From Branchiostoma floridae (taxonomy: Eukaryota > Chordata > Leptocardii > Amphioxiformes > Branchiostomatidae): 64,000 nucleotides of DNA. Shown piece after piece: positions 1-64,000 of this stretch (positions are counted from its first letter, which is position 1; each line of letters opens with the position of its first letter). The notes under the pieces are model-generated. The model was not told the origin of the DNA, did not search any database, and worked only from the letters and a program-made list of their open reading frames with translations. A program made the position numbers and the translations under genes. The stretch spans positions 8,281,763 to 8,345,762 of the forward strand of contig NC_049988.1 in NCBI RefSeq assembly GCF_000003815.2. Direction: 5' to 3'.

Positions 1-2288
1 CGGGCCATTTCGACGTTTTAAATGTGGCGTTAAAACCGGTAACTCGGTTGCAAAGTTGTCAAAACTGCATTTTAACAAACTTTTGCTCCGAAAGAAGCTA
101 CCGCTTTTGACAGAAGCTAACGAAAAGACAGTCAGTTTTACGAAAGGCCTTTCGGTACAAAGTGCTGGTAAGAAGTGCCCGTGCACACTTCTAATAGGTC
201 TAGCGGGGCCCGGGCACATGTGCACCGGAGTGTGACGATATTTTCTCTCGGGTTTCTCTCGACCTGACGGCATAAAAACACCAATTCTTTACCACAGTGT
301 TTCCTGTAAACATCCCGGGCGTTCAGAGAGAGAGGGTTGGTACTATACGGCCGGTGCCTGATTACTCAAACGCTGTTTAGTAAATTCTCCTCCGCTTTTC
401 ACGTCTGCTATGATTGATTGTACAAGCTAATTATGATCGCGAAACATGTACATGTGATTCTTGCCTTCTTCATTCTTCCTCTCGTCCTGTATTCTCCTTC
501 TATCTGTATCTTTCCCTCTGTCTTTGGTTCTCTCTATTTCTTTGCTTCTTCCTTTTTGTTTTCCTGTCTGACTCGTTTACTTTCTCCTCTTTTGTCTCGC
601 ATTTTCTCTCTCTCACTCTTTCTCCCCCCCTCTCTCTCTCTCTCTCTCACTCACTCACTCTTTATTCTCTTATGGCGGAAAAGGGACTTATGACATTCCA
701 AGACTATTCATTCTTTACCTAAGGCTCCTGAGACGTCAACGTACTTAAGGTATATCTAGAGTCGCATACTGGACTACCTTTAAAACTTGTCATGGTTAAG
801 GGTACAATTACAATACACTATGACATAATGAGGGTGATCCAGTCGTGACTTCGCTTACATAACTCTAAAAACCCCAAGCATATCATATAGCTAATCCTGT
901 GTTTCTGTTATTTGTTGTTTTTAGCCACGCCTTGTTACGTTCCCGCCTAAGTGTTAATACGAGCATTACGTTCCACTAGCGGAGCGAGTAAAACCTAGAA
1001 GTGGCGACATATCTACATTGTTGATAAGATTAGTACTGTTTTAAATGTAATACTACATGTAATAGTTCTTAGTCTTTATAGTATACCATCATGGGATTTG
1101 CTGCATTTAGCCCACATGGGCAGGAACATGCGAATAAATATCAATATTGTTTCAAATGGCTAAAACCTCCGATGATTCTAACACCGCCAACTCATCCAGT
1201 AGCTCCTCCAGGCGCTCGATGGTATATTGCACCTCTAACTAAGCCACGCACCTTACGGCGTTTTGAAACAAAAATTGGATCTCTTGATTGACACATAGAC
1301 AGAAACACCCTTGCATTTGATTTAAGTCGTTTTTTTATGTGGTAAATTTGGATTGGAATTTAGATGTGGTAGTCTACAGAAAGGGATATTATGTTGGGAA
1401 TGTACACTCGACCACCTCTATTGGTAAAATATCAAGTAAACATATCATTTATGAACTAATGTCTATTTGTCTTGTTTGTGAAATGTCTTAGATGTTGTCT
1501 TTTTCAGAAATACATGCTCAGAATGTTGAAAACGAAGGCATACAAGCCTAAAAAACCGAACCCCTTTGCGAGCCTTTCGCAATTTCCCCATTCCCAATAT
1601 GACCGAAATTCGTCAATTTTGCGGTCGCTTTAGTGATTTTTACGGGACGGCCAGGAACGGTACTGCAGTTTAGGCTCTCATGGGGTTTATCGTCCGCACT
1701 TGCAAAAATGTAAATATATAAAAGACGTCAGATTTAAATCCAATTTAGACTTTCTACAACACGCCCAGAGGCCTTAACAAATATTTGGAATATCTTGTAA
1801 CACTTTTAAAAAGGAAATCTGGCAGGATAATGATTGATTTTAAGGCGTTGCGCGAGGAGCCCATGTAACACCTTTGCCGCCCGTCGAAGCGCCACCTACA
1901 TTCATGGTAAACACCACATTTTGTATGTAATGAGTATGTTAGGGATATATATGGACATAAGCTTACTTTGATTTCGAAAATCCAGTCATTAAGATTCAAG
2001 ACGGACAATATTTGAGACGTTCTACGACCAAAACAACGTCAGATATTGTCATATGTTTCTCAGATGGCCTCTGGATTCTTGTCTGTCTGGTACCGGTGGA
2101 TTTTTCTTCTCTTCAGATAACTCAGGCGCTGTGAGCTTCTAGTGGTGGTTTGTTCTCTTTGTTCTCTTTGTAGTCCTAATGTTAGTTTCTGCTAGTCTCA
2201 TACATTAAGCACTTGTCTCATTTCTTTTCAATTGTAACGTTACCGATAGTAGGAGTTTTCAGTCAACAAAAACAGCATCAAACAGAAC
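1..2288. other. No gene recognised; intergenic DNA
   Basis: I see no coding exon with flanking splice sites and no RNA gene here. A pyrimidine-rich CT tract at about 470-665 creates meaningless Phe/Ser/Leu-rich open frames. The stretch ends at the polyadenylation end of the minus-strand LDLa gene. It may hold 3' flanking sequence of that gene or introns of a gene outside the window. Confidence 0.5.
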
Positions 2289-2581
2289 TGGTGAAGCTGA
2301 TAGATAAACTTTATTGAGAAAGAATGGTTTCTACTACACTATACACAGACATACAAGCTCAGCAAACATGCCAACACACACGCACGCAAGCACACACATC
2401 CAGACACAAATCTCAGTTCTTTGTTAACAACATCGACTAAAATCAAAAACGTTTTAAAGTTTGTATATCAAAAGTCGCTGTCATGCCGTTTTCCATTCCA
2501 TAGGATCGCAAGGGGATAGACAGAATGTACACGTGATATACGAATCTGTCCGTTCAGTCCACGTCGTCTGAAGTTCGGAGT
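2289..2581 (-). other. 3' UTR and poly(A) signal of the LDLa gene
   Basis: Immediately after the TGA at 2582-2584 on the minus strand there is untranslated sequence. A canonical AATAAA reads on the minus strand at 2315-2310, about 270 bases past the stop. I infer that transcripts end near 2290; the cleavage site itself is not visible. Confidence 0.6.
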
Positions 2582-5500
2582 TCAAATCTTCGGTGCCTCA
2601 GCCTTTCGCTTCAGGTTGGCCAGGTCACGTGCCGTGTGGCTGAAGGTCTTCACCTGTGAGGCGACGCTTCGCACTTTGGAGTTGAACCACTTCCTTGCCT
2701 GCTTCTGTGCATGCGCTAGGACGGCTTTCCCGTTGGGCTGCCCCTGTGGCGCCTCCTTGCGGAGTAGTTGTTGAAGTTCAGCCTTCTTCTTTGCAGCAGC
2801 CGTCTTGAGTTCCTTGGCGCCCTGGATGGCGGACTTCTTCGCCTCGGTAGACTTCTTCGCGATGTAACTGTAGGGCCCTCCGTACATTCCATGACCTATG
2901 ATAATGATAGACACACATTTTACAGAGTAGTAATGTTAGTATCACTGTTTAAATATCGGAGGGGATGAATAGGATGTACTGAGTACATTGTCGTGCCAAG
3001 TTTCTACTTGACTCATGGATGAAAAGATCCTAACACAAATGAATACATTATTGGTAGTTAACTAGTTAGCATTCATGTAGGAATGCTGTGTGATCCATGT
3101 AAATAGTCACCCTTTGATGTAACATCTTACAATTGTCTGACGCTCTTTAAGAGTGTGTGACTCTAAATCACCATGGGTGGATGTCTTACCCATCATGTAT
3201 GGGTCTACGTTGGGCTCGGGGAATCCTCCCATTCCGGGGAATCCATCGTGTTCAGGGAATGGGTGAGGTTCTGGAAATCCGCTGTGTTCCGGGAATGGGT
3301 GAGGTTCTGGAAACCCGCTGTGTTCCGGGAATGGGTGAGGTTCTGGAAACCCGCTTTGTTCCGGGAATGGGTGAGGTTCTGGAAACCCGCCAAAGTCATC
3401 CGGCAGTGGCCCTCCGTCATGCCTGGACCCTGATAACAAAAGTACATTACATTACAATTCAAACATGTAGTGCACTGCTTAAGTCTTGAAGGAAACGAGC
3501 CACGCATCCGAGTGCACACAACAGTTCAAAAGAGACGGTTCAAAGATTTAATATGCAACTGTCAATCTAAAACGCAATGGTTTCCCTGTAATTCCCTTCT
3601 GTAAAGGAAGGCGTGCCAGTAGCTTGTGTGACGGGCACGTACGGGCACTGAAGCGTAGACTAGATAGCTAAGAGCGCTAGTTGCAGTACCCCAGTTCGCC
3701 GTAGAGTGTCTCTTTTGAACCGTGCACGGGTCCGGGACCGCTAGAAACAACCGTTAAAACGAAAGTAAAACAAAGTAAAACAGTGTGGTACCTACAATTA
3801 GAATGCTTATGCAAGCTGCAGACGTACTGATGCAGGCTATAAGATCATTAGCGGCACTGTAACTACATAGCTGAACGAATTGTCGAAGTCAACACTGAAT
3901 GCGCAGGATGTAGTACTTCAGTCAGCCGCATGGCGTCTCTTTTGAACCGTGCAATGTATGTTTGCTCTTTTTATATATCTAGTTCATATTTACCATTCAG
4001 TAGCGCCATCAGATCGGGAATCGGTAAGGATGACACGGAACCCAGGAGGGCAACAAACACAGGGACATCTACAGAAAAAATTAAAAGACGGGACACAACG
4101 GTAAATACACGGTGAAAAAGTCTTAACTGTCCAAAATATCACAACTTTGGGTAACATTACTAAAACACTTGAGTTTAGGAATTAAGGAAAAGAGTTGATA
4201 ACGTGACAAAATATTCGGTTCCTACCTGTTCCAGGTCCCAGGATATCCACCGGATTACAGAAAGTGGGATGTCCTACAGTGTACATTAAAAAAAAAACGT
4301 AAGAATTCTACAATAGCGTTTATTTGCCGCATATTCAACATTAGAGAAAATCGTATGGTGCGACACTGGATTTACCTCTGACGTTGAATACGTGTGGATA
4401 TGGCCTATACTCATCTGCTATATCATGTTAGTTGAAGTTAAACCCATAAGACTAATTGCTCATGTTATTCCGCCATTTTGAAAAAAAAATCAGTTTACAA
4501 GAAGCTGCTAGTACTGTGTTTCTTACCTCATTGACTATTTCGTGATAAGGCAATGTTTTGAGCAAATATCTTTGACAGGTACATATCTATAGCTACATGT
4601 GCTTGACTCAATGTGTCCCGGTTAAGACCAAACAGTCTGTAACGTTATCAAAGAAATAACTCTATAATCAGTGAATAATGATAAAGCAAATAAAAGCAAA
4701 ATATCACCACAATAGGCTGTACGGGATCTTAAAACTGATCGAGAAGCTGATTGATAGTTCACCTTTATCCGTTGGGTAACCTATATCTGTTGCATTTAAC
4801 ACACAGAGTATTTTGGGATATCAAGTAGACGGACGTTTATTTCAAACTGCAATATTTTAGAAGTATTGCAATTTGAAACCACATTCAGTCGGCTTGATAT
4901 CCCAGAATACCCTGTTTTGTTAAAACAACGGATATAGGTTACTCTACGGACGGGTGATGGTGAACTACCGTTAACTCACCTCCGGATCCGTCACAGAGGA
5001 ACTCGTCGCTTCCGTCACGACAATCCGGATAGTCGTCACACTCCCAGTAGTCCGGAATGCAGTATCCGTTCATGTCGTTGTCGCACAGGAATGTGCAGTT
5101 ATCCGGATAGTACACTTACATAACGGAATGAAAACAAATAGGATGTCATGACACTTACCTAAAGTTGCCATAGTCGGTTACATAGAAGATACTAGCCATT
5201 CCACACTTTCTGTGTGGTATTCTCATGTCTTTACACAAAATAAAGTATATAATCTAATGACAATCTAAGTAGACTACAAAAAGATGCCAACAATAAGACT
5301 CATCTTAGTCGCTAGTCAAACTTATAGAGTGGCCACAATGGTTACATGTACATAGAGGATACTAGTCATTCCACACTTTCTGTATAGTATTCTCATGTCT
5401 GTACACAAAGTAAAGTATATAATCTAATCACGGTTTAAAAAGACTACAAAAAGATGCCAACAATGACACACATACTAGTCACTAGTCAAACAAATATCAT

Positions 5501-8500
5501 GACTCTTATATTGAGTTCCCACAGTCGTTGTTACATAGAAGATAACAATCATTCAACACTTTCTGTATAGTACTTTCTTGTCTTCACATAAAAGTACATA
5601 ATCTTATCACAATTTCAATAGATTAAACCATATGCCAACAATGACATCTCTCGATAAGAAGAAATAGGCCTACCATCCGATGGGTAGGCGCTTGGCGGTA
5701 TCGGGTAGTGAGTGGGAAATCCTGTAGGGCCGTCTATGGTGAGAAATATAGATGCATGAAAACAATTCATCAAAGAAAACAGTTCATCTAAAGATGCTAT
5801 GATCAGTATAAGACGAATCGCCGAAGACCGTCGTCCAACTGTTTACGTTCAAGATCATTCAAATAATGTGTTTACAGAACTTAAACACGCATGTATTTTC
5901 AATGACCGTGAACTGTCGGCACTCTCAATTTTGTTACAAAATATTTCCAACATTTGAGTTTTGAACTGTAGCCATTAATATTACCTCTACCGCAATGCTG
6001 CTCGTCCGTGCCGTCGTAACAATCCGGATATCCGTCACACTGCCAGGACTCCGGAATGCAGTAGTTGAAAGCATCGTTTGCGCAGTTGAAGTTGCAATCT
6101 TCCAGATCGTAGCAAAGGAAAGAAAATACCATAATCATTCGGAGGGACAGATCTAGTGACAGAACAAACTAAAAATCGTTTCTCGTTGTTTTTTTGCACA
6201 ATAGAATATCTTTGTTATCATGTTTAATGTATATATCTTTTTAAGCTTATAAAAGTACGTTTTCATTAATTTCATGAAGCTAAGATTTGGTATCTGTATG
6301 ATGTTTGGAGAGAAGCTCACCCTGAAAAACAACAATTTACCTGGAGAAGAACAAATCCCTCGGTAGCCTGTAGATTAGACTTTTTCTTACTTCAAAGTTC
6401 CTTAAAAAGTAAAGTAATTAGCACAGATATTAGACCAGCTGTACGAACAGATCATCAAGGAGTAATGGTTAAAATAACTACACTACACGAAGGAAGAGGG
6501 CCAGGATTATGGCGCTTTAATAATAGCTTATGCCAAGACAAAAATTACAGAAACTTTCTAAAGCAGACAGTAGAATGTATCCAGAACAGATACAAAGAAG
6601 AAGACAACCGCACACTATGGGAACTTTGCAAAAAGGGCATTAAAGAAAAAACTATACAATATAGCAAACAAAAAGCGCGATTAAGGTCAAAATGTCTGCA
6701 GGCACTAGAGAAAGAACTATTAGTTCAAGAAACAAAGTTAAATAACCTTGATAGTGAAAGTATTTCAGAATATAATCAAACGAAAGAACGACTTGAGAAA
6801 TTTTACGAATACAAGGCAACAGGTGCAAGAATTAGAGCAAGGACAAGATACTACGAAGAAGGTGAAAAGTCCACAAAATTGTTCCTAAATTTGGAACGGA
6901 AAAATAACAAAAAACACACCATTACAAAGCTGATAGGGCCTAATAATCAAACGACTACAGACAATGACCAAATACTCAAACAATGTAAGGACTTCTACAA
7001 AGGATTATATACATCCAGGCAGGTGCCGGATGAAACAGTTGAGGAATTCTTAGAAAAAATTGACATTCCACTCACTCTAACACTAGAAGATATACAGATA
7101 TTAGATAAAACACCTCATGATAGAGAATTTCAAAATGCACTGTCACAAATGAAAACAGGAAAAACTCCTGGATCAGACGGATTAACAGTGGAATTCTATC
7201 ACACTTTCTGGGACATTGTAGGCCAGCTGGTGATTAATTCAATTAGCGAAGGCTTAGAAAAAGGAGAGCTATCTCTGTCACAACGAAAAGCTATCCTTAA
7301 ACTGCTATATAAGAACGGTCAAGAAAACAATATTGAAAATTGGAGACCCATTAGTTTACTTAATGTCGATTTAAAAATACTTTCCCATGTACTTGCAAAT
7401 AGATTAAAACCTCTCTTATCCAAGTTAATTAACGAAAATCAGACAGCGTACATTAAAGGGCGATGCATCACACAGAACATAAGACTACTTTTAGATGTTA
7501 TGACATACACAGAAACAGAAAACATTCCTGGTATACTTCTATTTCTTGATCTGAGAAAAGCTTTTGATTCCGTGGAATGGAATTTCTTATTTAGAGTCTT
7601 AGAAAAATACAACTTCGGATATAAGTACATCAGCTGGATAAAAACAATATATAACAAATGTAAAAGCGGAGTTATCAATAACGGCTGGATTTCTGATTTC
7701 TTTGTTTTAAGTCGAGGCGTTAGACAAGGATGCCCTTTATCCGCGATTTTATTTCTTTTTGTAACAGAAATATTAGCTTTGTATATAGATCAAAATAATG
7801 ATATATTAGGAATAAAAATAAGATCTGATAGTGACATAAAAGAAGTTAAAATATCCCAAGTGGCAGACGACACCACACTACTTTTAGGAGACGAACAATC
7901 TGTACACATAGCAATTGAATCACTTTCATATTTTAGTAAAGTTGCCGGCCCAGAACTCAACCTCAACAAAACACAAGCAATATGGGCAGGTTGTTGGAAG
8001 TTTAGGAAAAAGGAAATTCCTGGTATTTCTATCCCTCAAACAGCAATCAAATCCCTAGGCATATATTTTGGTTACGACAAAAAAGAATGCGAAGAAAAAA
8101 ACTGGAACAATAAAGTCACTAAAATAGAAAATATTCTAAACATGTGGAAAAGCAGAGCCTTAACCCTGTACGGAAAGGTAACAGTATTAAAAACCCTAAT
8201 TATGTCTCAAATAACTTATTGTGCAACTTCGCTTGTAGTTCCAGAGAATATTATTGTTAAGCTAAATAATCTATTCTACAATTTTCTATGGTCGGGGAAA
8301 AGAGATAAAATTAAAAGAACAGTCGTCATTGCAGAGTATGAAAAGGGAGGTCTAAGAATGGTAGATGTTAAATCACAAATCGAAGCTTTACAGGCTAGTA
8401 TTATTAGAAGGTTAATGGACAACACATCAGGCGATTGGAAACTTATACCACGTATGTACTTAAACAGTCTTGGGAATGACTTTCTTATTTTAAAAATGCA

Positions 8501-11500
8501 CTTTAAAAACAGTTCAGACTCTCCGTGTCTGAAACACATACCACTTTACTATAGAAAGGTAATATTAAGCTGGCACAAGGCTGGAGGGGGGAATGTATCT
8601 GAACCACTCACTCCAGAGGAAGTAAAAAATCACATTATTTGGGGTTCTAGTCATGTCATTAATCATAGGAGCAAGAAAAGGAGCACAACTTTGTACTTTA
8701 AGAATTGGATAAATTCAGGAATTATATATGTAAGAGATCTGTTGGACGAAAATAATTGTATTAACGAGAAAAACATACTCAACAAATTAAAAGATAAGAA
8801 AGATTGTTTAGTCGAAATATACAAAGTGAAAAATGCAATTCCCAGAAGTTGGATAATACTACTGAACGACATACACTGTCAATCCACTGAACAGTGTAGA
8901 CAAGAATTTGACTACAAGAAGTACACATGTAAATATCTGTATAATAAGCTAATACTAGATAAAATTGATAGCCCCCATAGCTTGGAAACATGGGCGTCCA
9001 CTTTTGACAGAAATCTGGAATCTTTTCAAATTCCGTGGATTGACAGAACAATCTACTTCACAACTGAACGAAAATTGTCAAATTTCATGTACAAACTACT
9101 ACATAGGATTCTGCCATGTAACAATAATCTCTACAAATGGAAAATAATAGACTCTCCTCTCTGCAACATTTGTAAGGTGACAGAGAATGAGAAACATATG
9201 TTCTTTAGTTGCGCCAGATTAGAAAACTTTTGGGAAAGAGTATCTAGATTTCTATATGTGATCAAGACAAATAGTAACATTAACAATTTCGAAAAATGCA
9301 TCCTTGGAATTCCGAGAAAGGTACGCAATTCAAAAGCAGGGAACCATATACTAGCTATAGCGTTGTACTCTATATTCAAATCATGGCTGTTATACAAAGA
9401 TAAGAAATGTTTCAGTAAGACAAATTGTTTTACACTATTCTATAGAAACCTGAAAAATGCCATAGTTACAGAAAGAAATTTATCAGAATCTAGAGCTGGA
9501 CAAAAATGGGGAGAGATAATCCCTTTAGTAATGTAATTATATCATTGTACAATATGTAAATACCGAATTTGTATACCTGTAAATAAAGTTCATGGATTGG
9601 ACCATGAAAAGTTAAAAAAAAAAAAAAAGTATATAATCTAATGACAATCTAAGTAGACTACAAAAAGATGCCAACAATAAGACTCATCTTAGTCGCTAGT
9701 CAAACTTATAGAGTGGCCACAATGGTTACATGTACATAGAGGATACTAGTCATTCCACACTTTCTGTATAGTATTCTCATGTCTGTACACAAAGTAAAGT
9801 ATATAATCTAATCACGGTTTAAAAAGACTACAAAAAGATGCCAACAATGACACACATACTAGTCACTAGTCAAACAAATATCATGACTCTTATATTGAGT
9901 TCCCACAGTCGTTGTTACATAGAAGATAACAATCATTCAACACTTTCTGTATAGTACTTTCTTGTCTTCACATAAAAGTACATAATCTTATCACAATTTC
10001 AATAGATTAAACCATATGCCAACAATGACATCTCTCGATAAGAAGAAATAGGCCTACCATCCGATGGGTAGGCGCTTGGCGGCTGATCGGGTAGTGAGTG
10101 GGAAATCCTGTAGGGCCGTCTATGGTGAGAAATATAGATGCATGAAAACAATTCATCAAAGAAAACAGTTCATCTAAAGATGCTATGATCAGTATAAGAC
10201 GAATCGCCGAAGACCGTCGTCCAACTGTTTACGTTCAAGATCATTCAAATAATGTGTTTACAGAACTTAAACACGCATGTATTTTCAATGACCGTGAACT
10301 GTCGGCACTCTCAATTTTGTTACAAAATATTTCCAACATTTGAGTTTTGAACTGTAGCCATTAATATTACCTCTACCGCAATGCTGCTCGTCCGTGCCGT
10401 CGTAACAATCCGGATATCCGTCACACTGCCAGGACTCCGGAATGCAGTAGTTGAAAGCATCGTTTGCGCAGTTGAAGTTGCAATCTTCCAGATCGTAGCA
10501 AAGGAAAGAAAATACCATAATCATTCGGAGGGACAGATCTAGTGACAGAACAAACTAAAAATCGTTTCTCGTTGTTTTTTTGCACAATAGAATATCTTTG
10601 TTATCATGTTTAATGTATATATCTTTTTAAGCTTATAAAAGTACGTTTTCATTAATTTCATGAAGCTAAGATTTTATGGACTGTCGGGTTTTATGGACTT
10701 GTCCGTCCAGAAGCACCGGTACACAAAATCCAGGTCCAGGTCCGGTTCAGGTCCAGAGGATCAGGTCCAGGTCCGGACCTGAACCTGGACCTGATTCATT
10801 ATGACTCATACCAATGGTCCATTTCACTACAAAGAAATCTGTTTGGTGGAGTATTAGACATAACACTGGCGTTTTAAAACACTACAACGCTAACTGCACC
10901 TGTACGATTGACTGTAAACATTGGTAGAAATTACTATAAACTCTACTCTACTTCACTCTTCCATTTTCTTCCAACTGCAAGCGGCAAAACGTATGAATGC
11001 CTGATAAAATAATATGTTAATTTTCTAATCGGTCCAACATCCGGTCCACCTAATTTTTTCAGGTCCGGTTTTTCTGGACCGGTGCAATAAGAAAAACCGG
11101 TTTTGTACCGGTACGCTGTACCGATACCCAGCCCTACTCAGGACGGTTGGAAGGGTCCTGAGCACAGAAAAGGTACTGTGTACTTAGTAATCAGTTTAAC
11201 GGACTATTTAACTTCATGCCCGGATATTCTTTTTCACATCATCCTGTGCAAAAGGACCAGAATATGAGATGTGTGTTTGTACCTGGTCCGTGATAGACGG
11301 TTTCTGGTCCACCTACGATGGGAGGGGGGTAGGTGTGGAGCATTGGTTCACCTGTGAAGAAAAGGAGAATCTTAAATGTTCTGAACGAATAACATCGAAG
11401 CGATGTCAGTACCAGCGCAAGACCGCCCCCTATGGAGAAAGGACGCCCACCGAGCTGACCAATGCAACAGTGTTGAGGGAGGATCTAAGGTTTAATTATA

Positions 11501-14184
11501 AGGGAAGGTAAATGTTCTGAATGTCATGCTTTGCACCACTGCTGTACATTCATGTAAAATGTGAGCAAATACGCTGACCCAACATGTGTGATCGATCACA
11601 AATTTATAATCAATTTTTTGGGCATGTGCAAAAGCAAATCTCAAGTAGCGTTAACTTGGATAAGATTTCTGGACGAAATTAATGACAAATCTAACTACAA
11701 ATCAAACGATGTTGGAACACGTCAGCACAGTAAAAGTTGGCGATGTTCTACATTTTGTATATCATTTTACTACACCCTTTATAAAGTTCAAATGACCACT
11801 CTCTTAGGACACGTGACCTTTAAAAACGTACTAAAACGATTGAACGCAAATGTTGACAGATCAATCAGAATTTTGCTCGATCGGGTGTCTGAACATTATA
11901 CTTCACGTCATTCTGTACAGCAAATCAGTGTGACATTCACAAGTCTTTGTGTTTGTACCTGGACCTTGATAGACGGTGTCCGGACCGCCCAGGATGGGAG
12001 GGAGGTTCGTAGGGTGAGGTTCAAAGTCAGGGATCGGTTCATCTGTGAACGAAACCGAAAATAGCGTCAGACATCATTTGTATATTTGTCGTGCGTCGCA
12101 CTTCAAGTGATCAATTTTCCTCTCATTATAAAATATGAGCTAACCTGCTTATTGACTCAATAGAATGTATAACACAAGACACGTATGACTACAATTTATT
12201 TGGGGGGACAATGCAAGTGCGTGAGAGAAACATGAGCATATAGCTAGTAGTGCTATTTTGGCCAAGATTTCTAGTCTCACTGTATTGTATTCTGCACAAC
12301 AGAGCTAATAACTTGAGTTCGAATCAACGTTTGCCGAATTTTGGACGTCTCTACCGCTTTCGTAAAGTTTGAATGACCGATTGCAATCACTTAGGGCGTG
12401 AGACATTTACAGTGATTGAATTAGCCTGGATGCCACACTATTTCCACGGACGATACAGCCCAAGGTTGATCAAGGCTTGGCTCTAGGGCCAACATGCCTC
12501 CAAGAACTACAGGAGGCCCCCTGAGTTAGACCCTGATAATAGATATCATCAAGTGAGATCGGGCTAGGGTCTAGTGTCCAGGCTGTGACTGAATGGAAAT
12601 GTTATAGATCAAACGGAATTTTTGCCTACTTTCCCCGCAGTGTAGCTCGTCCTCCCCGGTGTTACAGTCCTCATATCCGTCACACACCCAGCTCTGTGGG
12701 ATACAGCTGGAGTAGTAGGTGAAGGTCGTCTCACACTCGTAGTCACAATCATCTTTTGAAAAAAATTGAAGAAGTCAGAATTGAGGTGAAACATTATGCT
12801 TTTGTTTTTAAATAGATAGTAGTAGCTGGTTCAATGCTGCTTCGCTATGGGTATAGCCGAAAAAACACAGGGACACCCGTATTTTTTAGGTTTGACGCCT
12901 TAGACTAACACATTGACCATAATCCGACCGTATGAGGTCTTTTCGGACCCCATGTATATTCATATTTGCCATATTAACATTTTTCATTGGAGAAAAATTA
13001 CCTCTATTAATTTGTTTGTATACTTGTATATACAACATCTAATAATTTGTCACTGAGTTTTGCCCATTATTGTATAAGCTACTAGTATACGTATATATAT
13101 GAAGTTTGCGTTTGGATCCAAGATGCTATCGATATGGTAGCAAAAGGGGGTTTCTCCAAATTTTCTGCATAAATTATGATAAAGAACATCAATATCTGAC
13201 AAAATTTGTACATGGCAATGACAAAGAAAAAGAACCACCAGAAATATCTCTATGAGCAAAACAAAATTTGGTCCAAAAATACCGCATAAGGTCAGATTCG
13301 TCGTAAAAATGTAACAGTCGGATGAGGGTTAAGCTGCCCGGTGCACGGAGTCACAGACTTTACCTCACTATCCGAAATGACGAGTGAAAGCCCTCACATC
13401 CCAACTGGAGATGGAACCTAGATCCACCTTCAAGCTTACGCCACAGAGCCAAGAGGTAGAGGTTAATACCTCTATAATGCACACGGCGAAGGCAATACAA
13501 TCAACGAGTTTAGAACAATGTTCAACGCCCTTTTCCGCAATAGATAAAAGGACCACATTTTACTACATGTATATGCTGACAAAGTGTAACCCCTACATTG
13601 CAAATATTGGATAGTACATATCCATCCAAACATCTGCTCGGAGATTACGTCAGCCCTAAGGTGTAATGTAAAGTACCTCCGAGCATGGCCTGACGGGAGT
13701 CATGTTCCTTTCCAGGATCCAACGCGCGGAGTTCTTCCATGACGTCATTGATCAGCTTGAAAAAAATCATATAAAGAGTGCGTCAATCAAAAGACGATGA
13801 GAACATATTGAGAGCATTGTTAATATGGAGGTCATAAACCAAGAACTTATGATAACATTAGCAACTCTAACCATGTCCAAGGGTAGAAAATAAGCAAAAT
13901 ATCTTCATTACAAGGCGCGAGCTTGTAACGTTATGTACAGTGTGGTTTAGCTATGGAACAGAAAATAAAAATGCTTCTGATCTTGTTTTGTTCTAGTTAA
14001 AGTAGGGAGATAACATTTATACACAGATAAAAAAAAAATCTGAATATATCATAAGACGGACCTTTTTCTTTTGTTTCTCCGACTTTTCGGCCCCAGCGGC
14101 GCCCCCGCTCTTCTTCACCGGACTTCCCTCCAACACATGGGTTACCAGTACCACCACGGAGAGTGCAACTACAAACCAGCGCAT
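2582..14184 (-). CDS. Secreted LDLa-repeat protein with Pro-rich modules, 11 coding exons
   Basis: Exons (minus, 5' to 3'): 14184-14062, 13755-13677, 12752-12630, 12042-11959, 11351-11283, 6098-5985, 5733-5674, 5114-4980, 4273-4226, 3429-3190, 2895-2582. All have AG/GT borders; the total is 1389 nt, i.e. 462 codons plus stop in frame. The start [20 protein letters not shown] is a clear signal peptide. Exons 3, 6 and 8 each encode one LDLa module with six cysteines and the Ca-binding acidic pattern (CDGYEDC, CDGYPDC, CDDYPDC). Exons 4 and 5 are two related Pro-rich modules ending GGP-x-TVY-x-GPG. Exon 10 has four [12 protein letters not shown]-type repeats. The last exon is Lys/Ala-rich, probably helical. 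From exon 2's donor onward all exons are phase 1-1. No membrane segment is seen, so it is probably extracellular. LDLa modules bind ligands through Ca-stabilised acidic loops; the actual partner is unknown. A LINE and an exon duplication interrupt the locus. I do not recognise the full architecture. Confidence 0.85.
3247..3390 (-). repeat. Four coding 36-bp repeats ([12 protein letters not shown] units)
   Basis: Four tandem 36-bp units within the penultimate exon of the LDLa gene encode [12 protein letters not shown] followed by three [11 protein letters not shown](S/D) units. The units are nearly identical at DNA level, so they were recently homogenised or expanded. They make a Pro/Phe/Glu/His-rich extended segment. 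Confidence 0.9.
4755..4967. mobile_element. Fold-back MITE, family B, copy 1
   Basis: The element starts TAGTTCACCTTTATCC and ends with a degraded inverted version (GGTGAACTA). Internal arms are also complementary (GGTAACCTATATC against GATATAGGTTAC, and GGGATATCAAG against CTTGATATCCC). It lies in the intron between the third LDLa exon and the following short exon. A second member is at about 41022-41247. It encodes no protein, as expected of a non-autonomous DNA element. Confidence 0.75.
5177..5656. repeat. Three degenerate tandem units of ~165-190 bp in an intron
   Basis: Units begin GTTACATAGAAGATACTAG at about 5177, 5341 and 5529. Each contains CATTC(C/A)ACACTTTCTGT, then ATAATCTAAT-like and GATGCCAACAATGAC blocks. 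The left breakpoint of the 1.05 kb duplication around the LINE falls inside the first unit, so the downstream copy holds only part of that unit. Confidence 0.8.
5242..6288. repeat. Upstream copy of the 1.05 kb direct duplication
   Basis: This 1047-bp segment recurs at 9626-10674. By eye the only difference is that the upstream T near 5699 corresponds to CTG downstream (net +2). It contains an LDLa exon (6098-5985) and a 60-bp Pro-rich exon (5733-5674), both intact here. It abuts the truncated 5' end of the LINE. Confidence 0.9.
6289..9625 (+). mobile_element. 5'-truncated LINE with poly(A) tail
   Basis: The element begins abruptly inside the C-terminal part of an apurinic-type endonuclease (DVWRE..HP...FTW.R, then the RLDFFL block). 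It continues through reverse transcriptase and ends after AATAAA (about 9582) with a run of about 15 A. Arrangement and truncation are typical of target-primed reverse transcription. It is antisense to the host LDLa gene and intronic in it. The RT resembles the L1/Tx1-like group by its [10 protein letters not shown] and C-terminal CCHC-like finger, but I cannot place the clade exactly. The intact frame and tail suggest a young insertion. Confidence 0.93.
6465..9536 (+). CDS. LINE ORF2-like reverse transcriptase
   Basis: The protein copies the element RNA into DNA at a nicked target. The frame is open from the element's truncated edge at about 6288, so the first ATG at 6465 is only an internal Met. 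Residue positions counted from there: RT motifs lie at about 285-510, including LKLLYKNG and [31 protein letters not shown], then [12 protein letters not shown], where the usual F/Y of the [FY]xDD box is Val. A long C-terminal region follows with a zinc-finger-like C-x2-C-x7-H-x4-C segment ([17 protein letters not shown]). The upstream endonuclease is truncated, so this copy probably cannot move by itself. No stop or frameshift is seen over about 1,080 codons. Confidence 0.92.
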   Translation: MVKITTLHEGRGPGLWRFNNSLCQDKNYRNFLKQTVECIQNRYKEEDNRTLWELCKKGIKEKTIQYSKQKARLRSKCLQALEKELLVQETKLNNLDSESISEYNQTKERLEKFYEYKATGARIRARTRYYEEGEKSTKLFLNLERKNNKKHTITKLIGPNNQTTTDNDQILKQCKDFYKGLYTSRQVPDETVEEFLEKIDIPLTLTLEDIQILDKTPHDREFQNALSQMKTGKTPGSDGLTVEFYHTFWDIVGQLVINSISEGLEKGELSLSQRKAILKLLYKNGQENNIENWRPISLLNVDLKILSHVLANRLKPLLSKLINENQTAYIKGRCITQNIRLLLDVMTYTETENIPGILLFLDLRKAFDSVEWNFLFRVLEKYNFGYKYISWIKTIYNKCKSGVINNGWISDFFVLSRGVRQGCPLSAILFLFVTEILALYIDQNNDILGIKIRSDSDIKEVKISQVADDTTLLLGDEQSVHIAIESLSYFSKVAGPELNLNKTQAIWAGCWKFRKKEIPGISIPQTAIKSLGIYFGYDKKECEEKNWNNKVTKIENILNMWKSRALTLYGKVTVLKTLIMSQITYCATSLVVPENIIVKLNNLFYNFLWSGKRDKIKRTVVIAEYEKGGLRMVDVKSQIEALQASIIRRLMDNTSGDWKLIPRMYLNSLGNDFLILKMHFKNSSDSPCLKHIPLYYRKVILSWHKAGGGNVSEPLTPEEVKNHIIWGSSHVINHRSKKRSTTLYFKNWINSGIIYVRDLLDENNCINEKNILNKLKDKKDCLVEIYKVKNAIPRSWIILLNDIHCQSTEQCRQEFDYKKYTCKYLYNKLILDKIDSPHSLETWASTFDRNLESFQIPWIDRTIYFTTERKLSNFMYKLLHRILPCNNNLYKWKIIDSPLCNICKVTENEKHMFFSCARLENFWERVSRFLYVIKTNSNINNFEKCILGIPRKVRNSKAGNHILAIALYSIFKSWLLYKDKKCFSKTNCFTLFYRNLKNAIVTERNLSESRAGQKWGEIIPLVM
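9626..10674. repeat. Downstream copy of the 1.05 kb direct duplication
   Basis: This 1049-bp segment starts directly at the LINE poly(A) run and ends at 10674, where the fold-back, CCGG-rich element begins. It repeats 5242-6288 almost base for base. Together the two copies bracket the LINE exactly, as a target-site duplication would, but they are about 50-100 times the usual length. Confidence 0.9.
10058..10484 (-). pseudogene. Duplicated LDLa-gene exons; one frameshifted
   Basis: The downstream duplication carries second copies of the LDLa exon (10484-10371, 114 bp, intact, phase 1-1) and of the Pro-rich exon (10119-10058). The latter is 62 bp instead of 60 because T is replaced by CTG, so including it would shift the frame of everything downstream. 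Splice signals look unchanged. Skipping it and using only the LDLa copy would add an in-frame fourth LDLa module. Confidence 0.8.
10676..11136. mobile_element. Possible non-autonomous DNA transposon with GGTCC palindromes
   Basis: The left part is rich in AGGTCCAGGTCCGG and its complement CCGGACCTGAACCTGGACCT, forming a hairpin at about 10730-10792. The right part has ACCGGTTTTGTACCGGTAC and ends ATACCCAGCCCTA. Read on the minus strand it starts TAGGGCTGGGTATCGGTAC, a terminus style common in hAT-like elements. No clear target duplication could be assigned, so the superfamily is tentative. Confidence 0.45.
11283..12042 (-). repeat. Tandemly duplicated Pro-rich exon pair of the LDLa gene
   Basis: Exons 12042-11959 (84 bp) and 11351-11283 (69 bp) are both phase 1-1 with TTCACAG acceptors and GTACAAAC donors. 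Both start (D/G)EP and end GGP(D/E)TVY(Q/H)GPG. The surrounding intron and donor sequence is also alike, so an exon plus flanks was duplicated. The plus-strand open frames here are shadows. Confidence 0.8.
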
Positions 14185-14199
14185 GGTGGTCCCTCACAC
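14062..14199 (-). other. Signal-peptide exon of the LDLa gene, with its 5' splice context
   Basis: A minus-strand acceptor (TGTGTTTCAG) ends at 14200, so the exon starts at 14199 with 15 untranslated bases before the ATG at 14184. This means at least one non-coding 5' exon exists further upstream. A good donor (AAGAAG/GTAATG) on the minus strand with its exon end at 14774 is a candidate for it. Confidence 0.6.
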
Positions 14200-14774
14200 C
14201 TGAAACACATATCATCAACTTACTCACTAGCTATATCTACATACTAACTAGACTCATCAGGCAAAAGGGTTCCCTACGGGTAGTTTGCGTGCTTTTTTTT
14301 ACGACTAGCTCAATTCTAGTGGCGGTAAAAGATGAACCTTTGAGAGTTTAGACATAAATTTTGGCATGTAATCTATAGAGACATTTGTTATTATACAGGT
14401 GAAATTTCAGCTTCTTACAATAGTTTTAAAATTTAGATTTAGAAGAACTGATCTCCTGACAAGCTCTCATGGGCGTGGTCATCTTAAAAATCAACTCAGT
14501 TGCTTATAAAAATCTGAACACATTGAGAAATCTCAATCTCAAGAGGATATATTCTTGTATCTTTGTACCGAATTTTAACTCATTCAATGAAAGTTCAGTT
14601 CAGTTCGTTCATCCATCCGGTGACACTCATTCAATGAAAAAATGAGTTATAAAACCAGCGGCATTATTTTTTTTGAAGGCCCCTCGTATGTGTAACGTCA
14701 TCTTGCATTATCATGCACATGCTAGAACTGATGACAATTAGGTACAAGGATAAAATAATGACCAAGACATTACC

Positions 14775-17052
14775 TTCTTGGCTGTACAGCGAAGCGGTGT
14801 TCCTTGGACCTAGTGGATTCTGTTGTGCTGATGTCAGAATCCTGCCGTTGGTTGTGGTCCTCCTTTCACTGAGCCGGTTTTTAAAGACCAGCTTGTTCAA
14901 GAAGCGACAAGTCTTAAGTCCCAGGTAAACCTCTCGTCTTGTGAAGCGTCTTAAGTGCCAATTAAGGTTTCCACAGGTGAGCAAGCTTACCTGAAGGACT
15001 CTTTGAACTACAGACGAAACCATGGTTGGTAATCTTCAAGCCGTATACACCCATGTAGAGAAATACAGGTGTTAAAACATTTTCCAGTCTTAAGGAATAA
15101 CATACTTGGTCGCCATGGTACGTAATACATTATCCCCTAACGGTACCCTTTATCCTAACTAATTATATACAACAGACCGTAGAGATATACAGTAGTTCAA
15201 ACGCCATCGTAGTTGTCTAAGAGTCTACACTTTTCTGTGTGCCATACCATGTCTAAAAGGAAACTCAACAACACTCACTTCCTTTTGCTTACCTGGCCTA
15301 ACCTCCTCTTTTACGCACAATTCGTCATTGACAAGTTTTTTTCTTGACCTAACAAGAACAAATGAAAGGAAACACAGCCGAGAAGTTGCACTGGTGCTCG
15401 GATCGATGTACAAAGAACATTCCACACTAGTAGTAAAATGCTACTAATGAAAACTAGAAAGAGCGAAAAATGACAATCACGGTATACAGAGGCTTTATCA
15501 AAGCCTTCCTCTTTACTTCCAAAATCCTCGAGGACTCAGTAAAAAGGGGGTTCAAAGAACAAACTTTGCCTTATTCTTTTGTTCCTATGTCTTGTTCCAC
15601 TCCGAAAAAAATTGCTGCCTCGGAAACTTTTGGTGGTTTGTCATGACGTCATCATCTTACAGTTGTCAACACGCCCAAAAGAACAAAGGATTTTAAGAGG
15701 CCCTCTTCATCTACTTACGTTCCCATCTGTCCCTACGTAAGGCTCTGTTCATTTTGTTCTCATACCGCTTCGTCCTATTTCTGAGGTAAGAGAGGAGGGG
15801 TGAAAATTGGGTCAGGAATAAAGTCTTCCATTGATAGCATGTCCCGAATCTATGAATCTAGTCTTGTTCATTCTCACACACTTTTATCTGCTTTCGTACT
15901 CACACCCTTCTCTTTTCTCTCTGCCTCCCTCCCTCCCTATCACCCTTTCGTTTTCCCTCTCTCTCTTGCGCTGAGCATATAGATACATACTCTCCAAACA
16001 GAGGTTAGGCTTCGGCTGTTTTTTCAAGGTTTTAGTCGTTTTTATCGGGCTTTCTATTTTGTCATTTTTTTTTAAGCACGCCAGCCAAACCAATTAGGTT
16101 TTGACACAGCAAGATGAAATTAAAAAAAAGGGAGCCCGATAAAAACGACTAAAAAAAACCGTTAAAAAAACAGCCGGAGCCTAACCTCTGCTTGGGGAGT
16201 AATAGATACATATACGTCCAAGCCCCCTTCAAACCAATTTTGCAAAGATAAATCAATTACAGTGACGTTAGACGATTTGTACTCGTGGTCTAGCAAATAG
16301 TATCGTACATATTTCAAAGAATGCAACAGAAACATCTGGGTGAAACATTTGCGTAGTTATTTAATTTACTTAAGTACACTTCAAATTTCTCTGTATGGTT
16401 GTGCATATCGTGTGCTGTTGTTAGTTATACGCTCATCTACACGTGTCAAGATAAAACATATACATATAACTATATATATAAGTACGTATTTTAGCAGTGA
16501 GGATTAAGTATCCATATAACATTTTTGTAAAACATTTATAGAATTTGGTCCGATATAACATAATTTTCGTGGCAACTTCTTATAAATATGCCAAAACTTG
16601 CTTCGCTGTTTTGCATGATGAAAAAGTTAAATGCTCAAAGGTGGTCACCGAAAATTGACAGCTTCCAAATCTGGCTAGTGAACAAGGCAGATTTCTTTGG
16701 TTGTATAACCTTTCGTCGATGTTTAAAGGAGTGAGACACAAATTTGATTCGCACCGATATGTGAGTTAATGTTACAAAGATCTTTTTTCTCTATCTTATT
16801 CTTATCATTTACCCAATATAATAGTCACCACGGCGTGGGAGGTATAGACTTCCGACTTCCGGGCACCTTCGACCCACTCCTGGCGTCATGCATACTAATG
16901 ACATCAGTACGCGTCAAGAAAGTAGGGCAAATTCCTGAAAAAGGCGGATGGATACTGGCAAAATTACGATCTCAGTTTGAGTATTGGGTAGCTAGATTAG
17001 CTGTATTGCTATCATTGATCACCTCCACAGGAGGCAAATACACCACTATTCA
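14775..17052. other. Intergenic between LDLa gene and CROT; one MITE
   Basis: I see no confident coding exon. The stretch holds the probable 5' flank of the LDLa gene, a fold-back MITE at 15988-16201 and, at its right end, the presumed 3' UTR of CROT just below 17053. No clear AATAAA was found for CROT. Open frames here lack splice context or similarity. Confidence 0.45.
15979..16210. mobile_element. Mutator-like fold-back MITE, copy 1, with 9-bp TSD
   Basis: Element 15988-16201 has long terminal inverted repeats starting TACTCTCCAAACAGAGG on the left and TACTCCCCAAGCAGAGG on the right arm. Inner arms GTCGTTTTTATCGGGCT and AGCCCGATAAAAACGAC pair. It is flanked by identical ATAGATACA (15979-15987 and 16202-16210). 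Long TIRs with 9-bp duplications are typical of Mutator-like elements. No coding capacity. Confidence 0.85.
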
Positions 17053-20000
17053 TCAGTTGTTAGTGCTTGCAGACGTGGTTAATATTTCCTTCATATCTGC
17101 GAAGGCCTGACGCAGATTGCCGTATAGTTTCTCCACGCTGGTCTCGGGGTCGCTCTTCCACGCCGTCATGGCAATGGTGAATCTGTAACCACAACAGTGA
17201 AGAGATGTTTTAGACCATATCAGGACTGATTCATACTGTTAGTATAAGTAAGAAATATTTGATAAAAGCCAAACAATATAAGCTAAGATTAAGGAGACCG
17301 TTAACTTGACATTCTCTTATGTAGTGCCTAGCCCACAACATATCTTGGAAAGGCTCTGCTAAGCCGGGCTGAAATTTCCACTTTTGTGGCGTGTGGCCAC
17401 TCACTAGCTATCAGCCAATCAGAGAATTGCCTTAGTGTTTTCTTTAGGTAAAGCCAATACTCTGATTGGCTGGAAGCTGGTTAAAAGCCACGCCCACAAA
17501 AGTGGAAACCTCAGCCCGATTTAGCAGAGTCTCCCCAGGGTATGTTTTATAGGCCACAGGCGAGGCTCTGCGAGGGAGAATTCAACTCGAAGGTTGTCAG
17601 TAAACGGGTCCGAGTCAGAGGTATTAAACGACTCGTTAACCCCTACTTGGAAAGAACAACAGAAGACCTACACGTTTCGTATGAGAAAGGTTGGAAATAA
17701 GAATAAGGATGCACGGAGAACTTTTAAAAAATCACACTTCATGCAAAATTAATCCGCAAACCAGAAGTAAGACTACCTAAGTTTATGTCGTGGCTGATAT
17801 GCTACAAGGCCCATAAACGACAAGTTTCATTGGCTGTGAAATGATTTACAAAGATGACAAAATGGTTTGCGCAAGCGACAAAAAATGTCGTTGTGGGGCC
17901 TTCGAAGGGTGCACACAGTGTTAATCTAGACCTACCCACGAACAGTTCCACACATAATCACTGACTGTTTCAGTGGATAGTTTGTTTGTTTTGTTTTGTT
18001 TCGTCACGTTACCTATGCGCTTCAATCTTGTAGAAGGAGCCGTAGCCATGCTTCACCATGGGAGCACACGCCCCAGGACAGGGGGTATAACCAACAATAC
18101 TGGTGGACAGGACAAAGTTACCGCCACCCCCGCTAAAATAAACATTTACACAGACAGACAAAGAAAAAATAACAAACAAAAACATGAACGAAAGAAGCAG
18201 GAGTCATGCGTATGCTTGTACCGAGTCTGAAACTTCAAGATGGCGACCAACAAAAACATGGGTGCCAAAATGTCACAGTGGTAAGAATTAATCATTACTT
18301 TGATATAGAATCTTAAGAAAATGTCTTAATCAATTTGGCATAAGCCGATATGTTCTTTATTACCTCTACAATATCAATAGAAATTATGTATTGTCGAGAG
18401 TAAAATTGTACTGAACCATTATGAGGTATCAGACACGGTATGTATGGCGTGCGTTTCGCGCTTGACACGCACACGTACGAGCAACATGTACATACACAGC
18501 CAACATACACCCCCATTTAACCCCTTCCTTCAGCAGGTAAAAGTAGTACAATGGGGGTGACATGAATGGCTGTGGAATCACAATATCGATCATTGACCTG
18601 TCATTGTCGATTTTGTAGAAAGATCCGTAGCCGTGAGGCACCATGGGAGGAACATTCCCCAGGGGAGTGACATTATATCCCGTCAGGCTTGTCGACAAGA
18701 CGTAGTTTCCGCCACCTCCACTGTTAGGAGAGGACGTCATCAGGACAAAATCACAGCAATCAAAATTTTTGTATGGCAAAAGCCTGCAGACACTGAACGA
18801 TAGCATCTTCATGTGGCAATATAACAATAGTGGTCTATGAAAGTTACGTCTTTAACAACTGAATTTAGTATAATAATATATAAAATTAATACAGTTGCCA
18901 GGGATTCTATCGTTTGACTGTTAAGAACTTAACAAAATATCAAAATATTTTTGAGAGTGATAATTCTCTTATTTCATGATTCTATTACGAGCACACTAAA
19001 AAAAGACACAGTGCGGAAGAAGTACCTTTTGACGTAGGCTGGATCAGTGAAGATGGCCGGCATGGGCAGGCCGTTCTGCATGGCGAGGATCTGCAAACCC
19101 ATCAGGTGACGGTCGATTCCTGGAAAATATGATGGTGTGAAGGGTGGTGCTCATCTCTTTTTCTTAGACCTTGGACCACACAGCCTTGGACCGTTCAAGC
19201 ATAGACATACAAAAATAAGTATGCTCCGTAGCTACAGCAAATGTAAATTACTAGTATACATACACAGAAGTAAGCTGTAATTCTGTGGTACACTATAATG
19301 ACTGATAGATACTAGTATACAGAAAAGATGGCATAACAGACTGAGTGCTTTTAGAAATATATAGAGCAAAACCTTAAAATAGAAATAAAATTGCTTTAAC
19401 TGCTCATTTGAATTATGTTTTTGATTTATTAGTATCTAAAATACCTACAGTAAAAGTTATTGGATTGAGTCGACCAGGAGTGCGCGTATGTGGTGATTTT
19501 CATGGTCTTATGCAGTTACACAAATCAGAAGTAACTTTCAGACGATCGTTTATCATGTTACCATTCCCGCTCTTGGCCTCCTCCATGAGTTCCACGTGTT
19601 TCTTCAAGGCCCGGACCATCAGGTCCTTCTTCTCCTCAACCTGCAATGTAAAAATACTGCTGTTTAGCGCTGAAATAGGAACAGCAGAAATATTCCACAG
19701 CATAACAACGTATGTAACGTGATAACTTTTTTTTTGTGATGTTTACCTGACGGTGTTTTCGTCAGCCTTTCATGCCATGGGCCCTCTAACACTACTAATG
19801 TTTGGTGAAAATTTAGAAGCAATACAATAATCGAAGCTGTGATTTAATGACTAACCGTGGCTTTCTCCTCAGTCATGACCTTGCACCACTCCACCACCTC
19901 CTGTGTGCAGGACCGGACCGTCTCCGTGCGCCCGTGGTAGAACTGCCGCGTCATGCCTGTCTCATACGCAGGGGCTGGTCTGTAAGAAGGACAATTCACT

Positions 20001-23000
20001 TTAAATACCTACAGTTAGTTGCAACGATATTTTGTGCAAATCTTCAGGCAAGACCTTCATACTTCAGTCGCCATAGGCATAACGAGTAAGACAGAGACGG
20101 GGCTCGTACAGACTTCGAATCACGTTGGACCCGGTGCTCACGTCACTTCAACACAGACGGGGACGGTACCAACTTCTAATGACCTTTGACCCGTTGGTCA
20201 CGCCAAACTTGCAGAGTTGACGTGTACTGGCCGAGCAGGTCATCAGCTATCCACAAGAAGACCAGGAGACATGTCGAAAATTTGAAGAGTCGAATTTCTT
20301 GTCTTTAACTTGAATTTAATAATTTTCATCAACGAATGAGATTCTTGTTTTTTCAAGACTAATCGTACGTTACCCTCGAAGACCCTTTATTACATACATC
20401 CTTTTTATACTATACTACTTCTTTCCAGCAAATTGTTCCTGTTCATTAGTAATTATTATATCTTGTTTGCCATATGATTATGAATCAAAAGCTTTCGTTG
20501 TATCTTCGATATCATTGGCAAGAGTGAATATGTAGATTCTAGTTTATTTCCTTCTTCAGTGTTCTTACCTTCCGTGGAGTCTGTAATACGCCAGCTGCAG
20601 CGCACACTGTACGTACGAGTCGGGGTGGAGGTGGAAACTCCGGACAAATTTCTTCCCATAGTCGGTGAAGTGGTGGCAGATGCATTCCAAATCACGTGCC
20701 TTGAGTCAAACAAAACACATTCTTATTACTTGTCATAACCCCCTAGAATAACCAATTTTCCTGACTGAAAACAAGAACATACAATTGTCTGCAATATGCG
20801 TGCGAAGCAATTACTCGAGTCATATGTTTAGCTGGTTATTGACAATATATTTTCTTTTCATAAAGAAGCATGGGTATCTATATACACCATAGAATCTCTG
20901 TGTGCGCACATAAACTACTAGCATACCTGGTTGTTGTACAGTTGTTCGGCATGCTTCACGGCCTTCAGGATGTCATCATCAACTGTGAAGACAAGTTCTT
21001 CGGGTGGAGGAAGCTTCCGATCTGGGACATGCCCCTAGTAGCAAGCAATAGAAACATTGTCTTAAGTTAATTATCTTAACATACGAACAAGTGAGTATGG
21101 TATGTTACTGTTGCTTAAGTGTATAAAAATTCGATTTTTTTTCTATTTTGTTCATTGGAAGACATCATTCTAAAGTAGGACTGTAGGATCTTCATCATTG
21201 GTGCTAACGGTGGCGTAATGCCTGACCAGTGACCTAATAACCACCGAGAATAAACAATCGAGTGAGTGAGTGAGTGAAGCGAAGTGTACGTACATCATTA
21301 GCCGATCTTTAATGCAAAGATTTCCTCTTCATGAACGATTGATCCTTATGCTTTTGTGGTTGTATTATACACTGGGACTAGCTACTTGTGAATGCTCCAC
21401 ACAGTTTGGCCATGAGAGAATAATGAATATTCAAAAATCTCTACATGGAAAATAGATTGGACTCCAAATGACACGGTACCTTCCAGGTGCAGTCGTTCTG
21501 TTTCAGCTGGCAGTCAATGTAGTACGCGGCGTGGATATGCACCATTCCGTCACAGGGAGTGTGCTATTGTCATCGGAAGATAGAAAATGAAGAGGATTGT
21601 AGTTCGATCTCTGGCAAGTATTTGGCATATCAAAATGCATTAACCATTTTCTGTAAAGAGGTTTTGTACAATTTCGCCCTTAAACGGAATAAATCCATTA
21701 GAAAAGACTTTAAAAAGGATCCGAACATGGTAAAATAATTTTAGTGTCGACAAAACCAATAGCTATCCCCGTCTACCAACGGATAACGAGATTGAAGGTT
21801 TTTTTTTAAGACAGGTACGTACGTCGTTGTTGGTCGCTATGGTCCCGCTCCTGAAGCTCAGGACGCTGATACATTTGTCGAACCATCGGTTCCGTGCGCA
21901 ACCAGCCAGCGACGCAGCAAAGTTCTAAAGATGGGGACGAGTAGAGTACGTTACGTACATTTATATACATATGTTCAATTAGACACTTGAAATAGCAGGT
22001 TACTTCATTCACTGTCACTTCATGTTGTTGTTGTGGTATCGTTTAGGTGTGGTATGTACGAAAAAAACCGAGACATCCAAGTACAATTTTGGAAATTCTT
22101 GACAAACGGGCGTACACTATACTATTAGGCTAGCCCCTGAGGCGTCGCCAAAATTATTCAAATAATACATGTCCTTTGTCTCTATTTACTTGTTAAGTGC
22201 TCAAGTCTATAAAATCTATAAGCCTATGATTTTGTATATGGCTAACAAATGGATGCAACTCCAGGCCCAATGACTGACTAGAAATGTAAATTAGAATAAT
22301 TCTGATGACGTACCTCGCCATGATTGGTCGGGAAGGCGTCATCAAAACAAAAGCCGAATAAGCTCTGTTCGATGACGTCAAGGTTGTAGGCATTGCCAGC
22401 GTCAAGCTCAATCAGCCTGTCCCTTGACTGTGAAGAAAGAAAAGAATGCAAAACTTCGTTATAAAACGTACATCACAGTCCAGATTTGAATTTGTCTGTT
22501 CAACACCCACAAGTAGGAGATTAAAACGTTTTCCGGTCTGTTTGTTTGTTTGTTTTGGTGTGTGTTCAGGTTTGTTCTCATTGGCCAGGTTCCAAGTTTG
22601 TTCCCAAGCTGAGTTGTAACCCGAGACTAACAGGATGCGAAAGTTAAGCTACCCAGCGTCCATTTTATTTCAGCTTGACATGAGGAAGTCCAAACTCCAA
22701 ACAGACGACATAATGTTTCATACAGAAGAGACATACCTTTGCCCACTGTTCTCTTTCCGCTGCTGTTAGAACAGACACTCCCGGTCCGGGCTCACATTCA
22801 GCCATCCTCATGGCAGCTTTCAACTGTCTGTAAATGTACAGGTATTTTACAAAGTCAGTGATCTCAAAATAAACACAGAAATACCCCTTACAAAGTTTGC
22901 CAGTTTAAAGCTATGGGACATTGCTTGTCTAAATATTTGAAAAACGATATGATGATATAAAACTAACATTGTACTTTAACTTGTAATACCGACACTGCTA

Positions 23001-26000
23001 TCATTTACATGTAACAGAACCTGGCTTAGGGTACTAGAGGTGCGACTATTTGTTTCTAAAAGGCTACTGAGGAATGCCACGTTACATGTATTAAGCTAAC
23101 GCTACACAGATAGAAATACTGTTAGTGTATTAAGGAAGATGATTTCATGTCACGAGTTAGATAACTACGATAAAAGTGGATCTGAAATCTCACTCCTGGA
23201 TCTCCGGAGGTGTGATCGGTTCGTCGTTCTCTCCGATCACTTCGACCTTGAAGAGCCGATCATTGTGGAGGAACGTTATATAAGTCGGACAGGGCCCCTC
23301 TGATACTGATGGAGAAAAAAAAACGAATCACATCAGAAATCATTAGTCATACAAGGAATTGAATTGTGTACCATAAAAAAAATGACAAAGCCATGTGTAT
23401 GACACGCTGTCGTGCTATAGGAATAATATAACTAATTGTAAGTACAATTTTCGAACCATTCAGTACATGACCTTAAGTCAATCTCAATTTGTTATGAACT
23501 TAACACAAGTCCGTTGTAGGTACAACTCAAACAGACAAGTCACTGTCCTTGGTGCTGAACACACAACACCGACAACGCCACCATCCGTGTACCATATGGC
23601 ATATGCGTGATCCGATTCGGACAAACTACGGGGTAACTTCTCACAGTAACTGTACCAATGACTAGCCTAACATCTTCCGAGTAAGCTCACTCTCTACGCT
23701 CAATTTGTTGATACCACCATGGGAACGAGATCATGATGGCACCATGTCGGGAGCGAGCGTAAACTAACGACGATAGTATCCTGACAGTCATTGGTTTAAA
23801 CCAACGAGGATTGTACCCGAACTTGTCATTGGTCTATAGTCTTTAGACCAACTAGAATAATACCAAGACTTGTTATTGGTCTTTAGACCAACGAGGATAG
23901 TATAGAACATGTCATTGGTCCAGAGTCTTTACAACGACGAAAATAGTACCGAGACCTGTCATTGGTCATGACTAACCAAGTACCTACTCTCAAGCAGAGG
24001 TTAGGCTCCGACTGTTTTTTAACGGTTTTTTAGTCGTTTTTATCGGGCTTTCTATTTTGTCATTTTTCTTGAAGTACGCCAGCCAAAGGTTTTGACACAG
24101 CAAGATAAAATAAAAAATAGAAAGCCCGATAAAAACGACTAAAAAAACAGCCGGAGCCTAACCTCTGCTTGGAGAGTAGCTACTACCCAGGTCATGATTG
24201 GTCTACACTAACGAAGATTCCCATTGTTCTAAACTAACAAGGATAGTACCCTGACTTGTCATCGCTCTAACTAATGAGGGTGGTACCCAGGCTTGTCATT
24301 GGTCTAGAATATCAAGGATGGTACCCAGGCTAACCAATGAGGAGTCACCTCACCTGATTTGAACGCGGTGACCAGCCTGTCCACGTCGTGACCAGGCACA
24401 CGGGTGGTGCAGAAGAACCGGCGGAACTGGTCCATGTCCAGCACAGTCCCGCCCCGGGCCAGCCGGTCTACCGGCAGCTGCTCCCTATAGACAATTTCAA
24501 ATAACGAATATAGGTTAAGTAGTGTCGTCATTTGTGACGGAAAAAAATCTCGATTTATCTGACGACGTCATCAACAACAGGATACTGATATCTTTGTCCT
24601 GATCGATCAAGTGGGGAAATCTCACATAAAGTGGGCATACAAGGAAACGACCTGCGTAACATCATATGTACACACGGTACCCAAAGACGTTGTACATGTA
24701 GTCTGGAAGACTCAAGTCAACTATTAACTTGTAGTACTTTTAAAGGTCGCCAGTGGTCTCTTTTCGTTGGAAGAGAAGGCCCACGCTCTCCAACTGGGTG
24801 CTGCAAACTGCTTTGTGCACAACTGTCTTGAAACGTACCACGGTTTCTTCAAAAGAACGAATTTTACACTGCAATTGGAAGACTTACGTCCTGAGTAGTT
24901 TCCAGAACTGCAGGAGATAGTAGATGAAGAGCGCTCCCCTCTCCAAAGTGGTTCCCTCCTGTGGAGGCCAGCCGTGCTCGAAGTACGGCCCGGACCCGGC
25001 TATGTTCAGGTTCAGCGGCAGGGGTTTCCGGAAACGGAGATACGCGAACTCCAGCCACCAGTCTTCAAGCTGTGGACAGATGATATGTTTGTTTCAAAGT
25101 CAACATCCGTAAACGCTTGTCCTACATTCGAATTCATTTTGTGTGTGCTAATAAAAGATGAACTTGTTTTGGTATCGGAGGACCTTTTAAAGGCTCTTCG
25201 GTTTGCCAATGGAAGAAATACTTTGAAAATTGCACAAAACGGACAAGATTGCACTCATTGCATCTCTCTTTGTCTTTACCTACGACAATAAAGTTCTGTG
25301 TTCGCTTCTGTTTGTGGTTGTGTTTTGTCTGACTGTTGCGTATGTGGACAGCATGACTCGAGAAGCTGTGTATGTATCTTTATGACATTTGGTTGGTAGA
25401 TGGGTCAGAGACGAAGAAGGTCAAGTTCGATAATGGGCCTCTCAACGACTGGTACTTTCGAAGAACTTCGCTTTTGATATCTCATGATCTGCGCAACGTG
25501 TGCTTTTGATTATCCGATGGCAGATACGTTTTTGATGTTTGCAAAAAAATGGGCTGAATGGATCCCTAGCAGTTTGATCTGGTACTGCAGGGGTGTTTTG
25601 TGCAAAACTTTTAACGTTATCTATATTTCAATGATTTGGTTCGGAAGGACGCACTTGCAAGGCTGCCAAAGTAGCACGTGCGAAACGAGACATCATGACG
25701 CAAACTTTTTCGTCATCAGTGACCTTTGTACCTCACCCTGCCCTTATCGGTCAACGGTCCAACAAAACAGCCAACGGTCCTTTGAGGTGAATGACCTCTT
25801 GTTGTGAGGTCAATGACCGCTATTTGCGTGAATGAAATCTATGATATATAATACTTGACAGGAATGGTGTCTGCATCCATGCATAACGGATCAAATTCTA
25901 AGACAGTGAAACGTTGGTCCAAAAGAGCTGCTATGAGTGAGATGCTTAAAGGAAAACCCTCACAAGTCCTGGAATTTGAGTCTTAAATGTATCCGTCCTG

Positions 26001-26560
26001 ACACCAGTGTACTTTGAACCACAGGATAGCATCACTGTCCTATTGGCAAGCAAACATACCAAGGGCAATATATTTTGTCCAATTGCTGAATTCGTGAGTA
26101 AAGGCCATTCTTTGTCCGTTTATTTTTTAATTAAATTTTTTTTATATATACTTAGGGTTCACCACAAAACAAGGCTCAAGGAGCCACTCATTAAAAAGGG
26201 TATTTCTCTTTGAATTCCTATTGTAAAGAACTTCTCTCGTGTATCAAAGTCGTACCCAGTTTTTGCGGGTGGACGCCCTGTCCAGAAGCTGTCTGTGAAG
26301 TTCCGGGCCGTCACCGTCTAGGAACTGCCGCACCACCTCCTCCGCCCTCTTGTATTCCTCCGCGGTCACGTGAGGCTTCACTAAACAGATAGTGAACATT
26401 TTACAAACTTATTATAACAAAAGTAATTGTCATTTGCATGATGATAGTGACGTATGCAATTTTGAGGTATTGAAAGTATTGTAGTTCACATCTGTCTGAC
26501 TCACCCACCCACTCGATCACTCACACTCACTCTGTGTGTGTCTGTGTATGTGTGTGTGTT

Positions 26561-26623
<63 letters not shown>

Positions 26624-29600
26624 CAAAATCAGTTAGTTATTGTAAAATCATTGTAAAATCCATTACAATTACATGCTAAGGCGTCATTTTTATCTGATTA
26701 CCTAGCTTACGAAGTTATAGACTAATTGCCCACGATGAGAACTAGTCTAATGGATCTCACAGGTCGATATTTTAAATAACACCGACAGAGTGGACTTTGT
26801 AAACGATTGGTTTGCAATGCTCAGACGATTTGAATAGTCAGTCAGAATCACAAAGAATGAATCCTATCAAAACTTTTATGCCTCCTGTCCGCACTATACC
26901 AACGATCGTTGTGTGACGATCAAATTGAGCGACCAAAATTGGACTTGTGTAACTCCTGACTTTAGAATACAAAATGTAACATTAATGGCATGATTAAAAA
27001 GACAACTAAACTCACAAAACGTTGAAAATCGTTTTTTTTTTTTATGTTTGAAATTCGTTGAGCGATCTGTGAAAACTTTAGTTGTTCTGTGGTCGCAGCG
27101 CGGACGCAGCTTTAGCGGAAAGGTCTTGTAATACCAAGGAAGTTTTTAACCTTCTTGGTAATACGTAATCTTTTTTTAAAGTTTTGTAATCAAGTGGCCA
27201 CAATCCCTTGTGATTATTAGTGACCTGTCCCTATACTACAGCTACAGCTACATGGCTTCACCCATGTGTTTCAGTCACAACCGCTTGAGTAGTAGGATAC
27301 AATGCAGATGAAGCGGTCGCCAACGATACGCGTCCAGTGAAGAACAAACATGTCGTGGTCCTATTACCTGGACGTACTACAGGTGTGGCATGGGTGTAGG
27401 GCGGGCGTGCTTGACTGTCTTACTGTCTACCCACGCCATCGAGACGTATTGTAAGATCGCTGGTACCGGTACCATGCAGTCTAGGGCAGTGATATTTGTG
27501 AGACATGTATCGGCACTCTCGACAAAATCACGATGTCTTTGGAACACTTTTGCAGTTTTGCTTGATATACTAAAAATAACATCCATCTACCGTATATTTG
27601 CACATTCTACACTTTATATTAGGCCCCATTGACTTAATTTTATGGATGTTTTTATTGCCATCCTTGTTTAAAAGGGGAGCAAGTGTGCTGTGGCCTCATG
27701 CCCAGACCAAGTGTTGCCCCCACCCCTACCCCACCCCCATCATCTGGTAAGCATAGAATTTTAATTGCCCATGCATTGTGACCACAATCTTTTTCAAAAC
27801 AGGCAAAAATCATCCTTGTCAATGTGGCCTTAGTACTAGCAAGATAATCTAATAAGAGAAGCGGACATAAGACGCACGAAAATCATGACATGATCGCTGC
27901 TCTGTCTGAGACTAAAAGTGGTGGAAAGCACACACGCGGACACTTGGTCACACACTGCTGTTTACTCGCCAAACAGTGAAATCAGAGCTACTTTCCCTAC
28001 GTGAGCACGCACACGAGCTTGAGTGATTGAGAGATTGGGCGTGCAACCTTGAGATTCAATAGCAAAAATCTATAATACAATAGCGTGCGCTACACGCTAC
28101 GTGCGTACGTTTGAGTATAGAAGTTTACAAGATTGTGCATCATGTGTATTTCGTGTGAATCTCTAAAATCTATGGAAAGAGACGTAACACTACGATCAAA
28201 ACTCATCGAGTTACTTGGGACAAATACTAAAACTACCTATACAAAAGTTGCAAAAGTTTTTCCCTTTAAACAGAGAAGTAGTTGTCCTTGTACGTCAAAT
28301 TAGAGCAAACCCGGAATGAATTCCAAACATTGATTATATTGGAAATATGATAGAAAGCAGATGTCAGCATTTCGGTTCTAATATCAATATGACGGGTAAA
28401 GAAATTGACAGAATTAGAAAGTCAAACTACAACTAAGGACATTAATGATTACAGGTATTAATAACATAACGTCCTTTGAAACATTTATGAGTCGTCCCTA
28501 TTGAAATCCCCTATTAGTGAGTCCTTAAAAGCAGCTTTGATTGGAACTATTGAAATCAGGACAAGCTGGCCCTAAGCCAAAGTACGGTATGTGTTCTTTG
28601 TTGACATTTGAGGTTGCCCATGCATGAAGGGAACGCCTTGTTCCCAAGTCTTAAACGATGTTTTGGTCTATTCATGTGGAAAGGTCAAAGCGTTGTATGT
28701 GTTTTGTGAACGTATTCATAGTGTACGCACACCAGCCACAAATCATAGGTATTACTCCTAACGGAATTTCTTTAACGTTCGTCGCCAACACGATTTTGTC
28801 TGAATCTTGAGACCGTCCCCAGGAAGATATATCAATCTACGCAAGTAAAATCATGAAAAGTATCATCATAGATAAAATCGTTCTGAATAAAAGGCGAGTA
28901 ATGGAACATTCCGAAAATGCAGAAGTCGCGTATCTGGTAAAGAATGCTGGGATAGAAGCTTTTTATGTTACTTAAGTAAAGTGAGGTAAGAATCGAAACA
29001 AATTGAATTCAGAGTCTTCTGAAATTAAATCGTTTGGAATAACTGCCTGTCCAACTGCTACCCAGCATTTGTCCTGTGGACACTTCAAAATGTAACTACC
29101 AATGCACATCATTGGTATATCTCTAATCTTTACTACATACGGAAATCTGTGGTATTAATACCCCCCTCACATTAGGCGCGATTCGATCGGACGACGAGTC
29201 TGCGAGCTCTAAATTACGAGGAGGCATGACCCTGACTGCCATNNNNNNNNNNNNNNNNNNNNNNNNNNNNNNNNNNNNNNNNNNNNNNNNNNNNNNNNNN
29301 NNNNNNNNNNNNNNNNNNNNNNNNNNNNNNNNNNNNNNNNNNGTCAGGGTCATGCCTCCTCGTAATTTAGAGCTCGCAGACTCGTCGTCCGATCGAATCG
29401 CGCCTAATGTGAGGGGGGTATAACGACAATCCTTACATGCGTTCTATATACCATAGTCTGACAGCTATCTCAAGAAATCCCAGATTGACTCACCCCCTCT
29501 CTTGAGATAAACATCGGTAGGTGCATTGTGACATCCCCCATGCGGTTATCAGTGGCAGTTTGAGGTTTCTACATTTTCCACAGGCAGCTCTTCAAACCGT

Positions 29601-31335
29601 AGGGTCAATCACTATTTAGAGCCATGTCAACACACAGACCACGAGCCGGACTGGGAAAGTCTGTCATACATAATCTTCTGGCACATGTTGGATGGGAAGA
29701 TAGTAATATTTCATTTGATTTAAGATCTATTTCCTCCACAAATATGGGGCAACAACAAAACTTTGGGCTACAGCAAAACGTTGATGATCAATATCATATG
29801 TTCTGAGAAGATGACTTTTGGCACACTTTTGCCATGTCAGCTGCATGGGATCTCAGCCAATATGCCCGACATCATGACTATGCTTATGTGAGTCGGTAGC
29901 AAAACAACAGTGCCGGAATTCCCCTCGCCTTGTGTTTGATGTTGGCAGGGAAATTTCGCAACTTTTTCATAGGGGGGTGGGGGGTGGGGAGGGGTAATCC
30001 ATCCATAAAGTCAGCAGCAATAGTGCTCGTCACAGAAAAGCGTAATCATATGCAAAGTAGGTATCATTTAACATGACGATAGAAAAGCTTTCCCGTGGTA
30101 TGAAACACACTGCCCATCATTAAAAAAAAAACAGATATATGGGAATTTCTGCACTTTTTTTCACAGGGCTAGCTCACATACGCAGCCCTGGTGCAATGCC
30201 CATTGTAATGGTCTAGTAAAGAAGCTCTCAAATGATATATCATACAATAAAATTGACAGAACAACAGCGGATATCATAAGCGATCGAAAACAAGTTCCCT
30301 AACTTTTTTGTGTTAAATTTGTGTCTTGCACATACAAACCGAGTGAACAATCAAACCAATGATACCGACATTAGAGCAAAAACTTGTGACACCAAGAGAG
30401 AGACGCCCAAAACAATCTATTTTACATGGAGCGAGGTAATAAGTGGCAGCGATACTTATGCACGGTCCGTTACATTTCTTAGAATTAAGGTGTAAAATGT
30501 CTACTAAAACCGTAACCTACTAAACCGGCTTCATATCGTCTAGATTTATAGCACCTTTTATTTAACTCGTCCAGGGTATTTATATGTATACCGGTTTGTG
30601 TCTGGTTGACATCATCTAAACAATGTAGTACAACTACCTATCTTATCCCCTATCCTTGTGTACAGGTGAAAGCTTTTGGAAAAACACATACCTGTCTTTG
30701 TTAAGGAAATCATGGTTGATAAACGGCTTTGTTGCCATGGCCGCGTTTTGTATACAAACGGAGCGGCATCGACGTTTACAAAATAAAAGGTCTATAAAAC
30801 CGCTGTCAGGTCTTAAAATATTTACTGAGAACACTTACGCTATGAGATATAATGATGATAGTGTGACAGAAATTGTAGAGTTGCTTACCTGATTCCAGGT
30901 ACCTGTCCATGGTGTGTTGCAGGTCTGGTACGGGGAGGGGAGGGAGGGTGTCCTGATGCTGCCATGTTCTCTCCCCTAATGCCTTCAGGGCAAACTGCAG
31001 AACCATGCGGTGTAGCCGCTCCGGGATCCACTTGAACTGAGACAGACATGAGACAAGTATATAAACCTTACTGTTCACCTCATCTAAGGTCGATCGTGTT
31101 TGTATCTTGTCGGAATGGCGCGTTATTCTAGGGCGTGACGGTGGTGAGGAGGGGCACCGCCCATACCGCGCCCCTGCTGCGCCTATTTAGAACGATCTAC
31201 CTACACATACTTGTCTAAATAGTACACGATATATATCGTATATTTTCCTCGAACCGATCGACCTACCTGCACCCATGTGGACAGAAACTCAGACAGACGG
31301 TTGTAGAACGAGTGCACGACTTGCGGTAGCGACAT
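17053..31335 (-). CDS. CROT: Carnitine O-octanoyltransferase, 17 exons
   Basis: CROT moves medium-chain acyl groups between CoA and carnitine, in vertebrates in peroxisomes during branched and very-long-chain fatty acid breakdown. Exons (minus): 31335-31267, 31036-30889, 26380-26256, 25069-24888, 24484-24354, 23299-23194, 22827-22737, 22427-22314, 21924-21823, 21563-21480, 21034-20927, 20699-20569, 19979-19856, 19640-19562, 19119-19026, 18720-18598 (or 18132-18013), 17182-17053. Phases all agree; 1941 nt give 646 aa against 612 in human. Family landmarks: DTLPPLPVPDLQ (about 60), NIAGSGPYFEHGWPPQEGT, LDMDQFRRFF, the catalytic-type His opening exon 10 (HTPCDG, about 357), ARDLECICHHF to AYYRLHGR, FYHGRTETVRSCT, GIDRHLMGL, and the STS motif (LSTS, about 571-574). 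The N-terminus is about 30 residues longer than in vertebrates. The C-terminus ends STNN, with no PTS1-type tripeptide. Confidence 0.93.
17337..17546. mobile_element. Fold-back MITE in the last CROT intron
   Basis: The left arm AACATATCTTGGAAAGGCTC continues through CTGCTAAGCCGGGCTGA and CCACTTTTGTGGCGTG. The right arm is its complement (CACGCCCACAAAAGTGG to TATGTT). A central AGCCAATCAGAG / CTCTGATTGGCT pair completes a hairpin. There is no coding capacity; no target duplication was assigned. Confidence 0.75.
18013..18132 (-). CDS. CROT: CROT alternative exon 16b (STS-motif exon, second version)
   Basis: Acceptor TTTATTTTAG and donor GTAACG border 120 bp of phase 2-2. The exon encodes GGGGNFVLSTSIVGY, a variable middle, then APMVKHGYGSFYKIEAHR. 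It is homologous to exon 18720-18598, and either one joins in frame to the exons before (19119-19026) and after (17182-17053). Using both would insert a second copy of a core catalytic-domain strand, so mutually exclusive use is the natural reading, though one copy could be silent. Confidence 0.8.
18598..18720 (-). CDS. CROT: CROT exon 16a (STS-motif exon, first version)
   Basis: Acceptor CTCCTAACAG and donor GTCAAT border 123 bp of phase 2-2. The exon encodes GGGGNYVLSTSLTGY, then VPPMVPHGYGSFYKIDNDR. The LSTS is the family motif that contacts carnitine and the acyl chain. It differs from 16b mainly in the loop after GY and in the final four residues, and is one codon longer. A donor of GTCAAT type is weaker than 16b's GTAACG. 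Confidence 0.82.
23780..24345. repeat. Degenerate ~60-bp minisatellite in a CROT intron
   Basis: Repeated modules read roughly GACTTGTCATTGGTCTTTAG, then ACCAACGAGGATAGTACC, with many substitutions. The array continues on both sides of the MITE at 23985-24178. It lies just 3' (plus sense) of CROT exon 6 and just before exon 5 (24354-24484), and its last unit nearly touches that exon's donor. Confidence 0.7.
23985..24178. mobile_element. Mutator-like fold-back MITE, copy 2
   Basis: This element is closely similar to 15988-16201: it starts TACTCTCAAGCAGAGG and ends CTCTGCTTGGAGAGTA, with GTCGTTTTTATCGGGCT arms. The central part is shorter (194 against 214 bp). The nine bases either side match at six positions (CCAAGTACC and GCTACTACC), consistent with an old, mutated target duplication. 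It was inserted into the surrounding minisatellite. Confidence 0.85.
26531..26622. repeat. (TG)n microsatellite
   Basis: An imperfect run of TG dinucleotides gives way to about 50 bases of perfect TG, inside the second CROT intron counted from the start. It is likely length-polymorphic; no function is implied. Confidence 0.97.
29159..29420. repeat. Perfect 78-bp inverted repeat split by an assembly gap
   Basis: Arms 29159-29236 and 29343-29420 are exact reverse complements, beginning TACCCCCCTCACATTAGGCG. Between them lie TGCCAT and exactly 100 N. This is most simply a fold-back or TIR element whose centre was not assembled; the outer TA could be part of a TA target duplication. It sits in the CROT intron between exons 2 and 3. 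Confidence 0.85.
29243..29342. other. Assembly gap of 100 N
   Basis: Exactly 100 undetermined bases, the conventional placeholder for a gap of unknown size. True length and content cannot be known from this window. Confidence 1.
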
Positions 31336-33765
31336 TTTTGGGTGTCGTATTTCGTCTGCAAGCTACTGGCGAACACGAGACCACACCGCACTTCGAACAA
31401 TCTTCCCTTCAGAATAATTCCAAACAATTATTCCCAGCTGTTTGCGAAGACGTCGGACCAAGCGCGGGACGTTGTCGCATGGCAGGTAGATGTTGTTACA
31501 CGGGCCGGGTGGGGGCAATATTTCACGCCCGAAAGGCCACGAGTGACAGACAGACAACAGTGCGGGGAAGAACCACAAACGCCCGCGAGGTCATTTCGGT
31601 GACCTGATCACGTTTTACTTAACATGCAGATAGCAGGCATTTCAGGAACCTGCTGTATTAACGCAAGGCGAATAGATATCTGGGTCAGGGACGGTACATT
31701 AATCATCTGAGGAGAGGAGCTAGCGCGAAAAGAGCACCGTCAAAAAAAGCCACCAATGAGAAATGGTCTGTCTTCTCTCTCGTGGGGCAATAATGAAAAA
31801 AGATTGTTAAACTGCACCTAAATCTTTTCCTAATTCATTCATCTGACTCGAAACAATATCTGAATGTAGGATTAGTAAATAATTGTGTTTAAGCTGCGAT
31901 GTCTTTACAGATGAAAAACATTAAGAATAGGAGTTCTTGTTTACTTAGTTATAAGTGTGTCAATAAGTGGCAATAAGTATCTGTAGAATTGTTGCCTTTC
32001 CATGTTTTGCATTTACTAGTTGTGGCGCAATGAAGTTCTGGTTTCTATGCATGCAAAGATATGAATATGCAATAACAAAACGAAAGACTACATGGTATAT
32101 CCCCCAAAAAATTCATAAGCCTTTTCTTAGCAGTAATATTTCTACATGCCCCCCACCCCATCCCCGTTCATCTCCGAAAGACATCTTCCAAATACTCAAA
32201 AGAAACCGTTACTCGTTGTAGTGACATATCTGCATGTTAGAGTAAGACATTGATTTTGGGATTTCTTGGAAACAAGTCATTGCTTCCTGTGTGCAATTCT
32301 CATTGCCTCTCTTGCATATTAGTTGTTAATGATGGCGTCAGGACGACGAAAATGCGCGTAAGTGCAATTTAAATTATTGACAACGTTGGCGTTCTTCGCT
32401 GGTTGGTATATTGATTTCCATTTTGCCACTGTGAACGAATTACATTGTCATAGACATGAAACGGGATAAATATCATAGACCTTTCCGTCAAAACGTATTG
32501 ACAAAAGACAGATATTGAAAGACCATTAAACTAAGAAATATACAAATGCTCAATAAGCGTTTTGCAAATTTGGTTTAGTATCAATAACTATTATTGAAAA
32601 TCTCTTTATCCCATTTAATTCTTCGTAAACCTTGCGCGAGTAAAAAGAAGGGGTTGTAATTTCTATAAACGCACGAATTGACAGTGACACGGGAATTGCT
32701 TTGTTCCAGCCCAGGCAATCTATCATACAGACAGTAATGACCTTGAAGTCTCCAACTGTCTGGTCTGGTTTGTCGGGAACATCCATTTCAATTCCGGGGC
32801 TGACATGATGATCTGCAATACGGGTTGGTTCATTTTATAATATGAGGGGTCCAGATGTATTTTCATTCCAGGCAGAAGAGAATTCAAAGACGATAAAAAT
32901 CAAGTATCCGTCGTATTTGGCTGTGCTAATCAGCAGTGAAAATGGAATAGTCTAAAAGTAATCTCAATTTCGCCTCTTGTTATAATATCAAATTTACATG
33001 TATCGATAGCGCGCGTGACCTGAGTTTATCTTTAGATGTCACAACTCATACATTGCAAAAATAGGCAAATATAGAAAGGACTACTTAGTTATTAGAATTG
33101 TGACACTATTAATTATGTTAGGCCTTACTCTTGTGTTAACTAGGATGTTAAGCTTTATTTTATACCTCTATTTTGTACTTCGTGTAATAGTTGTCGCCAT
33201 ACATTGCACCATGTACAGTGACGGAGGTACTGTTTCTGTTTACATGTCATACTGTTAACGCAATTATAACTCAACTTTCCTCTGATTGGTTTGCTTGAAT
33301 TTCGGCCTGTTAATAGTAATTGAAGTCCCAATGAAACATGACGATTTGGGCCCCCTAGTGTTATTTTCAGGTACTGCAGCATTACAGTCCGACCCCCTAC
33401 TAGTACCTGAAAGTAACGTGGTATCATCGTATTATCCATGGATAGCTGGTCAGCAAACCACCATAGAATGGTTGACCATTTTGGGGAGGGAGATTGTTGG
33501 GAGTGTTCAAGGGAAGATAAAAGGGCAGGGAATGGAAGGATCACTAACATGGAATTTACAATGAGTATGATCAATGTTTCCTAAAATAGATCGTCATTCT
33601 TTCATGTGTATTGGGGCCTCAGGCGTCAAGACCTTCCCCTTAAAAAGATTTATCACTCTTGAAACAGTTGGGGTGCCCGATCAAATTCTTCGGAGTTCGG
33701 ACACACCTAGGCCTTCTTTCCTATCCGGTCACTTGACCAGTGACCAATTTTTAATCTGTGTTCAG

Positions 33766-33978
33766 CTACTTTGGTTTGGTTTCCCTCAGTTGGGAATGTA
33801 CAACCTGTCCTCTTGGCACGAAGACGGAACCCCCAATTACGTCCCTTCCGACAGACGAATGCAATACTTTACAAAATGTCCGAGCCGCTGGGATCGAACC
33901 CACGGATCCATGGAATTGGATCCGAGTTTTCAAGCAGCGAGCTCGAGGTTGCATTACCACTCGGCCACAAAGAAATAT
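33766..33978 (-). mobile_element. tRNA-derived SINE-like element
   Basis: On the minus strand a tRNA-like head has an A box (TGGCCGAGTGG) and a B box (GGTTCGATCCC), with GCTTGAAAAC where a Ser(UGA) anticodon loop would sit. The stems do not close into a proper tRNA, and unrelated sequence follows (GGACGTAATTGGGGGTTCCG onward). This suggests a SINE or a decayed tRNA-Ser copy. The 3' boundary is not clear. Confidence 0.5.
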
Positions 33979-34102
33979 TCCCCCGAACGTTTCAAAACTG
34001 TTGTTCAATGCAGCAATGCTGCTGAAGTCATAATACAAAAACGACTTGGGCCTGTTCATAAATCATCGATGTATAACAGTCTGTTGCCCCTCCCCTTCAT
34101 AC

Positions 34103-34252
34103 CTTATATTTCTGCAGTGCTTCCGCGCTGGTCGCAAACCAGACAGCATTACTGAACTGACCAACTTTCCTGCTGATTCCGACTATTCCTGCTAGGTGGC
34201 GCAACGTCTCCACTACTGTGCTCAGCAGACTATCAATCGTAATAAGTTCCAT
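34103..34252 (-). CDS. Candidate alternative first coding exon of CROT
   Basis: An ATG at 34252 opens 50 codons ending exactly at a donor (AAATATAAG/GTATGA) in phase 0. The peptide starts MELITIDSLLSTVVETLRHL. The exon at 31036-30889 accepts phase 0, as it does from the annotated first exon (31335-31267), so either could be used. Alternatively this belongs to an unrelated gene with no other exon visible. Its sequence is not part of the conserved acyltransferase domain. Confidence 0.45.
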
Positions 34253-34259
34253 GGTTTTA

Positions 34260-37200
34260 CTTATGGAATAAAATAACCGGTGTTATGGTCAAGACACACA
34301 AGTGACAAATGGTATCCCCGCCAGTTCAGCTGGGTGGTATGTGTCTATAAACGTCCCCTAAGGGGGAATACTATTATAGACAGAAACTGGTTCGGTAGGT
34401 TACTCCATTCATGTCATCAATCTCAATATTGTGGACTTATTGCAACCATTACTCGTTTGCCAGTTTTAATAGAAGGGCCGGAGTGACACATGATTGACAT
34501 TAAAGTTATGATGTGCAAATGTGGATGTGCAAAATAGCCTTACTGTAACTCAAACTCCTTTTATTTTTGACAGGGATTTTTTTGTTTCTTTAGAGCTGTT
34601 ACAAAGTGGAATTCGTTGTCATTCGTTTTCGTCACAACCCACGTTTTTGTAATTGTGAACCGCAATGTCAAGGGATAGGTGAGGTGAGGTGAGGTGAGAA
34701 ACCGCAAGGAGATAAAGACAAGAGACAGACGTCTCTAACCTAGAAGCGTCGGTTGTAGTACAACAGTTTGTCACAAGGTGTCGTTTCAGAAAGGTTGTTG
34801 ATGCATCTTGGTCGCTGTCGCATTTGTCCAGTCACAGATATCCTGTCTGACATCAAAATCCATTGTAATGTTTCTTCAATTTATTGAAACGAGTATCAAG
34901 TGTTAAACCCCAGCACGTTTATATTTAAGAGCCCAACACACCATAAAGAGTAAGGGTGACCCAATGTGTTGGCAGGCTCATACCTTCTTTCTCGACCAAA
35001 AATGTCGTGTGCAGTGATAAAAATTCTGACCACCCCTCTTTGATGCCATTGTTGGAATGATCTTGACTTAAGATGATTATTCCCAGTTTGGTCATCCCTG
35101 TAAATCACACAACCACTACCTGGCACGACTTTCCTTTCTCAGCCAAGTTTTCTCCATAGTTACATCATTGTTCGTGACTTCTCCCCGCCCCCGTCGGTAC
35201 GGTATAACCACAGGCTGAGTCAGGCGCCCTGCCCCCAGCCCGATCCGGTTGTCCCGTCAGGGAACACACCGGTAGTACGGTGATATTTTAGGAACTCTTC
35301 CTGATTGATTGTGATGAGTAAAGCTTGGACTCAGTACAGATTAGCCTGGTTACCAAACCCCAGCCCGATCTCAAGTATCTATTGTGCAGAAAGATATATT
35401 TTGAGGTTGGGGTATGGTATTGGCTAAGTACAGATGGGTTAGTCCATTTATGCGATGTTTGTGGATTGGGGGTAAAGTATTAAAGTACAGTTGTCGAAAA
35501 GGGAAAAAGAATGTCACCCTTTATCAATTTGACAATAAACGACGTTTCCACCAGATAATTGTCATAAAGTTTCATGATACGTGTTTATTAACGTCTTTGT
35601 CTTATCTGAGGTCCTATCCTATCCTATCCTATCCTATCCTATCCTATCCTATCCTATCCTATCCTATCCTATCCTATCCTATCCTATCCTATCCTATCCT
35701 ATCCTGTCCTGTCCTGTCCTGTCCTGTCCTGTTTCGTTCTAAACTATTCTATTCTATTCTATTCTATTCTATTCTATTCTATTCTATTCTATTCTATTCT
35801 ATTCTATTCTATTCTATTCTATTCTATTCTATTTTACTCTATTCTATTCTATTCCATTCCATTCTATCCTTTTCTATTCTATTCTATTCTTCTCTGTTCT
35901 ATGGTCTTCTACCCTACTCTACTGTACTTAACATACCCTACACTTTCCTACTCTACTATACTACACTATACTCTCCCATGCTCTATAGTATATATACTTT
36001 GAATGTGTGACATTTGAGTTATATGACCGATCTATATTTGTATGTGTTTCAGGAAGGTCATAGACTATTGTAGACTTTTTTAATGAAGGGTACTCAGATC
36101 AGTTATGTTGATCAGAGGACGACGTGTAAGTTCGCACACATGTACGAATTTTTCAATCCAACTGGCCCAACATCCCGGACAACACTTACGAGTGTGTCCC
36201 TGCCAGTCAAACGACATAGTATTAATTTCTTCTCACGACCTCTGACTTGTGCTCGTCCCTCACGGGGTTTGTCAGCTGTCACGAGTCGGGCAGCGCGCCC
36301 CGCCCACGGTGTAAACCATCGCCCCGCCCCGCCTCTAGTACTGTCCTGACTGCCATATGTGCTGCGGTCACAGTTGGACATGTATCATTCACAGTGAGCC
36401 AGCTAACTACGACAGACACCAGTTTCTTTACCAACAGTGCGTATGTTCTTGACTGCACTCTTATGCTGTAAAACAGTTGTGAGTACCCAGCTTTTGAGTG
36501 CCGTGACCCGGTACAGGGCCGATAGTTGTTGAAGAAAGCTTCTGTCATCCGCCTGACGTTGTTGACGGTGAGTACATGACAGTATTGCCTGGATGAGACC
36601 CTAGCCGTGGTATCTACAAAACAAGATTACCCCTGCCAAAAAGGATTTACAACAGAGCTGGTAGACTCTTGTTCTGCAGTGTAGTGCTCACGGTGTCTGT
36701 CGGACACACGAGACCACCGACCGCTACGACACCGTCAGACGGGCCTAGGTGCGTACCTACCGCCGAGGGCAGACAGCGAAGTGCACGCTGGATTAAGCTT
36801 GTTCGGGAATAGACACTGTTGTTGCACACGCGTCGAGTACAATTTATAGCAGGGCAACGGGTCATTTCCTAATTTTACGCTGGACATTCCAGACCGTCGA
36901 CGCGCGGCTGTGGCTTTAGATTTGCGGCGCGACCTGAGTCATCCAGGCGGCATCCGGACGACGTCAGCCCCGCCGGCACGGCATCAGCTCTTCGGTGATG
37001 ACGACAAGTCCTCTTTGTCTTTCATAAAATAGTTCACGTATATGTAGGACAGTGTCCTAACTCGTCAGAATTTGTCTACGTGACTTGAAATACGTTCTGC
37101 TTTCATTTATGGCGCTGCAAAGCAAGTGGAAGACAACCTAGTTCAGAGGGACTTCCTGAAAAAAATTTGACAGGTTGCGGTTCCGCTTGAAGAGGAAATC

Positions 37201-37345
37201 ACCCATTACAGTTCAGAGCATTTCTTCATCTAGGGTGCAACTCCAAACACGGACATTGTACGTAGTATAATTCGGAGCTTCTAGGAAACGATCTTTCGCT
37301 CTTGTGAGTCTTCAGTTTCTGTGTCTGACACCCAAGACCGTCGCT
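34260..37345. other. Intergenic and probable bHLH promoter/5' UTR
   Basis: No coding exon is recognised. The stretch holds a long pentanucleotide array (35611-35890) and, nearer 37346, sequence richer in CpG (about 36240-36340 and 36700-37000), as expected near a developmental regulator's promoter. CROT and the bHLH gene are divergently transcribed from its two sides. No core promoter element was assigned. Confidence 0.4.
35611..35890. repeat. Pentanucleotide array with three successive unit types
   Basis: The array is about 90 bases of TATCC units, then five to six GTCCT units, a short break, then about 130 bases of ATTCT units that decay at the right edge. It opens a spurious 198-codon frame of Leu/Ser/Tyr/Ile repeats on the plus strand. 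Confidence 0.97.
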
Positions 37346-39094
37346 ATGGCAACGGCAAGATCACCAATAGAGGTGCTCCTAACAGAGGACAAACTCCAGG
37401 ACTTTCAGAGGAAAGCGGCGATGTCCACCGAGGACGAGGAGGACAATGACTCGGGCAGTGAGAGTTCCACGTCGTTGCACTCGTTCGGTCGGCACGGTGC
37501 CGAGAAGAGGCCGCAGAGGAGGAAGAAACCCAAGCTAACAGGAGTCAGCAAACAGAGACAGCAGGCAAACGCACGGGAGAGAGACAGGACGCACTCCGTC
37601 AATACAGGTAAGATGTCATCTACACGGAAAATGTTTATTATTATCTGTACAAATTTTGCCAGCAGGGGACGGACTACCAAATGTTCCTATTCACTTTTCC
37701 CCTAGAAAATATATACTAGTGGAATCGAGCATCACAGCATACAACTGCATACACGCCGTAAACTATAGGAGTCTTGATTTTTTTGTGGAGAGATATGGAC
37801 GAAACGTCGCCACTGTCAGAGAGCTATTTTCTAGAATATCCGGGCACTTTTGTTGGTCTGTCCCTAGCTGACTGTTTTCCCCTTCCTTCCCCCTTTAGTT
37901 GACTCTGAGAGCAATCGCGAGAAAGCCCGGACTCAGAATTTGAACACAGGTAAAGCACATAACTTGCATGTGGACAATATTGTATACCAGTTCTTCTAAC
38001 AAAATTTTACGAAGACGTAACATACTGTACTATACTATACATGCACTATACTTAAAATTATGTACTATGCTATACTAGACGTATAGGAACTTTTGTGTAA
38101 GAGTTACCTGTCCTATGTTTCATGAATTTGTAACGAACGATTGATAACAGTGATAATCCATAATCGATTTAATGATTGTTTGATGGGTAAAAAGATTGAT
38201 TTATTGACGTTAGAACCACAGAGACGTTGACTAACCCTGAGACTATTGTAACACCCCCACCCCCTCCCACCCAGCCTTCACCACCCTGAGAACGATGATC
38301 CCCACCGAGCCTGCCGACAGGAAACTCTCCAAGATCGAGACTCTCAGATTGGCGACGTCTTACATCAGGTGCGTACAAAATAGTACACCGATTTTGTCCT
38401 TGAACGCTGATTCTAAAGAACTCGTAACGTTTGTTGAAATCTCTATTTCATATAGGAACATACAGCGTTACGTATATCAAAGGTGGAAACACACTTCCTC
38501 AGTGTAACAGTGAACTTATTGAGATTCATGTACTTAGCTTGTCATGTCTTCTGATACATTCCCTTCTTTCCCATGTATACGTTCTTTTCAACATATCTAT
38601 GCTTCAATACCATAACATGCATGCTGATTGCTATCCCCTTAGCAACTTTTGGACCAAAATAAGTAGCAGATTTACAATTATTATAATGGTTGCCGTTTTG
38701 GTGTCAAGATGGAAACTTTCTGAGAAAGACTAGACGATCTTTAGATTCTGCTGTTATGAATATTGATGTTCACTTCATTCTGTGTTTATGGATTAGTGTA
38801 ATAGATATTGCGATTGCGTTCTCGTTTCCCCAGTCACCTGGCCACGGTCCTGATGTATGGAGACGGGTGTCTAGAGGCGCAGCCGTGTCTGAGAAGACAA
38901 CAGTACCTACATCCGGGCACTGAGAACAAACCAACCCCTATCTGTACCTTCTGTTTGGCGCACAAAAAGAACACGGTAAGTTTTTCTGTATATCTATTTT
39001 ACTAATGACACATTGTGGATTGACTTGAGTATTCGTAAATTGCTATGGGAGGCTCAAAAATAAATCCCAAAAATGTTCGTCCCTGGGTGGGCTC

Positions 39095-39145
<51 letters not shown>

Positions 39146-40708
39146 AGAGACATCGATAACACTGAAAGTTTTCAGAAAGCTTCCGAAGTTTAACATAAAT
39201 ATTGATGCCAAATTTTTAATCTACGAGGGATCATTTATGTTTGAGACAAGTTCTAAGACAAGACATAAAACAATTATTCATGTAATCTTCCAAGCAAATA
39301 GTATACAAATCTTGTTATGGTAGATAGCTCACGCATTATGTGGTACCTGCACTGATATTAAAACTTACCTTTGGTAGTATTTGTACACTCAAAGTGGCAC
39401 ACATAACTTTTATTCAGACACAATTTATCATTCTAAAACTAAGGTGAAATATGGCTGCTACAATTAGAAACGCGGTGTCATATCAAACAATGAAAATCTG
39501 GAGAATCATAGCGACTTCAAAACTTCTTGAGTCGATAGTGCCCACCCACTACATGGTGTTGCTTAGACGTGATACATGTAGTGAAGGCTACTGTTGTGTA
39601 AATCTTCTGCCTCCAGAAATAAACTGTCCCTAAATCCCCAAACAAACCCTTTCCCATCAGTACTGATGCCCCTACTGTGTATTTTTCTTTCCACCGCGAA
39701 CAACCGACTCTTCGACTCTAAGTATGTTGGTAAATGTTTACCTCCTGAGTCACCTCCAATGTCACGAGTGTGTGCTGGGACGGCCAAACAGGCACTTCCC
39801 AGCCTTTTCCCTCTGCTTATCCCGCGAAAAAATAACAACAGATCGTCCGCAATGATTGATGTCAAAGGTCAGCCGACACTGATGACTTCCATATTGTCGC
39901 GACACGGCTCGTGTAAACTTCGGCGGGCTTCATGTGTCGTCGGTTCGGCTTTCATCGGAGGATAATCGGGCGGACAGGTCGCCACGTGTGGTGCGCAGGT
40001 GTCAGGGACCATGACAACTCTGTCCGGGGAAATATTTTCTAAGGTCCGTTTTATGTTTCCCGCCTCGTAAAGTTCACTGTACCTTATTTCTTGGTACAGA
40101 ATAGGGGATATTCGGCTTGATATGTGATTTTCGGTTTAGTGGCCTACCATGTTCAGTCAAATTTGTTCATACAATACCAGACGAATTCGAAAGTGTGTTT
40201 GGACACCACTTTTGTTATACTTTATTTTAGAAAATCCACATGCTGATTTCACATTGAACCTCTACCTTTCGAGTTTTGAAACTTCGCGAACTAGAGCAAA
40301 GGCTCTATATATAGATATACAAAATACTAGTATAACTTTCTGGTATGACGTTGCATATGCGCATATCAAAGGCTAGATGCTGTCCTTATACGGTGTACAG
40401 TCGGGGAAGAATACAGCAAAGGCTGTTAGGGCGTGGCCTGTACATAATATACACGCTTCAACATCGTCAGTCAAAATATTGAAAAACAACAACTCTACAA
40501 CCATTTCTTATCTGTTGGTTGTCTTTTTATGTGAAACTTAAGAATACATATGTTTCATCACAAGTCATTTTCTTGTATCAAAAGGCTTTGCTGCCGATTT
40601 TTTCAGGTGAACCCCATGACAGGTGCATCATTGAGAATGTCAGTAAAGAAAACTGTACTATCTGGGAGGTGTCAACACCTGACAAGTGTTGATAGTGTTC
40701 CCCACTAA
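37346..40708 (+). CDS. TCF15: bHLH transcription factor, paraxis/scleraxis (TCF15) family
   Basis: Exons 37346-37607, 38275-38368, 38834-38975 and 40607-40708 (TAA) sum to 600 nt, i.e. 199 aa, the same length as human TCF15. An acidic N-terminus ([14 protein letters not shown]) precedes a basic region ([15 protein letters not shown]), helix 1-loop-helix 2 ([20 protein letters not shown] then [18 protein letters not shown]), and the family C-terminal motif [12 protein letters not shown]. The bHLH is split by two introns (phases 1 and 2). Such factors bind E-boxes as heterodimers with E proteins and act in somite, muscle or tendon-like mesoderm. Start: the ATG at 37346 (MATARS) has an in-frame upstream ATG at 37304; the later one fits family length. 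The last exon ([15 protein letters not shown]) is the least certain. Paraxis and scleraxis cannot be separated here. Confidence 0.9.
37899..37949 (+). CDS. Candidate cassette exon duplicating the bHLH basic region
   Basis: A strong polypyrimidine tract plus TTTAG precedes, and GTAAAG follows, 51 bp of phase 1-1 in the first intron of the bHLH gene. Read in phase it encodes [16 protein letters not shown]. Aligned without gaps to the end of exon 1 ([14 protein letters not shown]), positions R, E, basic, x, R, T and the final NT agree. Inclusion would put this version next to helix 1 and push the normal basic region 17 residues upstream. Splicing is inferred only. Confidence 0.6.
39078..39151 (-). 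tRNA. tRNA-Asn (GUU)
   Basis: The 74-nt minus-strand sequence starts GTCTCTGTGGCGCAATCGGT, carries anticodon GTT in the loop CTGTTAACC, and has TTCGAGC in the T-loop. The acceptor arms GTCTCTG and CAGGGAC pair (one G-U), followed by discriminator G. A run of five T just downstream on the same strand (39073-39069) is a Pol III terminator. It lies antisense in the third intron of the bHLH gene and looks functional. Confidence 0.95.
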
Positions 40709-41021
40709 ACCCTTGCTAACATCACACCTTCCCAGCGATAACATCGAACAAGTCTTGAGTGAAATGGACCTTATTTTCATTGGAAACTCTCGCCCGAAAT
40801 AAACGCGTCGCTAACGGGGTAAGATAACATTTATGGAGAGCCCCAAAATGTGTAACATGTCAGCTTAGATTCCTGCTTGTCCAAAACGCCGTCACTGAAA
40901 GTATGAAGGAAAAAACCTTGACTGAAAATTGCTGAATAATTTCAAGGACAGAGTTGATATAAGACCGCATCCAATTTATTACGAACCAAGAAAAAATTGG
41001 TAGCCTGGTATCCAGCCGTAT

Positions 41022-41247
41022 TAATGCTAGTTCACCTTTATCCGCCGGGTTACCTTTATCCGCCGGGTTACCTATATCCGTTGTGTTTCGAAAGATGACA
41101 TTTAGGTATATCAAGTCAACAGAGGGCTATTCAAAATTGCAATGTATTGCAGTTTGAATCCACCCTTGATCGACTTACTAGTAATACCCTGTTTTTGTTT
41201 TAAATAATAACATAGGTTACCCTGCGGATAAAGGTGAACTAGCGTTA
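41022..41247. mobile_element. Fold-back MITE, family B, copy 2
   Basis: Arms TAATGCTAGTTCACCTTTATCC (22 bases, given as positions 41022-41043) and 41226-41247 are near-perfect complements. The element resembles 4755-4967: CACCTTTATCC, GGTTACCTATATCCGTTG, then GGATAAAGGTGAACTAGC. A 19-bp TTACCTTTATCCGCCGGG unit is tandemly doubled at its left end. Confidence 0.8.
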
Positions 41248-42217
41248 TAGCTCGTCTATCCTCTGTGAATATTTGCATATTTCTACTTTCTCTCTGCCTC
41301 AGGAACTATCTAACGTTGCAAACTTTTGGAATCGTTTGCCAAAGATTTGGTCACTGTTGTATGGCTATGAGGGTCCGAGGAACACACAACACGCTGTTTG
41401 TTTTCCAAGATGATTTAACGATTTCGATTTAATCCAGCCATCACGGGATAATCATGATGGATGGATTAGTAATGGGTGGATTATCAGATATCTCAAGGAG
41501 CGGCTGAGATATACGGTCCCCAGCTGTGAAGTATTAAGATTATGGTTCTATTTTGGATCTCCTACGTGAAAAAACTCGCCCGAGACCACAAGAATGTTGA
41601 CAAGGAATTTTAAACGTTGTGCGCTTGGCAACAGGGGAACTGAGAATTAGACATGCCCCAGTAGAAACAAATGATAGGATGGACCAAATCAGACAGATAC
41701 AGCAACAGTCTTCTTGCACCTACGAGTAATTTGAAGGGAGGAGAACTTGTGAAAGACACGGTACCACCTACAATTTAGATAAGACAAGAGTACAAGAATT
41801 CTCAAAGAGAATAGGTAACACACAATACGTCAAGAGACACAAATTCAACTGAATTTTAGGGGTTCCCAATCAAATCAGACCATATTAGTTTTTACAACTC
41901 TTTCTTCAGTTAGGAACAAACGTACCGATTTCTGTTCAACCCCTTTAGAATTTTTGGACCGGATCGTATGTGCAAGCGATACGGTGGTAGATAGTTAAGA
42001 TTTAGCTGAACCAGACCCCATATAATTATAAGTCTGTGGTAGGTCACTGCTGCACTTGCTAGTATAAATCCACACACATGCTGTTTTGGCAAATGCTTCG
42101 TTTATGAGCTGTTTAATTCGGGAGGTTGTTGTCTCGGTGGGAGAACTGGTTAGATTATTTGTTTAATCAGCAGCGCTCATTCGGGTCAACGAAAGTGTCA
42201 CAGAATCGAGTTGAAAT

Positions 42218-42448
42218 CCGAAAACAGTCACATAGACAGTCGACAAAATAACATAATTACATCTGTACTAAATCTTATATACGAGTATGGTGCATTCTTG
42301 AAATTTCTACTCCTAAATCGGACAACATTGAAAACCGAAAACAGTCACATAACAGTCGAAAAAATAACTTAATTACCTATGTACTAAATCTCTTATACGA
42401 GTATGGTGCATTTTTTAAATTTCTATTCCTAAGCCGGACAACATTTCA
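42218..42448. repeat. Two tandem copies of a ~117-bp unit
   Basis: Units starting CCGAAAACAGTCACATA at about 42218 and 42335 share ACGAGTATGGTGCATT, AAATTTCTA and CGGACAACATT blocks at roughly 85-90 percent identity by eye. No coding content. Confidence 0.85.
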
Positions 42449-43819
42449 AATTCTAACTGTCGACGTATTATAAGGAATATTTCTTGGACTGTTTCAGTGC
42501 AAAAGGTGCTCAAAAAGAAGGAGAAACAATAAAATGACAATTTTTAGACCTTCTTTACGTTCATATTGTAACAATCGTACATCAAAACGTTATTAAGAAT
42601 GTATCGCCCAGCTCACGTCTAAATATGGTAACCTTCTGAAACATTTTAAACGACATAGCTGTGACTATTTTCCCAACGTTTCTAACAAATATAACACAGC
42701 TACCTCATGCAGAAGGTTCTCCATACAAAACATCACGGCGTTCAAAGCATACGCGCCGTGTTTCGCATACTTCCCCCTATCACTCTGTTTACGGAAGATA
42801 ATAAGTGTCGAATATGAAGAATTCTAGCTATATATACATATACGTTTTCATATTTCTGACCCAGTGGTCACCCCAGCAAAGACACGAAAGCGCGCGGAGT
42901 AAAAATACAAAGGCGTAAAACTCGACACCGTATATCATAAATCGACATAAATACCCGGGTACCTTGACCCCCAACGCGCCATATTTCCAGCTTGCTATGC
43001 AGACTTGCGTGCGTTGCGGCAATTTCAACTCGGAAACATTTTGTTTAGGATGATGAGTTGATTTAAACCTTTCGTCTCCTCTTTTACTGGTGTCCCAAAA
43101 CAAGGCAAAGCAGCCTATGGCACACGTCTCAACCGTCACTATAACAGTACACACATACATGTACAAATACTCAATAGACAATACGGTCGCAAATATTCCC
43201 TTGTATTTTGAGCATGTGGTCCGTTTTGTATGAGGTATATTGAAGACATGACATGTACATGATTGATTCTTATTGTATGTCTCCCCCTTTCTGTTTTGTA
43301 TTGTACAGGGAAAGTGCGATAGGGAACGGCCAGTTTTTCCGCCAGGCATGCGGGAGGTCATGCAAGGTTACTTCCAGAGTTGATGCCCCCTCCCCCATCA
43401 TCAGTTAGTTCTTTATATAGTTTTTACGTTGTACAGTATTTAGTAGTGTTGATTATAGATAGATGCCAGGGACTGTTGTTGTTGTCACGAAGAAAAAGCC
43501 TGCTTGTCGGGTGTGTTTTATGGATTTTTAAAAGATTCTGGAAATCTTTTCTCTGCAGTTTGCAAGTTTGTCATTCTTTTGGACCCCATGTTTTCTTGTC
43601 ATGTTTGAAGCATATATATACTATTTCGACACTGTTCGACGTTAGAAGAACGTAAGGGTCTTAGAGGGATTTTCAAAAAGAAAGAAGGACAACAATTGAG
43701 CTTCAAGAGCTAATTGAAATGCTTCGTTTTGCTATTGTCTTCATATACAATCAGTGTTAGCTGTTTGAATTGGACAACTTCTCCCGAACTTTGAACGTTA
43801 CACCACATCCCAACACAGT

Positions 43820-44125
43820 GTGCAAAATACCCACTTGCACACTTGCACATTGCAACCACTTTTTGCTTGGTGCAACTTACTTCTAAACTAAGGTTGCACA
43901 GTGTGCAACTTAGATTTTGAGCCTTTGAGCCTCAGACCTCGATTTTGTTGTCGATTTACTTGGAAGAAATAAATAATCCATTTCATATCAGCCAAACATG
44001 TACTACACATATATGTATTGTACATTTTGTCTCAAAAATCAGTGAATTGTAGGTGGTGCAACTTGAAATTCAGTTGTGCAACCTAGTTTTTGCCCCAGGT
44101 TGCACACTGTGCAACCTGGCTGAGA
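43820..44125. repeat. Palindromic TTGCACA/TGTGCAA modules
   Basis: Several near-palindromes recur: GGTTGCACAGTGTGCAACTT (about 43895), GTTGTGCAACCTAG (44075) and GGTTGCACACTGTGCAACC (44098-44116), with further TGCACACTTGCACATTGCAA at the left. The outer copies could form arms of a 300-bp fold-back element. Confidence 0.6.
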
Positions 44126-46494
44126 AAAGTATTTTGTACACTGCAACATTAACATTAGAGTCATTATTTAAGACAAGCTTTGATGACAAGTTAGCCATAC
44201 ACATTTACGGTAACTTGTCACGTTATGATCTCCTGTTGCAATTCTAAATCTGTTCCTTCCGTATTTGTGGAATTAGGTCGAATGCTCTGGCTAGCATTTT
44301 GGACACGTATAACCTTGAATGTTGCGTTAAAACATAAAATAAGGTCAACACTCTTGAGCCTTGTAAGTTTGTTTCATAGCTAGTAGTCTTCAGTACGTTA
44401 TAACTTATACTTGTAATTATAAATGTTCAAAAGTTATGGACCTATGTTTTGTTGTTGGCTGTGTTACAAGTTTGCTTCCTACTATTTCTTGTACAGATCT
44501 ACTAAGTTTTAACGTGTTCTCTAAAGTCTACTGTGTTGTAACATTTGGCGCTAGGCGTCAGAACTGAAAATATTGTTACGTAATAAAACATTATAATATA
44601 ATATAAAGTATATTCGCTAATTCACTGTCTTGGCTCATATTTTTTAATATACAACTATTGCATGAATTTACTTCAAAGTGTATTACATTATCCTTAGATT
44701 TTGTACATATTTTTGTTACCTTATACGATAACTAGATTAACGGCATTTTTTTAAAACCTTACGAAATATACCTTCTTGAATATCGTCGCACTTACAATTT
44801 TCACTTGAAACAAAAATTAGGATGTTTTATTTTCTAGTCAGAGTCCGTTCCGTTTGTTGTAATGTTTAGATTATATTTTAGATCTTTGTAATCATGATAA
44901 TATTTGACGGCTTCAAAACATTTTGAAACTTGTTTACACTTTTTAAATGTTTCTCCTTTGTCAGTGGAATATTCGAAAAATTCATAGCACTGAGAACAAT
45001 ATATCCAATACTTTCTAAAGAATAGCTACATCGCACAGTGACAAGTGACCAAATATGGCAACGGTATTCTGCCTAACAAAAATATTTCAAGTGATCGATC
45101 ATCTATATCTCTATATATTGCCTTATAGTTGAATTCGTTGTTCCACGTGTTTCCATTCTCTTATAGAAAACCCCGAAAACCTTTGCCGCTCTGATTTCAA
45201 AAGCGACGGTTTCAACTTTCAAACGAACCCCCTGTGCCGGTTAAGGGTCAACATGGGGGATGACAAGCTTCAGTAAATTCCGCAGGGAAAGGTTATCACA
45301 TATCGTCGGCCTCACTTGATATCAAATGGACCGAGAGGGATCACTGGGAACCCCTGCGTCATAGCCGCGAGGTGTCGGTATACAAAAGATACTATTTTAT
45401 ACAGATTTGAGGAGCCGCACAATGTCGAGATAGCGAAAGGTCTTTTTGTATTGTTTACTTTTCGCGCTCTGGTTTGCTATATGATACGTTTGGGGTTGAG
45501 ATGTTAAGTGAACATGAACATATGTCTATGATCAGAGCGTCCAAATTCTGCTATGCTGCAATATTGATGAAGAGCGCTCTAAATGTTTAGTTCTGAGATT
45601 AGATAAAATCATAAGGTTTGTGAAACTAGTAGACTCTACTTGGCCCACAACATTAAACTTGTACATGTAGTAAAATCAATGTATTGCACGTTGACATGGT
45701 GTAACTTAGGAAACTGCGTGTTTAGAAAAAATATGGCCTATGGTATCACCGCTTCATAGAATTAAGTTTGGTCTAGAAACTTAAGTCTATAGTATTTCCT
45801 CGTCTACTGCATCCGACTACGTCTCAATATTTTACGCGTTTCTGTGACATTTAAGTGTTGCTCATTCCTTTTTCTGTTCGCCCTCTTCTATTTAAGTACG
45901 TGCTCTAAAATACAGCAAAGAAAAACGCACGTACAGCACTGGAACTCAGTCGGGTCCAAACTGATCAGCTTACTAGCATTGTTGGCTGTCCAAGTTATTG
46001 ACTGGCGTTGGTAGCAGTAGGATCACTACGCCCCCCTCCCCATTTTCCTCCGAACTCGGACGGAATCAATTGGGAGTAGTACATCGTTCCCACCTGTTCG
46101 GTATAGAATGGCATATCATCGGCATCGTTTGTTAACTAATGGACCGGATAAACAAAGGACCAGGGGCTGTGGTTGTGGGTGGACCGTGCCTAATTTGTAA
46201 CAGGTTGGACACACCGGTGCAGTGTGATCTCTACCCACCCACTGCAACAGAAGGGAACGATCATCGGTAGAAAATCATCTAAGGACAAAAAGTAAGAAAG
46301 TAACGTTGCGTAAACCGTTTGAAAAGCTCCCTTGTTTGTACGTTTTGATTCCTAGCATCTTGGAGAAGAAGTGGTGGTGGTTGAATAATCTCCAAGCAGA
46401 TAGGGTAGAATTTTGCAATGCCTTCTATAATGACAGAAACCCAACGTTGCGAACTTCCGCCAATATCTGCTTGGATATGAAAACTTCATACCGC

Positions 46495-46950
46495 AGTCAT
46501 ACCTGCCCAAGCGGCCACTTTTTCAAGACGGCCACCTGGTCATAACGGCCACTTTTTGTTGGTCGCGAAAAGTTCCTTATAAGCAAAAAGCGACCTCGCA
46601 GGACGAGGGGGGGGGGGGGGTGAAATCCCAAGCATAAGAGACCCTCGCACGACGGTCACCTGTCCAACGCGGACACGGACACGTTGAATGAGAGAGAGAG
46701 TCACAGTCCCAGCTGCCCTGGACGACGGTATCTGGCTACATCAATTTTCATGATCACTATTGACAATCAATTTTTGGTGAAATCTTCCTTAGGTTTTGAG
46801 GGCAAATGTTACAGAGGGAACTGATGAACTTTCTCAGTCGATACCCTCTTCAAGCCGTCCACCTGTGCAAAACGGGCACTTTCGTTCGGTCCTATGGATC
46901 GCGTCTTTAATAGGCAGTTTGAGCGTAATCCCCAATCTAAGGAGAGTACC
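46495..46950. repeat. GCGGCCACTTTTT-type dispersed repeat modules
   Basis: Modules such as GCGGCCACTTTTTCAAGACG, CGGCCACCTGGTCATAACGG, CCACTTTTTGTTGGTCGCG and, at 46855-46900, GTCCACCTGTGCAAAACGGG recur with shared spacing, interrupted by a G homopolymer (46607-46620). They look like fragments of one repeat family; no coding capacity. Confidence 0.45.
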
Positions 46951-47572
46951 AAAGAACGAAATAAAGATAAACGGAAGGAATTGAATGACCAAAATAAAGC
47001 TTCTTAACTGAATTTGACGGATGTATCCTTTTCCAATTGGCACAAACCGTTCGCTACGATACTCTAGACTCTTTTCTGTAAAGGCTAATGCCCTGTAAGT
47101 GTGAATTCTCTGATTCATGGGTTCGGAAATAAAAACCCTATTACTCTGTTTGTACGGATCTTGATCCCGTAAAATGCGAACAGCATGTGATGGTCTGCGG
47201 GTCGATGAGCGAGGTGCCCCGCCAACATGTGCTGAACATCCGGCATATAGTGCCAAGAGAGGACATTGTCCCCTCTTTTGATATAAATCCTAACGGTAAA
47301 TATGCTAACGTTATATAAATCGTTATAGCTTGCTTTATGATGCTTGACGTTTGCAACCATCAAAGCTATTCTAACGTTAAATCGTGGTCAAATACTTACA
47401 TGCAGCCATTCACTTTGTGATTACGAATACGAGTACTAGTGTGATAATATGAGAATCCGTAGTACTTCAATTCAAAATTTTGTGACTCCTGTATGTAGGC
47501 CTTCTTCCATGTTGTCAGATGATGGTAGCACTCATATTAATCTTTATATTGTCTAAGTTGTTCTATGTAAAT

Positions 47573-48110
47573 ATAGCTAGCATACATGGTTGTGCTTTGT
47601 TGTTTTTGCGAAAAATTTACCTTTCTTGTCGCCTATCAATCTACCCTGGGAAACCAAGCAAGCAATCCATCAATCAATTTTCCTATATGAAACCCGGCAT
47701 ACCTAGACTGATCTAGATTAAAACTAGAATATATGGTTGTACTTTGTTGTTTTGGTGACAGATTTACCTTTCTTGTAGCCAATCAATCATTCAATCCATC
47801 AATCAATTTCTTCCTATATGAAACACGGCATACCTTGATTGATCTACTAAGATTTCAACAAGTATATATGGTTGTACTTTGTTGTTTCAGTGACAAATTT
47901 ACCTTTCTTGTCGCCCATCAATCAATCAATCAATCAATCCATCCATCAATTTTCCTGTATGAGACACGGCATACCTTGACTGATTTAGATTCTAGCTAGA
48001 ATATATGGTTGTGCTTTGTTGTTTTGGTGACACATTTACCTTTCTTGTCGCCAATCAATCAATCAAGAAATCCATCAATCAATTTCTTCCTATTTGAAAC
48101 CCATACGTAG
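47573..48110. repeat. Four tandem units of ~135-140 bp
   Basis: Units starting near 47573, 47724, 47855 and 47994 share ATATATGGTTGT(A/G)CTTTG, TTTACCTTTCTTGTCGCC, a variable (AATC)n/(CATC)n stretch, and TCCTATATGAAAC followed by CGGCATACCT. The internal AATC tetranucleotide runs vary in length between units. Confidence 0.9.
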
Positions 48111-48556
48111 ACTGTTCTAGCTTCCGCTGTCGTGCCCAAACGATGATCCAAGACCGCAGCACGTCTAGTCCCAAAAGGTGCGCCACCATATCCGGTTCTG
48201 CACCGTTTATTTTGAATTGTGCATATAAAACTGACACCTGCCGGCTTGACGAAAATAGATGAGAATTCCCGCCGGTCTGGCCAAAAGTCGGAAGCGTCCC
48301 GGGGAGGGAACGCGGGCGGGGAATGCGGGAAATGGGGCCGGGGCGATGCCGAACATCGCTCCGGGATTCGGGAAGACAAAGTTTTGGGGATGTCACGATG
48401 TAGACTATTCCGGGAAGGTGGGGATATGGGAGGGAAAATATGCACAGTTGTAAACAATGTCACACAAGGACGCATTAAACAGACAACGAAATATGTGTTG
48501 CCAAATATAACGTAGAGAAAATACAGTGAAAATAAGAAATTGATATGCAACTTTTA

Positions 48557-48660
48557 GACATTAGACATTTGTATGGTGAACCCGTATTGTTAGTGTATAG
48601 TATACATTAGACATTAGGCATTTGTATGGTGAACCCGTATTGTTAGTGTATAGTATACCT
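48557..48660. repeat. Two tandem ~53-bp copies
   Basis: CATTTGTATGGTGAACCCGT followed by ATTGTTAGTGTATAGTATAC occurs twice in direct succession, with almost no difference, so the duplication is recent. Confidence 0.92.
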
Positions 48661-51111
48661 TACTTCATGGTGTATGCTTACATTTTCAATCGGGTACAAT
48701 GTATATTGTGAGACGTATATGCGTGGCTTTGGCTTGCTCAAGTATTGAGCCAGCGGTCACTACGGAGGATGACACTCAGGCTAGTTGTATATGCATGCGT
48801 CTGGCTGCAAAGATTTGCAAAACCTCGAATCCCCGTATTACATCTGCTTGGAGATTACCGAAAAAGTTCTCGCATTTATTTAGAGTAGAGTATCTGTGGA
48901 ACTGTACACAGTACAGTGTAATCATTTGTGATCGTTTGTAGGAAAGACAGATCACTTCCCCGTCACCTGATTAACTATCCAACTTTTGTAAAACGTCACT
49001 TGTACAAGACAGGGCACACAGGAGTCACTGAATCATCCCGGACCGACCGCTGCTGAAAAAACAATGGGCGGATGTGTGGGTCACACCCCCTCGTTAGTGG
49101 ACGAGACTCAAAACACCTGCACGATTCTGCGGGACTCTTCTAACCGTGACATCATGACCGGATTTCACGCTTGTCAATGGACGGTGTCGTATGTGTAGGA
49201 TACGTGTGCTCTTACAGCTGGATACTACATGTTTGCATCAAAAGTTTACTTTTATGCCACCCCCAATGCCGAAACGGAATGATGGCCGTTTTACTAGACT
49301 ATGAGCAGAAAATACAAGAAAACTGCTAGGAAGTGCTTGCTATTTCTAAAAATTATATCCGGTCCGTCGATCTTCTGTCTCCCTTACATTTTGATACACG
49401 GACGCCTATAAAGAGTCCTTTCATATATGCACGTTGTTGATGGTTTTAGGGCCAATTTTTCTTTGACATTAGAAGAAGCAGAAAATGTATCATATCGTAT
49501 CGTACGATCTAATGTTCAATATCTTTTGTGATCATATCATACCATATATGATATGAATATATAACATCATAGATCTATCATACTGATTCATAGTCTTCGG
49601 ATAAGAGGCAGTATATTGCTTATGAGACCTGCATATGCTTTATGTTTTGTTCTCAAGATAAACGGAAAACAAAGAAGGAAGTTGCTTGTTGTAGCACTCG
49701 CTGCTTAACTCTACGACTAGATACAACCCTACAATACAACCCGAAACTTTGAAAGACTTCCACTCGTGAATTTGGCTCGAGCTGCCACCTGCGTCCCGGG
49801 GCCGTGGGAAGAGCCCCGCCCGGACGAGACTGTGATTGGCAACGGCAGATTTGATTACTCATCACTGATGACAGAAATGGCGGGAAAAGAGAGTTCCTAC
49901 TCGGTTGACAGAAAAGGAAAATACACAAACTTGAGTCAGAACTCCTGATTCTTCCCCATCCTAGTGACGACTTTCTTTGCTATTTTGCTGACTTAGTTGC
50001 GCCGTTACTTGCTATTAGAGCAGCTTGCGGCTGCAATGCGTATCTAAAACAAACTTATGGTTTTAGTCTACCTCGAACTTCAACAACCGTAAAATGTAGA
50101 GCTAACGTTATATGATAGAAGACAAAAATTCAAACGGGACATTTCTGTCACATGCCACAACCAGTGGATAAAAAGAGACATACGACAAAGGGGCATGATG
50201 CTGAATCACGCCAAGAATTCGATTCATAACGAGTTTTGACATGAGATCTGTGCTGCCGTGTCCCACCCACCGCGTTGTTTGGACCCCAGTATCGTCCGGT
50301 GTGGATTCAGGCGTACGTCATCAATCAAACGTCATCAAAGACGGCAGCCACACGTACGGATGACCTTGCCAAATCAGTCAACTGCATAGAGTCGGAAAAA
50401 ATTGCGAAATTTATTGGCTTGTTGATTATGAACAGGGACATATGCAACAAGTTTCGTTTTTGGTCTTGAAAATTCTATATCTTATACATCTTAGGACGAC
50501 ATCTTTCCTTTTTTGAGATTCGGTCCCGATCTCTCCATGAGGATTTAAGATACATTTTCGGCTGTAAATGATCTATTTCACCCACGTCTTCTGATTTTTT
50601 GTTTATTGGACGCGCTACTAGGTTTCTTCGCAATTTCTTGCCACTTCATCTTTCAGCCTCATGAACGTCATAAAATCGTACAGAAATACACCGAAGTGGT
50701 CAAGACTAGAGTAGAGTATATGTCTTTGTCAAGGTTTAGGGCTGCTTTGGGGCCTGTGATCCCACACTTGCCACACAACAAAGGCATCTCAAGTCGACTG
50801 GTGTTGGAGACTATAAAATGTATCTGATCTGCCTACATCCTCTATGACCTCTCCGCCTGTAAATCTTCAGCAGGGCTTTTCTGACCTCTGACCCACCACT
50901 TGTTATGAAACCAATCAGGTCATCCTGTCTTTCCTCCAATCAAAACAAACAATCATAATGATAGCGATGCCCTGATGAGGAAAAAAATAGCATCGTGTGA
51001 ACCAGGGTGTGAACGTATTGATGGAAGAACATATTTGAAATCATATTGGATTATATTTAGAATAGACTCAGAAAATGTTGCTTTTCATTCCGAATGATGA
51101 ACTCCTTCCTT

Positions 51112-51160
51112 CCTCTCTTCCTTCCTTCCTTCCTTCCTTCCTTCCTTCCTTCCTTCCTTT
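51112..51160. repeat. (CTTC)n microsatellite
   Basis: About twelve TTCC/CTTC units in a row. The minus-strand open frame across it reads only Lys-Glu-Gly-Arg repeats. Confidence 0.95.
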
Positions 51161-51387
51161 TTATCCTTTTCCTCTCGTGTAAGAGTTTTGCATGTTTCCG
51201 TAAGATTTATACATAATGATGATTGCTGTGCTGTACTAGTAAGGAACAAGGATGTTATTGCTGTGAAAAAAGATTGAAGGATACGGATGCCAACAAGGAA
51301 GGCCCTGCAAATATAGTCTCCGAGCAGACATATCACCTGGATGAAAAGAAGAAAAGAGAAGAATTTGGCCGAAAAAATAGGGACAAA

Positions 51388-51600
51388 TACTGTCAATGCA
51401 TTAAAGTTCGCGGGGATTTAATTTCGCGGTAACGGGAAAATGGACTTTTCGCGGTGGTTTTAATTTCGCGGTATCACCATATACTATAGACTCTTACTGT
51501 TATGGAAAAATGTTCGCGGTGGTTTTAAATTCGCGGTGAAGCGGCTGCCGCGAAAACCGCGAACATTAATCCACCGCGAACATTTCTGCATTTACAGTAA
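51388..51600. mobile_element. Fold-back MITE with TTCGCGGTGG modules
   Basis: The ends TACTGTCAATGCATTAAAG and CATTTCTGCATTTACAGTA are imperfect inverted repeats. The interior repeats TTCGCGGTGGTTTTAATTTC on one side and its complement (CCGCGAACATTAATCCACCG) on the other. No coding capacity and no assigned target duplication. Confidence 0.75.
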
Positions 51601-51739
51601 CTTGTCATGGGATTTCAGTCAGTCTTTTGCAGTCTATCCAACGGTTGGACAATTCAATCCTAGGCCAATTAACTCCTACAAGGCTTTTATTTGTAACTTG
51701 GCCAAAGTCCCCTATAGTTTGACCAGTAGTAGAGACTAC

Positions 51740-51990
51740 GGCAAAACAGCCTGGCATCCCGGCCAGAGATGGACAGCACCGCGGCCGGTCACGACCCGAA
51801 CACCGTGTCCGCAGCTGGAGTCAATAAACTGCGCGGTACCGGCCGGACACATCAAGGACCGGCGGGTCGCCACCGCGTCTTGGCGGGAAACCTGCACCTG
51901 AACATACAGGCGTGTTACCGGCCATCACCCCGGGGAGTAGGGGAAAGGGTCCTCAGGGGAGGGGGGATCAGAGGCGGTATGGCTGCCATC
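51740..51990 (+). other. CpG-rich patch with short ORF
   Basis: A locally GC- and CpG-rich block (for example CACCGCGGCCGGTCACGACC) contains an ATG at 51769 opening MDSTAAGHDPNTVSAAGVNK. It could be a promoter or first exon, but no further exon connects to it and I recognise no similarity. Confidence 0.25.
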
Positions 51991-54920
51991 AGTGTGTCAT
52001 CAAGGGCCGAATGCGATAGTCCGAGACATCACACTTATATCCAAATATTTAGCATGAATCTCTATGTCTATTCTTTTATTCTCGTTATTGTGATCTGATG
52101 TTTTTTTCTTATGCTACCAGCATCTTCAATATCTTATTATTTCTGTTAGATGTTGTATTATTGATGGTCTGCAGCATCAAAAAGACCACCCATTTGTTGT
52201 TGAAGATGACAAAACGGATAAATAAACATCAGTACATGTATCATGATATTATTACTGAGAAAATAGACACCAAGAACAAAGAGCAAGTGTGCAATCATCT
52301 CCCTAACATGTATGGGAAAGAAAACATGAAATTAGTAACGTTATATCTGGGATTAAAATTTTATTGTAGGCCGTGCAAATGCAAATCAAATGACAACTGA
52401 CAGAAAAGCCAGAAAATACCGAAACGTGAGGAAAATAAAGTTTCTTCAAGCTATAAACTTGCTCAGAACATGAATCTCTCTCACAATTGTTGAAAGTTTA
52501 GAAGCAGTGGTCAAACGACAATTACGCCATCCGAAATGTTTACCCAGGATGCCCCTGGAAAGCGTCGCCATGGTTACGGGTGTGACAGTAAGTTGTCATC
52601 TGTTAAAGTCGTCACTGGCGTCTCGTCTGTCATCGCGACTGGCGCGCGACACGGGCGCGCTGTTTCCTTGTCACGCTAATCTGAAAATATTCACAGTTTA
52701 CTCGCGCAACACAAACTGTTGTGGTAGGGGAGAACACGAGAAGATGGGGATGCCATCAAGCCAACCTGATGACTATACCACACACATCACTACTGTACAC
52801 ACTATACTATACTAGCCTGGGCGACAAGGTTACATGTATCGTGGTATTAGCGATAGGAAAACGTGCCAACGATCGTGCCTTTTACCGTCTTACATAACCG
52901 AGGTCATGGATTGGGTCTCAGCAAGGCATAAATTGTCTTTGTTTGTCCATAAGCATTATACGGTAACTAACAACGAATGGCTTAAACAATGCCAGAATCT
53001 TAATTGAATTTTAGCCTGAAGTAATGGAATATCTGTATAAATTCTGCTCTGTTCATAATGTCGTGACGATTTCTTCGGCCAAAATGTTTGAACATGATAA
53101 CAAGACTTTTCATGCCCTTGAACTTGTCCAGATAACTTTGGATGTGATGACGTGAAGAAAGTCCAACCTTCTCTCCATTTGCATTAGTCACGAATGAGGC
53201 CTGCCTATGCGCACCAACGTTTCCATCAAATACAAATACTAGGTACTATATAAAATATAACATGATAATATAATAGTACTTAGGCCAAAGCGGAAGACCT
53301 CCGTGACTTTCCTCTACAGATCTCTGCAACCGCCTGTTGAAAACTAGTATAGTCAAAGTATGATTTTTCTAAGAAAATAATCAGCTTTACCGATGTGGCC
53401 CAAGACCTACTCACTGCAAATATCACAAAAAATTTCTGGTGTTATGCAGTTTATCAATAGGCTCCTCATCAACATTGACAAGAGTCAAATCATCAATTTG
53501 ATAGGAATCCTCAGCTCAGCGCACTCACATGTATAACATAAAAGCAAGTTGTCTCAGAGACGTCAGCTTACACTATTAAAGTTACAGCCATTTTCACATA
53601 ATGTTCATTGAGTGTGGTAGGGACGATACTACATGTATTTGTTGTGTGCCGGGACATATGTCCAACAGATGCACAGATACAATGATAGATGCTTCAGTCT
53701 GTTGCGTAATTTTGTAAACGTTGGAAAACCTGACCACTCAGCCGGAAAGAGTTATTTGCACCAAGGTACCATTAAAGCTCACGCCAACTTTGAAAAAAGG
53801 AAGGCCCATCGTACCCCCCCCCCCACCTGCCCATAAACTGCGCTCGTGTAATCCATCCGACAGTTGACCTTGAAAGAGTTAATGAGAGTGCGACAATTTG
53901 TTATAGAAAGCGTTACAAGTATATTTGCTAGCTGAACTACATAAAGCCGACGGTTTACAAGCACAGCGTAACCTTATACTGTATCGGTTCAGCTGACATG
54001 AGGGCCCTCATGCCCTTGGCTTATGACCTTAAGCTTGGCACAAACCAACTCGTGTGTTAGTCAACACTGCCCACCCCCCATGTAAAAATCCCAAAGGTAC
54101 GTCGAAAAAAATCCGTTTTGCATCTATTTACGATATAATGCGGCCGCAAATATTGCGTGAACGTTTCCTTTCGAACTTCATTGAATATGTCGCAAACCAC
54201 CTTTGTCCTCCACGCAAACCATTTCGTCGCGCCCTCATTTCAAAAGTTTTCAACGTTTATTTTTTAGTGCAACATGTACATGTACATGTATCTAGTGATT
54301 GTGTGAGTCCGACGGTATCAATAAAAGATAAAGGTACCAAATTAACAAGAGAAAGAGCAGGGAAAACTGGCACAAAGATACTAAAAGTAAAACCAACGCA
54401 GAATCATCACAGGAAGTATGGTAGACTGGTACACTCCAAGGTTTGATAGCCGCCTCAAAGATTCCCACTGCCGTGACCGAGTTAAGCAGCAGTTTATTTT
54501 CCCTCTGTGGAAATATATGTGTTATCTACTGAGAAAATAAGCGTGGGAAACGACCGACAAGACCTCTTTGGAGCGCTGCAAAACACAACTGTGCATGAAA
54601 GAGCCTGAGTCACGTATTGCTATATGAACGATCAAACAAACTCGGTAGAACCAGGAGATTTATGTCCAACATACTAATACAATGACGTTTAATACCATTG
54701 TCATTTTCTTATGACCTACAATGCATTATTATTGGTACAATTTATAGGTTCCATGCCTTGTACGTTTTTCGAGTTCATTCTCCGAATAGCCGTACCATTT
54801 ACATGTACACTGTAGTAGACAGATATCACTAGCGCTAAGTCTAAGAATAAATTATGAAATAAGTTTTGTCATTGGTATAGCTTAATTATGAATATGTAGA
54901 ATTACATGTAATACTATCAA

Positions 54921-55400
54921 GTGAACTTTCATCTTGTAAGATTTTCCCCAAATGTCTTCTCAATCGGGTTTTGGAATCTGAAATCAAAAAGGAAGACTTT
55001 TGATATGACGACTTATTACACTGTAGACGGATGTAATGAAACATCAAAATCAAACGTGATAAAAAAAACAAGAAGTAAAATTCGAGAAATTCTTCCTGTT
55101 GACCATCCTCTATGTCCTCTTGCCCAGAATGATTCGGTGTATTTCAGGGCCATCTGGGGTCAGTACACGTTGCAAGTAGTTGCATCTGGAAGCACTTCCC
55201 CATCTTCAAAGAATACGGGCTTTTGTGATGTGTTTGTTGTTGTAGAAAACTCTACTATCGCCTACAGAGGACAGTTTGTTCTCGTGTTTGTGCCTCACGG
55301 GAAAACAGACATGACAAAACCGGCGACATTCTCACTGAACAGGCAAGATGAGAAGTGTTGGGGTAAGATGCCACCGGAAACGAACGGCGAAGGGATTTAA
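54921..55400 (+). CDS. Unrecognised 159-codon ORF
   Basis: An uninterrupted frame has balanced, protein-like composition, unlike the surrounding low-complexity frames. Five cysteines are spread through it and a hydrophobic stretch (FCDVFVVVENSTIAYRGQFV) lies in the last third. No signal peptide or known motif is seen. Later Met codons (for example MTTYYTVDG) are also possible starts. It could be a single-exon gene, a retrocopy or chance. Confidence 0.25.
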   Translation: MNFHLVRFSPNVFSIGFWNLKSKRKTFDMTTYYTVDGCNETSKSNVIKKTRSKIREILPVDHPLCPLAQNDSVYFRAIWGQYTLQVVASGSTSPSSKNTGFCDVFVVVENSTIAYRGQFVLVFVPHGKTDMTKPATFSLNRQDEKCWGKMPPETNGEGI

Positions 55401-56071
55401 TCTTACAAGTGTGGCGAGTAACATTTTCCGGAAGGCACAAGCTTGTCAAGTTTTATTTGAACGATTCGAAGGAAGGTGGTTGAGCAGAAGATAACGTTAT
55501 GTAACATATATGAGAAAAGCACCACTAAGTCAAAATATACGAATGAATGAAAGAATAACTGTATTATGAAATTGAATATTGAAACAACGAAACTGTGCCA
55601 ACGAAATTACAAAAACGAAAGTTCTCCTGCAATACCATCGAAAGCCGCTGAGAAAGGATGGGGCTTTGTATCTTCGTTTTGCTGACATCTTTCCGCAAAT
55701 ACCGCGGTTTATTCTGTCCAAGAAACAACCCCATTTACAGACGGCGACGAAAAATAATCTTAGTGAAAGCAAAAAGAGAACTTAATTCAATTTACAAGAA
55801 GGGGAGGTCCGACAGAGAATATGAAAGGAAAGACACTGTTCCCCATGCTCGATTTAAACATGAGGTCATCCTCCTTGTGCCCGGGCTGTTTCCCAGTTCG
55901 GCTGCAGCTGGAAGCCATAACGCCCACCCCAGAGAGGCGGTCCCCTTCAAAAGGAAGTCGGTGCCAGCCCGTCTGGGCCGGCCCGTGCACCTGTGAACAC
56001 AAACCTTCCCATCCATCATCCACTGCGGCCTCTGGCAGGAGTCCTGTGGGGAGGGCAAGCAACATTTGTGC

Positions 56072-56391
56072 GGGACCGTCCCTAGTCTTACAGTGATGGA
56101 AGTCTATTTGTTAACGGCAATGAATATTATAGCCATCCCCTGTGCAATTGTAAAGTTTTTACGATATCTACAAAACCTTTCATCCTTGCCCTGTAGAAGC
56201 GGGTTTATATTGAGTTATGTAATTTGTTTGGGACCGTCCCTATTCTTGAAATGATTGAAGTCTATTTGTTTGCGGCAGTGAATATCATAGCAATGTCCAC
56301 TGTGCATTTGTACAGTTTTACAGGTTTTACGCTATCTACAAAACCTATAATCGTTACCCTACTAACGGGTTTGTACTGAGTTATGTAATTT
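56072..56391. repeat. Two tandem ~160-bp copies
   Basis: Copies start GGGACCGTCCCTA at 56072 and 56230 and end GAGTTATGTAATTT. They share GAAGTCTATTTGTT, GGCA(A/G)TGAATAT and TATCTACAAAACC blocks at roughly 80-85 percent identity by eye. No coding content is evident. Confidence 0.88.
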
Positions 56392-57892
56392 AACAATTGT
56401 ATAAAATCCAACCAGCCTCATTCAGTCGTTGAATAAATCCTAATGTCAAAAGTCGCAGATGTGAATTTAGATCTAGATTTAACATTTCCTCAAGGGTAGA
56501 TAAAAATAAGTGACGAACAAGAGATGTACATATGGTGTACAAGTTCAAGTGGGTTATGTTACACAAAGATCTTTTGCGTATACATATGGTTCTCGATCAT
56601 GCTCACGGTTTCATTGTCAATAGAATACCAATACCAAATGCTATTATTTTCTTAAGTCAAAACTCAACAGTTACACAAACAAAAATTCACATTTCAAATC
56701 TACATCATATAGCGAGAACTTTAATTTTCATTCTGAGCATATTTATATATTTTAACGTATTATTAATATTAAATTGTGAACAGTACGTCTCAAAAGTAAA
56801 ACTGTAATCTTGAACGATCCCTGAAGAACAAGTAATGCAAGATGAAGGAAAAGGAAAATCAAACGGGCCCCCAAATAAAATCAGGTCAAAAGTAATCGAG
56901 ACCCGGGGTTGTTTGAGCCGATTTATGCCGCTCATGCCGGTTGACAGCGTTCGCATTCCGGGGAATTTCACGGTTACTTTGAGGGTCACAACATTCACAG
57001 GCCTGCTGTGAAAATACAGGTGGATTCTGGCAGATTTACAATGGCCTCTCGCACAAGCTAGTTAAAGTTTTAAGTTTCACGATCTGTTATAGTGTTGTAG
57101 TTATTACAATAGCTTAATTCATTCAAGGGACAGCACAGGAGGGATCAATCAAAAAGGGAATAGCAGAATGTTGGTACATTTTAGGTGAATGCTAGTGTAG
57201 TGAAGCTTTATTCGTTTTCGTTCAGGGGCATGTCGTCCTTGATGATTTTTCACAACTGTATTGAGTTATCAATTATAGTGAGATTAAGATATCCGAAACG
57301 TACCCCTATGCATGTGATCCACCTTTTTCAGATGAGCTAAAAAAGGCTAGGTAATGATAATGAAGGAATGAAGGAAAGGCCGAAGGGCGAGAGGGAAAGA
57401 GGAAGGAAAGAAGGATAAGAAAGAGACTGAGGAAAATTGGATTTCCTTTGACACATAACGTTATATCTACATAAATGAAACCGAAAGTGGCAAATTTACG
57501 GTGTAGGGCCCCCTCCGTCATGGGTCTATCTATTATTGTAATTCAACGTCATAGTCTTGGGATCTTTTAGCTGCAATCGTGTCTCTGTCTGTTGCATCAT
57601 ATTACCATTCCAAGAACTTAACGTCAATACCACTTCTGCACGTTTTACTCGTCTGACTGACAAACCGCGATCTTATTTCGGTCATTGAGTAACCATGAAA
57701 CTTAGCCTTTGACCTTTCACCCGTGAAAGCGATTTCCTTTCGCAGATCCAGGAAGTGGCTTTGAAATACTTGGTATTTGTACGGTTTCTTAATAATCATG
57801 TTCAATATTGATACATGTCTGTAGCAGGGAGTATAAGGCTGTTCAGCAGACATATTCGGGTAGCCACAAGACATTGTAGATACGCCGCAAAC

Positions 57893-60800
57893 ATGAGTTC
57901 TATCCCGACATCTCCTGCCCCCCTCCCACGTCTGTCGTTGGACCCGGACGTAGAAAGTCACATCAAGAAGACGTATTGTAATAGTCAGGTGGGTATGAAT
58001 GAACAAAATGTGTACTATTCAAATCAAATATATATTCTTGCCACAGACCCAAGTAAGTGAGATTATTGATACGCACCATTGTACATGTATATTACGGTCT
58101 TTTGCTAGTACAGGTTGTGGCTGCTATAGGTAAGGAGGAGGCTGAAAGAAAATTTCACATTACCATAGACCGCCTGTCCCTCCCACCTGGGTACACCACA
58201 GTCAGGGTCTGCACTGTCAACAGAACAAGGGACCTCATCAGGGAGGAACTGCAACAACTTCTAAAGAAGGTACCTGTAGCTTTGCCAAGAGCAAGTGATG
58301 AAATTTCTTCTATTGAACTACTTTTGACTTGAGCACACTTTTATCAGATACAACTTGGGCTTTTTCATATGAGATCTTTTGCTTAGAGCTTCTTAAAAAG
58401 AGCTTCTTTGAAAATACACAGTCGTAAGTCAATCAATTCTAAGTCCCTGTACCCACATTGGAATCAACCAACTTGGAAACACTACATGCATGTACAGGAC
58501 TGACACTACCTTCTTCCTAACTTGATTAACTATGACTCTAATTGAAAAGAGGAACCACTTATGATAGGAATCACCTTCATCTAAAATGGGAACAGAGCTA
58601 AGAAAAAGAAACAACCCAATTCTTAATAAAAAAGACTTGAAGACTTTTGTTATCTCTTGATCTTATTCTTGATCTTGATCTTATTTTTTTTTACATCATT
58701 CTGCACTTGCACTTCAGGAGTACAGTAATAAAGCAGCACCTTGCCCACCTGTGGAGCCTCATCCTGTCTTACCTGATGTCCTGGTCATCCCTACAACTGG
58801 ACCTCATCCCAACCTACAGGTCTACACATATTATACTCTTTTAGTTTGCTCTTCATCTCATCCTTATAGCCTTGGTACCATCCTATTTCTACCGGGGCTC
58901 CTTGCACTCGCTACCTTAGCGACTGCAAGGAGCCCTAGAAGAAATTGGATGGTACCCAGGCTAATATCATTAGGCCTAGGAAAAAATGTTGTATTTCCTG
59001 TTTCCCAACCTACCCTAGAAAGACCTGCTGACCTGTTGCCCAGGATAATACAGTTTGCAACATAAGATTGACTAAAGGCTTGTTTAATGCATTTTTACCA
59101 GTGGACTACCTGCTGTAGTTCTCTGTAGATTGTGTGTCCCACGAGCTATAGAAATGAAGATGAGCACTATGAAGGGCTTTAACTAATACAATGCATCATC
59201 ATACATGTAAGTGTATGCTCTTTGACATTTCAGGGTACATATTAACTTAATGGTCAGCAATAGTATCCAGTATAATCATTCTGATATATAGAGCCATAAT
59301 TATGTGTGTCCAGGCTATATCATGTAACCAGACGGTGCATACAAAAATTGCACAGTCATATAAAAGATCCTGACTTCAAAATTGAAGATTTATGTAGTAA
59401 AACTAAAGGTCCAATTATTTACAAGACATCTTCCTCTTTGATAAAAGTGGGGGGAAAAGGGAACTTAAAGAAAAGCCTAGATAATGAAACCAATTATGTC
59501 ACACTGACTGGGATAGATCAGTGGTGATTATGTGGAATGTGTGTGAAACATACGAGACAGTCCCACAATTATACTTTTGGATTTTTTTTGTTCAGTCAGC
59601 AGGTCTTCCTAACAAACCTTTTCTGGGCCACCCTCAATGACTCAGCATGTTTTTCAGAAGTATTGTTTCCTGACTAGTTATCAGTATGAGTCACATGACT
59701 TTGATCAACTATGACATATTGGTCACAAGAATCTAATTATGTTAGACTTACAATGATTAAAAAGAGGAACTACGTACTGATGATAGGAAACAGTTTAATC
59801 TTAAACAGGAACTAAGAAAAGGGAACAACCTAAAGCAATTAGAGAAATAACAAGTTCTAGAAGCATACCTTTTGCTATGTTAGGGTGACTAAGACATTCC
59901 ATAATGATGATACTGATTTTACGTTATCTATAAATTAAGTTTCATTTTCTCTTCATCAATGCATTATGGCATAGAATGTGGTTACTTTCATCAGTTGATA
60001 TTTCAACGGAACTCTTTGAGAATAGAAAGCTACTGAGTGACTGACTGTAGCTAGGTATTGAAAAGTGTCTTTCCCCTTTTCGTCCCTCTTGAGGTATCCA
60101 ATATTCCAGACATTGCTTAAGGCTACATCTAGTAATGTTGTGAACATGAGGAAACATGAGAAGTTGTGGTTGTTGTGTGGGAAAGTCATTGTCACGCCGA
60201 TGTAGCTATGTCATGGATGGGAAAACTCTCTGAGGGGTTTTATGTGGCCTGGTCTTGACATTGCATCTTCCATGGTGGCATCATGAATGTTACTGTTTGG
60301 GTCATGTTTGAGAGAAAGGGGTATGCAAAAGTACTTACAATGTCCTAGATATTTAGACTCACAGATGTCTAAATTATTGTAAGAGAAAGATTGTTTTTTC
60401 TTGAATCAAGTAGATTTCTGTTACATGCATCTGAGTGCAGTACTTCATCTAGCTAGAAGAAGTGTCTGGGTACCATCCTCTGTAGTAACTACTGGTTCAA
60501 TCTTTTTGCTTGTTAATGTTAATACGGTTAAAAATTGAAAAGATTTAGCCATCAGGCGCTATGGAGGATAGTATATGTAGGCAGGCTAGCTAGAAACTTT
60601 CAGAAGGTTTAAAATCTTCAGAACTAGGTTTTGAATTTGTACCTACCATTATGCTTCAGGATAAAACCAAAGGAGGACTTGGATTTGAGAAAAAAAGCTA
60701 GTCTTCCTGGACATAAAATAGGATCTATGAAATTCACATTTGCATGTGTTAACTACTCTGAGAGCTATCTTGATGCTAATGAGAACAATTTTGGGACTTA

Positions 60801-63800
60801 TAGGAGCCCCCCCCCCCCCACTTTAAAACAGGTGGTTGCCTTGTTGTTCTCCATAATGTAAGATCAAAGTGTGCAACCTAGGTTAACCAAATAGAGCTAC
60901 ATAATGTAGTCCTTTGTAAAACTCAGATGAAAGGTAGCTTGCATGTTGTACCACTTGTTCAAAATGTTTTTCTCATTCTTTAATCCCCTGTTCTTGAGAA
61001 ATACACTATAGGTGGTATAAAGAGGCTTCTACCAGTCTCTACCCAAAACTGCGATATGATCTCCAAAAGGTTGCAGTTTGCTAAAGTCTGGGTAAACTGT
61101 GTAATGGCTGGGTAAATTTCCCAGGCCACCAGAGACTGGTAATGAGCATAGCAGGTTATTCGCACCACCATACCCAGAATAAGTGAAAAGCCAGTAGTTT
61201 ATTACATGTAGCTTTTGCAGACAAAAACTTTCGACAAGTTATAATATCTTTTTAGTAAAATGTATCAAAGGAATTAAGTGAACTTAGGGCAATTTCTTTG
61301 AGCTAAACTTCATTAAGTATTTAACCAGGTTTAGGTACATTTAATCTGAAGCTTTAAATGTTTAAACAGAAATCAGAGGGATGTTTTAACAATATAAGTT
61401 ATAACAATCCTGAGAATGCTCAAGAAGTTTTCACACAGCTAAGACGTGCAGTCTGAGTCTGATTGAGATGAAGAAAAACAAGGATCTGAAGGAAATGTTC
61501 CTCCTATGGCCTGCAAATCCAAGGAATGACAAATACCAGGGAATGTGGGAATACTTAAGGCACATGAAAGTCTTAAGTTCACTGATTGAGGTGGGGCCTT
61601 CTGGCCTCCGAAAACACATTAGGCTCCAGGGGAGCTCCCCTCGAGCCTGGGAACCTGGGACATCGGAAGTCGGCCTGGCCTTGTGCTACCATGACATCAT
61701 CTTTTGGCAGGCGTACGGACAGTTCGGAGCCAAGATGTGGGCTCAGCAAGTGGTCAGGGTAGCAGCGGTGATGTCATCGTTAAGGGATGCACTGAAGGGG
61801 AAATCATCATTTAAAGGGACAGACTGAGAAGGGTTGATGTTCCTTTGAAAGTGTTTTCAGACATTGTTTTCTAGTCAACATTTTATGCAAGCTGTTCTCT
61901 TGTGCATTATTTGCTGTCAACTTCATATGAGGATTATCTTTCATATGATGAGAAAGGGTTTTTGATTTACCGGTAGCTTTACACATTACCTATACACCAC
62001 TTTTACCATACCTGGTCTATCCCTTATTCTTGGAGAAAGTTCTGAAAACTGGAATTAGTACTACTTGAATTTGTTACAATTTGACAGAAACTCTTAACTT
62101 CTTCAGAATGTGGCAACATGTTTTTTTCATGACTCATGTATTTGCAACAGGGGCCAACTATCTCCTAAAGCTCAAAATATAAAAGAAGACATCCAAACTT
62201 GTGTTCAATTTGTGCATCTAAAGTATATACTGTCAAAACGTCACAAGAAGACCATTCAAGAGGCACTATAGACAGGATTCTTGATGCTTGTGTCAGTGTG
62301 AAAAATTATCTAAGGGACCACCAAGTTGTGGTCACTTTGGCCAGTTACGTTGGACCTTATGTAGAGATGGTCAGCACTGTTGTTTGACTGTAGGTACATT
62401 GTAACATTTATGTAGGCACAAGAATATATAGCAGAGGCCCCTGAGACCAACAAAACTAAGAACATCTCTAACAAATATCTCCCCACTAAAACAATGTGTT
62501 AGTGATTGCTTCATCTTTCAAACACACTTCCACTCTCGGCGATGAAAGCGAGTTTAGACTACCCAGAAGAACAGGCAGTGTTTTCTCGCCAAGGAAAACA
62601 CGTTTCCGGACCAAATAAACGGAGTGAAGTGCCCCTGGAGCATGGGAATAGAGGGGCTGAACAAATCTGGAAATACTCTGGGTTGGGACATGAAAGAGGC
62701 TTTGAAGTCTTGAAGTAAGAAGCCTTGAACTTCAAGGTGTTTCCGTGTATGATGAGCCTTATGGGGATGTTTGTGGAAAAGTTTGTGTAGTAATATTGTG
62801 TATTGAGACTTTCATCAGGTAACTATGAATAGCAATATGCATGTATAGCAAAAACTATAGGAAGATGAATACAATTTGACTGTCATGACTATCTTGTTTG
62901 AAACTTTTAAATGCTTCTAAACAAGTGCTATTTAATGTAATTTTCTGGCAGAAAGTTTGATAAAATAGATATGTGGATATTTTCTGTCCAAATTATGCAA
63001 AATTCATTTCTGTCAGTCCCTTACCAGTGTACCTTATGTATGGCATATGCATGAACCATGGTAGTCTTGTAATTATGATGGTATGTCAAAGTTGCTATAT
63101 GATTGTGTGCAAACAGATAGTTCTGTATGTAGACAAGCTACTTACTCACTGATGTGTTTTTTATGTGTTTCAGCATCATACAAAGGAGATCATGGTTGAC
63201 ATCCACTGTGGAGCAGCTATCCTGAGAGGAGCTCACATCTTTGCACCTGGTGTCCTGGGTGCAACTGCAGGTGTGTGTGCATGATAAATTGCATGCCTGT
63301 GTTCCTTTGTGTGTTTGTGTGAGGGTGCCAGTGTCTGTGCGAGTACACAAATGTATCTGACGTGTGTGTGTGTGTGTGTCTCCATGTCTCCAAATCACAG
63401 CTTTCACCAAGGAGGATATTTTCCAGTTCAAACAGAACCTCCTTACTTTTTGCATAGAAATACAAATGTAGATGGTTCAAGAATCCAACTTCCTTGATGA
63501 ACCAAAAAGGATCTGAGGGCGATGTTGACGCATAATTCAGAAGGTCCAGCAAACTCTTGTCAACTTTCCCCACACAATGTGGTTTGTTCCACTTTAAGTG
63601 CAGATTTTCCCCAATCCTTCCTGCTCTTTCTAATCTTAATGCTAGGATTAATGGGTTTTCAGGCAAATAACAATATAGAAAAAACATGATTATAGTTCAT
63701 CTCTATTTGTAGCACACGGTGGAGTTATATAGTCCTGTACTTTTGCTCCAAGAATCCACAAGTCTTTAAAACTAGTTCATGAATAACTGAATGAAGATTC

Positions 63801-64000
63801 AACATATTGTTTTACCAATTCACCAATATATTTTTATTTTTACCTTTATCTGTTTCAGATGTCCAGGCAGGTGACCAGGTGTCTGTGTATGTGGATGTGG
63901 AGGGGAAGTGCCTGCGTGGGTTCCAGAAGCCGTACAGCGGTCCCAGGGTGTTCGTGGGGAACGGAGTAGCCAGGATGAGCAGGGACGACATCTTCAGTGT
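57893..64000 (+). CDS. NSUN6: NSUN6 tRNA/mRNA cytosine-5 methyltransferase, N-terminal part
   Basis: NSUN6 methylates C72 of certain tRNAs (Cys, Thr) and some mRNA sites. Exons: 57893-57988, 58114-58269, 58718-58819, 63174-63270, 63859 to beyond the window; phases 0,0,0,1 are consistent. The encoded start (LSLDPDVESHIKKTYC), VVAAIGKEEAERKF, LSLPPGYTTVRVCT, LPDVLVIPTTGP and the PUA domain opening CGAAILRGAHIFAPGVLGA, then AGDQVSVYVDVEGKCLRGF, follow vertebrate NSUN6 in order and spacing. The catalytic Rossmann domain lies outside the window. A 4.35 kb intron precedes the PUA exons. The ATG at 57893 has A at -3 and matches the usual N-terminus; an in-frame ATG at 57815 would add 26 residues. 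Confidence 0.93.
58867..58964. mobile_element. Short fold-back element
   Basis: Arms TAGCCTTGGTACCATCC and GGATGGTACCCAGGCTA pair, continuing through GGGGCTCCTTGCA against TGCAAGGAGCCC to a central CGCTACCTTAGCG hairpin. At under 100 bp it is almost entirely stem. Confidence 0.8.
61468..61827 (+). CDS. Unrecognised 119-codon ORF in an NSUN6 intron
   Basis: The open frame has protein-like composition and seven Trp; segments such as WPANPRNDKYQGMWEYLRHM and CYHDIIFWQAYGQFGAKMWA look like real sequence. It ends in KGTD followed by TGA. I do not recognise a family. It may be a domesticated or dead transposon fragment, or an intronic gene. Confidence 0.25.
   Translation: MKKNKDLKEMFLLWPANPRNDKYQGMWEYLRHMKVLSSLIEVGPSGLRKHIRLQGSSPRAWEPGTSEVGLALCYHDIIFWQAYGQFGAKMWAQQVVRVAAVMSSLRDALKGKSSFKGTD
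63362..63380. repeat. Short (GT)n run
   Basis: About nine GT units in the fourth NSUN6 intron; no further significance seen. Confidence 0.85.

Follow-up and report, generated by a model that had tools for sequence, protein, structure and literature searches.

A putative cassette exon encoding a second, diverged basic region in a paraxis-type bHLH gene of Branchiostoma floridae

The window analysed here is a stretch of 64,000 nucleotides on contig C10 of the Branchiostoma floridae assembly (513 Mb in 431 contigs). On its forward strand lies a gene whose product is a group A bHLH transcription factor, with a full HLH domain that includes the basic region. The exons were assigned by translation and, for the third and fourth, with the Pfam HLH profile. 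The coding part of exon 1 (37346..37607) specifies the N-terminus and a canonical basic region of 17 residues. It ends in phase 1 at the donor CAG/GTAAGA. Exon 3 (38275..38368) encodes helix 1, the loop and the start of helix 2. Exon 4 (38834..38975) completes helix 2 and carries the motif ICTFCL. A search by eye identified no later exon 3' of exon 4. When exons 1, 3 and 4 are joined, the protein scores 73.4 bits against Pfam HLH and covers profile positions 1-52 of 53 (cut-off 20.7). Across the same three exons we found the features of the paraxis/scleraxis (TCF15/SCX) family: a 15 residue motif, a 23 residue motif and ICTFCL. Placement of the gene is by these motifs, which are those of the vertebrate proteins, rather than by a tree. 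The paraxis-type gene is single in the assembly; the best other copy matches at 74% over 31 residues. A tRNA-Asn (GTT) gene lies antisense just past exon 4, in what is presumably the next intron of the bHLH gene (39077-39152, minus strand). The window also contains an assembly gap of 100 N (29243-29342).

A 667 bp intron separates the basic region in exon 1 from helix 1 in exon 3. Within it, at 37899..37949 on the plus strand, is a 51 bp candidate cassette exon. Its 17 residue peptide resembles a diverged basic region. The initial annotation had described an exon of this length and phase, at this place between the two domain-encoding exons, and our translation agrees exactly. The cassette is symmetric (phase 1-1), its frame is open, and it is bounded by an acceptor and a donor. 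It thus has the sequence features of an alternative cassette exon, and we infer that it is spliced. The frames of the skip and inclusion forms are both open through exon 4. Translation of the inclusion form gives a continuous protein across the junction, for which 30 residues were written out. This protein scores 73.3 bits against Pfam HLH, whose positions 6-52 align to residues 92-138; in that alignment the cassette serves as the basic region. Use of the cassette as a first exon, or by read-through, was rejected; there is a stop in the intron ~13 codons upstream in its frame, with no ATG after it. Searches of the assembly with DNA 37346-38370, DNA 37860-37990 and the cassette peptide each matched one place, so revealed no second copy or allele.

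Splice sites were scored with human frequency matrices applied to this amphioxus sequence. The acceptor scores 4.75 bits on these matrices, within the top 1.35% of the 3692 AG dinucleotides in the window. It follows an unbroken pyrimidine tract of 22 nt (tract and AG, 37875..37898, plus strand), found with the splice matrices and a tract scan. No other AG in the window, on either strand, is directly preceded by a tract of at least 20 nt. Just upstream is CTGAC (37868..37872, plus strand), with its A 28 nt ahead of the first cassette base; by the consensus, this is branch-point-like. One acceptor in the intron scores higher (37706, 5.26 bits), and its phase-1 frame meets a stop four codons on. 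The cassette donor, CAG/GTAAAG (37950..37955, plus strand), lacks G at +5. At 3.62 bits, also on the human matrices, it is in the top 1% of the 3995 GT dinucleotides in the window. The exon 1 donor is better, at 7.01 bits, and that of the cassette is then the best in the intron. The splice signals had originally been called strong. That description fits the acceptor; the donor is moderate. Counting pairs of sites 30-300 bp apart that equal or exceed these scores, the window has 15 on its plus strand and 12 on its minus strand. Only one plus strand pair is open in phase 1-1, namely the cassette, together with two on the minus strand.

The weaker donor, without G at +5, would suit a regulated exon. 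Candidate regulatory motifs also flank the cassette. A Rbfox-type TGCATG lies 16 nt 3' of it (37965..37970, plus strand) and is the sole one in the intron. The plus strand of the window contains 24 such hexamers (~4% per 100 nt) and, hence, this one is weak evidence. Rbfox proteins acting from the downstream side are reported to promote exon inclusion, and skipping is favoured by PTB proteins, which bind to CU-rich sequence (PMC11701043). The tract at 37875..37898 is CU-rich and so might also be a PTB-type repressor site. Taken together, the TGCATG, the length of the CU-rich tract and the moderate strength of the donor are consistent with a regulated exon. The Srrm4-type rule for neural microexons places a UGC motif close upstream of the acceptor. 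The stretch 37800-37898 contains no TGC, and the cassette thus lacks the signal of such a microexon. YCAY is likewise missing from 37850-38000. Both absences weigh against the regulated reading.

The cassette aligns without gaps to the canonical basic region, as had been proposed at the outset. The two have in common R8, E9, a basic residue at position 10 (K10 in the cassette), R12, T13, N17 and T18. Six of 17 residues are identical, and all six are among the last 11. The first six cassette residues resemble no basic region and, therefore, the homology is carried by 11 residues. In Pfam HLH, the domain from helix 1 onward scores 49.0 bits alone and 68.5 bits with the cassette in front (+19.5). 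In the inclusion protein, the cassette adjoins helix 1 and is read by the profile as the basic region. A search of the PDB with a fragment containing both segments matched 11 distinct sequences. In the best three of these 11 alignments (TAL1, TWIST1 and NEUROD1), a stretch of 12 cassette residues falls on the basic region; the top alignment, with TAL1, requires a one-residue gap ahead of NREKAR.

We also built a matrix for amphioxus basic regions. This used 31 of 44 non-redundant rows, those whose basic region is interrupted by no more than one gap. Paraxis loci were removed before counting, but the canonical paraxis domain had served as the seed for collecting the rows. The canonical segment scores 36.1 bits and the 31 other rows score 20.3 to 48.4. 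At 9.6 bits, the cassette falls below all 31. It is nevertheless the top scorer of the 28 AG..GT cassettes in the intron that are 30-300 bp long and open in phase 1-1. No window segment of 667 bp reached its score (188 segments; best, -0.3), and neither did any of 1500 simulated Markov introns (best, 6.2). Chance is thus an unlikely source of the resemblance. On the other hand, 107 of 100,000 shuffles of the cassette residues align to the canonical segment with a BLOSUM score as high. A pseudo-exon that happens to look like a basic region would draw on the shortness of the match (11 residues), and on random stop-free 17-mers that score as high (14 of 601,638 Markov; 2 of 52,511 from the window). 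Such a sequence must also start at a strong acceptor and end at an in-phase donor in this particular intron. By our estimate, the rate of 2.3e-5 per 17-mer, combined with two other pairs of this kind in 128 kb, gives ~2e-7 per 667-bp intron if the two are independent. We regard this explanation as extremely improbable.

The search was extended to other bHLH genes. Of 78 HLH places in the genome, 45 were taken in as loci and 33 were left out. A scan at 8 bits over both strands of ten loci that match HLH in part (L018-L027) revealed no second basic-like cassette. Of the 10 matches listed, five or six are the genes' own basic regions. The rest are isolated and, by eye, have no GT in the next two bases.

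The position, phase and shared donor context of the cassette make a tandem duplication its likely origin. Over the last 13 codons, cassette and canonical segment are identical at 23 of 39 bases. Identities at the three codon positions are 9, 8 and 6 of 13, which do not by themselves show selection. Among the six identical residues, the codons differ synonymously in four, while frame, sites and motif are intact. Such a pattern would be anticipated if selection had maintained an old copy. The source is less clearly marked. Over the last 13 positions, similarity to the cassette is 37, 34, 33 and 32 for the closest other rows, and 32 for the gene's own basic region. Hence, with three of 31 rows closer and one equal, the gene's own segment is not singled out. 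A duplicated basic-region exon could have since become a relic that is now unspliced, or spliced only as noise. The front six residues, which have lost basic-region character, and the donor without G at +5 would agree with decay of this sort. Conversely, codon divergence has disrupted neither the frame and phase nor the acceptor, branch-point-like site and donor, and we consider a relic unlikely.

Inclusion was originally pictured as a swap of one basic region for another. A different DNA-contacting segment would indeed be placed beside helix 1. There is no replacement; the canonical region stays in the protein, 17 residues upstream. The coding part of exon 1 has 11 other GT dinucleotides, the best of which (37457, phase 1) scores 0.3 bits compared to 7.0 for the exon's own donor. 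Inclusion is an insertion; the cassette is frame-neutral, and exon 1 has no good alternative donor with which to remove the canonical region. Splicing from a donor further 5' in exon 1, which would make a genuine swap, was rejected on the same grounds, none of the 11 exceeding 0.3 bits. Nor, with the exon 1 identified here, is the arrangement that of a mutually exclusive pair of the E12/E47 type: the cassette is frame-neutral after exon 1, and exon 1 contains the start codon and lacks a good donor further upstream. On an ideal helix, insertion of 17 residues moves the canonical segment by 25.5 angstroms and 260 degrees. Therefore, the canonical segment would not be expected to contact the same groove in the same register.

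The cassette might instead be a constitutive exon, present in nearly all transcripts, so that the protein has tandem basic segments. Its good acceptor would allow this. There is also a precedent in COE/EBF, with a duplicated helix-2 exon, both copies of which are reported to be kept in jawed vertebrates (PMC2394523). However, the cassette donor is weaker than that of exon 1. Furthermore, the basic region of exon 1 scores as an ordinary member of the family (36.1 bits; the other rows, 20.3 to 48.4), and would hardly be kept so if always displaced. We judge constitutive inclusion very improbable.

The residues of the cassette bear on what an inclusion isoform might do. These comparisons use general background on basic-region numbering and DNA-contact roles. 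E9 and R12, each present in 31 of 31 amphioxus bHLH rows, are kept, as is R8 (23 of 31). Position 10 is K in place of R, and all 31 rows have R or K. Conversely, position 2 is V, where R occurs in 31 of 31 rows. Position 5 is E, and is acidic in none of the 31. Position 6 is S, compared to N in 25 rows and S in four. Acids are gained at positions 3 and 5, and net charge over the first six residues is -2, compared to +1 for the canonical segment. Loss of R2, N6 and positive charge, with the gain of two acids, points to weaker DNA binding. The loss of binding is uncertain because S at position 6 occurs in four of 31 rows. The changes suggest a basic region that is weakened rather than absent.

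Either a change in E-box specificity or a non-binding partner had been proposed for the inclusion form. A specificity switch would require that the included segment binds DNA well and prefers another E-box centre or flank. One gene would then have two tandem DNA-reading segments, with splicing picking the one in register and so setting two E-box preferences. Retention of R8, E9, K10 and R12 may preserve CAxxTG recognition, and the displaced canonical segment could add non-specific charge. Splicing within the DNA-binding domain at FOXP1 exon 18b and Pax6 exon 5a is reported to alter the site bound, although these proteins belong to other fold families. Loss of R2, E at position 5, S at position 6 and a net charge of -2 over the first six residues all argue against the switch, which we think improbable. 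Weaker binding, and thus an attenuated, Id-like isoform, is favoured over a new specificity.

Hence, the reading that we prefer, by a little over even confidence, is a real alternative exon of old duplication origin, whose skipping yields the ordinary factor and whose inclusion yields an attenuated or Id-like antagonist. The cassette would derive from the basic-region end of exon 1, or from a related basic-region exon. Skipping would produce an ordinary paraxis-type bHLH factor. Inclusion would insert 17 residues exactly at the junction of the basic region and helix 1, and the HLH should dimerise as before. If the helix continues, the canonical basic region would be out of register by ~25 angstroms and 260 degrees, with the cassette segment in its place. 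That segment retains the putative E-box core reader (R8, E9, K10 and R12), but R2 has become V, positions 3 and 5 are acidic and N6 is replaced by S. Its binding to E-boxes is therefore predicted to be weak. The isoform made by inclusion would then hold E-protein partners and act as an antagonist.

It was initially stated that no comparable switch is known in this family. For paraxis and scleraxis this agrees with the titles and abstract starts searched, in which neither these genes nor Twist is credited with an alternative basic region. Likewise, no duplicated basic-region cassette is described in titles or abstract starts of the open-licence literature searched. The statement does not extend to bHLH proteins at large. 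E12 and E47, from E2A/TCF3, use alternative bHLH exons and are reported to differ in DNA affinity (PMC5852603, PMC12585103). This system is nearest in kind to the amphioxus cassette, since alternative exons alter the bHLH DNA-binding domain. It differs in that the exon is mutually exclusive, encodes the bHLH region and belongs to another bHLH family. In amphioxus, the predicted event is a frame-neutral insertion that adds just a basic segment and leaves the canonical one in the protein. Splicing of the bHLH DNA-binding domain is thus already known; what would be new is a switch of basic region that works through an insertion and not by exchanging a whole bHLH exon.

ARNT exon 5 lies before the basic region. 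Neither it nor MITF exon 6A is known to be a copy of a basic region. ARNT exon 5 adds 15 residues N-terminally with a reported effect on DNA binding (PMC4905433), and MITF exon 6A adds 6 residues before the basic region, where an effect on DNA binding was examined (PMC11467436). Like the amphioxus cassette, both are small in-frame cassettes ahead of the bHLH domain. Unlike it, they precede the basic region and leave basic region and helix 1 in their normal register. COE/EBF is nearest in origin, being a tandem exon duplication within an HLH transcription factor (H2d-H2a), and lamprey transcripts with and without the duplicated helix-2 exon are described (PMC2394523). There, the duplicated element is a dimerisation helix, not a DNA-contacting segment, and is reported to be included in jawed vertebrates with no sign of alternation.

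Jawed vertebrate paraxis and scleraxis arose by duplication of a parascleraxis gene, which is seen in lamprey (PMC4458041). If splicing produces two DNA-binding forms, one amphioxus gene would do by isoforms what duplication may do elsewhere. The two forms would also show, as a natural experiment, which residues of the basic region are dispensable to a bHLH protein. A Tcf15-like gene is among those enriched in the neural plate in an amphioxus neurula atlas, and is possibly the present gene (PMC11136973).

A Twist-type gene lies on the same contig, ~1.1 Mb from the paraxis-type gene (L019, G000:C10:9421000-9430900; ~7743 and 8376). Paraxis and twist are reported to be linked in Nematostella as well (PMC10060217). 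The amphioxus Twist-type gene has a phase 0 intron after RERQRTQ, a few codons from the position of the paraxis intron. Elsewhere in the assembly (L030 and L031, G000:C2:20627000-20662500), three bHLH genes, apparently musculin/TCF21-like, lie on one strand within ~34 kb and have RMR-x-x-SKAF at the junction of basic region and helix 1.
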